From Spirochaetia bacterium (GTDB lineage: Bacteria; Spirochaetota; Leptospiria; Leptospirales; Leptonemataceae): a stretch of DNA of 44,687 bases. The notes below the pieces were generated by a model that worked only from the letters and a program-made list of their open reading frames with translations, was not told the origin of the DNA and ran no database searches. How positions within the stretch are numbered: the stretch's first letter is position 1; every line of letters begins with the position of its first letter. Location: contig JAIOPQ010000100.1 of the NCBI GenBank assembly GCA_021413825.1, positions 1 through 44,687 of the forward strand. The letters are read 5' to 3'. The position numbers and the translations under genes were made by a program. Below are positions 1-44,687 of this stretch, piece after piece.

Positions 1-637
1 GGTACAAAATAGTTCCCGGAACAACCAGGGCTGCGTACACAGAATCTGAAAGCATTGCTGCCCAGGAGAGTAAAAATAGGAAGATGAAGGAGGCAGCGGG
101 TTGTTTATCTTTTAGTCCTTTCAGGATCAAAGCAAACGCAATGAAGGCGCAAGTGCTGGCACCGTGATGAAACGTAGGAACTATCAGTCCGCGAAAGGAT
201 GCAGGCAGCAAGTCGTGAATGATGAGTAGGTGCAGCAGACTACCCGCAAGAAACACTCCCGTGTAAACATGCTTCTGTTTTGGAAACGCCGTCCGGAGAA
301 AGAATCCAGCGCAAATGAGCGACAGCGTAAAAAAGGCCGTGCCCGCTACAAACGCAGCCAGAGGCTGTTTGAAGAATACCAAAACAAGAAAATAGATCAG
401 TAGATCGGGAAAGAAATATGGAGCGGGCGGAAGAGTCCACCCGCGAGTAGGGACTGATTCAATAAACAGATCACGGAACAACGCAGGGGCATAAAGTGCA
501 TCAGAGCTCAGGTAATGATAAAAACCGGAAAATTCAGCAGGCGTATTTGGTTCCGGCCGCGCTGTGTTAAGGTCACTCCAGTTCAACCAGATGCAAAGTG
601 AATATAAAGCGACGGAGAGAACGAACGATAGCCTCAA
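1..637 (-). CDS. Multi-pass membrane protein, C-terminus cut by window edge
   Basis: An open frame of at least 212 codons runs from a TTG at 637 off the left edge without a stop. The TTG shares bases with the TGA of the upstream sixA-like gene (TTGA overlap), and a GGGGAAA stretch lies 5-11 bases upstream as a possible ribosome site; an in-frame stop at 665-667 leaves no better start. The visible part has an N-terminal hydrophobic segment, a loop with the motif YHYLSSDALYAPALFRDLF, and then several aromatic- and Leu-rich segments typical of a polytopic inner-membrane protein. I recognise no catalytic motif. The loop resembles periplasmic loops of GT-C-like membrane proteins, but that is a guess. 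Confidence 0.6.
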   Translation of the reverse strand, partial: MRLSFVLSVALYSLCIWLNWSDLNTARPEPNTPAEFSGFYHYLSSDALYAPALFRDLFIESVPTRGWTLPPAPYFFPDLLIYFLVLVFFKQPLAAFVAGTAFFTLSLICAGFFLRTAFPKQKHVYTGVFLAGSLLHLLIIHDLLPASFRGLIVPTFHHGASTCAFIAFALILKGLKDKQPAASFIFLFLLSWAAMLSDSVYAALVVPGTILY

Positions 638-1128
638 TCGTTTCCCCGAAAAAGTGCAATCCCCTCAGGCTGCATGGTCCAGATTAGCATTGCCTTTCCA
701 GGCGCGAGGGGAAAGCTAATATTGAGGGCCAGAATAGTTCCGGGAGTTACATAGAACGAAGCGGGCGGAAGGCCAAGGAAGTACGAGGCATAGGTTGCGA
801 CATCGGGCATGTGGAAAACCCAAAGAGCCGCGCTGGCTCGTGACTTGCTCAAATGGGCTACGGAATCGTCCAACTCCGCCCCAGGGCTAAGGAACGGCGC
901 GCTTCCAGGGCTTACCGTACAACTGGCTCCAAGGGCCTCGGCGAAGAGTTGGGCTGTTTGCTTTGCACGGATCAGCGGGCTATGGAGAAGTTCATCAATC
1001 TTCCAGTTAGCTCCCAGAATCAATTTGGCCATCAGGCCAATATCGCTCTCTCCCTTGCGGGAAAGGCGACGGTCTGCGTCGGGTGAGCCGGGAAGAGCAT
1101 CGGCGTGGCGTGCTAAAAGGAGCTTCAT
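634..1128 (-). CDS. SixA-like phosphohistidine phosphatase (histidine phosphatase superfamily)
   Basis: About 164 residues. The N-terminus MKLLLARHADA carries the RHG/RHA signature of the histidine phosphatase superfamily, and LLHSPLIRAKQTAQLF is the conserved second region (S-P-x-x-R-A-x-Q-T). Size and the RHA variant fit SixA, which removes phosphate from histidine phosphotransfer domains. The start at 1128 is preferred over an upstream ATG at 1203 because the family begins directly at the RHA strand and the upstream extension would overlap the divergent GHKL ATPase gene. Its neighbour on the other side of a short divergent region is a histidine-kinase-like ATPase, so a shared signalling role is possible but unproven. 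The next gene overlaps its stop by four bases. Confidence 0.8.
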   Translation of the reverse strand: MKLLLARHADALPGSPDADRRLSRKGESDIGLMAKLILGANWKIDELLHSPLIRAKQTAQLFAEALGASCTVSPGSAPFLSPGAELDDSVAHLSKSRASAALWVFHMPDVATYASYFLGLPPASFYVTPGTILALNISFPLAPGKAMLIWTMQPEGIALFRGND

Positions 1129-1201
1129 CCGCTCTTTCAAACGTGCCTCCGCTCCGCGTAAAGCAAGAAAGCAAGCCTTGACAAATGCGGTTTTTAGTCG
1201 C

Positions 1202-1921
1202 ATGATGTCCGCGATGAGTCAGTCCCTTCAGGAAATTAACGACAACATTGCCGTGGCCGTTCAGAACGGGCAGTACCTTACACTCAAGACCCATCGCATG
1301 ACGGAAATGGTTGAGGAGCATCTCAAACACGCCGCCGAGAGCATTCTAGCAAAGTCAAATCGCAGCAATCTAATCGACGTCGTATACACAATCCTGAAAG
1401 AATTGGCGATCAACGGTTGCAAAGCCAACCAGAAACGAATCTTCTTTGAAGAACGCGGCTATAATATTCACGACGCAAAACAATACTCCATCGGAAACGA
1501 AGAGTATAAGAAAATATTCAGTGAAGAAATGGCTCTTGAATATGGTATGAAGGCCAAAGCGAAAGGCCTCTATGTACTGGTGGACTTTTTATTCGATGGG
1601 GAAGGTCTGACTCTGGAAATCAGCAACAATACTCCAATCATGCCGCAAGAAGAGGCGAGCATGCGCGAGAAGTTGAAGAAAGCAATGGGCTACAATGATA
1701 TTGCCGAATTCTACATGGATCAGGCAACCGCAGGTGGAGAAACAGAAGGGGCTGGCCTTGGGCTCGCACTTATAATCATTCTTCTCAAAGGCGAGAATGT
1801 TGATCCAAAATATTTTAGAATCATGATTGATAAAGATCGTACGGTTGCTCGCCTGGAAATTCCGTTTTCAGACAGGTTCGTCAGTAAACGAGACGCATCG
1901 GCACGCGTTGTTCAGGGCTGA
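1202..1921 (+). CDS. GHKL-type (histidine-kinase-like) ATPase domain protein, no sensor or HisKA domain
   Basis: About 239 residues, cytoplasmic. The N-box is visible as VVYTILKELAINGCKAN (E-L-x-x-N-x-x-K-A) and a glycine lid/G2 box as EGAGLGLALIIILLK near the C-terminus. The canonical DxGxG G1 box is replaced by LEISNNTPI, so nucleotide handling may differ from true kinases. No transmembrane segment, PAS domain or HisKA phosphoacceptor helix is seen, so this is not a conventional sensor kinase; anti-sigma-like or scaffold roles are possible. The frame stays open upstream to 809, but that part lies antisense to the SixA gene and is rejected. ATGs at 1202, 1205 and 1214 are all plausible starts and none has a clear Shine-Dalgarno. 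Confidence 0.65.
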   Translation: MMSAMSQSLQEINDNIAVAVQNGQYLTLKTHRMTEMVEEHLKHAAESILAKSNRSNLIDVVYTILKELAINGCKANQKRIFFEERGYNIHDAKQYSIGNEEYKKIFSEEMALEYGMKAKAKGLYVLVDFLFDGEGLTLEISNNTPIMPQEEASMREKLKKAMGYNDIAEFYMDQATAGGETEGAGLGLALIIILLKGENVDPKYFRIMIDKDRTVARLEIPFSDRFVSKRDASARVVQG

Positions 1922-1930
1922 TTCCTGGAC

Positions 1931-2746
1931 ATGTCCAACTACAAGCCCGGGCTGACGGCCTGCCTAATTGTTCTTAATGAAGAGGAACGCCTTCCACGCT
2001 GTTTAGCTGCCCTTGCATTCGCAGATGAAATCATAATTGTGGACGGAGGATCGAAAGATCGCACGTTGCAGGTCAGCAAGAAGCATGTAGCACCGCAGAA
2101 ACTCAAATTGTTGAAAAGACAGTTTGATGACTTTGTGCAGCAGAAGAATTTTGCCATTTCAAAAGCCAGGCATGAATGGGTTCTTGTTGTTGATGCTGAT
2201 GAAGTTGTAACCGATTCGCTTCGAATTGAAATCAGCCAGGCGATTCATTCAAGCCAGGGCGATATGGGCTATCGCGTTCCACGGATGACTTTCTACCTGG
2301 GCAAATGGATTCGTCATTGTGGCTGGTATCCTGATTACAACGTCCGGTTATTTAGAAACGGGCTCGCTCGTTTTGAGGGAGGAACGGTGCATGAGCGTGC
2401 TGCGGTTCAAGGATCAGTTGGAACACTGAACTCTCACCTGGAGCATTACTCATATCGAAACATAAGCGATCATCTGATTCGGATTGATCTATACTCAACT
2501 CTAATTGCGGAAGATAAATTCAAGCGTGGCAACTGGTCTTCGCCGCTGCTGGCGCTCTACAAAAGTACGAGTAAGTTCCTGTTGATTTACATCTGGAAAC
2601 GTGGGTTCCTTGACGGAAGAGCTGGATTTGTTGTGGCAATTCTTGGTGCGTACTATAATTTCCTGAAGTATATCAAGCTCTGGGAAATCCTCAAAGGCTT
2701 TCGCAAGCCTGGCGAACGCGTGCGGATACCGCGAGCCAACGACTAA
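1931..2746 (+). CDS. Family 2 glycosyltransferase, WaaE/KdtX-like
   Basis: A 271-residue GT-A fold protein. The N-terminus LTACLIVLNEEERLPRCL and IIVDGGSKDRT are the nucleotide-sugar binding strands, and WVLVVDADEVV supplies the DxD-like metal-binding motif. The region WIRHCGWYPDYNVRLFR with later GTVHE is typical of the WaaE/KdtX subfamily that adds glucose to the lipopolysaccharide core. The C-terminal third has a hydrophobic amphipathic region that probably docks at the inner membrane. It sits nine bases after the GHKL ATPase and two bases before the mrfB-like gene, so the three are probably co-transcribed. Sugar and acceptor cannot be told from sequence. Confidence 0.85.
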   Translation: MSNYKPGLTACLIVLNEEERLPRCLAALAFADEIIIVDGGSKDRTLQVSKKHVAPQKLKLLKRQFDDFVQQKNFAISKARHEWVLVVDADEVVTDSLRIEISQAIHSSQGDMGYRVPRMTFYLGKWIRHCGWYPDYNVRLFRNGLARFEGGTVHERAAVQGSVGTLNSHLEHYSYRNISDHLIRIDLYSTLIAEDKFKRGNWSSPLLALYKSTSKFLLIYIWKRGFLDGRAGFVVAILGAYYNFLKYIKLWEILKGFRKPGERVRIPRAND

Positions 2747-2748
2747 GT

Positions 2749-3936
2749 ATGTCTATTAAGAAGAAGCTCGGGTTATACGGAACATCAACTCCGGAAAGCC
2801 GGGCTGCGCCAAAATTGGAAACAATCGATTTTGGAGACCATGCATTTACTGAACTTGCTCCGTTTGTATTTGAGCGATTTGATCGAACTGCGAATCCATC
2901 CTACGGAACACAAAATATACAGTACTACTTACCATTTCGCGTAAGTGGGATATTGGACCTTGCCCTTGTAAAGCATGTGGACGCGATTCATCCTGAGGAA
3001 CTACTATTCCTGGATACTGAAACTACGGGCCTATCGCGTGGCACCGGAACATTTCCGTTTCTAGTAGGGCTCGCATTCCTGCGCGGGGAAACGCTGGTTA
3101 CCCGACAGTTGCTCCTCACTTCGCCTGCTGGTGAAGCCGCATTCCTCGAAGCAATCCAGGGAGAGATTCGCGCGCATTCGTTTCTGGTTACCTACAATGG
3201 AAAATCATTCGACATTCCCCTTCTGGCAACTCGCTTGATTTTGCAAAGAGATCGATTAGCTGCGCCCGTGTTTCATTTTGATCTATTGCATATTCTACGC
3301 CGACTATTTCCTCATCGTCGACTCGGCAGCTACAGACAGGGAGACCTTGAGCGCGAATTGCTAAATGCAAGTCGAGAAGGCGATATTACGGGCGCGCAAA
3401 TTCCCCAGATCTATTTTGATTACGTCAAGTATGGAACTGATACAGGAATGGAATCCATCGTGCATCACAATCACCTGGACTTGCTAGGGATGGTGTTCTT
3501 GTTCTTGGAATCGGTCCGGGTGTACACTGAGAAAGACGCATCGCGAGGAACTCTGCGTTCCGGAATTGCGCGCTTGCTTGCAAGAAATCATCGGTATGCT
3601 GAAGCCATGGATCTTGCAGCTGAAGTTTCGCATATAAAAGAAGAGTTAAGCACTGACAGGAACTTTCTGTATCGCGATGCGCTGTTTCGTGCCTGGCTTG
3701 AACGCAAGACGGGCGAATACGCTAAGGCCGCCGCATCGTTCCTGGAAATCTCAGAGCGATGCCAGTGTCCGTATTCTCGCCTGGCACTTGCAAGAATTCT
3801 TGAACACAAACTCGGAAAGCCAGAAGAAGCTCTAATCCATACTAGAAAACTACTTGAGATTGCTTCTGATCAAGAAGATCGTTCTGACTTGATTAAGCGT
3901 GAACAACGGCTGTTACGAAAAATTCGCCCGCAGTAG
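2749..3936 (+). CDS. mrfB: MrfB/YprB-like DEDDh exonuclease with C-terminal TPR-like region
   Basis: 395 residues. The N-terminal RNase H-like exonuclease shows LLFLDTETTGL (D89, E91), VTYNGKSFDIPLL (D155) and VHHNHLDLLGM (His239/240 and D244), the four acidic residues plus His of DEDDh exonucleases. Residues ~270-395 are helical with TPR-like spacing (ALARILEHKLGKPEEALIHT). This matches Bacillus subtilis YprB/MrfB, the metal-dependent exonuclease that works with helicase MrfA in repair of mitomycin C lesions (established for B. subtilis). The helicase partner is encoded on the same strand from 6066, separated by an exporter on the other strand. The pair assignment here is by homology recognition only. 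Confidence 0.8.
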   Translation: MSIKKKLGLYGTSTPESRAAPKLETIDFGDHAFTELAPFVFERFDRTANPSYGTQNIQYYLPFRVSGILDLALVKHVDAIHPEELLFLDTETTGLSRGTGTFPFLVGLAFLRGETLVTRQLLLTSPAGEAAFLEAIQGEIRAHSFLVTYNGKSFDIPLLATRLILQRDRLAAPVFHFDLLHILRRLFPHRRLGSYRQGDLERELLNASREGDITGAQIPQIYFDYVKYGTDTGMESIVHHNHLDLLGMVFLFLESVRVYTEKDASRGTLRSGIARLLARNHRYAEAMDLAAEVSHIKEELSTDRNFLYRDALFRAWLERKTGEYAKAAASFLEISERCQCPYSRLALARILEHKLGKPEEALIHTRKLLEIASDQEDRSDLIKREQRLLRKIRPQ

Positions 3937-3939
3937 CCC

Positions 3940-3972
3940 CGCCTGGGAATCTCTCGGGTCCTAGTCCAGGCG
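3940..3972. terminator. Weak inverted repeat between convergent mrfB and wzt
   Basis: A 7-bp perfect inverted repeat (CGCCTGG at 3940-3946, CCAGGCG at 3966-3972) with a 19-base loop spans the 24-base gap between the convergent stop codons and enters the 3' end of the ABC gene. There is no T-tract on either side, so it would be at best a weak bidirectional terminator. Confidence 0.25.
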
Positions 3973-5166
3973 AAACACAGGAACAATTCTACAGTATCCG
4001 GAAAATCTATAAGCAGGATCCACATCAACTTGAATGGAGAGAGCGTGATTGATCCAATCGTAACAAGATCCTGTATGTATTTCGAATTGATGGAGTGCGG
4101 CACTCAGGCTGTAGATTCCAGGTCCAAAGTTCAGCGGAAATTCGTAGGTCGCTCGCCTCACTTCGCCTGTTTTAAAAATTCCAGAGTCAACGCGTAACAA
4201 AGCAGAATTAATTCCAAACATATCCTGACCGTTTCGATCTCTAAAGGAGATTCCAACTGTAGGATTCCGAGTCTCTTTGATGGCTTTGATCTCGAGGCAC
4301 ACGCGTACGGTTTCCCCGGATCTGAATTGCAGTGATGAAACACCCTGCGCATTCTCAACCCAGAGTCTTGCAAACTGCAGGTCGCCGGTGCCACTCCGTT
4401 CTGCAAACGATTCGCGGGGAGCTGCACTTTCACCTGGAAGGCCAATCATCCCATTATAAATATCGTAGACCTGCATTGGATTTCCGGTGGCAGCAATTTT
4501 ACCCCGATCGAGAAGAATTGCATGATCGCATAACGTGCGTACAATCGATGCATCATGACTCACAAACAACAGGCTTACGCCAGCAGCACTCAGCTCCTGC
4601 ATGCGCTGAATACACTTAATCTGAAATGATGCGTCTCCTACGCTCAATGCCTCATCTACGATTAGAATTTCAGGCTCGGAGTGCACCTCCGCGGAAAAAG
4701 CCAGTCGCACGAACATTCCGCTGGAATACGTTTTGACCGGTTGCTCTGCGTATGCACCAATACCCGCGAAGTCCAGGATGGACTCCAGGCGTCGTTTAGT
4801 CTCATCGCGTTTGATTCCACGCAGAAGGCCGTGTAAGTAGACATTCTCAACGCCAGTAAGCTCAGGATGAAAACCGGCGCCTAATTCCAAAAGGGAAGCC
4901 ATCCGACCACTCACTGAAAGGGTACCGCTCGTTGCCGTGGTTACACCGCAGATTATTTTTAGCAAAGTGGACTTGCCGCTACCGTTCCTTCCAATGATTG
5001 CAAGACTCTGTCCCTTCGCAAGTTCAAGGTCAATGTCCTTGATTGCAAAAAAATCCTGATGATATGTTTTGCGGCCAGGATGGAAAAACTCCTTGATGCG
5101 ATCCGTCTTATTCTTGTAGAGCGGATAGATTTTGGAAATGCCATTGCACGCAACGATTGCATTCAT
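3961..5166 (-). CDS. wzt: Polysaccharide ABC exporter ATP-binding subunit with Wzt-type C-terminal domain
   Basis: 401 residues. The ATPase half (1-~245) has Walker A GRNGSGKS, the atypical signature YSSGMFVRLAF found in Wzt/TagH/RfbE ATPases, Walker B EILIVDEALSVGD and switch His in LFVSHD. Residues ~265-401 form a beta-rich extension like the Wzt C-terminal carbohydrate-binding domain that recognises the finished O-antigen chain. It overlaps the permease gene by ATGA, as expected for a translationally coupled pair. Together they should export an undecaprenyl-linked O-polysaccharide or similar glycan across the inner membrane. No synthesis cluster is next to them, apart from one family-2 glycosyltransferase. 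Confidence 0.9.
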   Translation of the reverse strand: MNAIVACNGISKIYPLYKNKTDRIKEFFHPGRKTYHQDFFAIKDIDLELAKGQSLAIIGRNGSGKSTLLKIICGVTTATSGTLSVSGRMASLLELGAGFHPELTGVENVYLHGLLRGIKRDETKRRLESILDFAGIGAYAEQPVKTYSSGMFVRLAFSAEVHSEPEILIVDEALSVGDASFQIKCIQRMQELSAAGVSLLFVSHDASIVRTLCDHAILLDRGKIAATGNPMQVYDIYNGMIGLPGESAAPRESFAERSGTGDLQFARLWVENAQGVSSLQFRSGETVRVCLEIKAIKETRNPTVGISFRDRNGQDMFGINSALLRVDSGIFKTGEVRRATYEFPLNFGPGIYSLSAALHQFEIHTGSCYDWINHALSIQVDVDPAYRFSGYCRIVPVFRLD

Positions 5167-5945
5167 ATGTGATCTGCGAACACGGGGCGGAGTTTCTTAA
5201 ACACAATGCTGCCAATAACCAGGGTCGTAAGCGTAAGGGCCCAGAAGTAAAGAGATTCCGCCGGATATTCCCAGAACGATCTTCCTTCGATGATGCTGGC
5301 CCTGTACCCTGAAACGATGTAGTAAGCAGGATTCCAGAAAATCAGACCACGAAGAGCCTCGGGAAGCATGTCAGGTTTCCAAAAGATTGGCGTGGCCAGG
5401 AAGCCAAGCTGCAAAATCACTTCAACGGCTCCCGCAAAATCTTTTACGAATACTGTGATAGCGGCCGTTCCTCTTGTAACTGCAAGGCAGAAGACGCATC
5501 CTGCAAACCAGTAGTAGAATAACTGCAGAGTATGGTAAGAAGACGTCTTGTAAAGGAAGGAGAGTGCGACCAATGCTGCCAGGAACGGCAGGTGCAGGAG
5601 CGAAGCAGAAATGATTTTCACAAAGGGCAGAAAGTCGATTCTGAAAGCCAGCTTACGCACCAGGAATGAATGGTTCACAATCGACAGGGTGCCACCGCGC
5701 AGAGCGTTCGCCAGGAATTGCCAGGGAAATAGTCCGGCAGTAAGCCAGAGAAAATAGGATTCCGGATCGCTGGTCCCACGTAGGCCGTGCGAGAATACAA
5801 ACCAGAGTATGATTGCAGTCAGAACTGGATTTGCGAAGGCCCACAGTATTCCAAACCAGGTTCCCAGGTATTCATGCTTAAAGTCATAAATGGCCAGCTC
5901 CCAGAGGATTGTTCTGTTCTGCCACAGGTCCAAAAGCAGTCGCAC
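5163..5945 (-). CDS. wzm: Polysaccharide ABC exporter permease, ABC-2 family
   Basis: 260 residues with about six hydrophobic segments. The N-terminus NRTILWELAIYDFKHEYLG followed by TWFGILWAFANPVL is the hallmark of Wzm/TagG/KpsM-type ABC-2 permeases, and the C-terminal PIFWKPDMLPEAL...NPAYYIV region is also typical. The start codon is GTG at 5945; an in-frame ATT precedes it and no good Shine-Dalgarno is visible, so the exact start is uncertain. It is the first gene of a two-gene minus-strand operon; the region 5946-6065 separates it from the divergent helicase gene and should hold both promoters. It forms the membrane channel of the exporter whose ATPase is the downstream wzt. Confidence 0.88.
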   Translation of the reverse strand: MRLLLDLWQNRTILWELAIYDFKHEYLGTWFGILWAFANPVLTAIILWFVFSHGLRGTSDPESYFLWLTAGLFPWQFLANALRGGTLSIVNHSFLVRKLAFRIDFLPFVKIISASLLHLPFLAALVALSFLYKTSSYHTLQLFYYWFAGCVFCLAVTRGTAAITVFVKDFAGAVEVILQLGFLATPIFWKPDMLPEALRGLIFWNPAYYIVSGYRASIIEGRSFWEYPAESLYFWALTLTTLVIGSIVFKKLRPVFADHI

Positions 5946-6065
5946 AATGTGGTTTTTTTAGCTTCAGCAAGACGGTCAATCAATGATGAAATCACCTGAG
6001 GCTTCGTCGACCGCCAATGATCTTGATTGCCATTCCCTTTGACCGCTGAATTATGTCACGCTCCC

Positions 6066-8327
6066 ATGAATTTGCCCCAGTTTGTCGATTTCATAAAGCA
6101 AGACCTGCAGTTTGGTCGCAACTTGACCGGCACTTTTACAATTCCAGAAACTGAGGCCCGGTTTGCGCCGATTCCTGATTCGCTCGATGCGCGTTTGCTG
6201 CGCGGACTTGGCGCGCGAGGGCTTGATCGCCTCTATACTCATCAGGCGAATGCGATTGCATCAGCGCTTAAAGGCGAGAACACACTTGTAGTCACGCCAA
6301 CTGCGTCCGGCAAATCCCTAACCTACATGCTTCCCATTTTTCAAAAGAAGCTAACATCTCCACAGAGTCGTGCACTGCTCCTGTTTCCTACCAAGGCTTT
6401 GTCGCAGGACCAACAGGCCGCAATCAACGAATTCAATACTGCCTGCGAAACAGATTTCAAAATATTCACATTTGATGGAGATACTTCACCCGAAGCGCGC
6501 CGCAGAATCATGGAGGCGGGGGATTTTGTAGTTACCAATCCGGACATGCTACATGCTGGAATTTTGCCGCATCATACGCTCTGGATCAAGTTGTTTGAGA
6601 ACCTGGATTTTATTGTAATCGATGAGCTTCATATTTATCGAGGAGTATTTGGAAGTCATGTGGCTAATTTACTCCGCAGACTTTTGCGGATCGCAGCATT
6701 TTACGGAAAGCATCCACAAATCCTTTGCGCCTCAGCCACAATTGGAAATCCAAAGGAACATGCAGAGCGACTAACGGGCAAGGCATTTACCGTTGTGGAT
6801 GAAAATGGGGCTCCGCGCGGAGCAAGGCATATTTTGTTTTATAATCCGCCGGTTGTGAACCAGCAGCTGGGCATTCGCGCATCGGCATTAAAGGAAACCG
6901 CGTCCCTTGGAGCGTATCTGCTCAAGAATCGTATTCGAGTTATTTTTTTCTGCCGGAGTCGTCTGCGCGTTGAGCTCCTATACACTTATTTGTTGGAACG
7001 ATGCCCGGAACTTAAATCTAAAATCCGTGCCTATCGCGGCGGGTACCTTCCAAACGAACGCAGGAAGATTGAACGTGAATTGCGCGAAGGTAGTGTGCTT
7101 GCCGTGGTTAGCACGAATGCACTGGAATTGGGTGTGGATATTGGAATGCTCGATGTAGCCGTCTGCATGGGGTATCCCGGAAGCATTAGTTCCCTTCTGC
7201 AACAGTTTGGCCGAGCAGGTAGAAGGAGTCAGGAATCGCTTTCGATTCTGGTGGCAACCTCAGATGGAACAGATCAGTATTTAATCCAGCATCCAGAGGA
7301 TTTTCTCAGTCGGAATCCCGAACAGGCCATGGTGAATCCAGATAATCTCCTAATCGTAGCCGATCATATCAAATGCGCCACATTCGAATTGCCTTTCAAG
7401 AAAACGGAAGCATTTGGAAACTATTCTGCCACTCTTGAAGTCCTCGAGCATCTTGCAGAAAATCATGTGATTCATTCCTCCGGTGAATCGTATCACTGGA
7501 TGAGTGATGTGTATCCCGCAAATACGATTAGTTTGCGGTCCGGACCAAGGGAGAATTTTGCGATCATTGATGTAACGGAGAAGGGCCGTGAAGATGTGAT
7601 TGGCGAAGTTGACTATTATTCCGCGCCAACGATGATTCATCAGCATGCAATCTATATTCATCAGGGTCGGCAGTACTATGTGGAGGATTTACTCTGGGAT
7701 GAAAGACAGGCCAGAGTCCGTCGTATCGAAGAAGATTACTATACTGACGCACATGAAAAGGTTAACATAGAAATCCTCGAAGATCAGGCAAAACGAGTGC
7801 ACAACTGGTTTGAACTTTCCCGAGGCGAGCTGTCCCTTCGGACCAAGGCCGTTATGTTTAAGAAGATCAAGCTTGAGACGCATGAAAACCTGGGCTGGGG
7901 TGATATTCACACGCCTGAAATTGAAATGCACACCCAGGGCGCATGGATTCTGTTGCCGGAAGATCATCCCTTGCGTTCTGGAATGCGTGAACATGATCTG
8001 GGCGCAACGATGGCTGGCGTCGCTTTTGCACTGAGTGTGGTTTGCCCCCTATTTGTAATGTGCGATCCACGGGATATGCGGTTTAGATCAGAAGTGCGTT
8101 CTGTAGTTTTTCACAAACCTGCCATTTATATGTACGATTCTTTCCCTGGCGGAATGGAGTTAAGTTACAGAGTAATTGAAAATCTTCCCGGTATAGCAAT
8201 GTCGGCGCGAGCCCTTGTGGAAGGTTGTGCATGCGAGAACGGTTGCCCTTCTTGCATTGGTTTACCGGATGATGAGTCAGAAGTTAAGCGGAATGTTGCA
8301 AAAATGCTGGAGGCGCTAATGGGTTAG
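6066..8327 (+). CDS. mrfA: MrfA/YprA-like superfamily 2 DNA helicase with C-terminal four-Cys (DUF1998-like) domain
   Basis: About 753 residues. Motifs in order: Q-like region LDRLYTHQANAI, Walker A PTASGKS (~78-84), DELH box VIDELH (~186-189), SAT (~223-225), motif V-like ALELGVDIG and motif VI QQFGRAGRR (~379-387). The C-terminus has CACENGCPSC (~721-730), the metal-binding four-Cys cluster of MrfA-type helicases. Length is close to B. subtilis MrfA (YprA), which acts with exonuclease MrfB on mitomycin-type adducts. An upstream TTG at 6027 would add 13 residues; ATG at 6066 is preferred, although neither has a clear ribosome site. The mrfB-like gene is on the same strand at 2749-3936. Confidence 0.85.
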   Translation: MNLPQFVDFIKQDLQFGRNLTGTFTIPETEARFAPIPDSLDARLLRGLGARGLDRLYTHQANAIASALKGENTLVVTPTASGKSLTYMLPIFQKKLTSPQSRALLLFPTKALSQDQQAAINEFNTACETDFKIFTFDGDTSPEARRRIMEAGDFVVTNPDMLHAGILPHHTLWIKLFENLDFIVIDELHIYRGVFGSHVANLLRRLLRIAAFYGKHPQILCASATIGNPKEHAERLTGKAFTVVDENGAPRGARHILFYNPPVVNQQLGIRASALKETASLGAYLLKNRIRVIFFCRSRLRVELLYTYLLERCPELKSKIRAYRGGYLPNERRKIERELREGSVLAVVSTNALELGVDIGMLDVAVCMGYPGSISSLLQQFGRAGRRSQESLSILVATSDGTDQYLIQHPEDFLSRNPEQAMVNPDNLLIVADHIKCATFELPFKKTEAFGNYSATLEVLEHLAENHVIHSSGESYHWMSDVYPANTISLRSGPRENFAIIDVTEKGREDVIGEVDYYSAPTMIHQHAIYIHQGRQYYVEDLLWDERQARVRRIEEDYYTDAHEKVNIEILEDQAKRVHNWFELSRGELSLRTKAVMFKKIKLETHENLGWGDIHTPEIEMHTQGAWILLPEDHPLRSGMREHDLGATMAGVAFALSVVCPLFVMCDPRDMRFRSEVRSVVFHKPAIYMYDSFPGGMELSYRVIENLPGIAMSARALVEGCACENGCPSCIGLPDDESEVKRNVAKMLEALMG

Positions 8328-8401
8328 GGCATAACGTTAAAAATCATAAAGAAAACTAAATAAAAGTATTGTGTCTGTTCGGGGTTGGCGTAGCCTCCGG
8401 C

Positions 8402-8926
8402 ATGGCAAAAAAAACTAAGAAATCATCAGCAAAAAAATCAACAAAGAAAGCGCCTAAAAAGGCGGCACGTCCAGTAGCTAAAAAGATCCCAAAGAAATCG
8501 GCAAAGAAGCCTACGGTCAGTAAGGCTGCAAGTGCTCCTAAGCCTCCCATGATCCGTCGCGGCGATGTCTTTTGGACAGAGCTCAATACATCGAATCCAG
8601 ATGCTGGATTGAAGTTCTATCAGAAGCTATTTGGTTGGTCCAGTAAGCCCATGCCAATGGGGCCGGATATGACTTACAACGTTCTTGTTCAAAACGGAAA
8701 AGAGTTTGGTGGTGTACTGAAAACTCAGGATCCTGCAGCACCTTCGACCTGGCTCTCATACTTCTGGGTAGATAGTGTGGATCAGGCTACAGAGACTGCA
8801 AAACAATTGGGGGGCACAGTGCTCATGCCTCCTGGTGATATTCCAGGAACCGGCCGCATGTCAGTGATTCAGGACCCTACGGGTGCTTCATTTGCGCTTT
8901 TTCACTCAGACAACGCAAGGCCTTAA
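8402..8926 (+). CDS. VOC/glyoxalase-fold protein with N-terminal histone H1-like lysine tail
   Basis: 174 residues. Residues 1-50 contain 18 Lys and one Arg, no Asp or Glu, in repeats such as SAKKSTKKAPKK, like the tails of histone H1, AlgP or Hc1. Residues ~52-174 are a vicinal-oxygen-chelate module: GDVFWTELNTSNPDAGLKFY and GRMSVIQDPTGASFALF are typical of the bacterial VOC family with two beta-alpha-beta-beta-beta units. ATG at 8402 is chosen over an upstream start at 8369 because it directly opens the Lys tail. The tail suggests nucleic-acid association; the VOC substrate is unknown. Runs of eight and seven A's lie in the tail coding region. The 3' end overlaps the convergent gene by 50 bases. 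Confidence 0.8.
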   Translation: MAKKTKKSSAKKSTKKAPKKAARPVAKKIPKKSAKKPTVSKAASAPKPPMIRRGDVFWTELNTSNPDAGLKFYQKLFGWSSKPMPMGPDMTYNVLVQNGKEFGGVLKTQDPAAPSTWLSYFWVDSVDQATETAKQLGGTVLMPPGDIPGTGRMSVIQDPTGASFALFHSDNARP

Positions 8927-9431
8927 ACACGTCGGATAGCCGCTCGTCGGGATCAATACTGATGAGCGACTGTCCAACAAATTCAAAGAAGTCAAGAAAG
9001 AACCTTCTATTGACTACCATGGGTGAGCTGATATCGCCGTAGCCCAGGATATAGCTGTCATAACTGCATTGGATTCCAAAACTCTGCAAATTCCATTCGA
9101 GCGAATCGTCCATGGATGCATTTTGGTTCAATGACTCTTCCGCCTTACAGACTGCCTCTGCACATTCACGCAGCTCAGGAATCCAGATGGCAGAGGCAAG
9201 TTTGCACAGCCCGTTAAATCTGGTCCGATCAGAATGGATCCAGATGAGATCCGCTCGCCCAATGAGTTTCCCCTGGTAAGCGAAAAAATTCGCACCAAAG
9301 ATCCGCGCGCTCTTGATTGCCGGGAAGGATTCGAAGGGATTTACCTGGGGCTTGGCTACGGCATATTTCTCTTCAGCGCGGGCCAGTGCCACTTGTTCGA
9401 AGTCAGAAAGATTATCCCAGGAATCACTCAC
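8877..9431 (-). CDS. Conserved-looking hypothetical protein, no recognised domain
   Basis: 184 residues, soluble, no signal peptide or membrane segment. The N-terminus is MSDSWDNLSDFEQVALARAE; a region KSARIFGANFFAYQGKLIGR is followed by LIWIHSDRTRFNGL, and there are several Trp and Tyr residues in the middle. I recognise no family. Support comes from a long clean frame, reasonable amino-acid composition and its own divergent intergenic region shared with the tetR promoter. Its last 50 bases lie antisense to the end of the VOC gene, so the two convergent transcripts must overlap. A link to the alkB operon by divergent regulation is possible but not shown. Confidence 0.55.
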   Translation of the reverse strand: MSDSWDNLSDFEQVALARAEEKYAVAKPQVNPFESFPAIKSARIFGANFFAYQGKLIGRADLIWIHSDRTRFNGLCKLASAIWIPELRECAEAVCKAEESLNQNASMDDSLEWNLQSFGIQCSYDSYILGYGDISSPMVVNRRFFLDFFEFVGQSLISIDPDERLSDVFKALRCLSEKAQMKHP

Positions 9432-9486
9432 GGTTCAAGCCCCGAACCCCACACGCTGGGGGACAAGGAATAAACACTGTTTTGAG

Positions 9487-9514
9487 TTGACAGAAATCCG
9501 AACTGATTTATATT
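9487..9514 (+). promoter_or_regulatory. Sigma70-type promoter of tetR-alkB-fdx operon
   Basis: A perfect -35 TTGACA (9487-9492) is followed after 16 bases by TATATT (9509-9514), a near-consensus -10. It ends about 37 bases before the tetR ATG at 9552, which has GAGGAG as ribosome site. This is the strongest sigma70-like promoter I found in the window. Confidence 0.65.
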
Positions 9515-9520
9515 GAACAT

Positions 9521-9538
9521 TCGTTATAAATAAAACGA
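9521..9538. promoter_or_regulatory. Candidate TetR operator (imperfect palindrome)
   Basis: TCGTT (9521-9525) and AACGA (9534-9538) form inverted half-sites, with TA/TA also pairing inside (9527-9528 with 9531-9532). It lies just downstream of the -10 box, around the expected transcription start, where a bound repressor would block initiation. Autoregulation by the adjacent TetR protein is the simplest reading. Confidence 0.45.
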
Positions 9539-9551
9539 GGAGAGCGAGCCA

Positions 9552-10109
9552 ATGCCGAAAATTGTCGATCACGATGCACTTCGCATCGACCTGTTGGATC
9601 GTAGTTTTGAACTCTTTGCGCGGCGCGGATATGAGGGATTAACCATCCGACAGATAGCCGAGGAGCTTGAACTTTCAACGGGCAGCCTCTATCACTACTT
9701 TGATTCAAAGGAGGCCATCTTTGTCCAAATGCTCGCTCATGTGAGTCAGACAGATGTAGGTTTGGCCGTGGGATCGCTACCGAATGATGCGGGCCCGATT
9801 GAGCGAATCGAAATTCTCCTGGATTTCATAGCAATGCGCGAGAAGCATTTCCAGAATCTGCTCTTCATTGTTCTGGACTATTTTAGACATCCAGGCGCAG
9901 ACCAAAACGTTATGCGGCAAACAATACGCTATTACCGGCAGGCAATCAGCATCAATCTCAGAATCGACGATGAAGGCAGGGCTGCAACGCTACTGAGTCT
10001 GATTATTGGGCATCTGTTGCAGCGATTGCTCGATCCGCAATTCGCTTTTGACAGAAAGAGCAATTTCGGGAAAGGAATCATAAGTCAATTTGCGGAGGCA
10101 AGAATATGA
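9552..10109 (+). CDS. TetR/AcrR family transcriptional regulator
   Basis: 185 residues. The N-terminal DNA-binding domain is clear: LDRSFELFARRGYEGLTIRQ, then the recognition region LSTGSLYHYFDSKEAIF (~48-64). The rest is a helical ligand-binding and dimerisation domain without recognised specificity. It has a strong ribosome site (GAGGAG, eight bases upstream) and a near-consensus promoter with an imperfect palindrome over the likely start. Its TGA overlaps the ATG of alkB by four bases, so it most likely represses its own operon and is relieved by an alkane, alcohol or fatty-acyl ligand; the ligand is inferred from context only. Confidence 0.92.
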   Translation: MPKIVDHDALRIDLLDRSFELFARRGYEGLTIRQIAEELELSTGSLYHYFDSKEAIFVQMLAHVSQTDVGLAVGSLPNDAGPIERIEILLDFIAMREKHFQNLLFIVLDYFRHPGADQNVMRQTIRYYRQAISINLRIDDEGRAATLLSLIIGHLLQRLLDPQFAFDRKSNFGKGIISQFAEARI

Positions 10110-11260
10110 TAAAGTATCTAAAGTATTTGTTTACGCCAGTTCTAATGAGCTGTGTTACACTGGGGATTCTACTCGGTGGCGGCTGGATGTGGCTTGGCAT
10201 TTCTGCTATTTTCGTTTTCGTGGTTGGCGGTGATGCGCTATCGGGCGATGATCTGAGCAGACCTGAATTTGCGCACAAGTGGATTCTCAATCTGAATTTG
10301 TATGCAACTCTACCCGTGCTGATAGCCATGCTTTTTGCTCTAGCCTGGATGTGCGGAAACGGCAGAAGCGACGCATTTGGATTCGGCGTTTGGATTCAAA
10401 CTCTGACGGGCTACGACATATTCGCCGCACGGGCGGCAACATCGGCCATGGACCTTGTGGGTGCTGTATTAAGCGTGGGCCTCGCTTCTGCAGGATATGG
10501 GACTAACGTTGCGCATGAACTAACCCACCGAACTTCCGATCCAATTGCCATGATCACTGGTCGGTGGCTCCTGGCTCTAGGTTGCCAGGCGGACTTTTCA
10601 ATTGAGCACGTATACGGGCATCATTTGCACGTTGCCACAGCCAAAGATCCGGCAACTGCGCTGCGCGGGGAAAATGTGTATTCGTTCATCATTCGTTCCA
10701 CGTTGCAAGGTCATAAGAGCGCGTGGAATCTAGAGAGCAATCGCTTGATAAAACGCGGATACGGAGTCTTTTCGTGGCGCAATCGCATGCTTCGCGGTTA
10801 TGCGATGAGTTTGTCAGTGGCCGCTGGATTCGCAGTTCTTGGGGGGAGCATCGGATTACTGGTCTTCCTGGGCCAATCTGCAGTTTCAAAATCGATCCTG
10901 GAGATTGTGAATTATATGGAGCATTATGGGCTTGTGCGGGTCCCCGGCCAACTGGTCATGCCAAGGCATTCTTGGAATACCAACAAATGGATGAGTTCCC
11001 TTGTCCTTTATTCCCTAACACGACATTCTGCTCACCATGAAAAAGGAAGTCTTCCCTTTTACGAACTCAGTCCGTACGCCGATGCGCCAACTATGCCCTT
11101 TGGATATCTGACAACCATTGTCATTGCGATGGTTCCGCCCCTTTGGAACCGCGTAATGGACGACAAGCTTGCCGATTGGGACAGGCGCTTTGCAACCGCA
11201 GAAGAACGTGCGTTAGCCTCTGGAACCACGGGAGCTACGCTGAGGCCCGAACATGTTTAG
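10106..11260 (+). CDS. alkB: AlkB-family integral-membrane alkane 1-monooxygenase
   Basis: 384 residues with about six hydrophobic segments. The di-iron histidine boxes are all present: HELTHR (137-142), EHVYGHH (167-173), and RHSAHH (306-311); the AlkB-specific NYMEHYG (269-275) is also there, with RHSWNTN next to it. This set distinguishes alkane hydroxylases from fatty-acid desaturases. The enzyme would oxidise the terminal methyl of alkanes or related chains in the inner membrane, using O2 and two electrons. Start ATG at 10106 overlaps the tetR stop. The usual rubredoxin partner is absent from the operon; a plant-type [2Fe-2S] ferredoxin follows instead, overlapping by eight bases. XylM-like substrates remain possible. 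Confidence 0.9.
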   Translation: MIKYLKYLFTPVLMSCVTLGILLGGGWMWLGISAIFVFVVGGDALSGDDLSRPEFAHKWILNLNLYATLPVLIAMLFALAWMCGNGRSDAFGFGVWIQTLTGYDIFAARAATSAMDLVGAVLSVGLASAGYGTNVAHELTHRTSDPIAMITGRWLLALGCQADFSIEHVYGHHLHVATAKDPATALRGENVYSFIIRSTLQGHKSAWNLESNRLIKRGYGVFSWRNRMLRGYAMSLSVAAGFAVLGGSIGLLVFLGQSAVSKSILEIVNYMEHYGLVRVPGQLVMPRHSWNTNKWMSSLVLYSLTRHSAHHEKGSLPFYELSPYADAPTMPFGYLTTIVIAMVPPLWNRVMDDKLADWDRRFATAEERALASGTTGATLRPEHV

Positions 11261-11558
11261 TCTTTTCAAAACTACCCAATCCGAGCTGAGAGCTCGAATT
11301 GAGCCGGCCGGGATTGAGCTGACTCTGAAACCGGATCAATCCATTCTTGAAAGCGCGCTGAGTGCAGACATACTCTATCCGCACAATTGCAGAGTTGGCA
11401 GTTGCACCAGTTGCAAGAGTCGTCTACTCAGCGGCAAGATCAAGGAATTGTCAGACACGGGTTATGTTCTTTCGGAGGAAGAGATTCAAGCAGGAATGAT
11501 ACTGGCATGCCAATCAATCCCGCTGACGAACCTTACTCTTCAGGTGGAGCTGGACTAA
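11253..11558 (+). CDS. [2Fe-2S] ferredoxin, probable electron donor to AlkB
   Basis: 101 residues, plant/bacterial-type 2Fe-2S fold. Ligands are C46, C51 and C54 (CRVGSCTSC) and C86 (ILACQS). The sequence around KELSDTGYVLSEEEIQAGMI is close in type to ferredoxin domains of XylA/BenC-type oxygenase reductases. It has no reductase domain, so a separate ferredoxin reductase must reduce it. The eight-base overlap with alkB implies coupled expression and makes it the likely electron donor. Its TAA interlocks with the TAG of the convergent gene (CTAA at 11555-11558), leaving no room for a terminator between the operons. Confidence 0.9.
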   Translation: MFSLFKTTQSELRARIEPAGIELTLKPDQSILESALSADILYPHNCRVGSCTSCKSRLLSGKIKELSDTGYVLSEEEIQAGMILACQSIPLTNLTLQVELD

Positions 11559-12952
11559 TTATCGCAGCGTGTAGAGGTAGTATTGAGTTCCGTGGCGCTG
11601 ACAGCCCCGAGAGCAATGCTCGCATCTTCAATAACTTGATACCGAATGACGCGCGCAGGATTGTTACTGCGCAGCTGTTCAACCTTATTGGCCACTGCTC
11701 CCACAATTTCGAATTCGGGAATCCGGGAGTTGGTTCGTTTGTTTAGGAGTCCCGTTCCGACGTATGCGTGATAAGAATAAGTCTGGCGCATAATCCAGCT
11801 CGTAGGAAGCGCAAAGAACAGCAACACGAGCACTGCCATTTCAAATCTTGACCTTTTAGCAGGCGAGGAATCCGCTAAGCCTGCCAGCTGGCGGACAATT
11901 TCTCCGCCCACAATCGCTCCGACTAGATTGAGGCCATGCCATAACGGGTATACATGATACTGAAAGCCGCGCCGTTGCGCCGCGTACGAGAAAAGTCCGG
12001 CTCCCAGAAAAAGGAAAACCTGAACAGTTGCCCGATCTCGCTTAAACCAGAGAAGAGATAAGATCAAGAGTATGTGGAACAGAGTGAGGTGCCCTGTATC
12101 TCCTACATCTTTGATTGGCGTATTGATATTCAGGAGCCAGCGATCCGGCCTAAACGTAAATAGATCAGCGATCAGCGGCAGCATGGGCCTGGCTTCCCAG
12201 GAAGCGTACGTAACGTTAAGCGACCACCATGATGTAATTGCTAGCGCCAATTTTCCAGAAATAATCAGGGGAGTTAACATCCCAATGCTCACTACCGCTC
12301 CCACTCCAAGGAATACTGCAACCCCACGCGTACGTTCTCCTGCGGACGCCTTCCAGATGGGCTGCAAAAATAGAAATACAAGCACCGCTGACGTAGGCTT
12401 GATCCAGCAGGCGCAAAAGAGGGAGAAGGCTCCGAGCATCCAAAAGATTCGTGCGTTTCTGGTGCTGAGATCCGGTTCGCTCAGCTTTAGGCTCGCGGCA
12501 AGTGCGCCGAGCCAGAAAGGAAGCATGAGAGTTTCGCGCTGAAACGCCCCAAACGGTGTTGCTTCAGCGATTAGGGTGAATGTTAGGGCTACGCCCGTTA
12601 GTGCAGCAGGAATAGAAAAAAGGCGCAGAGTGTAGTAGGTGCTCATCGCAAGAACACAAATCCACGTTACGTCGAGTAGCCTGAAACCAATATCATCCAC
12701 GCCGAACAAGACCAATCCAAGCATGTGAATGTAATGAGTGAGAGGCAAATTGAGCGATAGAATTTCAGTCCACGGCATCTGCCCCTGCATCCACGACCAG
12801 CTCTCAAAACGTAGAATAGAAGCATCGAGGCTGATCGACAGGGGCCATCGCAGACTCATTAGCATGGTATCGATTCCGCGAAAGAATACAACGGAGAGGC
12901 TTCCGAACCACACAAAGTAGATAGATTTGGTAAGAGTAGAGGAGTTTATCAT
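11555..12952 (-). CDS. Polytopic membrane protein resembling GT-C glycosyltransferases
   Basis: 465 residues with about ten hydrophobic segments. After the first membrane segment, the loop around WPLSISLDASILRFESWSW is followed by MPWTEILSLNLPLTHYIHM, an arrangement seen in GT-C transferases of the dolichyl-mannosyltransferase/ArnT type, where an acidic residue in the first outer loop is catalytic. Later loops contain FQREtLM-like and YHVYPLWHG motifs, which also occur in that group. The donor would be a polyprenyl-phosphate sugar, acting at the periplasmic face. It is the last gene of an overlapping mnmG-lipid kinase-GT operon. Family placement is from pattern recognition; specificity is unknown. 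Confidence 0.65.
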   Translation of the reverse strand: MINSSTLTKSIYFVWFGSLSVVFFRGIDTMLMSLRWPLSISLDASILRFESWSWMQGQMPWTEILSLNLPLTHYIHMLGLVLFGVDDIGFRLLDVTWICVLAMSTYYTLRLFSIPAALTGVALTFTLIAEATPFGAFQRETLMLPFWLGALAASLKLSEPDLSTRNARIFWMLGAFSLFCACWIKPTSAVLVFLFLQPIWKASAGERTRGVAVFLGVGAVVSIGMLTPLIISGKLALAITSWWSLNVTYASWEARPMLPLIADLFTFRPDRWLLNINTPIKDVGDTGHLTLFHILLILSLLWFKRDRATVQVFLFLGAGLFSYAAQRRGFQYHVYPLWHGLNLVGAIVGGEIVRQLAGLADSSPAKRSRFEMAVLVLLFFALPTSWIMRQTYSYHAYVGTGLLNKRTNSRIPEFEIVGAVANKVEQLRSNNPARVIRYQVIEDASIALGAVSATELNTTSTRCDN

Positions 12953-13917
12953 AATACTATGGGAAGCTTCAGATGCATATTTCGAAAACGGATCGATCGC
13001 GGAGATTCAATAGGCGGAATTTCACCATCGAGTTCAAGGGAGATAGGATCGATTGGTTGAATGGAAACGTCAGACGATTCAAATTGCGTAAGCCCCGAAA
13101 CACCATCTAATTGACCGGCATATACTTTTCTGCTATCGAGCACAATGCGGAGCTTGCTTGTCTGGCGTATGCAAACCACCTGGAACGAACCATCTTCGAT
13201 ATTTCCAAACGGTGCCCATTTCATTCCACCACCGTTGAAACGCCCGTTGCAAACAAAGAAATTTACAATCCTTTCTTCAAATTCCTGTGTCTTCCCTTCC
13301 AAATCTACGTAAGAGATTTTGACACGCGCCGGTTTATACTGTATGAGCGTGCGCAGTGTATGATAGAAAAAAGCCGGAGTTCCGCTCTGAAAACTCGAGG
13401 CCTTTAGATTCTTAAGAACTTGCCCGGCAACTCCGGCAGACGCGATGTTCATGAAGTATCGCGTAAATCCCATTGGCTCGATTGTGGTTTCACCGCAATC
13501 CACCAGACGATATGCATTGGTTTGAAGCGCCACGGAATAATCCGGACTCATTGATCGAACCGTCTTATAGAAATCACCGCCAGTGCCCAGATTGATAAAT
13601 CCAAGTGGGATATCGTCGCTGAGCGACTTTCCCTTTTCAAAGTATCCGTTCATGGCTTCGTGAATGGTTCCGTCACCACCTGCTACAAGAATCTGACGGA
13701 ACTCACGTCCCTTCAAAGCTTCGCGTACGAGCTCCGTTGCATCGCCGGGCCCATGCGTAAAAATTAGTTCATAATCGCCAAGCATTTCGCGCAGGCGCGG
13801 CTGGATTAAGTCAAACTGTTGTAGGGCACGGCCATGCCCGCTCGTGGGATTTAGAATAAGCATGCGGCGAGGCCCGGGCTTCTTCTTTAGCCATTTGCGA
13901 ATGGATGCGATGATCAT
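12949..13917 (-). CDS. Diacylglycerol kinase-catalytic-domain lipid kinase (YegS/DgkB type)
   Basis: 322 residues. NPTSG (23-27) and VAGGDGT (78-84) are the nucleotide-binding motifs of the DAGK catalytic fold, followed by [17 protein letters not shown], the family's L-G-T-x-N-D-like motif with a second glycine. The C-terminal beta-domain ends with [17 protein letters not shown], also typical. It would phosphorylate a neutral lipid such as diacylglycerol at the membrane. It overlaps mnmG and the GT-C-like gene by four bases on either side, so all three are translationally coupled. The lipid and sugar genes may act together in glycolipid recycling, but this is inference. Confidence 0.85.
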
Positions 13918-15806
13918 GCAGGTTGACCTGCTCTTTCATGTTCCAGGATTCGTAAATATATCAAATCGATGTCTGGTGGATCTACTCCGGAAATTCTGCT
14001 GGCGGTGGCCAGGTCGAACGGACGGAAGCGCTTGAGTTTTTCGCGTGCTTCTTTCTTGATTCCTGGAACAGTCTCATAGTCGAAGTCGGGCGGGATTATA
14101 TGATTCGAGGTCTTCTCGCGTCGTTCAACGCGATCTTCTTCGCGCTTCACGTAACCCGCGTATTTAATTTCAAGCTCGAGCACCCCGCGGTCCTCGCGCG
14201 GAAGATCTGAAAGTTCAGGAATCAGCGGCAGCATATCTTCAATTGAAAACTCGGGTCTCCGCAGGAGTGAATCAAGGGTTTTCCCAAAACCAGTTTTAGG
14301 CAATTCCACAGAGCGCTCCTGAAACATCGCTTCTAGCTCGGCATTTGGTTTGATGCCCCGCGTTGCAAAAATCTTCTTGAGGGAATTGATCCGCTCGTAT
14401 CGTTCTTGCATTTTTTCATACGCGGTGGCTTCAAGCACGCCCAGGTCCTTTCCATATTTCATTAAACGATAGTCGGCATTGTCCTGTCTTAGTAACAGGC
14501 GATGCTCTGCGCGGCTTGTGAACATTCGATACGGATCTTCTACACCTTTGAGCACAAGATCGTCTACGAGCACACCTATGTAGGCTTCGCCACGACCCAG
14601 AATAAACGGCTGTTCGCCACGTGCGGACCTAAGAACATTCAGCCCCGCCATGAGCCCTTGCGCTGCGGCTTCCTCGTATCCAGTGGTGCCGTTGATTTGT
14701 CCTGCGAAATATAAGTGCTTGATCTTTTTGGTTTCGAGTGCCTGTGTAAGTTCGCGCGGATCTACAAAATCGTACTCAACTGCATAACCTGGACGGATTA
14801 TCTCCGCATTTTCCATTCCCTGGATGCTTCGCACTACCTGCCACTGAATATCTTCCGGCAAACTTGTGGAAACACCGTTCAGATAGACTTCGCCGGTTTC
14901 TATTCCTTCCGGCTCGATGAACACCTGATGGCGCTCTTTATCTGCGAATCGTACGATTTTATCTTCTATAGAAGGGCAATAGCGCGGACCGCTGCTCTTG
15001 ATTTGTCCAGAATACATGGGTGAGCGATCAAGATTGGCGCGAATTACTTCATGGGTCTTTGCATTCGTATAGGCGATGTAACAGGAGATTTGTTTTTGAG
15101 TGATTGGATCACTTGAAAACGAAAATGCGCATGGAACTTCATCTGGTTCTTGCTCTTCCATTACACTGAGGTCAAGCGAACGCTTGAGAACCCGCGGCGG
15201 AGTTCCTGTTTTCAATCTACCCAAAGCAAAGCCGTAAGCACTCAAACAATCAGAGAGTTTCATTGCAGCTTGTTCTGCGATTCGTCCGGACTGCGCCTGG
15301 TATTCGCCAATGTGGATCAATGCCTGTAAAAAAGTACCAGTAGTGAGAATCACATAATTACAGAACAATTCCTGGCCCCGGCCGGTAACGATTCCTTTGA
15401 CTGTATCATTTTCAATTAGTAAAGAATCGCAAGTATCCTGTCTAAAGCTCATATTTGGAGTAGCTTCGAGGGTCCATTTAACTGCGTTCTGATAGGCTTT
15501 TTTTTCCGCTTGAGCCCGCGGCGCCCAGACTGCAGGTCCACGCGAGCGATTCAGCATTTTAAAGTGAATCCCAGTGCGATCAGTGACTCGACCCATAATT
15601 CCGCCGAGCGCATCTACCTCGCGCACCATATGTCCTTTTGCAATTCCGCCAATTGCGGGGTTGCAAGACATTTGCCCGATGGTGTCGAGGTTCATAGTAA
15701 GGAGTAGTGTCTTAAGTCCTCCCCGTGCGCAGGCATGCGCAGCCTCAGCGCCCGCATGACCGCCACCGACGACAATGACATCGTATCTGGTTGGAACGGA
15801 CTCCAT
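13914..15806 (-). CDS. mnmG: tRNA uridine-5-carboxymethylaminomethyl modification enzyme MnmG (GidA)
   Basis: 630 residues, full family length. The N-terminal FAD-binding [17 protein letters not shown] (~14-30) and the signature [14 protein letters not shown] are diagnostic, as are [10 protein letters not shown] and [18 protein letters not shown]. MnmG works with the GTPase MnmE to place the cmnm5 group on U34 of certain tRNAs, using 5,10-methylene-THF and FAD. The start [19 protein letters not shown] fits the family. It leads a minus-strand operon with a lipid kinase and a GT-C-like protein, an unusual company since MnmG is often near mnmE, rsmG or parAB. No sign of truncation. Confidence 0.97.
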
Positions 15807-15920
15807 GAGTGATCTTTTGTCAGCGCCAGTGCTCCGGCAAGTGGTTTATGGAAGGAATTGCGAATGCTTCTCTTTCTTGATTCGACTGGACGCGGCCACT
15901 CCGGTTTCTAAATTTCACGC

Positions 15921-16919
15921 ATGCGCTATCCGTTTAAGAATCTAGTCTTTAAGGGCGGCGGTGTTCTTGGGGTCGCGTACGCAGGTGTCGTTGAAGTCCT
16001 GGGTCGTGAGGGGATTCTGCAAGGTATCGAGAACCTGGCTGGAACGTCGGCCGGAGCGATTGCATCTCTTTTGCTTTCCCTCAGGTATGATGAGACGACT
16101 CTCAAGGAAATCATGCTGGAGTTGGATTTCAAACGATTCACCACAAAAGCCGAGCCCCTTCGTTTCCAGGATCGCTACGGCTGGTATTCGAGTGAGCCCG
16201 TTCGCGAGTGGTTGGAGGAAAGAATCCGCAAAGCGCGCGCGCCCGGCGAATTGTCCGGTAAGGAGACCTTCCACGACTTCCAACAGTCTGGATGCAGAAA
16301 TCTACTTGTGTTTGCCACAAACTTGAACACGCGCAGCAGCGTTGAATTCAGCGCTGCCAAGACTCCGGATGTTCGCGTAGTGGATGCCGTATTGGCTTCT
16401 CTGTCGATCCCGGGATTTTTTCAATCGTTTCAGTTTCCCGGAAACAATCCAAACAATCATATCTATGTTGATGGCGGAGCAATCATGAATTTTCCAATCA
16501 CGGCGTTTGACCTGCCCGCCAAGGATAAGCGCAGGCCACCGCGTGCGAATCCTGCGACAATTGGATTCCATCTGGAGTTGCTAGGAACAGAAGCACCTGC
16601 CAGTGACCTTGGATTTGGAACATTCGGAAAATGGGCTCAGCTTCTGTACGAGACGGTAAAGGACCTACAGTCCATGATGTTACTCACGTACCCGGAGCAT
16701 TTTGAGCGGACTGTGTTCATCGATAACGGCGGCATCTCGCCAATAGACTTTGAAATTACGCCGGAACAAAAGCAATGGCTAATCGATAGTGGTAAACAAT
16801 CGGTTGAAGGCTACTTGAAGTTATATCGATATAAGAATAGTTTTAGATCCAGGGCATTGCGCACGCTGATCAGATGGGGAAATAAACGTAGAGAGTATTT
16901 TCCGCCGCGTACGAAGTGA
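15921..16919 (+). CDS. Patatin-like phospholipase
   Basis: 332 residues. The oxyanion loop FKGGGVLGVAYAG (~10-22), nucleophile motif GTSAG (41-45, Ser43) and the dyad Asp in YVDGGAIMNFPI (near residue 187) are the complete patatin catalytic set (G-G-G, GxSxG, DGG). No signal peptide or membrane segment is seen, so it is probably a cytoplasmic acyl hydrolase of phospholipids or other acyl esters, unless exported by another route. It is divergent from mnmG with a 114-base gap. The C-terminus is basic (KRREYFPPRTK). No partner gene is obvious. Confidence 0.92.
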   Translation: MRYPFKNLVFKGGGVLGVAYAGVVEVLGREGILQGIENLAGTSAGAIASLLLSLRYDETTLKEIMLELDFKRFTTKAEPLRFQDRYGWYSSEPVREWLEERIRKARAPGELSGKETFHDFQQSGCRNLLVFATNLNTRSSVEFSAAKTPDVRVVDAVLASLSIPGFFQSFQFPGNNPNNHIYVDGGAIMNFPITAFDLPAKDKRRPPRANPATIGFHLELLGTEAPASDLGFGTFGKWAQLLYETVKDLQSMMLLTYPEHFERTVFIDNGGISPIDFEITPEQKQWLIDSGKQSVEGYLKLYRYKNSFRSRALRTLIRWGNKRREYFPPRTK

Positions 16920-17082
16920 CGAAATTTTTGGCACTTTAGTTCTCGTTGCTCTTGTAAAATTTTTCTAACCGCGTCCAAGAAAAATTGATTGAAGGCCGGG
17001 CCAGTGGTCCACTTGTCAGAGCCGGTTTAGATTCGCCGGTTGGATTACTCACATACTGGGCAGAATCAAATCAAGAGGAAGA

Positions 17083-17460
17083 ATGAAAAAGAAAATCGCA
17101 AGCATTGCAATTGCAGCACTGATGATCACAGGCGCTGCGGGATATCTTTCAGCAGAATCAGATTATGATTTTACTCTCGTTAACGGAACTGGATACGACA
17201 TAGACGCTGTCTTTGTTTCTCCTTCCAGTACGGAAGCATGGGGCAATGACGTAATGGGACAGGACGTACTGGTGAACGGACAGGCCGTAAAAATCGTATT
17301 CCATCCTACGGCCCAGGCCGCCTCCTGGGATCTGAAAATCAAATGGCATGACGAAGGATATCCTGCAGTTGTCTGGCATAACCTGGATCTGGCCACCATC
17401 AATAAGATCACACTCAAGTACAATCGCGAGAGTGGTGCAACCTCCATCGTAAAAGAGTAG
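17083..17460 (+). CDS. Small secreted protein of a conserved periplasmic family
   Basis: 125 residues. A Sec signal peptide is plain (MKKKIASIAIAALMITGAAG, cleavage near SAES). The mature part DFTLVNGTGYDIDAVFVSPS then continues through WGNDVMGQDVL and NGQAVKIVFHP to ITLKYNRESG. I recognise this as a widespread small beta-rich family of exported proteins (sometimes mislabelled argininosuccinate lyase) with no known function. A good ribosome site (AGAGGAAGA) precedes the ATG. The 163-base region upstream (16920-17082) contains no gene I can see, and a GC-rich hairpin follows. Confidence 0.8.
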   Translation: MKKKIASIAIAALMITGAAGYLSAESDYDFTLVNGTGYDIDAVFVSPSSTEAWGNDVMGQDVLVNGQAVKIVFHPTAQAASWDLKIKWHDEGYPAVVWHNLDLATINKITLKYNRESGATSIVKE

Positions 17461-17476
17461 TCTCGATCTGACCTTT

Positions 17477-17501
17477 CGGGCCCCGGACTTGCCGGAGCCC
17501 G
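17477..17501 (+). terminator. GC-rich hairpin after small secreted protein
   Basis: CGGGC-C-CCGG (17477-17486) pairs with CCGG-A-GCCCG (17492-17501) around the loop ACTTG, one mismatch. Only a weak T-rich run follows, so it could be a weak intrinsic or attenuated terminator. Confidence 0.5.
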
Positions 17502-17564
17502 ATTCAATTCCCCATCTGCCTACCAATTCCTCTCCAAATCCCATCTTACTCTGGGAACAAAATT

Positions 17565-17570
17565 TATACT
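17565..17570 (+). promoter_or_regulatory. Candidate -10 box upstream of thiolase-fold gene
   Basis: TATACT lies 34 bases before the ATG at 17604, in an AT-rich patch of the 143-base gap. No good -35 element is at 16-18 bases, so support is modest. Confidence 0.3.
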
Positions 17571-17603
17571 TTGCGTAACAACTTGTAGTGCAGACCGTGC
17601 ACC

Positions 17604-18818
17604 ATGCCATTGAAAGTAGCAATCACAGGAATTGGTCAAACACGTACCCGCTTGAAACGGAAGGACGTCAACTTCCCGGAAATGATGGGAGAGGCAGCTC
17701 AGCTGGCACTTGCAGATGCTGAACTGACGCCGGATGACGTTGATCTGGTCCTATTCGGCAGCGGCCCTGAAATGTTTGAAGGAGTTGGTGAACCGGATCT
17801 CTGGGGCGCTGACAATACGTTTGGCGTTTTCAAACCCCATTATCGCATCCAAACCGGCGGAACCGTAGGAGCATCCACTACGATTGCTGGTTGGTACATG
17901 GCTGCCTCCGGTTTGTTCGACACGATCCTGGTTGTAGCCGGAAATAAACTGGGTGAGTCTTCCGTTCAGAAAGGTTTGAGCCTGGTTTATTCACCTACTA
18001 TGGGCCGCGATTTTGCCGCAGGTGCACCTTCAGCGGTTGCAAATCAGACGCGGATTTATATGAATAAGTATCCCGCGGCAAAAGAAGAGCATTTCGCCCG
18101 GATTGGAACGATGATGCGCAAAAACGCCCTGAACAATCCGAATGCTCAATTGAAACTGCCACAGATCACAGAAGAGTTGATGCTCAACATGCCCTGGCTT
18201 TCCACTCCGTTCCGCCTGTTAGACTCATGCCCCACGAGCGATGCTGCATGTGCGATGGTTCTTCAATCGGAGAAACTCGCAGATAAAGTTGAACGACCCA
18301 AAGCCTGGATTCAGGCATGCTCTGCTGTCTCTGATGGAGTGAACTATATTAATCGGGATTGGTCTGATCCAATCGCCCTCAAGAAAGCAGCAGCGAATTG
18401 TTACAATGCAGTTGGAATAACTAAGCCCCTTGAAGAACTGGACGTTGCGGAAATCTATGATGCATTTACAAGCCAGCATTTGATCTGGTATGAGGGTCTC
18501 GGCTTCTGTGAGCCTGGCCGTGCTGGTCCAGATCTAGTGGAGCCGCGCGTAACAAGCATGACGGGAAAATTGCCAGTGAATCCGAGCGGTGGTGTGCTTT
18601 CTAATAATGGAATTGGCGCATCGGCTATGATCCGTCAGGCAGAGGTTGCGCTTCAAATCATGGGTCGAGCCGGCGACAGACAGGTCCCCGGTGTGGAAGT
18701 TGGGCTTGCGCAAGGTTGGGGCGGAGCAATTCAATTTCACACTGTTATGATTCTGAGTGCAGACAAAGACATTCAGAAATCCTTCAAGAAAAGTGCGGAC
18801 CGTAAGGCCGCACGTTAG
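17604..18818 (+). CDS. Thiolase-fold protein lacking the catalytic Cys and His (SCP-x/Ltp2-like)
   Basis: 404 residues, thiolase fold like SCP-x thiolases. Where thiolases have the nucleophile C-A-S-G, this has TGGTVGAST (84-92), and there is no Cys at all before residue 209. The usual GHPxGA His loop reads GGVLSNNGIGAS (329-340), so that His is also gone. SDAACAMVL (212-220) and EIYDAFTS (283-290) keep the remaining core, with Tyr285 in the position of the H/Y-D-x-F motif. This recalls Ltp2-type retro-aldolases of sterol side-chain degradation, thiolase-fold enzymes that need a DUF35 partner. A DUF35 protein follows directly. Aldolase function is inferred; a non-catalytic scaffold is the alternative. 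Confidence 0.8.
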   Translation: MPLKVAITGIGQTRTRLKRKDVNFPEMMGEAAQLALADAELTPDDVDLVLFGSGPEMFEGVGEPDLWGADNTFGVFKPHYRIQTGGTVGASTTIAGWYMAASGLFDTILVVAGNKLGESSVQKGLSLVYSPTMGRDFAAGAPSAVANQTRIYMNKYPAAKEEHFARIGTMMRKNALNNPNAQLKLPQITEELMLNMPWLSTPFRLLDSCPTSDAACAMVLQSEKLADKVERPKAWIQACSAVSDGVNYINRDWSDPIALKKAAANCYNAVGITKPLEELDVAEIYDAFTSQHLIWYEGLGFCEPGRAGPDLVEPRVTSMTGKLPVNPSGGVLSNNGIGASAMIRQAEVALQIMGRAGDRQVPGVEVGLAQGWGGAIQFHTVMILSADKDIQKSFKKSADRKAAR

Positions 18819-18879
18819 GCGATCACAAGTTAGTATTCCGATTCCGATTGGAAAATTATAGGGCAACACAGGAAGTTCC

Positions 18880-19329
18880 ATGGAAGTAAAAGTACTCGAA
18901 GGCAAAATAGAAAATGACTATAAATGGAATCCAGGCCAATCGGTTGGTCGGTTCCTCACGCAAATTCGCGAAAAGGAAATCATCGCAGTTCGTTGCACCA
19001 AGACCTCCAAGGTCTTTTTGCCGCCGCAATCCTGGTCACCCTACGGCAACATTAAGATGGATCGATACGTTCCGATTACGGGAGAGCCAACGCTCGGCGC
19101 GGGCACAATCGTTTCAACTTTACCCTGGAATGCTCCGGAAGGAATCACTCCTCCATACATGTTAGCGGGAATTTCTTATGCGGGCGTAGACAGTGACCTC
19201 ATTCACCTTGTTGTTGCTCCTGAAGCAAAACTCAAATCCCTAAAGCCTGGCGCAAAGCTCCGTGCAATCTGGAAAGAAGAACGTACTGGGACCATGCGCG
19301 ACATTCAATACTTCGAGCCAGTGGAATAA
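18880..19329 (+). CDS. DUF35 OB-fold protein with degenerate zinc ribbon
   Basis: 149 residues. The arrangement is the DUF35 one: an N-terminal helix (YKWNPGQSVGRFLTQIRE), a zinc-ribbon position, then an OB-fold from about residue 75. Only one of the four zinc cysteines remains (RCTKTSKVFLPPQSWSPYG), so the ribbon probably binds no metal. DUF35 proteins bridge thiolase-family enzymes to neighbours and hold acyl-CoA chains. It ends DIQYFEPVE, and the domain fused to the next gene ends DIQYFRPLKD; both also share the helix pattern YKW...G...RF, so they look like paralogs. A ribosome site AGGAAG precedes the ATG, and the synthetase starts three bases after its stop. Confidence 0.85.
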   Translation: MEVKVLEGKIENDYKWNPGQSVGRFLTQIREKEIIAVRCTKTSKVFLPPQSWSPYGNIKMDRYVPITGEPTLGAGTIVSTLPWNAPEGITPPYMLAGISYAGVDSDLIHLVVAPEAKLKSLKPGAKLRAIWKEERTGTMRDIQYFEPVE

Positions 19330-19332
19330 ATC

Positions 19333-21333
19333 ATGACTTCAGATATCGTATCACCTTTCAAAACTATTACCGAAATGATGGCTGACCGGGCCCATAATTT
19401 CCCGGACAAACCGTATCTGATTTTTGGCGAGAAGACCTATACATATTCTCAGTTTGATCAGATCACGTCAAAGGCTGCAGGTGCTTTTAAGAAGCTGGGC
19501 GCAAACGCCGGCGATCGCATTGCGATTCTGATTCCTAACTCTGATGACTTTCTTTTCTGTTATTTTGGCGCGATGAAGGCCGGTTGTGCAGCGGCAACCC
19601 TCAACACACTACTGAAGGCGGAAGAACTTGAGTTTATCATAAATGATTCCAAGGCAACAGTCCTCTGCACCACACCGCATTACTTGAAGTTGCTTGCATC
19701 AGTGCGGGAAAATCTGACAAACATAAAACACATCATTCTGACTGAACCCGCGGAAACCGGAAATTCAGTGATTCTCGGTAATTTGATCACTGCAGCTGAA
19801 CCGTTTACGCATAACGTTCAGGCCGAAGACGACGCTGCAATGATCTACACATCAGGAACTACCGGTCATCCCAAAGGTGTGGTGCTAACCCATGCAAACA
19901 TCCTATACAATAGCTATGTTGCACCGCGATTCATTGATTTGCAAAAAGACGATGTTTCCCTCTGTATCATGCCGTTGTTTCATGTGAACGCACAGATCGC
20001 TTCCATGATGGCTACTATGCAGGCTGGAGCAACCGTGGTTTTGGAAGAAATGTTCAAGCCACGCAGTTTCATTAAGACTCTCAAGAAATACAAGTGCACA
20101 ACGTTCAGCGGCGTGCCCACCATCTACAGTTATCTAAACGACATGAAAGAAGCAGAAGGGGAGGACTTGAGCTTCCTAAAAGCATGCATTTGCGGTGCTG
20201 CCCCCATGCCAGTCGAAGTATTTCAAACCTTTGAAAGAAAGTTTGGCGCAAAGATCATCGAAGGCTACGGACTTTCGGAAGGTACATGCGTTTCTTCGCT
20301 AAATCCAATCAACGGTGTACGAAAAATTGGTTCCATTGGCATTCCAATCGACGGCCAGGAAATGGGAATCTGGGACGATGATGGAAATTCGATGGCAGTC
20401 GGTCAAATCGGCGAAATTGTAATAAAAGGCCCAAACGTAATGAAGGGTTATTACAACAATCCAGAAGCAAGTGCAAAGGCTCTCTCAAACGGCTGGCTGC
20501 GTACTGGTGATCTGGGATATCGCGACCAGGACGGCTATTACTTCATTTCCGGAAGAAAGAAGGAAATGATCATCCGTGGCGGGGAGAATATCTATCCGCG
20601 GGAAATTGAAGAAGTGCTTTTTGAAATGCCGGATGTCCAGGATTGCGCAGTTGTCGGTTTGCCTGACAAGAAGTACGGCGAAGAGGTTGCAGCGTTCATC
20701 ATTCTAAAAGGTGGATCGAGCGCGGATGAAAAATCAATTAAGAGTTTCTTGCGTACTAAAATTGCCGACTTCAAACGTCCCCGCATCATTGAGATTGTAA
20801 CCGACCTTCCGCGTACGGCTACAGGCAAAATTCAGAAAAACAAAATTGTAGAAGAACACGTTGGGAATATGCAGCTGATTTCCAAAGTAGATGGGAAGGT
20901 TCTGATTCCTTACAAATGGGTGTATGGAAAGGCGCTGGCTCGTTTCTATTCCGGAATGAAAGAAGAAGGCAAATTCTACGGAACGTATCGCAAAGGCTGC
21001 ACCCGTTGTAACGATGCTGTGCAATGTCCGCCCAAATCTTTTTGCGGCTTGTGTCATGAAGCTTGCGAAGACTGGAAGGAACTTCCAAATCGCGGCGTAC
21101 TTGAAAGTTTCACTACCGTTTACATGGAATTTCCTGGTCAACCAACCAAACCACCGTATACGTACGGGTACATCAAACTGGAAGGGGCTTCAACGCATCT
21201 CTATCACATGATCAGAGAAATTGAAGAAAAGGATATTCGTGTAGGAATGAAAGTTGAGCCCGTGTGGAGTCCGCTGGAATCACGCAAGGGCAATCTGTAC
21301 GATATCCAGTACTTTCGTCCGCTAAAAGATTGA
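19333..21333 (+). CDS. Acyl-CoA synthetase with C-terminal fused DUF35 zinc-ribbon/OB domain
   Basis: 666 residues, about 150 longer than usual. Residues 1-~507 are an ANL-family acyl-CoA ligase: YTSGTTGHPKG (172-182), GYGLSEGT, TGDLG, and the A10 lysine in PRTATGKIQKNK (K499). Residues ~515-666 form a DUF35 module with an intact zinc ribbon (C556-x2-C559, C571-x2-C574) and an OB-fold (~588-666). It would activate a carboxylate with ATP and CoA and pass the acyl-CoA within the complex formed with the preceding thiolase-fold and DUF35 proteins. I know of no described enzyme with this fusion, although I could not search. No frameshift is visible at the junction. Confidence 0.9.
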   Translation: MTSDIVSPFKTITEMMADRAHNFPDKPYLIFGEKTYTYSQFDQITSKAAGAFKKLGANAGDRIAILIPNSDDFLFCYFGAMKAGCAAATLNTLLKAEELEFIINDSKATVLCTTPHYLKLLASVRENLTNIKHIILTEPAETGNSVILGNLITAAEPFTHNVQAEDDAAMIYTSGTTGHPKGVVLTHANILYNSYVAPRFIDLQKDDVSLCIMPLFHVNAQIASMMATMQAGATVVLEEMFKPRSFIKTLKKYKCTTFSGVPTIYSYLNDMKEAEGEDLSFLKACICGAAPMPVEVFQTFERKFGAKIIEGYGLSEGTCVSSLNPINGVRKIGSIGIPIDGQEMGIWDDDGNSMAVGQIGEIVIKGPNVMKGYYNNPEASAKALSNGWLRTGDLGYRDQDGYYFISGRKKEMIIRGGENIYPREIEEVLFEMPDVQDCAVVGLPDKKYGEEVAAFIILKGGSSADEKSIKSFLRTKIADFKRPRIIEIVTDLPRTATGKIQKNKIVEEHVGNMQLISKVDGKVLIPYKWVYGKALARFYSGMKEEGKFYGTYRKGCTRCNDAVQCPPKSFCGLCHEACEDWKELPNRGVLESFTTVYMEFPGQPTKPPYTYGYIKLEGASTHLYHMIREIEEKDIRVGMKVEPVWSPLESRKGNLYDIQYFRPLKD

Positions 21334-22226
21334 TGCTACCGACCGGCCCCCAGATTCTAATCGCGGTCACAACGCTAATGCAGCTTGCGATCGTGAGCGG
21401 TCCGTTATTCGACGCAACGATGACGAGCACTGAAATCGTGGGAATGCAATTTATCGCCACGATTATCACTGCCTGGGGCGCAATTGCAATCGATCGCCTC
21501 CGATCATTTCACCTCCTTGTGGGAATCGTAGCCTATTCCGTCCTTGCAGTGATTGGTATATCGCTGGTTTCCCTCTGGATCAACGGCTCATTTTCATTTC
21601 TACCCCTTGCCAGCCTGACTCAGTCGCCCGAGGTTGTGCCACTGCTTGTTTCAATTGTGCCCACCGGCATAATCATCCAGCTCGTTTGCGCCGGGGTTAT
21701 TTCTGCGGGTCTCTGGATGAAAGCGAATCGCTTGCCATACATAATTCGCCGCGCCGGCACAAACCGCCAGGAACAGGATCTGCTTTTTGATCTGCGCGAG
21801 CAGGTGGTTTCAGACGGAATGACAAACTTCAAGTACGTCAGTCTGCAACGCGTTTGTCCTGGGATTGTTCTCGAGTTTCGCGGTGATATTCTAGCCTATC
21901 TCCGCTTTGTCCTTATTGAAAGATATTTGATCGTTTTTGATTTGATCATTCTCCCGGATGCACGTCGTCTACCGCATAGCCAACATCTACCCGAATTGAT
22001 GATCAAGCTGGCTCAACAGCCTGGAATTGAAAAAATGGAAATCCTCGCCGCACTGCCCGTGGATGATACCGATGATATTCAACGCGCATTGTTACTGTCC
22101 TGCGGCTTTGACACGTTCGATCCAGATCTGGATCTTGCTCGCACCTTTCATGATTTCAAACTGGACGGGTTCGACGATTGGCTGCCCTTTGGCGGCCGCT
22201 TTCAGTTCTGGCGGCAGACAAGCTGA
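21333..22226 (+). CDS. Membrane protein with cytoplasmic C-terminal domain, unknown function
   Basis: About 297 residues. The ATG at 21333 overlaps the synthetase TGA by one base (TGATG), which decides this start over one at 21264 inside the synthetase. The first ~150 residues hold about four membrane segments, broken by positions such as AIDRLRSFHLLVG. The remaining half is soluble (RRAGTNRQEQDLLFDLREQV, then a mixed alpha/beta region with LIERYLIVFDLIILPDAR). No family recognised. Tight coupling with the synthetase suggests it serves the same pathway, perhaps at the membrane. Confidence 0.7.
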   Translation: MLPTGPQILIAVTTLMQLAIVSGPLFDATMTSTEIVGMQFIATIITAWGAIAIDRLRSFHLLVGIVAYSVLAVIGISLVSLWINGSFSFLPLASLTQSPEVVPLLVSIVPTGIIIQLVCAGVISAGLWMKANRLPYIIRRAGTNRQEQDLLFDLREQVVSDGMTNFKYVSLQRVCPGIVLEFRGDILAYLRFVLIERYLIVFDLIILPDARRLPHSQHLPELMIKLAQQPGIEKMEILAALPVDDTDDIQRALLLSCGFDTFDPDLDLARTFHDFKLDGFDDWLPFGGRFQFWRQTS

Positions 22227-22297
22227 CCCTTACTCTGACAAAATTTCAGGTAGCCTTTCAAAAACCTTCGTTTTGAGCCGATTCTTGGCGATTTCTC

Positions 22298-22314
22298 CTG
22301 GCACGGCTCATGCT
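22298..22314 (+). promoter_or_regulatory. Candidate sigma54 (-24/-12) promoter of hsp20
   Basis: CTGGCACGGCTCATGCT differs from the sigma54 consensus YTGGCACGrNNNTTGCW at one position (A for T in the -12 element). The GG (22300-22301) and GC (22312-22313) pairs are correctly 12 bases apart. It lies in the 126-base gap before hsp20 and predicts a start near 22325, ahead of the ribosome site at 22338-22343. Confidence 0.5.
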
Positions 22315-22337
22315 CTGTATGGTTTGAGCACATGTTC

Positions 22338-22343
22338 AGGAGG
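22338..22343 (+). promoter_or_regulatory. Strong ribosome binding site fixing the hsp20 start
   Basis: AGGAGG lies nine bases before the ATG at 22353. It falls downstream of an alternative in-frame ATG at 22332 and so rules that start out. Confidence 0.8.
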
Positions 22344-22352
22344 AAACAAAAC

Positions 22353-22763
22353 ATGAGTACATTAATGAGACTGCCTTCCATCTTCAATTTGGCAGATGAT
22401 TTTGATCAGGTGTTCCGCACCGAGGTTCAAAGCCATACTCCGCCAATTGAAATCCAAAAGGGAGAAAAAGAATATCGCGTAACTGCACACCTTCCAGGTG
22501 TTAAGCGCGAGAATCTTGTAGTGACCGTAGAGAACGGAACACTAACTCTCTCTGGCAAATACGAGCGCAAGGAACAGAAGGATCTGCAAACTGTCCGCTC
22601 TGAGCTTGTAAGCTACGCCGAATTCAAGCGAGTGCTGAAGATCGATCAAAATAGCTTTGATGCAGATCAAATTCAAGCGCAGCTGACCGATGGTGTTCTG
22701 GAACTTCGCCTGCCCATCAAGGAAAGCGTTCAGCCAAAACAAATCGAAGTGAAAGTCAACTAA
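22353..22763 (+). CDS. hsp20: Hsp20/alpha-crystallin family small heat-shock protein
   Basis: 136 residues. The alpha-crystallin domain runs from PPIEIQKGEKEYRVTAHLPG (~28-47) to the conserved DGVLELRLP (~118-126), with a short N-terminal arm and a C-terminal tail ending IEVKVN. It is an ATP-independent holdase that binds unfolding proteins in large oligomers. It is a single-gene unit: a perfect AGGAGG ribosome site, a sigma54-like promoter upstream and a strong intrinsic terminator downstream. I see no CIRCE or ROSE-like element. Regulation through sigma54 would be unusual for a spirochaete heat-shock gene. Confidence 0.95.
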   Translation: MSTLMRLPSIFNLADDFDQVFRTEVQSHTPPIEIQKGEKEYRVTAHLPGVKRENLVVTVENGTLTLSGKYERKEQKDLQTVRSELVSYAEFKRVLKIDQNSFDADQIQAQLTDGVLELRLPIKESVQPKQIEVKVN

Positions 22764-22793
22764 CGTTACCGAAAGGTTCGTTAACTTCGACAT

Positions 22794-22821
22794 GGCGGCC
22801 TCAGGGCCGCCTTTCTTTTTT
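22794..22821 (+). terminator. Rho-independent terminator of hsp20
   Basis: Perfect 7-bp stem GGCGGCC/GGCCGCC with the loop TCAG, followed directly by TTTCTTTTTT. A classic intrinsic terminator, 31 bases after the hsp20 stop. Confidence 0.9.
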
Positions 22822-22859
22822 AAGGAATCTGTAGTCCGCCTCGCCAGGCTCACCGAAAC

Positions 22860-23906
22860 TTATCTGAAGATTTCAGCCACTAATTTGCGTTTTTGGGCGA
22901 GAGCGCTCAGGAGAATTCTATCTTTTGCCAGGACATGTTCCCCGGCAGAATCGTGTAAACGAACAATGTAGTGTTTGCCCATAAGGACTGAATGGACGTA
23001 GAGGACAAAGGTTTCCGCAAAATCTTCATGTGGATCCACGCATGAGTACAGAGTTGCAATATCAGTCTTTCCCAGGTGGTCATAGATCGCAGAAGCCGAA
23101 TTCATCTGGAATGGCGGTGGCCTGCGGTAAAATTTGATTCTGGATCGCTCGGGAAATTGAGAATCAAAACGAGTCATCTCCGCCGATGTCCAGCTAAGCT
23201 TTGCAAAATCGGAATCAACGGACAGATTGGTTTCTGTAAACGGTGGCATTGTATGATTCAACTGACTGGCGATGTGCCCCAGTTCATGCAATAGTATGAA
23301 TCGCATCCCGGCTGTAGAGGTATTGGCAGCGCTGTCCTCGATCTGGATGGAGAATGTTTGCTTTGCGTCCGGAGCAAACAGTGTAAGCTCCTTTGCTGTA
23401 ATCCATTCGTTGGCAGGCTTCTCAAACATATCTATGTCAATGATCAGAAATCCAAACTCTGGTCTTCCTGAATCATCGTAGGCGAGTCCTGCCATTGCAG
23501 ATCCGCCCAACGCTCTCGTAGTAAAAATTGCGGCAACGTTTCTCTCTATATAGGATCGTACGGGAGGAGGCAGCGTTTCGAGCTCCTTGATTAAAGCCGA
23601 TCGTCGCGCAGAGTCGAGGATGGCGGGTTCTGGTTTTTCCTCAAAGCCATCGAGCTCGTTCCATTTGGCCACGTAGGCTATCCCCGTTGCGTCAATAGGG
23701 CGAATTCGGTCGGCCAGGGATTTCGTTTGCCAGGCCTTATCCCAGTTTCTTGAGAGTGTGGCTGGAATCTTGCCAAAAACCTGCGCTCCAGGATTTGGCT
23801 TTCCTGGTTCCTGTCTACAGTTCGAGAAGCCGACACCAAGGACCGCAACCACGACGCATAGCCCGAGCCTCGTGCAGGTAACATCTGTAAGGCGGGGCAA
23901 ATCCAT
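22860..23906 (-). CDS. Lipoprotein with HExxH zinc-metalloprotease motif
   Basis: About 348 residues from the ATG at 23906. The signal peptide ends in a spirochaetal lipobox (VGFSNC), so it is probably membrane-anchored and faces the periplasm or surface. The zinc motif is LLHELGHIA (HELGH), with a possible third ligand and acidic residues further on in DPHEDFAETF. No known family is recognised, though the layout fits a gluzincin-like peptidase. Upstream in-frame starts (TTG 23951, ATG 23933, 23924) exist; 23906 gives the most natural signal peptide. It stands alone, convergent with hsp20 and divergent from the secreted hydrolase gene. Confidence 0.7.
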   Translation of the reverse strand: MDLPRLTDVTCTRLGLCVVVAVLGVGFSNCRQEPGKPNPGAQVFGKIPATLSRNWDKAWQTKSLADRIRPIDATGIAYVAKWNELDGFEEKPEPAILDSARRSALIKELETLPPPVRSYIERNVAAIFTTRALGGSAMAGLAYDDSGRPEFGFLIIDIDMFEKPANEWITAKELTLFAPDAKQTFSIQIEDSAANTSTAGMRFILLHELGHIASQLNHTMPPFTETNLSVDSDFAKLSWTSAEMTRFDSQFPERSRIKFYRRPPPFQMNSASAIYDHLGKTDIATLYSCVDPHEDFAETFVLYVHSVLMGKHYIVRLHDSAGEHVLAKDRILLSALAQKRKLVAEIFR

Positions 23907-24090
23907 ACTGGATTGGGCCAGCATGGTTCGCATTGGCAAGAAAATCCGCAAAATCGCGGGAGCAGAGGCACCAAATCATTTTTTTTGTGCATCGCCCCAT
24001 ATTTTCATTGACCGAATCCAAACGTTCATGTAACAAAGTGCAGATCGCTGGCACCGGGGAAGGCGCCAAACGGTCACAAATGGGGGAAAA

Positions 24091-24900
24091 ATGAAAAAGG
24101 CTCTAGTCTTAGCTTTATTCCTGGTCGCGCTTTCAAGCGTTTCGGCCGGAGAATATGTAGTGTTTGTACACGGTCGTTCTGGAAATCATTGCGGAACCAG
24201 CACAACTGATGTGAACAACTACTGGGGAACTGCAAAAAATATTTCTACAACTCTTACGAAGTACTTCGTAGGGTATGACGGTGGATCTGATCCACGTACG
24301 TGGGGAAGCTGCCGCGCACAAACAAGCATGTTCACAGTTATGGAAGCAACCTGCAAAGGTGCAAATAGCTGCGTAATCGTTTGCCACAGCGCTGGCTGCT
24401 ACGCTTCAGAATATTTTCTGTCAAACTCAACTACAACGTACAATGTTAAACGCATTCTCGCATCTTCCAGTGCCGCTGGTGGATCGGAACTTGCGAACGC
24501 TGCATTCTGGACTTCTACTGGTATGGTCGAAGCACTCAAAACTGGAAACGCTCGCGGATCTTATAACCACAACAACATGAAAGGAATTGGCGTTTATTCA
24601 ATCGCTGGTTTCAAAGGAACTCTGACTGGAGCTTCCATCATTCTGGGTGGAGAAGATGATGGAGCTGTTGGGTTCCATTCAACTTGCGGTATCAACACAA
24701 CTGGAAGCTACAGCAATTGCTTGAGCGGAACGCGCTACAGCTACCACTACATCTGGAACGTTGTTGCAAACAACAGCTGGGACTCCGGCAAGAACGGGTA
24801 TTACAGAACACACGTTGGTGACGGCAGCGATGCAATTAACACAGCCACAAAAGGCGAATGGACTGATTGCAAGAACGGCGGATACGCTGGTTGCAAGTAA
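24091..24900 (+). CDS. Secreted, cysteine-rich alpha/beta-hydrolase (lipase/esterase-like)
   Basis: 269 residues. A Sec signal peptide (cleavage near SVSAG) leads into YVVFVHGRSGNHCG, the HG oxyanion strand of lipases, and the nucleophile elbow VIVCHSAGC (C-H-S-A-G in place of G-x-S-x-G). GGEDDGAVGFHS is a candidate acid region and THVGDGSDA a candidate His region. The mature protein is rich in Asn, Ser and Thr and has ten Cys, so several disulfides are likely, as in exported enzymes. It has a GGGGG ribosome site and its own terminator. The substrate is unknown; a lipid or ester is the natural guess. Confidence 0.75.
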   Translation: MKKALVLALFLVALSSVSAGEYVVFVHGRSGNHCGTSTTDVNNYWGTAKNISTTLTKYFVGYDGGSDPRTWGSCRAQTSMFTVMEATCKGANSCVIVCHSAGCYASEYFLSNSTTTYNVKRILASSSAAGGSELANAAFWTSTGMVEALKTGNARGSYNHNNMKGIGVYSIAGFKGTLTGASIILGGEDDGAVGFHSTCGINTTGSYSNCLSGTRYSYHYIWNVVANNSWDSGKNGYYRTHVGDGSDAINTATKGEWTDCKNGGYAGCK

Positions 24901-24925
24901 TCGTCTGATTTCTCATGACAAGAAG

Positions 24926-24951
24926 AGCCCTCGAGAGAGGGCTTTTTTTTT
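24926..24951 (+). terminator. Rho-independent terminator after secreted hydrolase
   Basis: Perfect 7-bp stem AGCCCTC/GAGGGCT, loop GAGA, followed by a run of nine T's. It sits 26 bases after the stop and isolates the hydrolase from the next genes. Confidence 0.93.
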
Positions 24952-24979
24952 GCATCACAATTTAGCAGTCCGGTATTGT
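24950..24979 (+). promoter_or_regulatory. Possible sigma70 promoter of the 25014 gene
   Basis: TTGCAT (24950-24955) and TATTGT (24974-24979) are 18 bases apart, directly after the terminator and 35 bases before the next ATG. Both boxes are imperfect. Confidence 0.3.
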
Positions 24980-25013
24980 TCAGCATAGAACCGAACAGAA
25001 GAAGGAACCTTCA

Positions 25014-26300
25014 ATGAAACGCAATCATCTAATCATCGCAGGGGTAGTCACTGCCGTTCTAGTTATTGGAATTCTCTATTTGCTGCGTGGACCTGCAAGT
25101 GGTCGGCACACCGCAGCCGGCGAAGATAGAGGAATAGGAGATATCTTCTTTCGTGAAGGAAAGGAGGGATTTATGACTCCCTCACAGGTGGAAAAGATGA
25201 TGACACGCGGAATGAGTCCCAAAGCCGAACTCGAGATGGCAAAGTCATATTTTCAATACCCGCATGATTCGCGGCCGTTGACTGTTTCTATGAAGGATCT
25301 AACCGATCCATGGAAAGTCGAGTTTCTTCCCCTACCAGTGCCGCTTCCTGGTGCAAGTACTGAGAAGGAAATGGAAGAGCTGATTGAGAAAATGAAATCC
25401 TCCGGAAAAGACGCCGAGGATATTGAAAAAGAAATCGCGCACAAAATGGAAAACCAGCCGGCGTACCAATTCAGCTTGAATCGCCATACAATCACCGAAG
25501 GCGATAGCATGGTCGCAACTCTGAAGGTCACAAAAAACGGAAGTCCGATTCCTTATACGATTTCATCTGCAGAGATGGAGAGCGATTTCATGTTTGGACA
25601 GAAGGGTTTAGGTAGCGTTGCTTACAATGATGCAGGGTCTGCGCCCGATGCAAAAGCCTCTGACGGCATTACCACCTTCACCTGGAAAGCACCGTCAGCC
25701 GACAAGATGAACTGGGGCACGCTAACCCTCAAAGTAAAAGCGAGTATCACTGGAGTTAAAGATCAGGTAATATTCCAGCAGAGTTTTTATTCCAGTCCAA
25801 AATCACCGGCAGAATTCACGGGTCAATTTTCAGAACGTCTTCAGGACGGATCACTTATCATTGATGTTCCGTTGGACGTGCGCAAGGAATGCCGGTTTAA
25901 TCTTCAGGCCAATTTGTACTCATTGGATGAAGATGAACCAACGCACTGGGTTGTAGTTCAAAAAGTGCTCCCGCCGGGTCGACAGATCGTGTCTTTTAAT
26001 TTCTTTGGAAAGATCTTTCGCGATGGAGGCTACGCAGGCAAGTTTCAATTGCGCGACCTACGTGGTACATGTGAAATTATGCCGTTTCCTCCGAGCTGGC
26101 TGACCGATCCGTCAAAACGTGAACAAATCGCAAACACTCCGCCGTTAAACGAACCACCCCTCATGTATATTCCATACAACAATCTAAGCTATACGACTCG
26201 ATCTTATGGCGCTACTGAATTCTCGGATCAACCCAACTCTTCTGAAGAAGCACGCGAAAAGATCAGACAACTGGAAGAAGCTGCACAGCAGCAGCCATGA
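25014..26300 (+). CDS. Membrane-anchored exported protein with Ig-like region, unknown function
   Basis: 428 residues. One N-terminal segment (IIAGVVTAVLVIGILYLL) probably anchors it with the rest outside the inner membrane. Residues ~115-150 are a charged helical stretch (KEMEELIEKMKSSGKDAEDI); from ~155 a beta-rich region starts (HTITEGDSMVATLKVTKNG) that resembles an Ig-like fold, and the C-terminus ends in another helix with QQQ. No family recognised. Ribosome site AGAAGGA precedes the ATG. It is coupled by ATGA to the downstream lipoprotein and follows a secreted hydrolase, so a maturation or binding role on secreted proteins is possible but unproven. Confidence 0.65.
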   Translation: MKRNHLIIAGVVTAVLVIGILYLLRGPASGRHTAAGEDRGIGDIFFREGKEGFMTPSQVEKMMTRGMSPKAELEMAKSYFQYPHDSRPLTVSMKDLTDPWKVEFLPLPVPLPGASTEKEMEELIEKMKSSGKDAEDIEKEIAHKMENQPAYQFSLNRHTITEGDSMVATLKVTKNGSPIPYTISSAEMESDFMFGQKGLGSVAYNDAGSAPDAKASDGITTFTWKAPSADKMNWGTLTLKVKASITGVKDQVIFQQSFYSSPKSPAEFTGQFSERLQDGSLIIDVPLDVRKECRFNLQANLYSLDEDEPTHWVVVQKVLPPGRQIVSFNFFGKIFRDGGYAGKFQLRDLRGTCEIMPFPPSWLTDPSKREQIANTPPLNEPPLMYIPYNNLSYTTRSYGATEFSDQPNSSEEAREKIRQLEEAAQQQP

Positions 26301-26719
26301 AGAATCTAAACGGAAGTGCTTGTGCGGTGTCCCATGCGGTCTCGTCTAAAATTCCATTCCGGAGTCTACTCCTGATCCTGGTTTGCGCTGGTTTAATTCA
26401 ATGCAGTCAAATCTTCTGGCGCGACGCTTCACTGGGTGCGGTAAAGATTCCGGCTACCAATGGAGAAGTGGAAGTTACGGTAACGTATCAGGAAAAAAAC
26501 TCCTGGGATCCCACTATGGGCACAACGCTCAAGCGGGGCTATCAGACGCGGCTTAAACGGTCTGGAAACAATCCTGCTGAAACCCAATTCAAAGGCTGGA
26601 TACTAACCGACACAATGAAATGCACCGATGCTTGTGAGTTTGAAGGCGGCGCAAGCGATCAATATGGTGTTAGCCCATTGTCTTACACATGGACGGGTGG
26701 TGAGCCGAAAGAAAAATAG
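26297..26719 (+). CDS. Predicted lipoprotein, unknown function
   Basis: 140 residues. A long N-region is followed by a hydrophobic segment (LLLILVCAGLIQC) with a lipobox ending at Cys36; an internal start nearer the hydrophobic core is possible. The mature part is short, beta-rich and contains EVEVTVTYQEKNSWDP and CTDACEF (two nearby Cys). The ATG overlaps the stop of the upstream membrane-anchored gene by four bases, so the two probably work together. No family recognised. Confidence 0.6.
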   Translation: MKNLNGSACAVSHAVSSKIPFRSLLLILVCAGLIQCSQIFWRDASLGAVKIPATNGEVEVTVTYQEKNSWDPTMGTTLKRGYQTRLKRSGNNPAETQFKGWILTDTMKCTDACEFEGGASDQYGVSPLSYTWTGGEPKEK

Positions 26720-26764
26720 GCGGTCGTGGTCGGATACTTTTTTTGCGTCGTCACTTCCGCAGTT

Positions 26765-27166
26765 TCAAGTGTTCTGCAATTCCTCAGGCTTAGGTCTGAG
26801 GTAGGCTAGCCAGAGAACCAGTGCAATGGATGCAGCCAGCGAATGCTCCAATCCCGAAATAAAATATGCTACAACGTTAGCGAGTGCCCCACTTTCGACC
26901 ACGCCCCATTGAACTATCTTTCTGACTCGATACGCGGCAATGTTTGGACCGGAATTGGCGGAGGGAGGATTGGATTTGGAAGAAGGAAGTATCTGTGGTA
27001 AAAAAAGAGAAAGGATTACACTGCCAACGCCCAACGCCAAGCATGCGTAGGGCAGGGTTGGGTCGCTGTGGATTTGCGTTCGAGTAAAATAAGTAACGAT
27101 CAGGAATACTAAGGGCCCGGAACAAATTGCTCCATGGATTATGCGCAGGGTGCTAAATTCGCTCAT
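26765..27166 (-). CDS. Small membrane protein, unknown
   Basis: About 133 residues with four hydrophobic segments: IIHGAICSGPLVFLIVTYF, LGVGSVILSLFLPQIL, a short one near ALANVVAYFISGL and a C-terminal SIALVLWLAYL. An ATG at 27175 adds three residues; 27166 has GGGA five bases upstream. Family not recognised. It is divergent from the thiolase gene, with 103 bases between the two starts. Confidence 0.5.
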   Translation of the reverse strand: MSEFSTLRIIHGAICSGPLVFLIVTYFTRTQIHSDPTLPYACLALGVGSVILSLFLPQILPSSKSNPPSANSGPNIAAYRVRKIVQWGVVESGALANVVAYFISGLEHSLAASIALVLWLAYLRPKPEELQNT

Positions 27167-27269
27167 GAATCCCATGTTTTGAGCCGTTTTGGGCCTGCGT
27201 CAATCCATTGAGTGGATATTCCCTGGAAGTTAATATTGACGCTCGCTCTTGCGGCGGCTTGTGTGCAGT

Positions 27270-28556
27270 ATGAACAATCCATACATTCTGGGCGGTGCCC
27301 AAACCGATTTTTCGAGGAACTGGAGCAAGGAAGGGAAGACCTTCATGTCCATGATGCGCGAAGTCGTTGAAGATGGTCTGGCTTCCGTCGGACTTGAATA
27401 TGAAGAAATCAAACGTTTGAATCAAGAAAACAAGGTCGCTGTATTTGTTGGGAACTTTGACGCAGAGCAATACACTCAACAGGGTCATCTTGGGGCTTTC
27501 TTAACAGAAGTGAATCCTGCATTTTACGGCGTGCCCGGTGCTCGCTATGAAGCGGCCTGCGCTTCCGGATCTGTCGCAATGGACGCAGCTGCAGCGCGTC
27601 TTCGCGGTGGCGACTACGAAGTTGCAGTGGTGCTTGGAATCGAGGTAATGAAGACAGTAAGTTCTACTGTGGGTGGTGATTTTCTTGGGACAGCTGCTTA
27701 TTATGAGAAAGAGGCCAAAGGAGTTCAGTTTCCATTTCCAAAATTGTTCGGCAGACTCGCTGACGTGATTGTTGAACGCGCACAGGGCGTGGGAGAGCAA
27801 CGTGTAATGGATGCACTTGCCGAGATCTCTAGAATCAATTACGCAAATGCAAAACTCAATCCGCTTGCCCAGACCAGAACCTGGTATATGAGCGAAGAGC
27901 AAGCTAAAGATCGTGGAAGCAAATACAATGCTGCCGTAGGCGGTCGCCTCTGCATTTCAGATTGTTCGCAAGTAACTGACGGTGCTGCAATTCTTGTAAT
28001 GGCAGCGCCAGCATACGCAAAACAATTCGCCCAAAAGAAAGGTGTTCCCATGAACAAGTTCGCGGTAATGCGCGGTTGGGGTCATCGTGTAGCACCAATC
28101 ACCTTTGAATCTAAAGTTGAAGAATCCAAGGGTAAGGATTTTATTCTTCCTTGGACTCGTCAGGCTGTCGTAGATGCCTACCGTCGCGCAAGCGTCGACA
28201 TCGATCAGATCGATGTGATTGAAACTCATGATTGCTTTACATCAAGCGAATATGCTGCCATCTCCGCATTTGGCCTGACAAAGCCAGGGGACGAGTATCA
28301 GGCTATTGAAGATGGTAAGATTGCCCTTGAGGGAGCTAAGAAACCAGGTAAGAAGCCTATCAATCCGTCGGGCGGGCTGATCGGTGCTGGTCATCCAGTG
28401 GGTGCGTCCGGGGTTCGCATGGGCTTGGACCTTTTCAAACAGGTCACCGGCCAGGCTGGCGAGTATCAAGTTCCGGACGCCAAGAACGGAATCATGCTCA
28501 ACATCGGTGGTTCTGCTACAACGAACATGACGTTCGTGATTGGTCGCGCAGAATAA
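27270..28556 (+). CDS. Thiolase, SCP-x type, with intact catalytic residues
   Basis: 428 residues from the ATG at 27270 (a TTG at 27249 would add seven). The nucleophile is Cys97 in EAACASGS, the HDCFTSSE motif holds the conserved His-Asp, and [14 protein letters not shown] is the normal catalytic His loop. It should cleave or form beta-ketoacyl-CoA, as in beta-oxidation. It contrasts with the thiolase-fold gene at 17604, which lacks these residues. No DUF35 or dehydrogenase is adjacent. Hairpin downstream; no clear promoter box identified in the 103-base divergent gap. Confidence 0.92.
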
Positions 28557-28566
28557 TTCACCCTGC

Positions 28567-28601
28567 CAGCGTCGCTCGATCCCCAGGGTCGGGTGACGCT
28601 G
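28567..28601. terminator. Long hairpin after the thiolase, no T-tract
   Basis: CAGCGTC (28567-28573) and GACGCTG (28595-28601) pair perfectly; the inner parts also pair with two G-U wobbles and one bulge, extending the stem to around 15 bp with a very small loop. No T-run follows in either orientation, so it may be a rho-assisted terminator or mRNA 3' structure. Confidence 0.4.
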
Positions 28602-28666
28602 TGTAATATTGCTCCTCTTTCTCAAAAAGCTCGACCATTTCTAACGGCTGTGCACGTTGTGGACAA

Positions 28667-29857
28667 ATGTCTCTCCTGAACATATTAACCAGCCTTGATT
28701 TTCCCCAGCCTTTCCAGATCAAATTACCGGATGGGTCTGTCCATACACACGGGCAGGGTAAACCCGACTTTGTAATTCATTTCAAAACTGAAGCCGCTCT
28801 AAGCGACGTTATGCGACAGGCAAGTCTTGGTTTTGGCGAAGCATATATGCGTGAGGAGATTGATGTCGAAGGTGATATCCATGATGCAGTTACACTGGGT
28901 TATCGCGCTCTGCAGGGTGGCATTAAGCCTTCATTCTCAGAAAAAATAAAGTTCCTGATCGCATACCTCTCGCGCCGAAACACGCGTGAAGGTTCGCGCA
29001 AGAATATTGAAGCCCACTATGATCTTGGAAACGATTTCTATGCCCTGTGGCTCGACAAGGAAATGCAATACACTTGCGCCTACTTCAAAACTCCTGGAGA
29101 TACCCTCGAAAAAGCCCAGATACAAAAGCTAGAGCACGTATGTAGAAAAGTGCGTCTTAAAAAGGGCGATACGGTTGTGGAAGCGGGATGCGGATGGGGC
29201 GCGTTCGCGGTGTATGCTGCACGTAAGTATGGGGTAAAAGTCCGATCTTACAATATCTCCAAAGAGCAAATCGAGTTTGCGAGAGCGCGCGCGAAGAAGC
29301 TGGGAATCAAATCATCTCAGGTGGAATACGTTCTGGATGATTACAGGACAATTCCGGATTCGGGTAAGAAATACGATAAATTTGTGTCGATTGGAATGCT
29401 TGAGCACGTTGGTCTTGAGAACTACCGAACGTTATACGACATCATAGCCACTTCAACAAAAGAGGGATCAAGGGCGATGGTTCATTCGATTGGTCGGATT
29501 GCTCCCAAGAAACCCGATCCCTGGCTTGAGAAGTACATCTTCCCTGGTTGCTATATTCCTTCTTTATCGGAGATGATTACTCCGGTAGAATCCACTGACA
29601 GAGATTTACATGTTGTGGATGTTGAGAATCTCAGGTATCATTACGCGCTAACGCTCGATCATTGGGCTCGGCGCCTGGAGAAGAATGTCAAAACAATTCG
29701 GGATCAGTACGGGGAAGCTTTTGTCCGTATGTTCCGTCTCTATTTGCGGTCTGCCGCTGCGGGTTTTAGGAATGACGAACTGCTGCTGTATCAAGTTTTG
29801 CTGAGCAACGGCAGGGACAATTCGGCGCCTCTCACCCGCCAGGCGTGGTACAAATAA
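28667..29857 (+). CDS. cfa: Cyclopropane-fatty-acyl-phospholipid synthase family methyltransferase
   Basis: 396 residues. IEAHYDLGNDFYALWLD (~114-130) and YTCAYFK (Cys137) are the lipid-facing motifs; VEAGCGWGAF (171-180) binds S-adenosylmethionine. GMLEHVG, the HSIG His and the HYALTLDHW Tyr correspond to catalytic Glu, His and Tyr of E. coli Cfa, so the enzyme appears complete. It transfers a methylene from SAM to unsaturated acyl chains of membrane phospholipids. The flavoprotein gene starts one base after its stop, which suggests that the methylated product is further modified or reduced. Some relatives form methyl-branched rather than cyclopropane fatty acids. Confidence 0.92.
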   Translation: MSLLNILTSLDFPQPFQIKLPDGSVHTHGQGKPDFVIHFKTEAALSDVMRQASLGFGEAYMREEIDVEGDIHDAVTLGYRALQGGIKPSFSEKIKFLIAYLSRRNTREGSRKNIEAHYDLGNDFYALWLDKEMQYTCAYFKTPGDTLEKAQIQKLEHVCRKVRLKKGDTVVEAGCGWGAFAVYAARKYGVKVRSYNISKEQIEFARARAKKLGIKSSQVEYVLDDYRTIPDSGKKYDKFVSIGMLEHVGLENYRTLYDIIATSTKEGSRAMVHSIGRIAPKKPDPWLEKYIFPGCYIPSLSEMITPVESTDRDLHVVDVENLRYHYALTLDHWARRLEKNVKTIRDQYGEAFVRMFRLYLRSAAAGFRNDELLLYQVLLSNGRDNSAPLTRQAWYK

Positions 29858-29858
29858 T

Positions 29859-31019
29859 ATGACGCCAGATTTCGATGTAATTGTTGTTGGTGCAGGCCCT
29901 GGAGGTTCCAATGCCGCGCGTCAGTTGGTCAAGCTTGGATGGAAGACTCTCATGCTTGACCGACAAAAATTTCCGCGCCTTAAAATCTGTGCCGGATGGA
30001 TCACCCCACCCGCCTTAAAACTCCTGGAGCTAAAGCCCTCGGACTATCCATTTACCATCCAACCGTTCGCTTCAGGTTCCGTGGTGCTCGGGGAAAGGTA
30101 TTACGAAACTCATTTTCCAACTACGGCCAGTTATGGAATTATCCGTACGGAGTTTGACGCATTCCTGGCTGATCGCGCCGCGAGGGAAGGAGCAACTTTC
30201 TTGCAAGATGTTCGTATCAAATCAATCGAACGAACGGACGGACCTGACGGATTTATCACCGTGCGGGCTGAGGACGGAAAATCCTGGACGTCACGTCTGA
30301 TCATCGGCGCTGGCGGAACAGGCTGCCCCGTGGCAAGGCAATGGGGAGAAAAATCCAAGGAAGAAGTTATCATTCAGGCAACTGAATCAGAAACCAAAAT
30401 TGGGGCGGACGTGCTCAGACAACTAACGCCATATTACGGAACAACTGAACTGTTCCCGGAGCCGGACTTCTTCGGTTATGCTTGGTATGTGACCAAAGGT
30501 GACTGGTTGAATATCGGCATTGGCCGATTCAGCCATAAAACGCGTCAGCTGGATGATCACAGGAAACCCTTCATGGATCTACTGCACAAACTGGGACGCC
30601 TGAAAGGGATTGAAGACAAACTGGTTGATTTTGGCCGCCACGCTTACAAGCTCTATGACGAGGTTCCACGCAAGCTATTCGGAGATCGGTTCATGTTGAT
30701 TGGCGATGCTGGCGGATTTGCATCCAAATGGGCAGGAGAAGGAATCCGACCTGCGATTGAAACCGGTGCATTTGCGGCTAACGTCGCAAACGAAGCACTC
30801 AGAGCAAAACAATATGACGCAAATCAGCTTTCAAAGTATCGAGACTTATGCGATGCTGCGTATGGTTCCCAAAAGCAAACGCGAATCGGATCCCTCCTGT
30901 CAAACATTCCTGCCGGATTACAAAAATCACTTGGGACTATGGTTTGCAAATCAGCGCGGCTGCGTAAGAAGCTGATCTTTGAAGTAGCGTTCGGGTTCGA
31001 GCCAGTTATAGAAGGCTAG
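29859..31019 (+). CDS. FAD-dependent oxidoreductase, geranylgeranyl-reductase-like
   Basis: 386 residues. The N-terminal FAD fold is clear (FDVIVVGAGPGGSNAARQL), followed by LKICAGWITPPAL, the family's C-x-G region, and the second FAD motif RFMLIGDAGGFASKWAGEGI near the C-terminal third. This set is typical of the geranylgeranyl reductase family, which reduces isoprenoid or other double bonds on lipids. It lies one base after the cfa stop, so the two are surely co-transcribed. A joint methylation-then-reduction to methyl-branched chains is an attractive hypothesis; halogenase or hydroxylase relatives are less likely. Confidence 0.85.
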   Translation: MTPDFDVIVVGAGPGGSNAARQLVKLGWKTLMLDRQKFPRLKICAGWITPPALKLLELKPSDYPFTIQPFASGSVVLGERYYETHFPTTASYGIIRTEFDAFLADRAAREGATFLQDVRIKSIERTDGPDGFITVRAEDGKSWTSRLIIGAGGTGCPVARQWGEKSKEEVIIQATESETKIGADVLRQLTPYYGTTELFPEPDFFGYAWYVTKGDWLNIGIGRFSHKTRQLDDHRKPFMDLLHKLGRLKGIEDKLVDFGRHAYKLYDEVPRKLFGDRFMLIGDAGGFASKWAGEGIRPAIETGAFAANVANEALRAKQYDANQLSKYRDLCDAAYGSQKQTRIGSLLSNIPAGLQKSLGTMVCKSARLRKKLIFEVAFGFEPVIEG

Positions 31020-31056
31020 ACCGGAAAAGGACCATTCCAGTCTATTGGACCTGAAT

Positions 31057-32175
31057 CTAAAACTGAACGCGCACTCCAGCATTGGCACCAAATACGTGTC
31101 TACCGCTTAGACCCTCTACAAAGATCTTAAGGGCAAGAATGTTAATGTCGACGCCAACCTTGCCGTACGGCAAATAGCGCGGCACTTTTCCTTTTCCGGA
31201 AATGTTCAGGTAAAGGTAGGAGTTAAATGTGTTTGAGAGAAAGTTAACGTTAGACGCAGAAAGGGCTGCGCTATTGAGATCTGTGATTGCGTAAATGGGT
31301 CCGAGTCTTCCCAGACTGAAGTCTGCGTTTCCGGAATTGCGAGAAACTCCCCCACCAATCGTTAGATTGAGAAAATACAATAGCTGCAGTCCGGTTGCAA
31401 GTTCCATTGATGTGGATTTGATGCGCCCATCGAAGTAGAGATAGTTGTAACCATCCCAAAAAACCTGCCCTCCAGTAAACGTCGCAACCTTGTATCGCTG
31501 AAACTGTTCGGCGTGGATGTCAAACCGCGACACATGATATCCCCATCCGAGCGAAACTCCAAGGAACCGGAGCAATGGACCACCGAGGCTCTCGCCTCCT
31601 TCTACAAGATGATAGCGCACATCGATGCCCCTGTTATAAAATCCAGAAGATGCTTTGCCGTTGCCGTTGTCAAAATGCGAACTACGCCGCGCGTCGACAC
31701 CTTGCAGATAGATATCCAGGCGCGCCGGAGAGAGCATGGAAGGTGTTCTGTCACCAGAGGTGGGATCATACGGTGATCCCAGGAGATATCCCAGATTAAT
31801 GCCTGCGAAGATTCGCGGCATTACATACGCTCCGCCGCTAGGAACATCCTGGAATGTTCCAACACCGTTCAAGACTATATTTTTCTTTGTTATAGGAACG
31901 TATCCCGCTCCAACATCTGCTCCAATAGTAAACTTTTGCAAATTCACGGTTCCGATCGGAGGCCCGCTGATGTTTGCCATTGTACCTGCCCGGGCGATTT
32001 CAGAAAACAGTTCATTCGTGTACTGATACTGAAATTGGAAGTACATGTTGTTCAATGTATCCTGGTTAAGCGGAATAACACTGCATGAGCTACCAATGCA
32101 TCCGGCCTGCGACCAGGCTGGCGACGCTGTCCCGAGAGCCAGTAGAAATAGGAGTATTCTATACTTTAGTTTCAT
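31057..32175 (-). CDS. Predicted outer-membrane beta-barrel protein
   Basis: About 372 residues. The signal peptide (LLFLLALGTASPAWS, cleavage near SQA) leads a protein rich in alternating aromatic/Gly strands, such as RIFAGINLGYLLG and FLGVSLGWGYHVS, and it ends in VRVQF, the C-terminal Phe signature of barrel proteins read by the Bam complex. ATG at 32175 is preferred to GTG at 32184 because GGGG sits just before it. It is last in the fmdB-IMPase-AGPS-lipoprotein gene row, 16 bases after the lipoprotein. Porin or adhesin role unknown. Confidence 0.75.
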   Translation of the reverse strand: MKLKYRILLFLLALGTASPAWSQAGCIGSSCSVIPLNQDTLNNMYFQFQYQYTNELFSEIARAGTMANISGPPIGTVNLQKFTIGADVGAGYVPITKKNIVLNGVGTFQDVPSGGAYVMPRIFAGINLGYLLGSPYDPTSGDRTPSMLSPARLDIYLQGVDARRSSHFDNGNGKASSGFYNRGIDVRYHLVEGGESLGGPLLRFLGVSLGWGYHVSRFDIHAEQFQRYKVATFTGGQVFWDGYNYLYFDGRIKSTSMELATGLQLLYFLNLTIGGGVSRNSGNADFSLGRLGPIYAITDLNSAALSASNVNFLSNTFNSYLYLNISGKGKVPRYLPYGKVGVDINILALKIFVEGLSGRHVFGANAGVRVQF

Positions 32176-32191
32176 GTTCCCCACTTCAAAA

Positions 32192-32941
32192 TTACTTTAA
32201 TTGGATCACCAGGTCGAATGGCTGTTCCTTATCTCCGAACAAGGCGAACAAGGGAAGGTCGATCAGATTCTGCTCACCGAGTCTCTGAATCTCCAGTTTT
32301 TTTTGTGTATCTCCCTGCTTAACGGAGGCACTGACGGGAACCAGGTTCCTTCCAAGGATGATCTGATAGCGGACGGATGACAGGAACAACTTACCTATCT
32401 GCTGACCCATCTGGTCCATTCCCTCTTTCGGAGCTGTCTCGTCCGGGCTCTCGCCCTCGGCCGACTTCTCTGGATCTTTTGCAGGCTCAGGCTTTGTAGC
32501 CTCAGGTTTTGCGGGTTCTTCTTTTTTATCCTTCTTCATGGGTTGAAAATGAAATATCAGCTGGTTCTTTTTTGGATCGAGAGTTGGTAGATATGGAAAT
32601 TCCTCATTCTGCAGTTTTGCTGCGTCAACTTTGGAAAAATCAGGGACTGAGAACGAAAGTTGAATCCCGGAATCGAAATCGGTTTGAATTGCCTCAACTT
32701 TTAGGTTCTTGACCAGGCCCTGAAGTTTCTCTGGAATTTCTTTCTTACCCTTTTCGACACCCTCGGAAATGCCACCTTTCTTCTCACCCTTGCCCATTTC
32801 TTCCAGGGCCTTAGAAAAACGGAAACTCCATTGTACTTCCATGGTCCCATTTTCTTTTAGATCGATGAAATGCATGATCTGAAAACAGTTCGAGAGAATC
32901 CCGCAGGCTAACAGACATATGAGTACGCGCAAAGTTTTCAT
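32192..32941 (-). CDS. Lipoprotein with K/E/P-rich linker, unknown function
   Basis: 249 residues. Signal peptide and lipobox (LACGILSNC, Cys19) predict a lipoprotein. Residues ~20-125 form a first beta-rich domain (LKENGTMEVQWSFRFSK), then a low-complexity Lys/Glu/Pro linker at ~135-175 (EEPAKPEATKPEPAK), then a C-terminal part (~175-249). No family recognised, although the first region resembles LppM-like lipoproteins that carry a beta-sandwich. It is followed by a beta-barrel gene, so both may serve the envelope. Confidence 0.7.
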   Translation of the reverse strand: MKTLRVLICLLACGILSNCFQIMHFIDLKENGTMEVQWSFRFSKALEEMGKGEKKGGISEGVEKGKKEIPEKLQGLVKNLKVEAIQTDFDSGIQLSFSVPDFSKVDAAKLQNEEFPYLPTLDPKKNQLIFHFQPMKKDKKEEPAKPEATKPEPAKDPEKSAEGESPDETAPKEGMDQMGQQIGKLFLSSVRYQIILGRNLVPVSASVKQGDTQKKLEIQRLGEQNLIDLPLFALFGDKEQPFDLVIQLK

Positions 32942-32985
32942 TAAGGCTCCAGTAATGGGACGTTTTTTTTACGGAAATGTTTGTA

Positions 32986-34683
32986 TCACGTCATTAATTT
33001 CGCCGGATTCAGGCTTCCGCCTGGATCCAACGATTTCTTAAGTGCATTCAATGTTTCCCAGGCAACCGGACCGACTTGCTTCTTGAAATGCTCGCGATGA
33101 TCTGATCCGACACCATGATGATGACTGATGTTCCCACCATGAGCAAGGATTGCATCGGAAACCGCTTCCTTCATGCGCATCCACTGGTCTACGGGCGCAT
33201 TTGAATCGACCGGAAACATGATCGTAAAATAGAGACAGGCGCCGTCGTGATAGCTGTGGCTTGCATGGCAAAGCCGCAAACTGTTAGGCATTTGCTTTTC
33301 CATTGCATCAAGCACAGCCTTATGTACTTCCATGCACTTGTCGTAAGGGACGGCGGTCTCCATGGTATCTACGCCCAATCCGTACTCCAATAAGTAGTTG
33401 CGGAGGAAGGGCATGTTGAATCGACCCTTAAGCCAATTTCTTCCCACTCCATTTCCGGCGAACATCCCTTTGTACTTTGGAGCCAAGCGCTTGAGTGCGG
33501 CTATTGCCGAGGTTGCATGCTCGCCATCCGATCCTGCGACCACAATGCATTTCTGGCCGCCAAGTCCATTAGCCTGTAGAACAATATTCTCAATCGAACT
33601 TTTTACGAACTTTTTTGATTTGGCGAGTAGCGAGGCATCGGCCTTGTGATTGATGATTCTTGAAAAAGACTGTAGCTGATTGGTCTCCTCCTCATCGCTC
33701 AGGCGCAACGTGGAAAAGGTAAACTCGGTTTGATTTGCGTGCCGAATGAAATCTAGACCAGCTTTGAAATTGGGGAAAAGAAATCCGCAGTACGATCTTT
33801 TTTCAGGAAGAGCGTGGATTTTTACCGTTACGCTGGTAATAATTCCGAGCGTTCCTTCGCTACCGCAAATAATCTGGTTCAGATCCGGACCTGTTGCACC
33901 CGCCGGAAAGTGCGTTGTCTCAAATAGGCCGCGAGGAGTAACCATTCTGATCGCAGCAATCACATCTTCAATTTTGCCATAACGATTTGACTGCTGCCCC
34001 GCACTGCGCGCTGCAACCCATCCACCAAGCGTAGAGTACTCAAATGATTGCGGGAAGTGACCCAGAGTATAACCGTGTTTCCCGAGTGCTGTTTCAAGAT
34101 CGGGGCCGTAAATCCCGGCTTCGAACGTTGCTGTTTGATTCACAGAATTCACGTTGATTAGCCTGTTCATCCGAGTAATATCGATGGTAAGAATTGCTTT
34201 CTTGCCCGCAGCTTTTGCTTCCACTCCGCCAACCACAGATGAACCGCCACCAAACGGAATTACAGCCCAGTTTCGTTGAACCGCAACCTTCAGGAGTTTT
34301 GCAATCTCGCTCTCAGTTTCCGGATAAACGACTGCGTCCGTATATGATTTGAGGAGATTGGAGCGAAGCCGCATTACATCATAGTAACTCTTGCCGGCAG
34401 AATGCAGCACGCGTTCCCGCATGTCGTTTTTTACCCGATTCTTTCCCACAATCTTCTGCAGCGCCGTTAGGTTTGCACCTTTGATTCTGGATTCAGGCAA
34501 TCTGAGATCCGTTATGCGCAAGGAAGGTGTGATGGCCTCAGCAAGATGAAGGCGATGGCGTATGAATGTGAGTAGCGAGCCGATTTTATCTGCGTAGAAG
34601 AAATCGCTGTCTAGCGAACCCCAGGCATTCCAGCGAAGGTTTTCACGCTTGGTATTGATCTGCTTTAATTCAGTGTATAACAT
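32986..34683 (-). CDS. Alkyldihydroxyacetonephosphate synthase-like FAD enzyme (ether-lipid synthesis)
   Basis: 565 residues. The FAD-binding region (PFGGGSSVVGG, near residue 145) and GHFPQSFEYSTLGGWVAARS followed by NRYGKIEDVI are nearly those of eukaryotic AGPS. GSEGTLGIIT and the C-terminal HASHSYHDGACLYFT and SHHHGVG carry the active-site His and Tyr/His residues of AGPS. The reaction replaces the acyl chain of acyl-DHAP with a fatty alcohol, making the ether bond of plasmalogen precursors. Its start is five bases after the inositol-phosphatase stop. A D-lactate/glycolate-type oxidase is the main alternative, but the HHHG and STLGGW motifs favour AGPS. Confidence 0.88.
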   Translation of the reverse strand: MLYTELKQINTKRENLRWNAWGSLDSDFFYADKIGSLLTFIRHRLHLAEAITPSLRITDLRLPESRIKGANLTALQKIVGKNRVKNDMRERVLHSAGKSYYDVMRLRSNLLKSYTDAVVYPETESEIAKLLKVAVQRNWAVIPFGGGSSVVGGVEAKAAGKKAILTIDITRMNRLINVNSVNQTATFEAGIYGPDLETALGKHGYTLGHFPQSFEYSTLGGWVAARSAGQQSNRYGKIEDVIAAIRMVTPRGLFETTHFPAGATGPDLNQIICGSEGTLGIITSVTVKIHALPEKRSYCGFLFPNFKAGLDFIRHANQTEFTFSTLRLSDEEETNQLQSFSRIINHKADASLLAKSKKFVKSSIENIVLQANGLGGQKCIVVAGSDGEHATSAIAALKRLAPKYKGMFAGNGVGRNWLKGRFNMPFLRNYLLEYGLGVDTMETAVPYDKCMEVHKAVLDAMEKQMPNSLRLCHASHSYHDGACLYFTIMFPVDSNAPVDQWMRMKEAVSDAILAHGGNISHHHGVGSDHREHFKKQVGPVAWETLNALKKSLDPGGSLNPAKLMT

Positions 34684-34688
34684 AGTTT

Positions 34689-35489
34689 TTACTCGGAACG
34701 GAACGCGGACAGAATTCTAAGCATATCTTCGTGTATGTGGCCATTTGTTGCAAGCAGGCTTTTATCGTTTAACTCATGTTCCTTTCCGTTCAAATCCGTT
34801 ACGCGGCCACCGGCTTCCCGAACGATGAGCTCTCCCGCACAGCTATCCCAGGGTGCAAGCTTGAGTTCGTAATGAGCGTCGAATCGGCCCTGGGCCAGCC
34901 AGCAAAGATCCACAGCAGCTGAACCAGTTCGACGCATTCCCCGGCAATTCATGAGCGTGGCCCTAACTCCAGTCATGAGAAGATCCATTACTGGTTCGCG
35001 CTCGTATGGAAATCCTGTCACTACAAGGCTCTGGCTCGTCTCGAGGGTTTTTGTTACGCTAATGGGAGCTCCATTGCAGGTAGCTCCTCTGCCCAGTGCG
35101 CCGCGGTATGTGGTGCCGAGGGCTGGCATGTGAACCAGTCCTGCTATGGGTTTTCCCTCCCAGGCCAGGCCGATTGAGATTGCATACAGTGGAAGTCCAT
35201 GGGCGTAGTTCACTGTTCCGTCTACCGGGTCTATAACCCAGGTCAGGGCACTGCCAAATGCACCGCCACCCTCCTCGGCCAGTATATCGTCGCCTGCATA
35301 GGAATTGCGAATGAATGTGGTAATTCGTCTCTCAGATTCCACATCTGCGACCGTTACCAGATCCCTGGCGTTTTGTTTGGTTTTTATGGAAAGATCACCC
35401 GATTGCAAGCTGCGCAGGAATTCAGCCAGTTCGGGGAGAACGATCGAGTCAAACGCATCGAGCCGCGCAATCGCAGCATCAACATTCAA
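34689..35489 (-). CDS. Inositol monophosphatase family protein
   Basis: 266 residues from TTG at 35489. Motifs: DLVTVADVESERR (Asp ligand), LAEEGGG (metal Glu), DPVDGTVNYAHGLP (D-P-x-D-G-T) and APWDSCAGELIVREAGG (W-D-x-A-G). It hydrolyses inositol phosphate or a related sugar phosphate such as NADP or PAP, with Mg2+. The frame extends upstream to 35594 inside fmdB, but the family length of about 265 and the 13-base gap from the fmdB stop favour 35489. In spirochaetes with inositol-containing or other phosphorylated lipids the substrate could be a lipid precursor; that is speculation. Confidence 0.88.
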   Translation of the reverse strand: MNVDAAIARLDAFDSIVLPELAEFLRSLQSGDLSIKTKQNARDLVTVADVESERRITTFIRNSYAGDDILAEEGGGAFGSALTWVIDPVDGTVNYAHGLPLYAISIGLAWEGKPIAGLVHMPALGTTYRGALGRGATCNGAPISVTKTLETSQSLVVTGFPYEREPVMDLLMTGVRATLMNCRGMRRTGSAAVDLCWLAQGRFDAHYELKLAPWDSCAGELIVREAGGRVTDLNGKEHELNDKSLLATNGHIHEDMLRILSAFRSE

Positions 35490-35502
35490 ACGATTGCCAC
35501 GT

Positions 35503-35742
35503 TCAGTTCGATTCTGGGAAGCAACCACAGCCGCCTGGCATACAGGCGCCCCCGCTTGCCTCTGGAGACCAGGAAGATCCCGTTTTGGATCCAAGCACGG
35601 CTAATGGACGGAACACTTGCAGAGTTTTCTGAGAATTGCACGAAGGGCATTCAATTTGCTTTCCGGCTTCCTTGTCTGCGTAGGTCATTCTCTCATCGAA
35701 TTGCTTGCTGCAATCCTGACATTCAAAAGTGTAAATTGCCAT
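35503..35742 (-). CDS. FmdB-family zinc-ribbon protein
   Basis: 79 residues. MAIYTFECQDCSKQFDERM then ECPSCNSQKTLQV is the FmdB/CxxC-CxxC zinc-ribbon, an auxiliary family implicated in regulation and 70S hibernation-related or formamidase contexts. The ATG at 35742 is fixed by the family's invariant start; the frame's upstream part to 35850 lies over the divergent phosphatase region. The C-terminus is Gly/Cys-rich (GGACMPGGCGCF), which might bind extra metal. It is first in the row with the inositol phosphatase. Confidence 0.9.
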   Translation of the reverse strand: MAIYTFECQDCSKQFDERMTYADKEAGKQIECPSCNSQKTLQVFRPLAVLGSKTGSSWSPEASGGACMPGGCGCFPESN

Positions 35743-35827
35743 GATGTTTCCAGGATGGTGTATTATAAAACGCCGTGCAAGGAAAAAATCGGATTGCTGT
35801 GCCGAGCCCCTGGCCCCGTCTGAAATC

Positions 35828-36514
35828 TTGAATCTTGAAATCCTACTCATCAGACACGGCGAAACAGAGTTTAATTGTACCGGCAGAATTCAGGGCAGCA
35901 TGGATTCTCCGCTAACAGACCGGGGTAGAAGCGAATCTGGCCAACTCGGCCTAGCCTTGAATAATTGGATGCCCTGGGTAGATTCATGGCTCGTCTCTCC
36001 ACAAGGCCGCGCGCGCGAAAGTTCGCGACTGGTTCGCGCCGGGCTGAGCAAAATCCGCAATCTCCCAGATGAAGAAATCATTGATGCTGCATGTGAAATC
36101 CGGTGTGGCGACTACGAAGGCAAGCTGACTGCTGAATTGGATCGCGAAATTCTAAATAAACTTAGAATCGAACCCGGTTTTCCATACCCAGGTGGAGAAA
36201 GCATAGTCGACGTTATGGAACGCGGACGTCTTGTGCTGCAACGCATCCTTGACCAGAGCAGGGAGGTAGCCGATCAAGATAGAGCAAATCCATTTCGCGC
36301 TGTATTGGTGTCGCACGGGAATTTTATCCGTGCATTCGGCGCCCTATTGACGGGGCTTGGGCCCATGTTTGCTCTGAAGAGTTATCTAAATAATACGGGA
36401 CTTTCGAGGCTGTTGTCAAACGACAGCGGACAGTCGTTCAAGTTATTAACGTGGAACGATGTGAGCCATGCGCATGGTCTTGCAGAGCAGTTTACAAATC
36501 TCGGAACTGGCTAG
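35828..36514 (+). CDS. Histidine phosphatase superfamily (phosphoglycerate mutase-like) protein
   Basis: 228 residues from a TTG at 35828. LLIRHGETEFN opens the fold with the catalytic His; SPQGRARESSRLV, the second conserved Arg region, and LVSHGNFIRAF, the second His, complete the set. It belongs to the alpha-ribazole phosphatase/GpmB group; whether it is a mutase or a phosphatase cannot be told. The frame runs upstream to 35741, but that part overlaps fmdB and contains nothing typical. The convergent RNase D-like gene ends only three bases beyond its stop. Confidence 0.85.
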   Translation: MNLEILLIRHGETEFNCTGRIQGSMDSPLTDRGRSESGQLGLALNNWMPWVDSWLVSPQGRARESSRLVRAGLSKIRNLPDEEIIDAACEIRCGDYEGKLTAELDREILNKLRIEPGFPYPGGESIVDVMERGRLVLQRILDQSREVADQDRANPFRAVLVSHGNFIRAFGALLTGLGPMFALKSYLNNTGLSRLLSNDSGQSFKLLTWNDVSHAHGLAEQFTNLGTG

Positions 36515-36517
36515 GAC

Positions 36518-37135
36518 TCAATGTGCAAAAATGTCGTCGTATCCCAGCTCATCCATCCGAACGCGAACCGGCAGAAATTCTACTGAGCGTCTGTACATTT
36601 CAAAACGATTTTCACGCTCCAGCATTTCCTGGAGTTTTCGCTTAATCCTAAATAAGTACTTAATATCTTCTTCGGCGTATTTGAGCTGTTCCGGGCTGAG
36701 CTTGGCGTTTCCCCAATCTGATGTTGTGATTGTCTTATCCAGCTGCTCACCCGTGAATTCGCGGACCAGTTCCTTTAGTCCATGGCGGTCGGTGTATGTG
36801 CGAGCCAGGCGCGAAGCGAGCTTAGTGCAGAAAATATTCTGAACATTGGCCTTGAGCCGGACTGAAAGAAAGAGGCAGTCCATGCGAGCAAAATGAAAAA
36901 TCTTTTGAATTGCCGGATTCTCAAGGAGTGACTTAAGTTTGGGCGCACCGATTGAGTCGTTTACTTGAACCAGAACGTAAGGCCCGCCCTCTTTTCCAAT
37001 TTGAACCAGGCAGAGTCTATCGCGATGCGGGTTTAAACCCATCATCTCGCAATCCACACCTAGTTCAGGTGCTTCGACCAGTTCGGCATAGAGTTCATCA
37101 GTAATGTCTTGTTCCACAAGAAAGGCTTTTTTCAT
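36518..37135 (-). CDS. RNase D-like 3'-5' exonuclease, DEDDy, no HRDC domain
   Basis: 204 residues. The DEDD motifs are VDCEMMGL (D28, E30), IFHFARMDCLFL and YAEEDIKYL, the last with the Tyr-x3-Asp of DEDDy enzymes. Full RNase D has a C-terminal HRDC repeat, absent here, so this is a compact exonuclease like the ones found in many bacteria and in phage. It likely trims tRNA or other RNA 3' ends. Start ATG 37135 overlaps the upstream peptidase stop by ATGA; an upstream in-frame start (37147) is less likely. Coupling with a secreted peptidase gene has no obvious meaning. Confidence 0.88.
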   Translation of the reverse strand: MKKAFLVEQDITDELYAELVEAPELGVDCEMMGLNPHRDRLCLVQIGKEGGPYVLVQVNDSIGAPKLKSLLENPAIQKIFHFARMDCLFLSVRLKANVQNIFCTKLASRLARTYTDRHGLKELVREFTGEQLDKTITTSDWGNAKLSPEQLKYAEEDIKYLFRIKRKLQEMLERENRFEMYRRSVEFLPVRVRMDELGYDDIFAH

Positions 37136-38664
37136 TGAGCCACCCATTGGTCAGGGTCCTTTGTTCCGGTCAAACGGATTGTTATCGGGCAAATACCACT
37201 GTTGCAACTGACTTTGCGTTTGGCACGGAAGCCTGCGCCACCCGTTTGAACCACCTGAATAACCGTCTCGCCTGGACCCTCGAGTACAAAATCGAATCGA
37301 CCTGTCCTGGCCTGTGTTTCATGCGTCTCGTTTTCCATGACGGCCTGGTCCAACCTGCGAATTCTAGCCCTGGTTGGATTTCCGGACGGATCGAGCACTG
37401 TCACTTGAATGGTTGGTCCTTGTTCATAGAGAGAAATCGAGCGCAGGGATAGCGCGCGCATTCCTTCTATGCTGGATCGACCGCGCGTCTGATAGTCCGG
37501 TGTTTGATAAGATCCTTCCACGATGAATGCCAGGGTTCCGAATGTGTTTGCTAGCCAATCCTGGTCTGTGCCATCTACGGCGTAGAGGTTTCGCACTGCC
37601 TTGTATTCCTTATCCGGTCTATTGCTCCGGCCTGCCGCTACAAGTTCCGATCCAAAACGCCAGCCCGTTACAGGAACGCTTGTCATTGCGCCTGACGTAG
37701 TATAGGGAACCAGAACCTTTGTCGCGTACGTGTGATATGAAAGTGAAACAACGAAGCGACGCTCATCTGCAAGACGCATCATGGCTTTAGTTTCTGGTTC
37801 TGAACCGGGCGATGGACCACGGTAGAATACACTTCCTGGCTTATCACTTGAAGCACCGCGGACGCCAGAGTTCCAGTAGAACGGATAATTTCGATTTAGA
37901 TCTACACCGTCAGGACGACCGTTCCGCCTGCCTGCAAGCTGTGATTGATTCCAGAAAGTATGGAGTCCGTCCGGATTTACAAGTGGCACGATCCAGATCT
38001 GATAGTTTGCCATATACTTGAGATATGCTTTTGCATCATTTGCGGGAATAGACAGAGTTGAAGCGTTTCCCCTTGCCGGAGTAGCTGAAAGCAGGGTTCG
38101 AGCTACATCCAGGGCATACTCGATAGAAAGTGGTTCATTGCCATGGTGACCACCGTTGAAAAGAAATGCAGGTCGATTCTCCACGTGAAAACCAGATGCA
38201 AGTCTCAGAGCAAAAATGGGACGTCTTCTGTGGGTCTTTCCGATTTCGAATAACGTTACGTGATCGGGATAATTTTGAGCCAGGTTGCGAACCAGGCGCT
38301 CGACCATTTCTTCATCTTTGTACCCAGACCACCATACGGCCGGATCTGCGCTTGCAAGCCTGTCCTCAATGTCTGGATCGATATACTTGAATGGCGGATC
38401 ATTGATTGAACGATAGCCGCGCTGTCGTCTTTGCTTTGCCTCCGTTGCAGGCATTCGAATCGCAACACCTTCTCCATGGATCCCGACCCGGCGATTGCCT
38501 GAAGTGCTTTCGATAAACGCCGCTTCACCCGGATCAACGAGCAGGACGCCAAATCGAGACGTCCAATCGATTCCGGCTGGTTCCTGGACTGCTACTGCTG
38601 CGGTGTTACAACCAACGGATAAAAGCAGGACGCCGCAAAATCGAATCAAGCGCCCCTGTTTCAC
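37132..38664 (-). CDS. M14 zinc carboxypeptidase lipoprotein
   Basis: 510 residues, GTG start. A signal peptide with lipobox LLSVGC (Cys19) predicts a lipoprotein. The M14 domain (~110-400) has the zinc motif HHGNE (His174, Glu177), DGVDLNRNYPFYW with the substrate Arg/Asn, the third ligand His in SLSYHTY and the catalytic Glu in FIVEGSY. A C-terminal carboxypeptidase-associated beta domain (~410-495) follows (VTVLDPSGNPTRARIRRLD). It should trim peptides outside the inner membrane. It sits three bases after an S41-like gene and overlaps the RNase D-like gene. Confidence 0.9.
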   Translation of the reverse strand: MKQGRLIRFCGVLLLSVGCNTAAVAVQEPAGIDWTSRFGVLLVDPGEAAFIESTSGNRRVGIHGEGVAIRMPATEAKQRRQRGYRSINDPPFKYIDPDIEDRLASADPAVWWSGYKDEEMVERLVRNLAQNYPDHVTLFEIGKTHRRRPIFALRLASGFHVENRPAFLFNGGHHGNEPLSIEYALDVARTLLSATPARGNASTLSIPANDAKAYLKYMANYQIWIVPLVNPDGLHTFWNQSQLAGRRNGRPDGVDLNRNYPFYWNSGVRGASSDKPGSVFYRGPSPGSEPETKAMMRLADERRFVVSLSYHTYATKVLVPYTTSGAMTSVPVTGWRFGSELVAAGRSNRPDKEYKAVRNLYAVDGTDQDWLANTFGTLAFIVEGSYQTPDYQTRGRSSIEGMRALSLRSISLYEQGPTIQVTVLDPSGNPTRARIRRLDQAVMENETHETQARTGRFDFVLEGPGETVIQVVQTGGAGFRAKRKVSCNSGICPITIRLTGTKDPDQWVAQ

Positions 38665-38667
38665 AAC

Positions 38668-39906
38668 TCACTTTAATCCGAGCATGGTCATCAATTGTTT
38701 ATGCGCCGGGTCTTCCGGACTGGGTTTGGGTCCAGGAGGGCCCGGTGGTAAATAATCATCCACATTGATATCCATCTTAACTGCGCGCCTTGGCAAGAGA
38801 TAGTTATCACCGTCGGCAATTACGCCCCGCGTAATGTGCAATTGAATTCCGCCGTCGATCATAACATGTTCTGTCAGATACGCCAAACCAGGGCGATCCG
38901 TTCCTATCAAATTTACTTCAAGCGATGAGCGAATTGCTGCGGCCAATACGTCAGCCGCCGGAGAAGAGTTTTTTCCAACCAGGACATAGATAGGACCGGT
39001 GAACATTATATCGCCGTCGCTTTGCATTTCACGCGTTGAGCCTTTGCTAATCATGGCGCCAATCTTCCGTTTTCCCACGAACAGATCTGCAATCTTGAAA
39101 CATTCTTCGTAATCGCCTTGCTGGAGCTTACGCAAATCCAGAACAAAAGCAGAGCGAGTCCCCATTTGCTTCAGGAAGTTTCTGAGATCATCCGCAGCAC
39201 CAGGCAATGCTGTGCGAAGCGTTAAAATTTCAACCTGGCCTCCAGTCGAAGTGGCCCATGTGTTGTTTGAATAGTTTATGAGATTGATTTTTCCACGGCG
39301 CGGTTCTGCGTCGCCTCCGAGGAAGCTGAGTTTTACGCTTGAGCCTTCCTTCCCACGGATTCTGCCCGCGACTTCTTCTATATCCATGTCCTTGACTTCG
39401 TTCCCGTCAATTGTCTTCAGAACGAATCCTGGTTTGATGCCAGCAAGCATGGCCGGTGAACCTTCCAACGTATCGAGAACAAGGAATCGACCTGGTCCTT
39501 GTCGGGTCAGAAGGACTCCAATGCCCGCCTGACGTTCTTTGTCCTCGACAAGGAGCAACCCTTCCGGTCTGGTAAAATCGTTTGTTCCCGGTAAAGCAGA
39601 AAGAAAAGAACCGAGCGCTCGATAGGTTCTTTCGCGAACTTTGGCTTCGCCCTGTGCCTGAATTGCTTTAACAAGGTTTGCACGATCTGCCTTGTCGGCA
39701 ACCGGCGTTTCAAGGGATGCCAGTGCCGCTCCATACAGTTTTGCAAAGTCCGCAGGCTGTGAATCCGGTCCCTCAAAATAATGCGTATTGATGGCATTCT
39801 CAGTGTCAGCAAAAACCTTTTCCGGCGAAATGGGGGGAACCGATCCTTTTCCGCACGCGGAGAGCAGGATTAAAGGTAGCAGGCAAATCATCGCAAAGCG
39901 TAGCAT
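38668..39906 (-). CDS. S41-like (CtpA/tricorn-type) protease lipoprotein with PDZ domain
   Basis: About 412 residues. Lipobox LILLSAC makes it a lipoprotein. A PDZ domain (~130-210, LEGSPAMLAGIKPGFVLKTI) is followed by an S41 core with the Ser region GKNSSPAADVLAAAI. The lysine of the CtpA motif (GKG) is not there: the corresponding stretch reads GTDRPGLAYL. It may use tricorn-like chemistry, or be a pseudo-protease. Upstream in-frame TTG at 39921 exists; ATG 39906 is chosen. The C-terminal tail is Pro-rich (LPPGPPGPKPSPED). It precedes the M14 peptidase by three bases, so both may act on the same envelope peptides. Confidence 0.82.
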   Translation of the reverse strand: MLRFAMICLLPLILLSACGKGSVPPISPEKVFADTENAINTHYFEGPDSQPADFAKLYGAALASLETPVADKADRANLVKAIQAQGEAKVRERTYRALGSFLSALPGTNDFTRPEGLLLVEDKERQAGIGVLLTRQGPGRFLVLDTLEGSPAMLAGIKPGFVLKTIDGNEVKDMDIEEVAGRIRGKEGSSVKLSFLGGDAEPRRGKINLINYSNNTWATSTGGQVEILTLRTALPGAADDLRNFLKQMGTRSAFVLDLRKLQQGDYEECFKIADLFVGKRKIGAMISKGSTREMQSDGDIMFTGPIYVLVGKNSSPAADVLAAAIRSSLEVNLIGTDRPGLAYLTEHVMIDGGIQLHITRGVIADGDNYLLPRRAVKMDINVDDYLPPGPPGPKPSPEDPAHKQLMTMLGLK

Positions 39907-39948
39907 GGGGTGCAATATCAACCCCGCTAGACATCGCGCAACATTAAT

Positions 39949-40185
39949 TCAATTGCTCAGGGGCTGACTGCAGGTGGATTCGCAGATCTTATTGTCTGAT
40001 TCACAGCTAAGATAGAGAATTGTATTTTCAGCATTGGACTTTCTGGTGGGCTCATTCAGGGCATAGATGCTGCTCATACAAACTGTGTTCCGCTTCCGGC
40101 AATCGCGGATACAGGAATGATGCTCGTAAAGATTCCCACACGCAGCCAGAGCCAACAAGGAAATAAGGGCCAATCTAAACTTCAC
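39949..40185 (-). CDS. Small cysteine-rich lipoprotein
   Basis: 78 residues from a GTG at 40185 that overlaps the end of aroC by 11 bases. The signal [16 protein letters not shown] has a strong lipobox; the mature part carries six more Cys in pairs (CIRDC, VCMSS, SCESD, ICESTC), which suggests disulfides or metal binding. It is too short and unfamiliar to assign. The ribosome site is within aroC's last codons. Confidence 0.6.
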
Positions 40186-41329
40186 GGTTCCTCTTGTAAC
40201 GCAGCCACCATTCTGGCATAGCCCCACGCTGACGCAAGTATGCATCCATAAGCACGAGGTTGAAAACTGCCTCAACAATCGGAACTGCCCGTGGAAGCAC
40301 ACAGGGATCATGGCGACCCTTGGCTTCTAGAGTTACAGATTCTCCTTTCTCATTCACGCTTGTCTGCGCCTGAGAAATCGTGGCTGTGGGTTTGAATGCA
40401 AGTCTGCAAATGATGGGCATGCCATTTGAAATTCCGCCCTGGATTCCTCCGGACAGGTTGGTCCTGGTTTCAACGGAAGGCGCAGGCAGCCCAGCTGTAG
40501 GATTTTGCTTCTGAGCTTTCGCGGGAATAAATTCATCATTGTGCTGACTTCCGAACAGTCTTGTTCCCTCAAAGCCGCTTCCCGATTCAAATCCCTTGCA
40601 TGCTGGAATAGACAAACTTGCTTTTGCAAAATCTGCTTCCAGTTTGTCGAATACAGGATCGCCGAGGCCTGGCGGAACGCCGCGGACAATGACACCTATG
40701 GTTCCGCCCACAGAATCTTTCTTTGAACGCGCTTCCTCCACCAATGCAATCATCTTCTTTGCGGCAATTTCATTTGGACAGCGGATCAGATTTGAATCAA
40801 CTTGATCGCGTGTCTGCGGAGGGTTCTTCAGGGACTGCGAATCGATCACACCTACGGACTCAACCCAGGCTATCGTTTCTATTCCCAGCTCCTCGCGTAG
40901 AATTTGTTTTGCAATTGCTCCGGCCGCAACGCGTCCAATTGTTTCCCGAACGGAAGCTCTTCCACCGCCGTGTGGTGTGCGATGACCGTACTTAGCATGA
41001 TAGGTGAAATCAGCGTGAGAAGGTCTGTATATCTGTGAAAAGGATTGATAATCCTTTGAGCGATTGTCCACATTCCGGACCATCATTGCGATTGGAGTGC
41101 CAAGGCTTTTGCCTTCAAACACGCCGCTTAGAATTTCTATTGTATCCGGTTCCTGGCGAGGTGTTGTCAAATGGCTCTGCCCGGGTTTCCGCCTATTTAA
41201 CTCCGCTTGCAGTTCTTCCTGATTGATTGAAATACCAGCAGGGCAACCGTCCAGAACTACGCCAACTCCTGGTCCATGCGATTCCCCAAATGTAGAGACG
41301 CGGAAAAGCGTTCCTGATATGGAAGACAC
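40175..41329 (-). CDS. aroC: Chorismate synthase
   Basis: 384 residues, full length. The N-terminus [20 protein letters not shown], then the second signature [18 protein letters not shown], and the C-terminal [17 protein letters not shown] are diagnostic. It makes chorismate from EPSP with reduced FMN in the last shikimate-pathway step. The start is GTG at 41329, with AGGA five bases upstream. The gene lies between a DHH phosphoesterase and a small lipoprotein, without other aro genes. Confidence 0.98.
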
Positions 41330-41380
41330 AATCCTGTCTGGACCTAACTGTCAGGGTGTCAAATTAAAAGAAGAATGGCA

Positions 41381-42352
41381 TCAGAAGATGGTAATATCCG
41401 GGAGTTTCAGACTCTTCACGAAACTTTTGTAAATGCTTTCTTCATTGAAACGCGCTTTGTCTTCTATGATGCCGCCAGCCCTGTCCATATGTCCGCCTCC
41501 AAATCCAATTCCGCGAAGAACGTCCTGGATGATAGCCGAAGCATTCCAGTCCCGGTTCTCACTTCTTACTGAGAAGTTTATCTGATCACCGTTCTGGGCA
41601 CATAAGGCCACGAATTCAATCTCCTGTAGAGCCATGAAAAAATCTCCCAGGATACCCATCAGATTCTGATTGCAGCCTTCCGGGAAATAACAGAAGGCCA
41701 GCGTTTCTTTAATACGCACTCTATCCAGAGCCGTTTTGAAAAAGCCAAGATCCCTTGTTTGTATGTAATTTATAAGAATTGAATTTACCAGGGCCACATC
41801 TGCGCGGCCGTATAGATCCGTGTAAGCGAGCAAATCTGCGCGGCTAACGTTACGGGTCAATAGAGCTGTGTCCATGTTGATCCCAACCAGAAGGGCGGTT
41901 GCAACTTTTTGCGGAATGTCGATTTCAGCCTGGGCAAAGTACTCAAACACAATGCTGCTGCAAGCACCGTACTCTGGCCTGATGTCAACGAATCGTACAT
42001 CATCCGGCGCTTTGACGTGATGATGGTCAATTACGCCGATTTCTTCTCCGGTTAGATCGGTAACATTCTTGTTTCCTTTGCAACCATCTACAACAACAAT
42101 CTTATCCTGGGGTGCTAAGGGATACTTGCTTGCGTGGCGAATGTCGATCGACAGTTCCTGAATCATGCGCTTGAGCGAATCGCGCTGCACTTCACCTTCG
42201 TAAATAATTCGTGCTTCCTTACCGAGGCTTTTGAGCAAATACTGAAGCGCAAAAGCAGTCGCGACTGAATCATGGTCCGGAAAATTGTGTGTTTGAATAT
42301 AAATCGAGTTTGAATCCGCAATCGCGTTTAGAAGTTTCTTGTGGGCGAACAT
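41381..42352 (-). CDS. nrnA: DHH/DHHA1 phosphoesterase, NrnA-like
   Basis: 323 residues. Motifs: HNFPDHDSV (H22, D26, D28), VVVDG (D89), IDHHH (D109-H112) and the C-terminal GGGHMDRAGG of DHHA1. This combination matches NrnA/PAP phosphatase-type bifunctional enzymes that degrade short oligonucleotides or pAp, and relatives that cleave c-di-AMP products (GdpP/PgpH partners). Metal-dependent, cytoplasmic. Which substrate dominates cannot be told. It starts at an ATG just downstream of the hydrolase gene. Confidence 0.88.
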   Translation of the reverse strand: MFAHKKLLNAIADSNSIYIQTHNFPDHDSVATAFALQYLLKSLGKEARIIYEGEVQRDSLKRMIQELSIDIRHASKYPLAPQDKIVVVDGCKGNKNVTDLTGEEIGVIDHHHVKAPDDVRFVDIRPEYGACSSIVFEYFAQAEIDIPQKVATALLVGINMDTALLTRNVSRADLLAYTDLYGRADVALVNSILINYIQTRDLGFFKTALDRVRIKETLAFCYFPEGCNQNLMGILGDFFMALQEIEFVALCAQNGDQINFSVRSENRDWNASAIIQDVLRGIGFGGGHMDRAGGIIEDKARFNEESIYKSFVKSLKLPDITIF

Positions 42353-42384
42353 TTGGGTAATTACTGATTGATTCGGCGTTTCTA

Positions 42385-43314
42385 CTAGTCTTTTCTTGCA
42401 GAACGAGGTAAAGCTTGCAGCAGAAATTGGTGCAATAGCTGAGTGGGGTTCTCAACCTGCGGACAATGACCTGCGTCATGAATCACAATAAGCCGACAGC
42501 GAAGAGTTGATTGAACCAGTTTACCGTATTTTAGCGGAACGATTTTGTCCCGGGCGCCCCAGTACAGGCAGACTTCGGGCGTGAGCTTGAGTCGTTTACC
42601 GCGCGGGAAAAAGACAACCTCCTCTTCTTCAATCGTATTCAGAGCCAGAAATTCGTATCCCTTCTTCTCCCAGGTCTCGAGGAGGCCCTTGAGCAAGAAA
42701 TCCGGCAGATCGGTGCGTGTTTCGTGAAATAATTCCGCAAGCAACAGCCGAATTTCACCCACTGTCCTGGGATAAAATCTTCGCCTATGCGCATTGCGTT
42801 CTGCTTCTGGAAATCGCAGCGATCCTGGGGCTATGCAGTGGATTCGCGTGATTGGATTTTTCGTCTTCTGTGCTTCAAAGTATTTTGAAAAGTGCATGGC
42901 CACCAGTCCACCCAGGCTATGCGTTAATAATTGAACCTCCTGCGTGGATCTGCCCGGTCCGTGCCGGTTTCTCAGGTCAAGCAGATGAAGCACAAACCGG
43001 CCAGTAGCTTTAGAAATTCCGTCAATGCGCCAGAGTTCGCGCGCATCCGCCATGGCTGTATTTCCAAATCCGGGTAAATCAATCGCATATAGATCAAAGT
43101 GTTTTTGCAGCTCACCAAACAGCCGGCGGAATGTTTTTGCTGAATCCAAAAATCCGTGCAGAAGGATTAACGGAGGTTTTCCAGTCTCGCTCGAATAAAG
43201 ATGAAATGTAAGGCCTTCAAATTGAACCTTCTTACTGCTAAGGCCGTCACTCAGAATTCGTCTGTGCGTTTGGAAATTTCTGTAGCCCAGCGCAGCCCTT
43301 GCAAGCCAGCTCAT
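42385..43314 (-). CDS. Alpha/beta-hydrolase
   Basis: 309 residues. ILLHGFLDSAKTFRR is the oxyanion strand, LLTHSLGGLVAMHF the nucleophile elbow with Thr replacing the usual Gly before His-Ser, and HDAGHCPQVENP carries the catalytic His. It has no signal peptide, so cytoplasmic or membrane-associated. Substrate unknown. It overlaps pirin upstream by ATGA, so a role in the same operon is likely. Confidence 0.85.
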   Translation of the reverse strand: MSWLARAALGYRNFQTHRRILSDGLSSKKVQFEGLTFHLYSSETGKPPLILLHGFLDSAKTFRRLFGELQKHFDLYAIDLPGFGNTAMADARELWRIDGISKATGRFVLHLLDLRNRHGPGRSTQEVQLLTHSLGGLVAMHFSKYFEAQKTKNPITRIHCIAPGSLRFPEAERNAHRRRFYPRTVGEIRLLLAELFHETRTDLPDFLLKGLLETWEKKGYEFLALNTIEEEEVVFFPRGKRLKLTPEVCLYWGARDKIVPLKYGKLVQSTLRCRLIVIHDAGHCPQVENPTQLLHQFLLQALPRSARKD

Positions 43315-44024
43315 TTTAACGGAACTTCAATTAACAGTATTTCAGCATCTTCTACGGCTTGAATCGTTAGCTCATCGGTTTCTGAGAATGCAGCGCCATC
43401 ACGGCTATGCAATGTTTCCCCGTTTATACTTGTCTCACCTGCAATCAGGAATGCGTACACGCCATTTGTTTGCCTGTGCAAAGAGTAGTTGAGTTCCTTT
43501 CCAGCGTCCAGCGAGCCCAGGGAAAGCCATGCATCTTGATTTATGTATAAGGTTTCTTCGCTCTTATCTTCCGGCGCGACTACTAGCTGCAATTTATTTT
43601 TACGATCTTCTGGTGAGTACGTGCGCTGGCCGTACCTTGGAGCGATGTCCTTCAGTTTTGGGAAAATCCAGATTTGGAGGAAATTTACTTCTTGATCCGC
43701 GCTTGGATTGCGCTCTGAATGAAAAATTCCCGTTCCGGCAGACATGATCTGAACGTCGTTTCTGCGAATAATCGAACCGTTTCCTGTGCTGTCTTTGTGC
43801 TCCAGGTCTCCTACCAATGGAATAGAAATGATCTCCATATTGTCATGCGGATGCGCCCCAAATCCCATCGCAGGTGAAACGATATCGTCGTTTAGAACAC
43901 GCAACGCTCCAAAATGCACGCGTTCCGGATTGTGGTAGTTTGCAAAACTAAATGTATGATGCGTATCGAGCCAGCCATGGTCTTCGTGACCGCGCGTTGC
44001 ATTTCTATGGATGATCGTTTTCAT
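43311..44024 (-). CDS. Pirin family protein (YhhW-like)
   Basis: 237 residues, the usual length. Metal ligands His58, His60 (GAHPHDNMEI), His102 and Glu104 (IFHSERN) are all in place, matching His56/58/101/Glu103 of human pirin. Bacterial relatives such as YhhW act as quercetin dioxygenases or redox-linked regulators. Cytoplasmic cupin. It comes 14 bases after the HDAC-like gene and overlaps the hydrolase. Confidence 0.92.
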   Translation of the reverse strand: MKTIIHRNATRGHEDHGWLDTHHTFSFANYHNPERVHFGALRVLNDDIVSPAMGFGAHPHDNMEIISIPLVGDLEHKDSTGNGSIIRRNDVQIMSAGTGIFHSERNPSADQEVNFLQIWIFPKLKDIAPRYGQRTYSPEDRKNKLQLVVAPEDKSEETLYINQDAWLSLGSLDAGKELNYSLHRQTNGVYAFLIAGETSINGETLHSRDGAAFSETDELTIQAVEDAEILLIEVPLK

Positions 44025-44038
44025 TTTATAAATCCCAT

Positions 44039-44687
44039 TCAGGTAAGTAATGTCTGCGCATGTGCTTCAACTGAATCCGCCAGGGCTTCTAGATCGTAGC
44101 CACCCTCTAAAAAGGAAATGATATTTCCATTGCAATGGCGACCTGCAACTTCAAGGAGTTCGCGACTCATCCATTCGTAACTTGCCGCAGTTAGACTCAT
44201 CTGTGCCAGCGGATCATCCCGGTGTGCGTCAAATCCAGCAGAAATGAGAATAAAATCCGGCTCGAACCGGTCCAACTCCGGGGTAATCTGTTCTTTGAAG
44301 GCCCGTTTATACTCTGTGTCCCCACGGCCAGCTGCCATTGGAATATTCAAAGTAAATCCGTGACCGTTTCCCTGACCCCTCTCTGCTGCAGATCCGCTTC
44401 CGGGATAGAAAGGATATTGATGCAGACTGATGAAGTATACGCTCGGATCATTGTAGAATGCGTCCTGCGTACCATTTCCATGATGAACATCCCAGTCCAC
44501 GATTGCAATTTTCGCAAAGCCAATCGACTGAAGGTGGCGAGCGCAAATCGCAACATTGTTAAACAAACAAAATCCCATGGCGCGATCGTGTAAAGAATGG
44601 TGCCCAGGTGGTCGCACAAGTAAGAGTGCTCGATCCAAATTTCCTGCTCTGATTGCGTCCGCAGCGGCGATCCCCGCACCTGCAGCA
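44039..44687 (-). CDS. Histone-deacetylase superfamily protein, N-terminus cut by window edge
   Basis: The frame is open to the right edge, at least 215 codons, with the N-terminal third missing. Motifs visible: [29 protein letters not shown] (zinc Asp and His), [11 protein letters not shown] (second zinc Asp) and FLEGGY near the end. It is a zinc amidohydrolase of the class II HDAC/acetoin-utilisation/acetylpolyamine group. In bacteria such enzymes deacetylate polyamines or proteins such as acetyl-CoA synthetase; the substrate is not known here. It leads the minus-strand row down to pirin. Confidence 0.93.

What the first reader, a model, noticed from the sequence alone, without database searches (positions are those of the whole stretch)
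17604..21333. Cys-less thiolase + degenerate DUF35 + acyl-CoA synthetase fused to a second DUF35
Three tightly spaced genes look like one enzyme complex. The thiolase-fold protein has no Cys before residue 209 and has lost the GHPxGA His. The stand-alone DUF35 has one of four zinc Cys left. The synthetase carries an extra DUF35 module with intact CxxC...CxxC. The two DUF35 parts end DIQYFEP and DIQYFRP and share the helix pattern, so one is probably a copy of the other with divided roles. Established: Ltp2-type thiolase-fold retro-aldolases act with DUF35 partners on acyl-CoA. Inference: a channelled acyl-CoA activation and C-C bond-forming or cleaving machine. I know of no published description of the synthetase-DUF35 fusion.
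Basis: partly seen in the sequence, partly recalled or inferred. Interest (0 to 1): 0.78.

Follow-up and report, generated by a model that had tools for sequence, protein, structure and literature searches.

The report
Aldolase complex tethered to acyl-CoA ligase
Three neighbouring genes of an uncultured relative of Leptospira encode a thiolase look-alike without its catalytic cysteine, a small docking protein, and an acyl-CoA synthetase fused to a second, related docking module; with a fourth protein encoded elsewhere in the genome they likely form one complex that would break carbon chains by an aldol-type cut, tying the activating and the cutting step of a breakdown pathway together.

Summary
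The cysteine, histidine and zinc-ligand losses are real and family-wide. But the trio is incomplete: relatives across bacteria and archaea carry a four-part module, two thiolase-fold subunits (THL1, THL2) plus two DUF35 modules (a, b). THL1 lies on other contigs in this genus. The two DUF35s are old paralogues, not a local copy; DUF35b alone became fused to the synthetase, apparently once, in this class. THL2 has the tyrosine of studied thiolase-fold retro-aldolases (YDxF) where thiolases have histidine, and glycine at the nucleophile position. Gene neighbours in relatives (two acyl-CoA dehydrogenases, MaoC hydratase) suggest a CoA-dependent breakdown route ending in a retro-aldol cut, as proposed for actinobacterial Ltp3-Ltp4. 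The two studied DUF35 fusions tether a hydratase; here it is a ligase. In one lineage the ligase half has lost its motifs (28% mutual identity) while DUF35b stays at 79%. Activity, substrate and complex formation are inferred. New variant of a known kind.

The parts
17604..18818 (+). THL2: thiolase-fold subunit, likely the catalytic one; Gly86 at the nucleophile-Cys position, Tyr285 in the YDAF motif, Asn335 in the former GHP stretch
   Evidence: Thiolase_C_1 129 bits
17859..17861 (+). codon of Gly86, aligned with the nucleophilic Cys of SCP2-thiolase
   Evidence: HMMER alignments; G in 75 of 75 aligned THL2 rows (5 of 80 gapped)
18456..18458 (+). codon of Tyr285 (YDAF), aligned with His of HDCF; equivalent motif to TcLtp2 Y294DHF and CtSal Y302DCY
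   Evidence: Y in 75 of 76 aligned THL2 rows (4 of 80 gapped)
18880..19329 (+). DUF35a: stand-alone OB-fold docking protein with degenerate zinc ribbon (only C39 kept)
   Evidence: PDB 3irb (DUF35) E 2.7e-5; grouped with first-position DUF35s of other phyla; no Pfam family at E<=0.01
19333..21333 (+). acyl-CoA synthetase (ANL) fused at its C-terminus to DUF35b
   Evidence: AMP-binding 318 bits, AMP-binding_C 77 bits, OB_ChsH2_C 54 bits
19333..20874 (+). ANL synthetase domain, residues 1-514, with A3, A5, A7, A8 and A10 motifs intact (motif names recalled)
20875..20928 (+). low-confidence, probably flexible linker, residues 515-532
   Evidence: pLDDT below 50 in the model
20929..21330 (+). DUF35b domain (helical arm, zinc ribbon, OB fold), residues 533-666
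20998..21054 (+). CxxC...CxxC zinc ribbon of DUF35b (C556, C559, C571, C574)

Best explanation
The three genes encode a Cys-less thiolase-fold protein (THL2), a DUF35 protein (DUF35a) and an acyl-CoA synthetase carrying a second DUF35 (DUF35b), and with a second thiolase-fold protein (THL1) encoded elsewhere in the same genome they are predicted to form one heteromeric retro-aldolase that would cut 3-hydroxyacyl-CoAs with Tyr285 as the likely base instead of by cysteine thiolysis. Shown: the gene set, the residue swaps, the four-part module in other phyla, the separate ancestry of THL1 and THL2 and of the two DUF35s, and the co-occurrence of the parts in this order. Inferred: that THL1 and THL2 pair as a heterodimer capped by the two DUF35s; that the direction is catabolic (ligase, then acyl-CoA dehydrogenases, then MaoC hydratase, then retro-aldol cut); that the substrate is a CoA ester hard to process by ordinary thiolysis, such as a beta-branched acid; and that fusing DUF35b to the ligase keeps the activating enzyme on the aldolase by a flexible tether. 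One possible reason for the tether: retro-aldol cleavage leaves an aldehyde or ketone rather than a shortened acyl-CoA, so after any further oxidation a ligase is needed again.
Confidence: 0.6

Rival explanations
1. Same complex run in the forward, biosynthetic direction: the tethered ligase makes an acyl-CoA whose enolate is added to an aldehyde or ketone, giving a 3-hydroxyacyl-CoA (aldol condensation).
For: A ligase tethered to the C-C enzyme fits a donor-supplying role; the window also holds other lipid genes (patatin, desaturase, cyclopropane-synthetase-like).
Against: Acyl-CoA dehydrogenases and MaoC hydratase accompany the module; studied relatives work in the cleaving direction.
Confidence: 0.15
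2. THL2 is a Cys-less acyl-CoA decarboxylase or a DUF35-dependent acyl transferase (PhlABC-like), not an aldolase.
For: PhlC and SCP2-like proteins match in sequence and fold; TbSLP, a relative without the SCP2-thiolase Cys residues, was reported to decarboxylate malonyl-CoA very slowly (quoted in PMC12329534).
Against: The His-to-Tyr change of the studied aldolases is near-invariant in THL2; CtSal did not act on malonyl-CoA. Whether a PhlA-like partner lies near was not searched.
Confidence: 0.15
3. The fused synthetase is mainly a structural or regulatory carrier for DUF35b; its ligase activity is unconnected with the aldolase.
For: In 7 of 53 fusion proteins (and G010) the ligase motifs are gone while DUF35b stays conserved.
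Against: Of 61 aligned fusion rows (53 proteins plus 8 locus copies), 34 are motif-intact, 13 have only minor changes by my reading, 2 are partial and 12 degenerate; the window's copy is intact. Unfused ligases lie directly upstream of THL1 on the same strand in Lokiarchaeota L037 and L047, 44-45% identical to the window's ligase.
Confidence: 0.2
4. Three-protein complex of THL2, DUF35a and the fusion only, with the DUF35s as a recent copy.
For: They are the three adjacent genes here.
Against: THL1 kept in 15 of 16 genomes with the system, one of them found only by looking beside THL2; deep split of the two DUF35s.
Confidence: 0.05

Closest known systems
Ltp3-Ltp4 heteromeric aldol-lyase of actinobacterial C24-branched sterol degradation
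   Same: Two thiolase-fold subunits beside two DUF35 modules in the Streptomyces-type loci; neighbouring groups in the THL1, THL2 and DUF35 trees; proposed retro-aldol chemistry. That the Streptomyces loci correspond to Mycobacterium Rv3521-Rv3523 is recalled, not tested.
   Different: No ligase fusion seen there; the DUF35s are fused to each other; NCBIfam cut-offs not reached by the Leptospirales proteins tested.
Ltp2-ChsH2(DUF35), PDB 6ok1
   Same: Thiolase fold, Tyr in YDxF, DUF35 as the link to another pathway enzyme.
   Different: Two identical aldolase subunits; the linked enzyme is a MaoC hydratase, not a ligase; acid Tyr344 and the His of YDHF have no counterpart here.
Sal-Shy(DUF35), PDB 9myr
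   Same: Gly at the nucleophile position, YDxF Tyr, DUF35 fused to another pathway enzyme.
   Different: Catalytic Cys304 absent here (Ala287); fusion partner is a hydratase.
SCP2-type thiolase (6hrv, 6hsj)
   Same: Best sequence match in PDB and same fold.
   Different: The three tested thiolase residues (nucleophile Cys, His of HDCF, His of GHP) are replaced.
Benzoylsuccinyl-CoA thiolase BbsAB and PhlABC
   Same: Thiolase fold working with a DUF35-type subunit (named as DUF35 complexes in PMC12329534).
   Different: Cys-dependent chemistry and no ligase fusion (both recalled).

Membership tests
SCP2-type / canonical thiolase | thiolase fold | tested here: met
SCP2-type / canonical thiolase | nucleophilic Cys | tested here: not met
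   Gly86 in the window; Gly in 75 of 75 aligned THL2 rows
SCP2-type / canonical thiolase | His of HDCF and His of GHP | tested here: not met
   Tyr285 and Asn335
Ltp2/Sal thiolase-fold retro-aldolases | Tyr base in YDxF and Gly at the Cys position | tested here: met
   Y285, G86; motif equivalence through HDCF
Ltp2/Sal thiolase-fold retro-aldolases | known general acid (Tyr344 of Ltp2 or Cys304 of Sal) | tested here: not met
   Ala287 and Asn335; the Tyr344 match rests on spacing only
Ltp2/Sal thiolase-fold retro-aldolases | retro-aldol activity; co-purification with DUF35 | not testable with these tools
   needs protein work
Ltp3-Ltp4 heteromeric aldol-lyase | two thiolase-fold subunits plus two DUF35 modules | tested here: met
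   adjacent in relatives; in the window's genus THL1 is on another contig
Ltp3-Ltp4 heteromeric aldol-lyase | NCBIfam subfamily cut-offs (PRK08313, PRK07937; that these are the Ltp3/Ltp4 subfamilies is recalled) | tested here: not met
   window THL2 353 of 514 bits for PRK08313; THL1 of L161 186 of 419 bits for PRK07937
Ltp3-Ltp4 heteromeric aldol-lyase | requirement for branched sterol side chains | not testable with these tools
   substrate unknown
ANL acyl-CoA synthetase (fusion, residues 1-514) | Pfam domains and A3-A10 motifs | tested here: met
DUF35 / OB_ChsH2 (fused DUF35b) | PF01796 above cut-off and four zinc Cys | tested here: met
   54.4 bits against 27.1; C556, C559, C571, C574; zinc-ribbon model PF12172 not reported at E<=0.01
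DUF35 / OB_ChsH2 (stand-alone DUF35a) | PF01796 or PF12172 above cut-off | tested here: not met
   no Pfam family; kinship rests on 3irb, E 1.7e-9 to DUF35b and the tree
DUF35 / OB_ChsH2 (stand-alone DUF35a) | four zinc Cys | tested here: not met
   only C39

The most novel reading that the evidence does not exclude
A self-reloading aldolytic breakdown machine: a THL1-THL2 retro-aldolase with an acyl-CoA synthetase hung on it through DUF35b, so that each shortened, CoA-free product of the aldol cut is re-activated on the same assembly. In a sister lineage the ligase has decayed into a catalytically dead body kept only to carry the DUF35b module.
Probability: 0.25. Interest if true: 0.78.

Novelty: new variant of a known kind. 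Interest (0 to 1): 0.6.

Why it matters
To my knowledge aldolytic beta-oxidation is documented almost only for steroid side chains in Actinobacteria and Proteobacteria. A conserved four-part module of this type in Leptospirales, Acidobacteria, sulfate reducers and Lokiarchaeota would mean a much wider route for CoA esters that thiolases cannot cut. The synthetase-DUF35 fusion suggests that DUF35 can dock different pathway enzymes onto the same kind of core (a hydratase in the two studied cases, a ligase here), and the lineage with a decayed ligase half is a ready natural experiment for what DUF35b does on its own.

Tried and rejected
Rejected: the trio as a complete complex (THL1 found elsewhere); the DUF35s as a local duplication; zinc as the clean divider of roles; a known-subfamily label by NCBIfam (below cut-offs). 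Led nowhere: promoter and terminator scan (no more sites than in shuffles); plasmid search to name the actinobacterial homologue (only 'thiolase domain-containing protein' and the like). Details of counts: the strict motif script flagged 25 of 61 fusion rows as degenerate; 13 of these (P0013, P0016-P0027) differ by my reading in only a few letters (P0019 and P0020 most), so I count 12 rows (7 distinct proteins P0046, P0048-P0053 plus 5 locus copies) as truly degenerate. The identity contrast set those seven against 29 intact proteins chosen by me out of 53 (left out besides the seven: P0003, P0013, P0015-P0027, P0038, P0047). No selection test (dN/dS) was run. Only two of the five genomes of genus g12 (G016, G018) had their fusion sequence examined. 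In one search the single non-Tyr THL2 row is L075, whose slice runs through the partner gene. The trees used 147 DUF35 rows and 70 THL rows from 36 selected of 80 loci plus the window's two. In the DUF35 tree the labels 'first' and 'second' position are not each one group over all phyla (6 and 7 changes); the claim of old paralogues rests on the branches that hold the window's two domains. Open frames were judged on the listed rows only. One search scored 8000 candidates and listed 120.
Full report
OBSERVATION. The three ORFs are present as described. The thiolase-fold protein has Cys only at 209, 216, 239, 266 and 302. Aligned with SCP2-thiolase, the nucleophilic Cys falls on Gly86, the His of HDCF on Tyr285 and the GHP stretch on SNNGIGAS. 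These states are family-wide: in 32 aligned rows, window included, G86, Y285 and C216 are invariant. Across THL2s of 80 loci, Gly86 is in 75 of 75 aligned rows and Tyr285 in 75 of 76. A second, SCP2-type thiolase in the same window (27249-28556) shows a Cys stretch, HDCF and GHP in the same places.

ORGANISM AND DISTRIBUTION. Those relatives of the fusion that carry a source's name are Leptospirales, Leptospiraceae or other Spirochaetes MAGs. The window is contig C111 of a 4.49 Mb, 94% complete genome. The DUF35b search matches 24 of 48 genomes of the class: 17 strongly (15 in frames of 627-783 aa; two in frames of about 325 aa, of which G025 is seen to be cut by a contig end), and 7 genomes of another family with short, unfused DUF35 frames. 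In the phylum-wide DUF35 search of 392 genomes the listed frames above 600 aa all belong to that class (not all matches listed).

THE MISSING FOURTH PART. Around the 80 best THL2 loci from named genomes the usual order is THL1-THL2-DUF35a-DUF35b. Of the 47 loci with at least 4 kb on both sides, 44 have a second THL adjacent, 41 two DUF35 domains and 38 both; an acyl-CoA dehydrogenase lies within 4.5 kb on the same strand in 23, MaoC in 9, a ligase in 12. The upstream neighbours in the window are instead a 125-aa protein without a Pfam family and a patatin. THL1 is in the genome all the same: residues 1-289 at the end of contig C64, residues 310-376 at the end of C26, probably one gene cut by the assembly. 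In 30 genomes of the order DUF35b matches strongly in 16 (a 17th, G021, only at 2.4e-4), THL2 in the same 16, and THL1 (E<=1e-60) in 14 of these and none of the other 14. Looking only beside THL2 in G010, a diverged THL1 is there too; the remaining exception, G006, is 67% complete. The 14 genomes without the system were not searched at a laxer cut-off. THL1 is on another contig in all three genomes of the window's genus and next to THL2 in the other twelve, so the gene moved and was kept.

ANCESTRY. THL1 and THL2 profiles match at 100% probability, E 1.7e-40, and the two fall in separate groups in a 70-row tree (96/98). In a 147-row DUF35 tree the window's DUF35a groups with first-position DUF35s of a few other phyla and the first half of the actinobacterial double DUF35 (97/95); the fused DUF35b groups with second-position DUF35s of the same loci (97/82) and the second half (96/92); the fused DUF35s form one group (100/99). 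Over all phyla the position labels are not single groups (6 and 7 changes). For the window's branches the two DUF35s are thus older than the fusion, and the fusion looks like a single later event.

PATHWAY. Next to the fusion lie MaoC and two acyl-CoA dehydrogenases in G001, G024 and G025, then an SDR in G024 and a similar-looking frame in G025 that was not scanned; in G003 MaoC lies beside DUF35a. Across the 30 genomes MaoC (E<=1e-20) is in 14 of 16 with the system and 2 of 14 without. ACADb is in 15 of 16 and 3 of 14 at a best-hit cut of 1e-90 that I set afterwards, and in 15 of 16 and 7 of 14 at the call's 1e-60. These genomes are relatives, so the counts are not independent events. In the window's own genome MaoC is on C123 and ACADb on C13 with an ACADa-like gene close by. 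The set ligase, dehydrogenase, MaoC hydratase, thiolase-fold aldolase mirrors steroid side-chain degradation as told in PMC6678751 (passages), which also describes Ltp3-Ltp4 as a heteromeric aldol-lyase after whose cut thioesterification is mandatory. The Leptospirales substrate is unknown; a beta-branched acid is my guess.

THE TETHER. In the two studied complexes DUF35 links the aldolase to its hydratase (PMC11321319, passages). Here it is fused to a ligase, with an 18-residue low-confidence linker. The ligase motifs of the window's copy are intact. In 7 of 53 fusion proteins, in a lineage that includes genus g12 (G016 and G018 examined), and in G010, the ligase half has lost its motifs: among the seven the mean pairwise identity is 28% for the ligase half and 79% for DUF35b, against 69% and 68% among 29 intact proteins. 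So DUF35b stays conserved where ligase catalysis is gone. This supports DUF35b as the working link to the aldolase and weakens any claim that ligase activity is always part of the machine.

PRINT. Searches for DUF35 with thiolase (17 papers), DUF35 with acyl-CoA synthetase and fusion (3, from the listing unrelated), OB-fold/Zn-ribbon/AMP-binding terms (0), Leptospira terms (9) and heteromeric aldolase terms (7) listed no paper whose title or shown start of abstract describes a synthetase-DUF35 fusion; most subscription papers are not held.

VERDICT. A real, conserved, heteromeric thiolase-fold system, probably a retro-aldolase related to Ltp3-Ltp4, in which the second DUF35 was fused to an acyl-CoA synthetase: new variant of a known kind.

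Noticed in passing
L010, L013, L162, L163, L154; P0046, P0048-P0053: Fusion proteins whose synthetase half has lost its ATP/AMP-binding motifs while DUF35b stays conserved.
   Followed up: partly
L170, L171, L173 (family f6 of the same class): Unfused DUF35-THL1-THL2-DUF35 quartets without a ligase fusion, a more distant version of the module.
   Followed up: partly
window 27249-28556: SCP2-type thiolase with a Cys stretch, HDCF and GHP (PRK06289, 592 bits) followed by a cyclopropane-synthetase-like gene and an FAD oxidoreductase; a similar-looking thiolase lies near the quartet in L163 (16346).
   Followed up: no
window 9552-11260 and 32986-34683: TetR regulator next to a fatty acid desaturase; FAD-linked oxidase perhaps of the alkyl-DHAP-synthase kind (recalled): the window is rich in lipid genes.
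   Followed up: no
L044, L046, L051-L053, L057, L060-L062, L074, L077-L079, L081, L083, L085: A subgroup of THL2s has TCG or SCG, with a Cys one residue before the thiolase nucleophile position; its chemistry may differ.
   Followed up: no
for example G053:C52, G161:C128: DUF35 domains in open frames of about 480 aa in other Spirochaetota families, perhaps another DUF35 fusion type.
   Followed up: no
L014: A contig filed under Candidatus Hydrogenedentota whose THL1 and THL2 group with Leptospirales bin L015; possibly misbinned.
   Followed up: no
L154 (G010): No stand-alone DUF35a seen between THL2 and the fusion, so one DUF35 may be enough there.
   Followed up: partly
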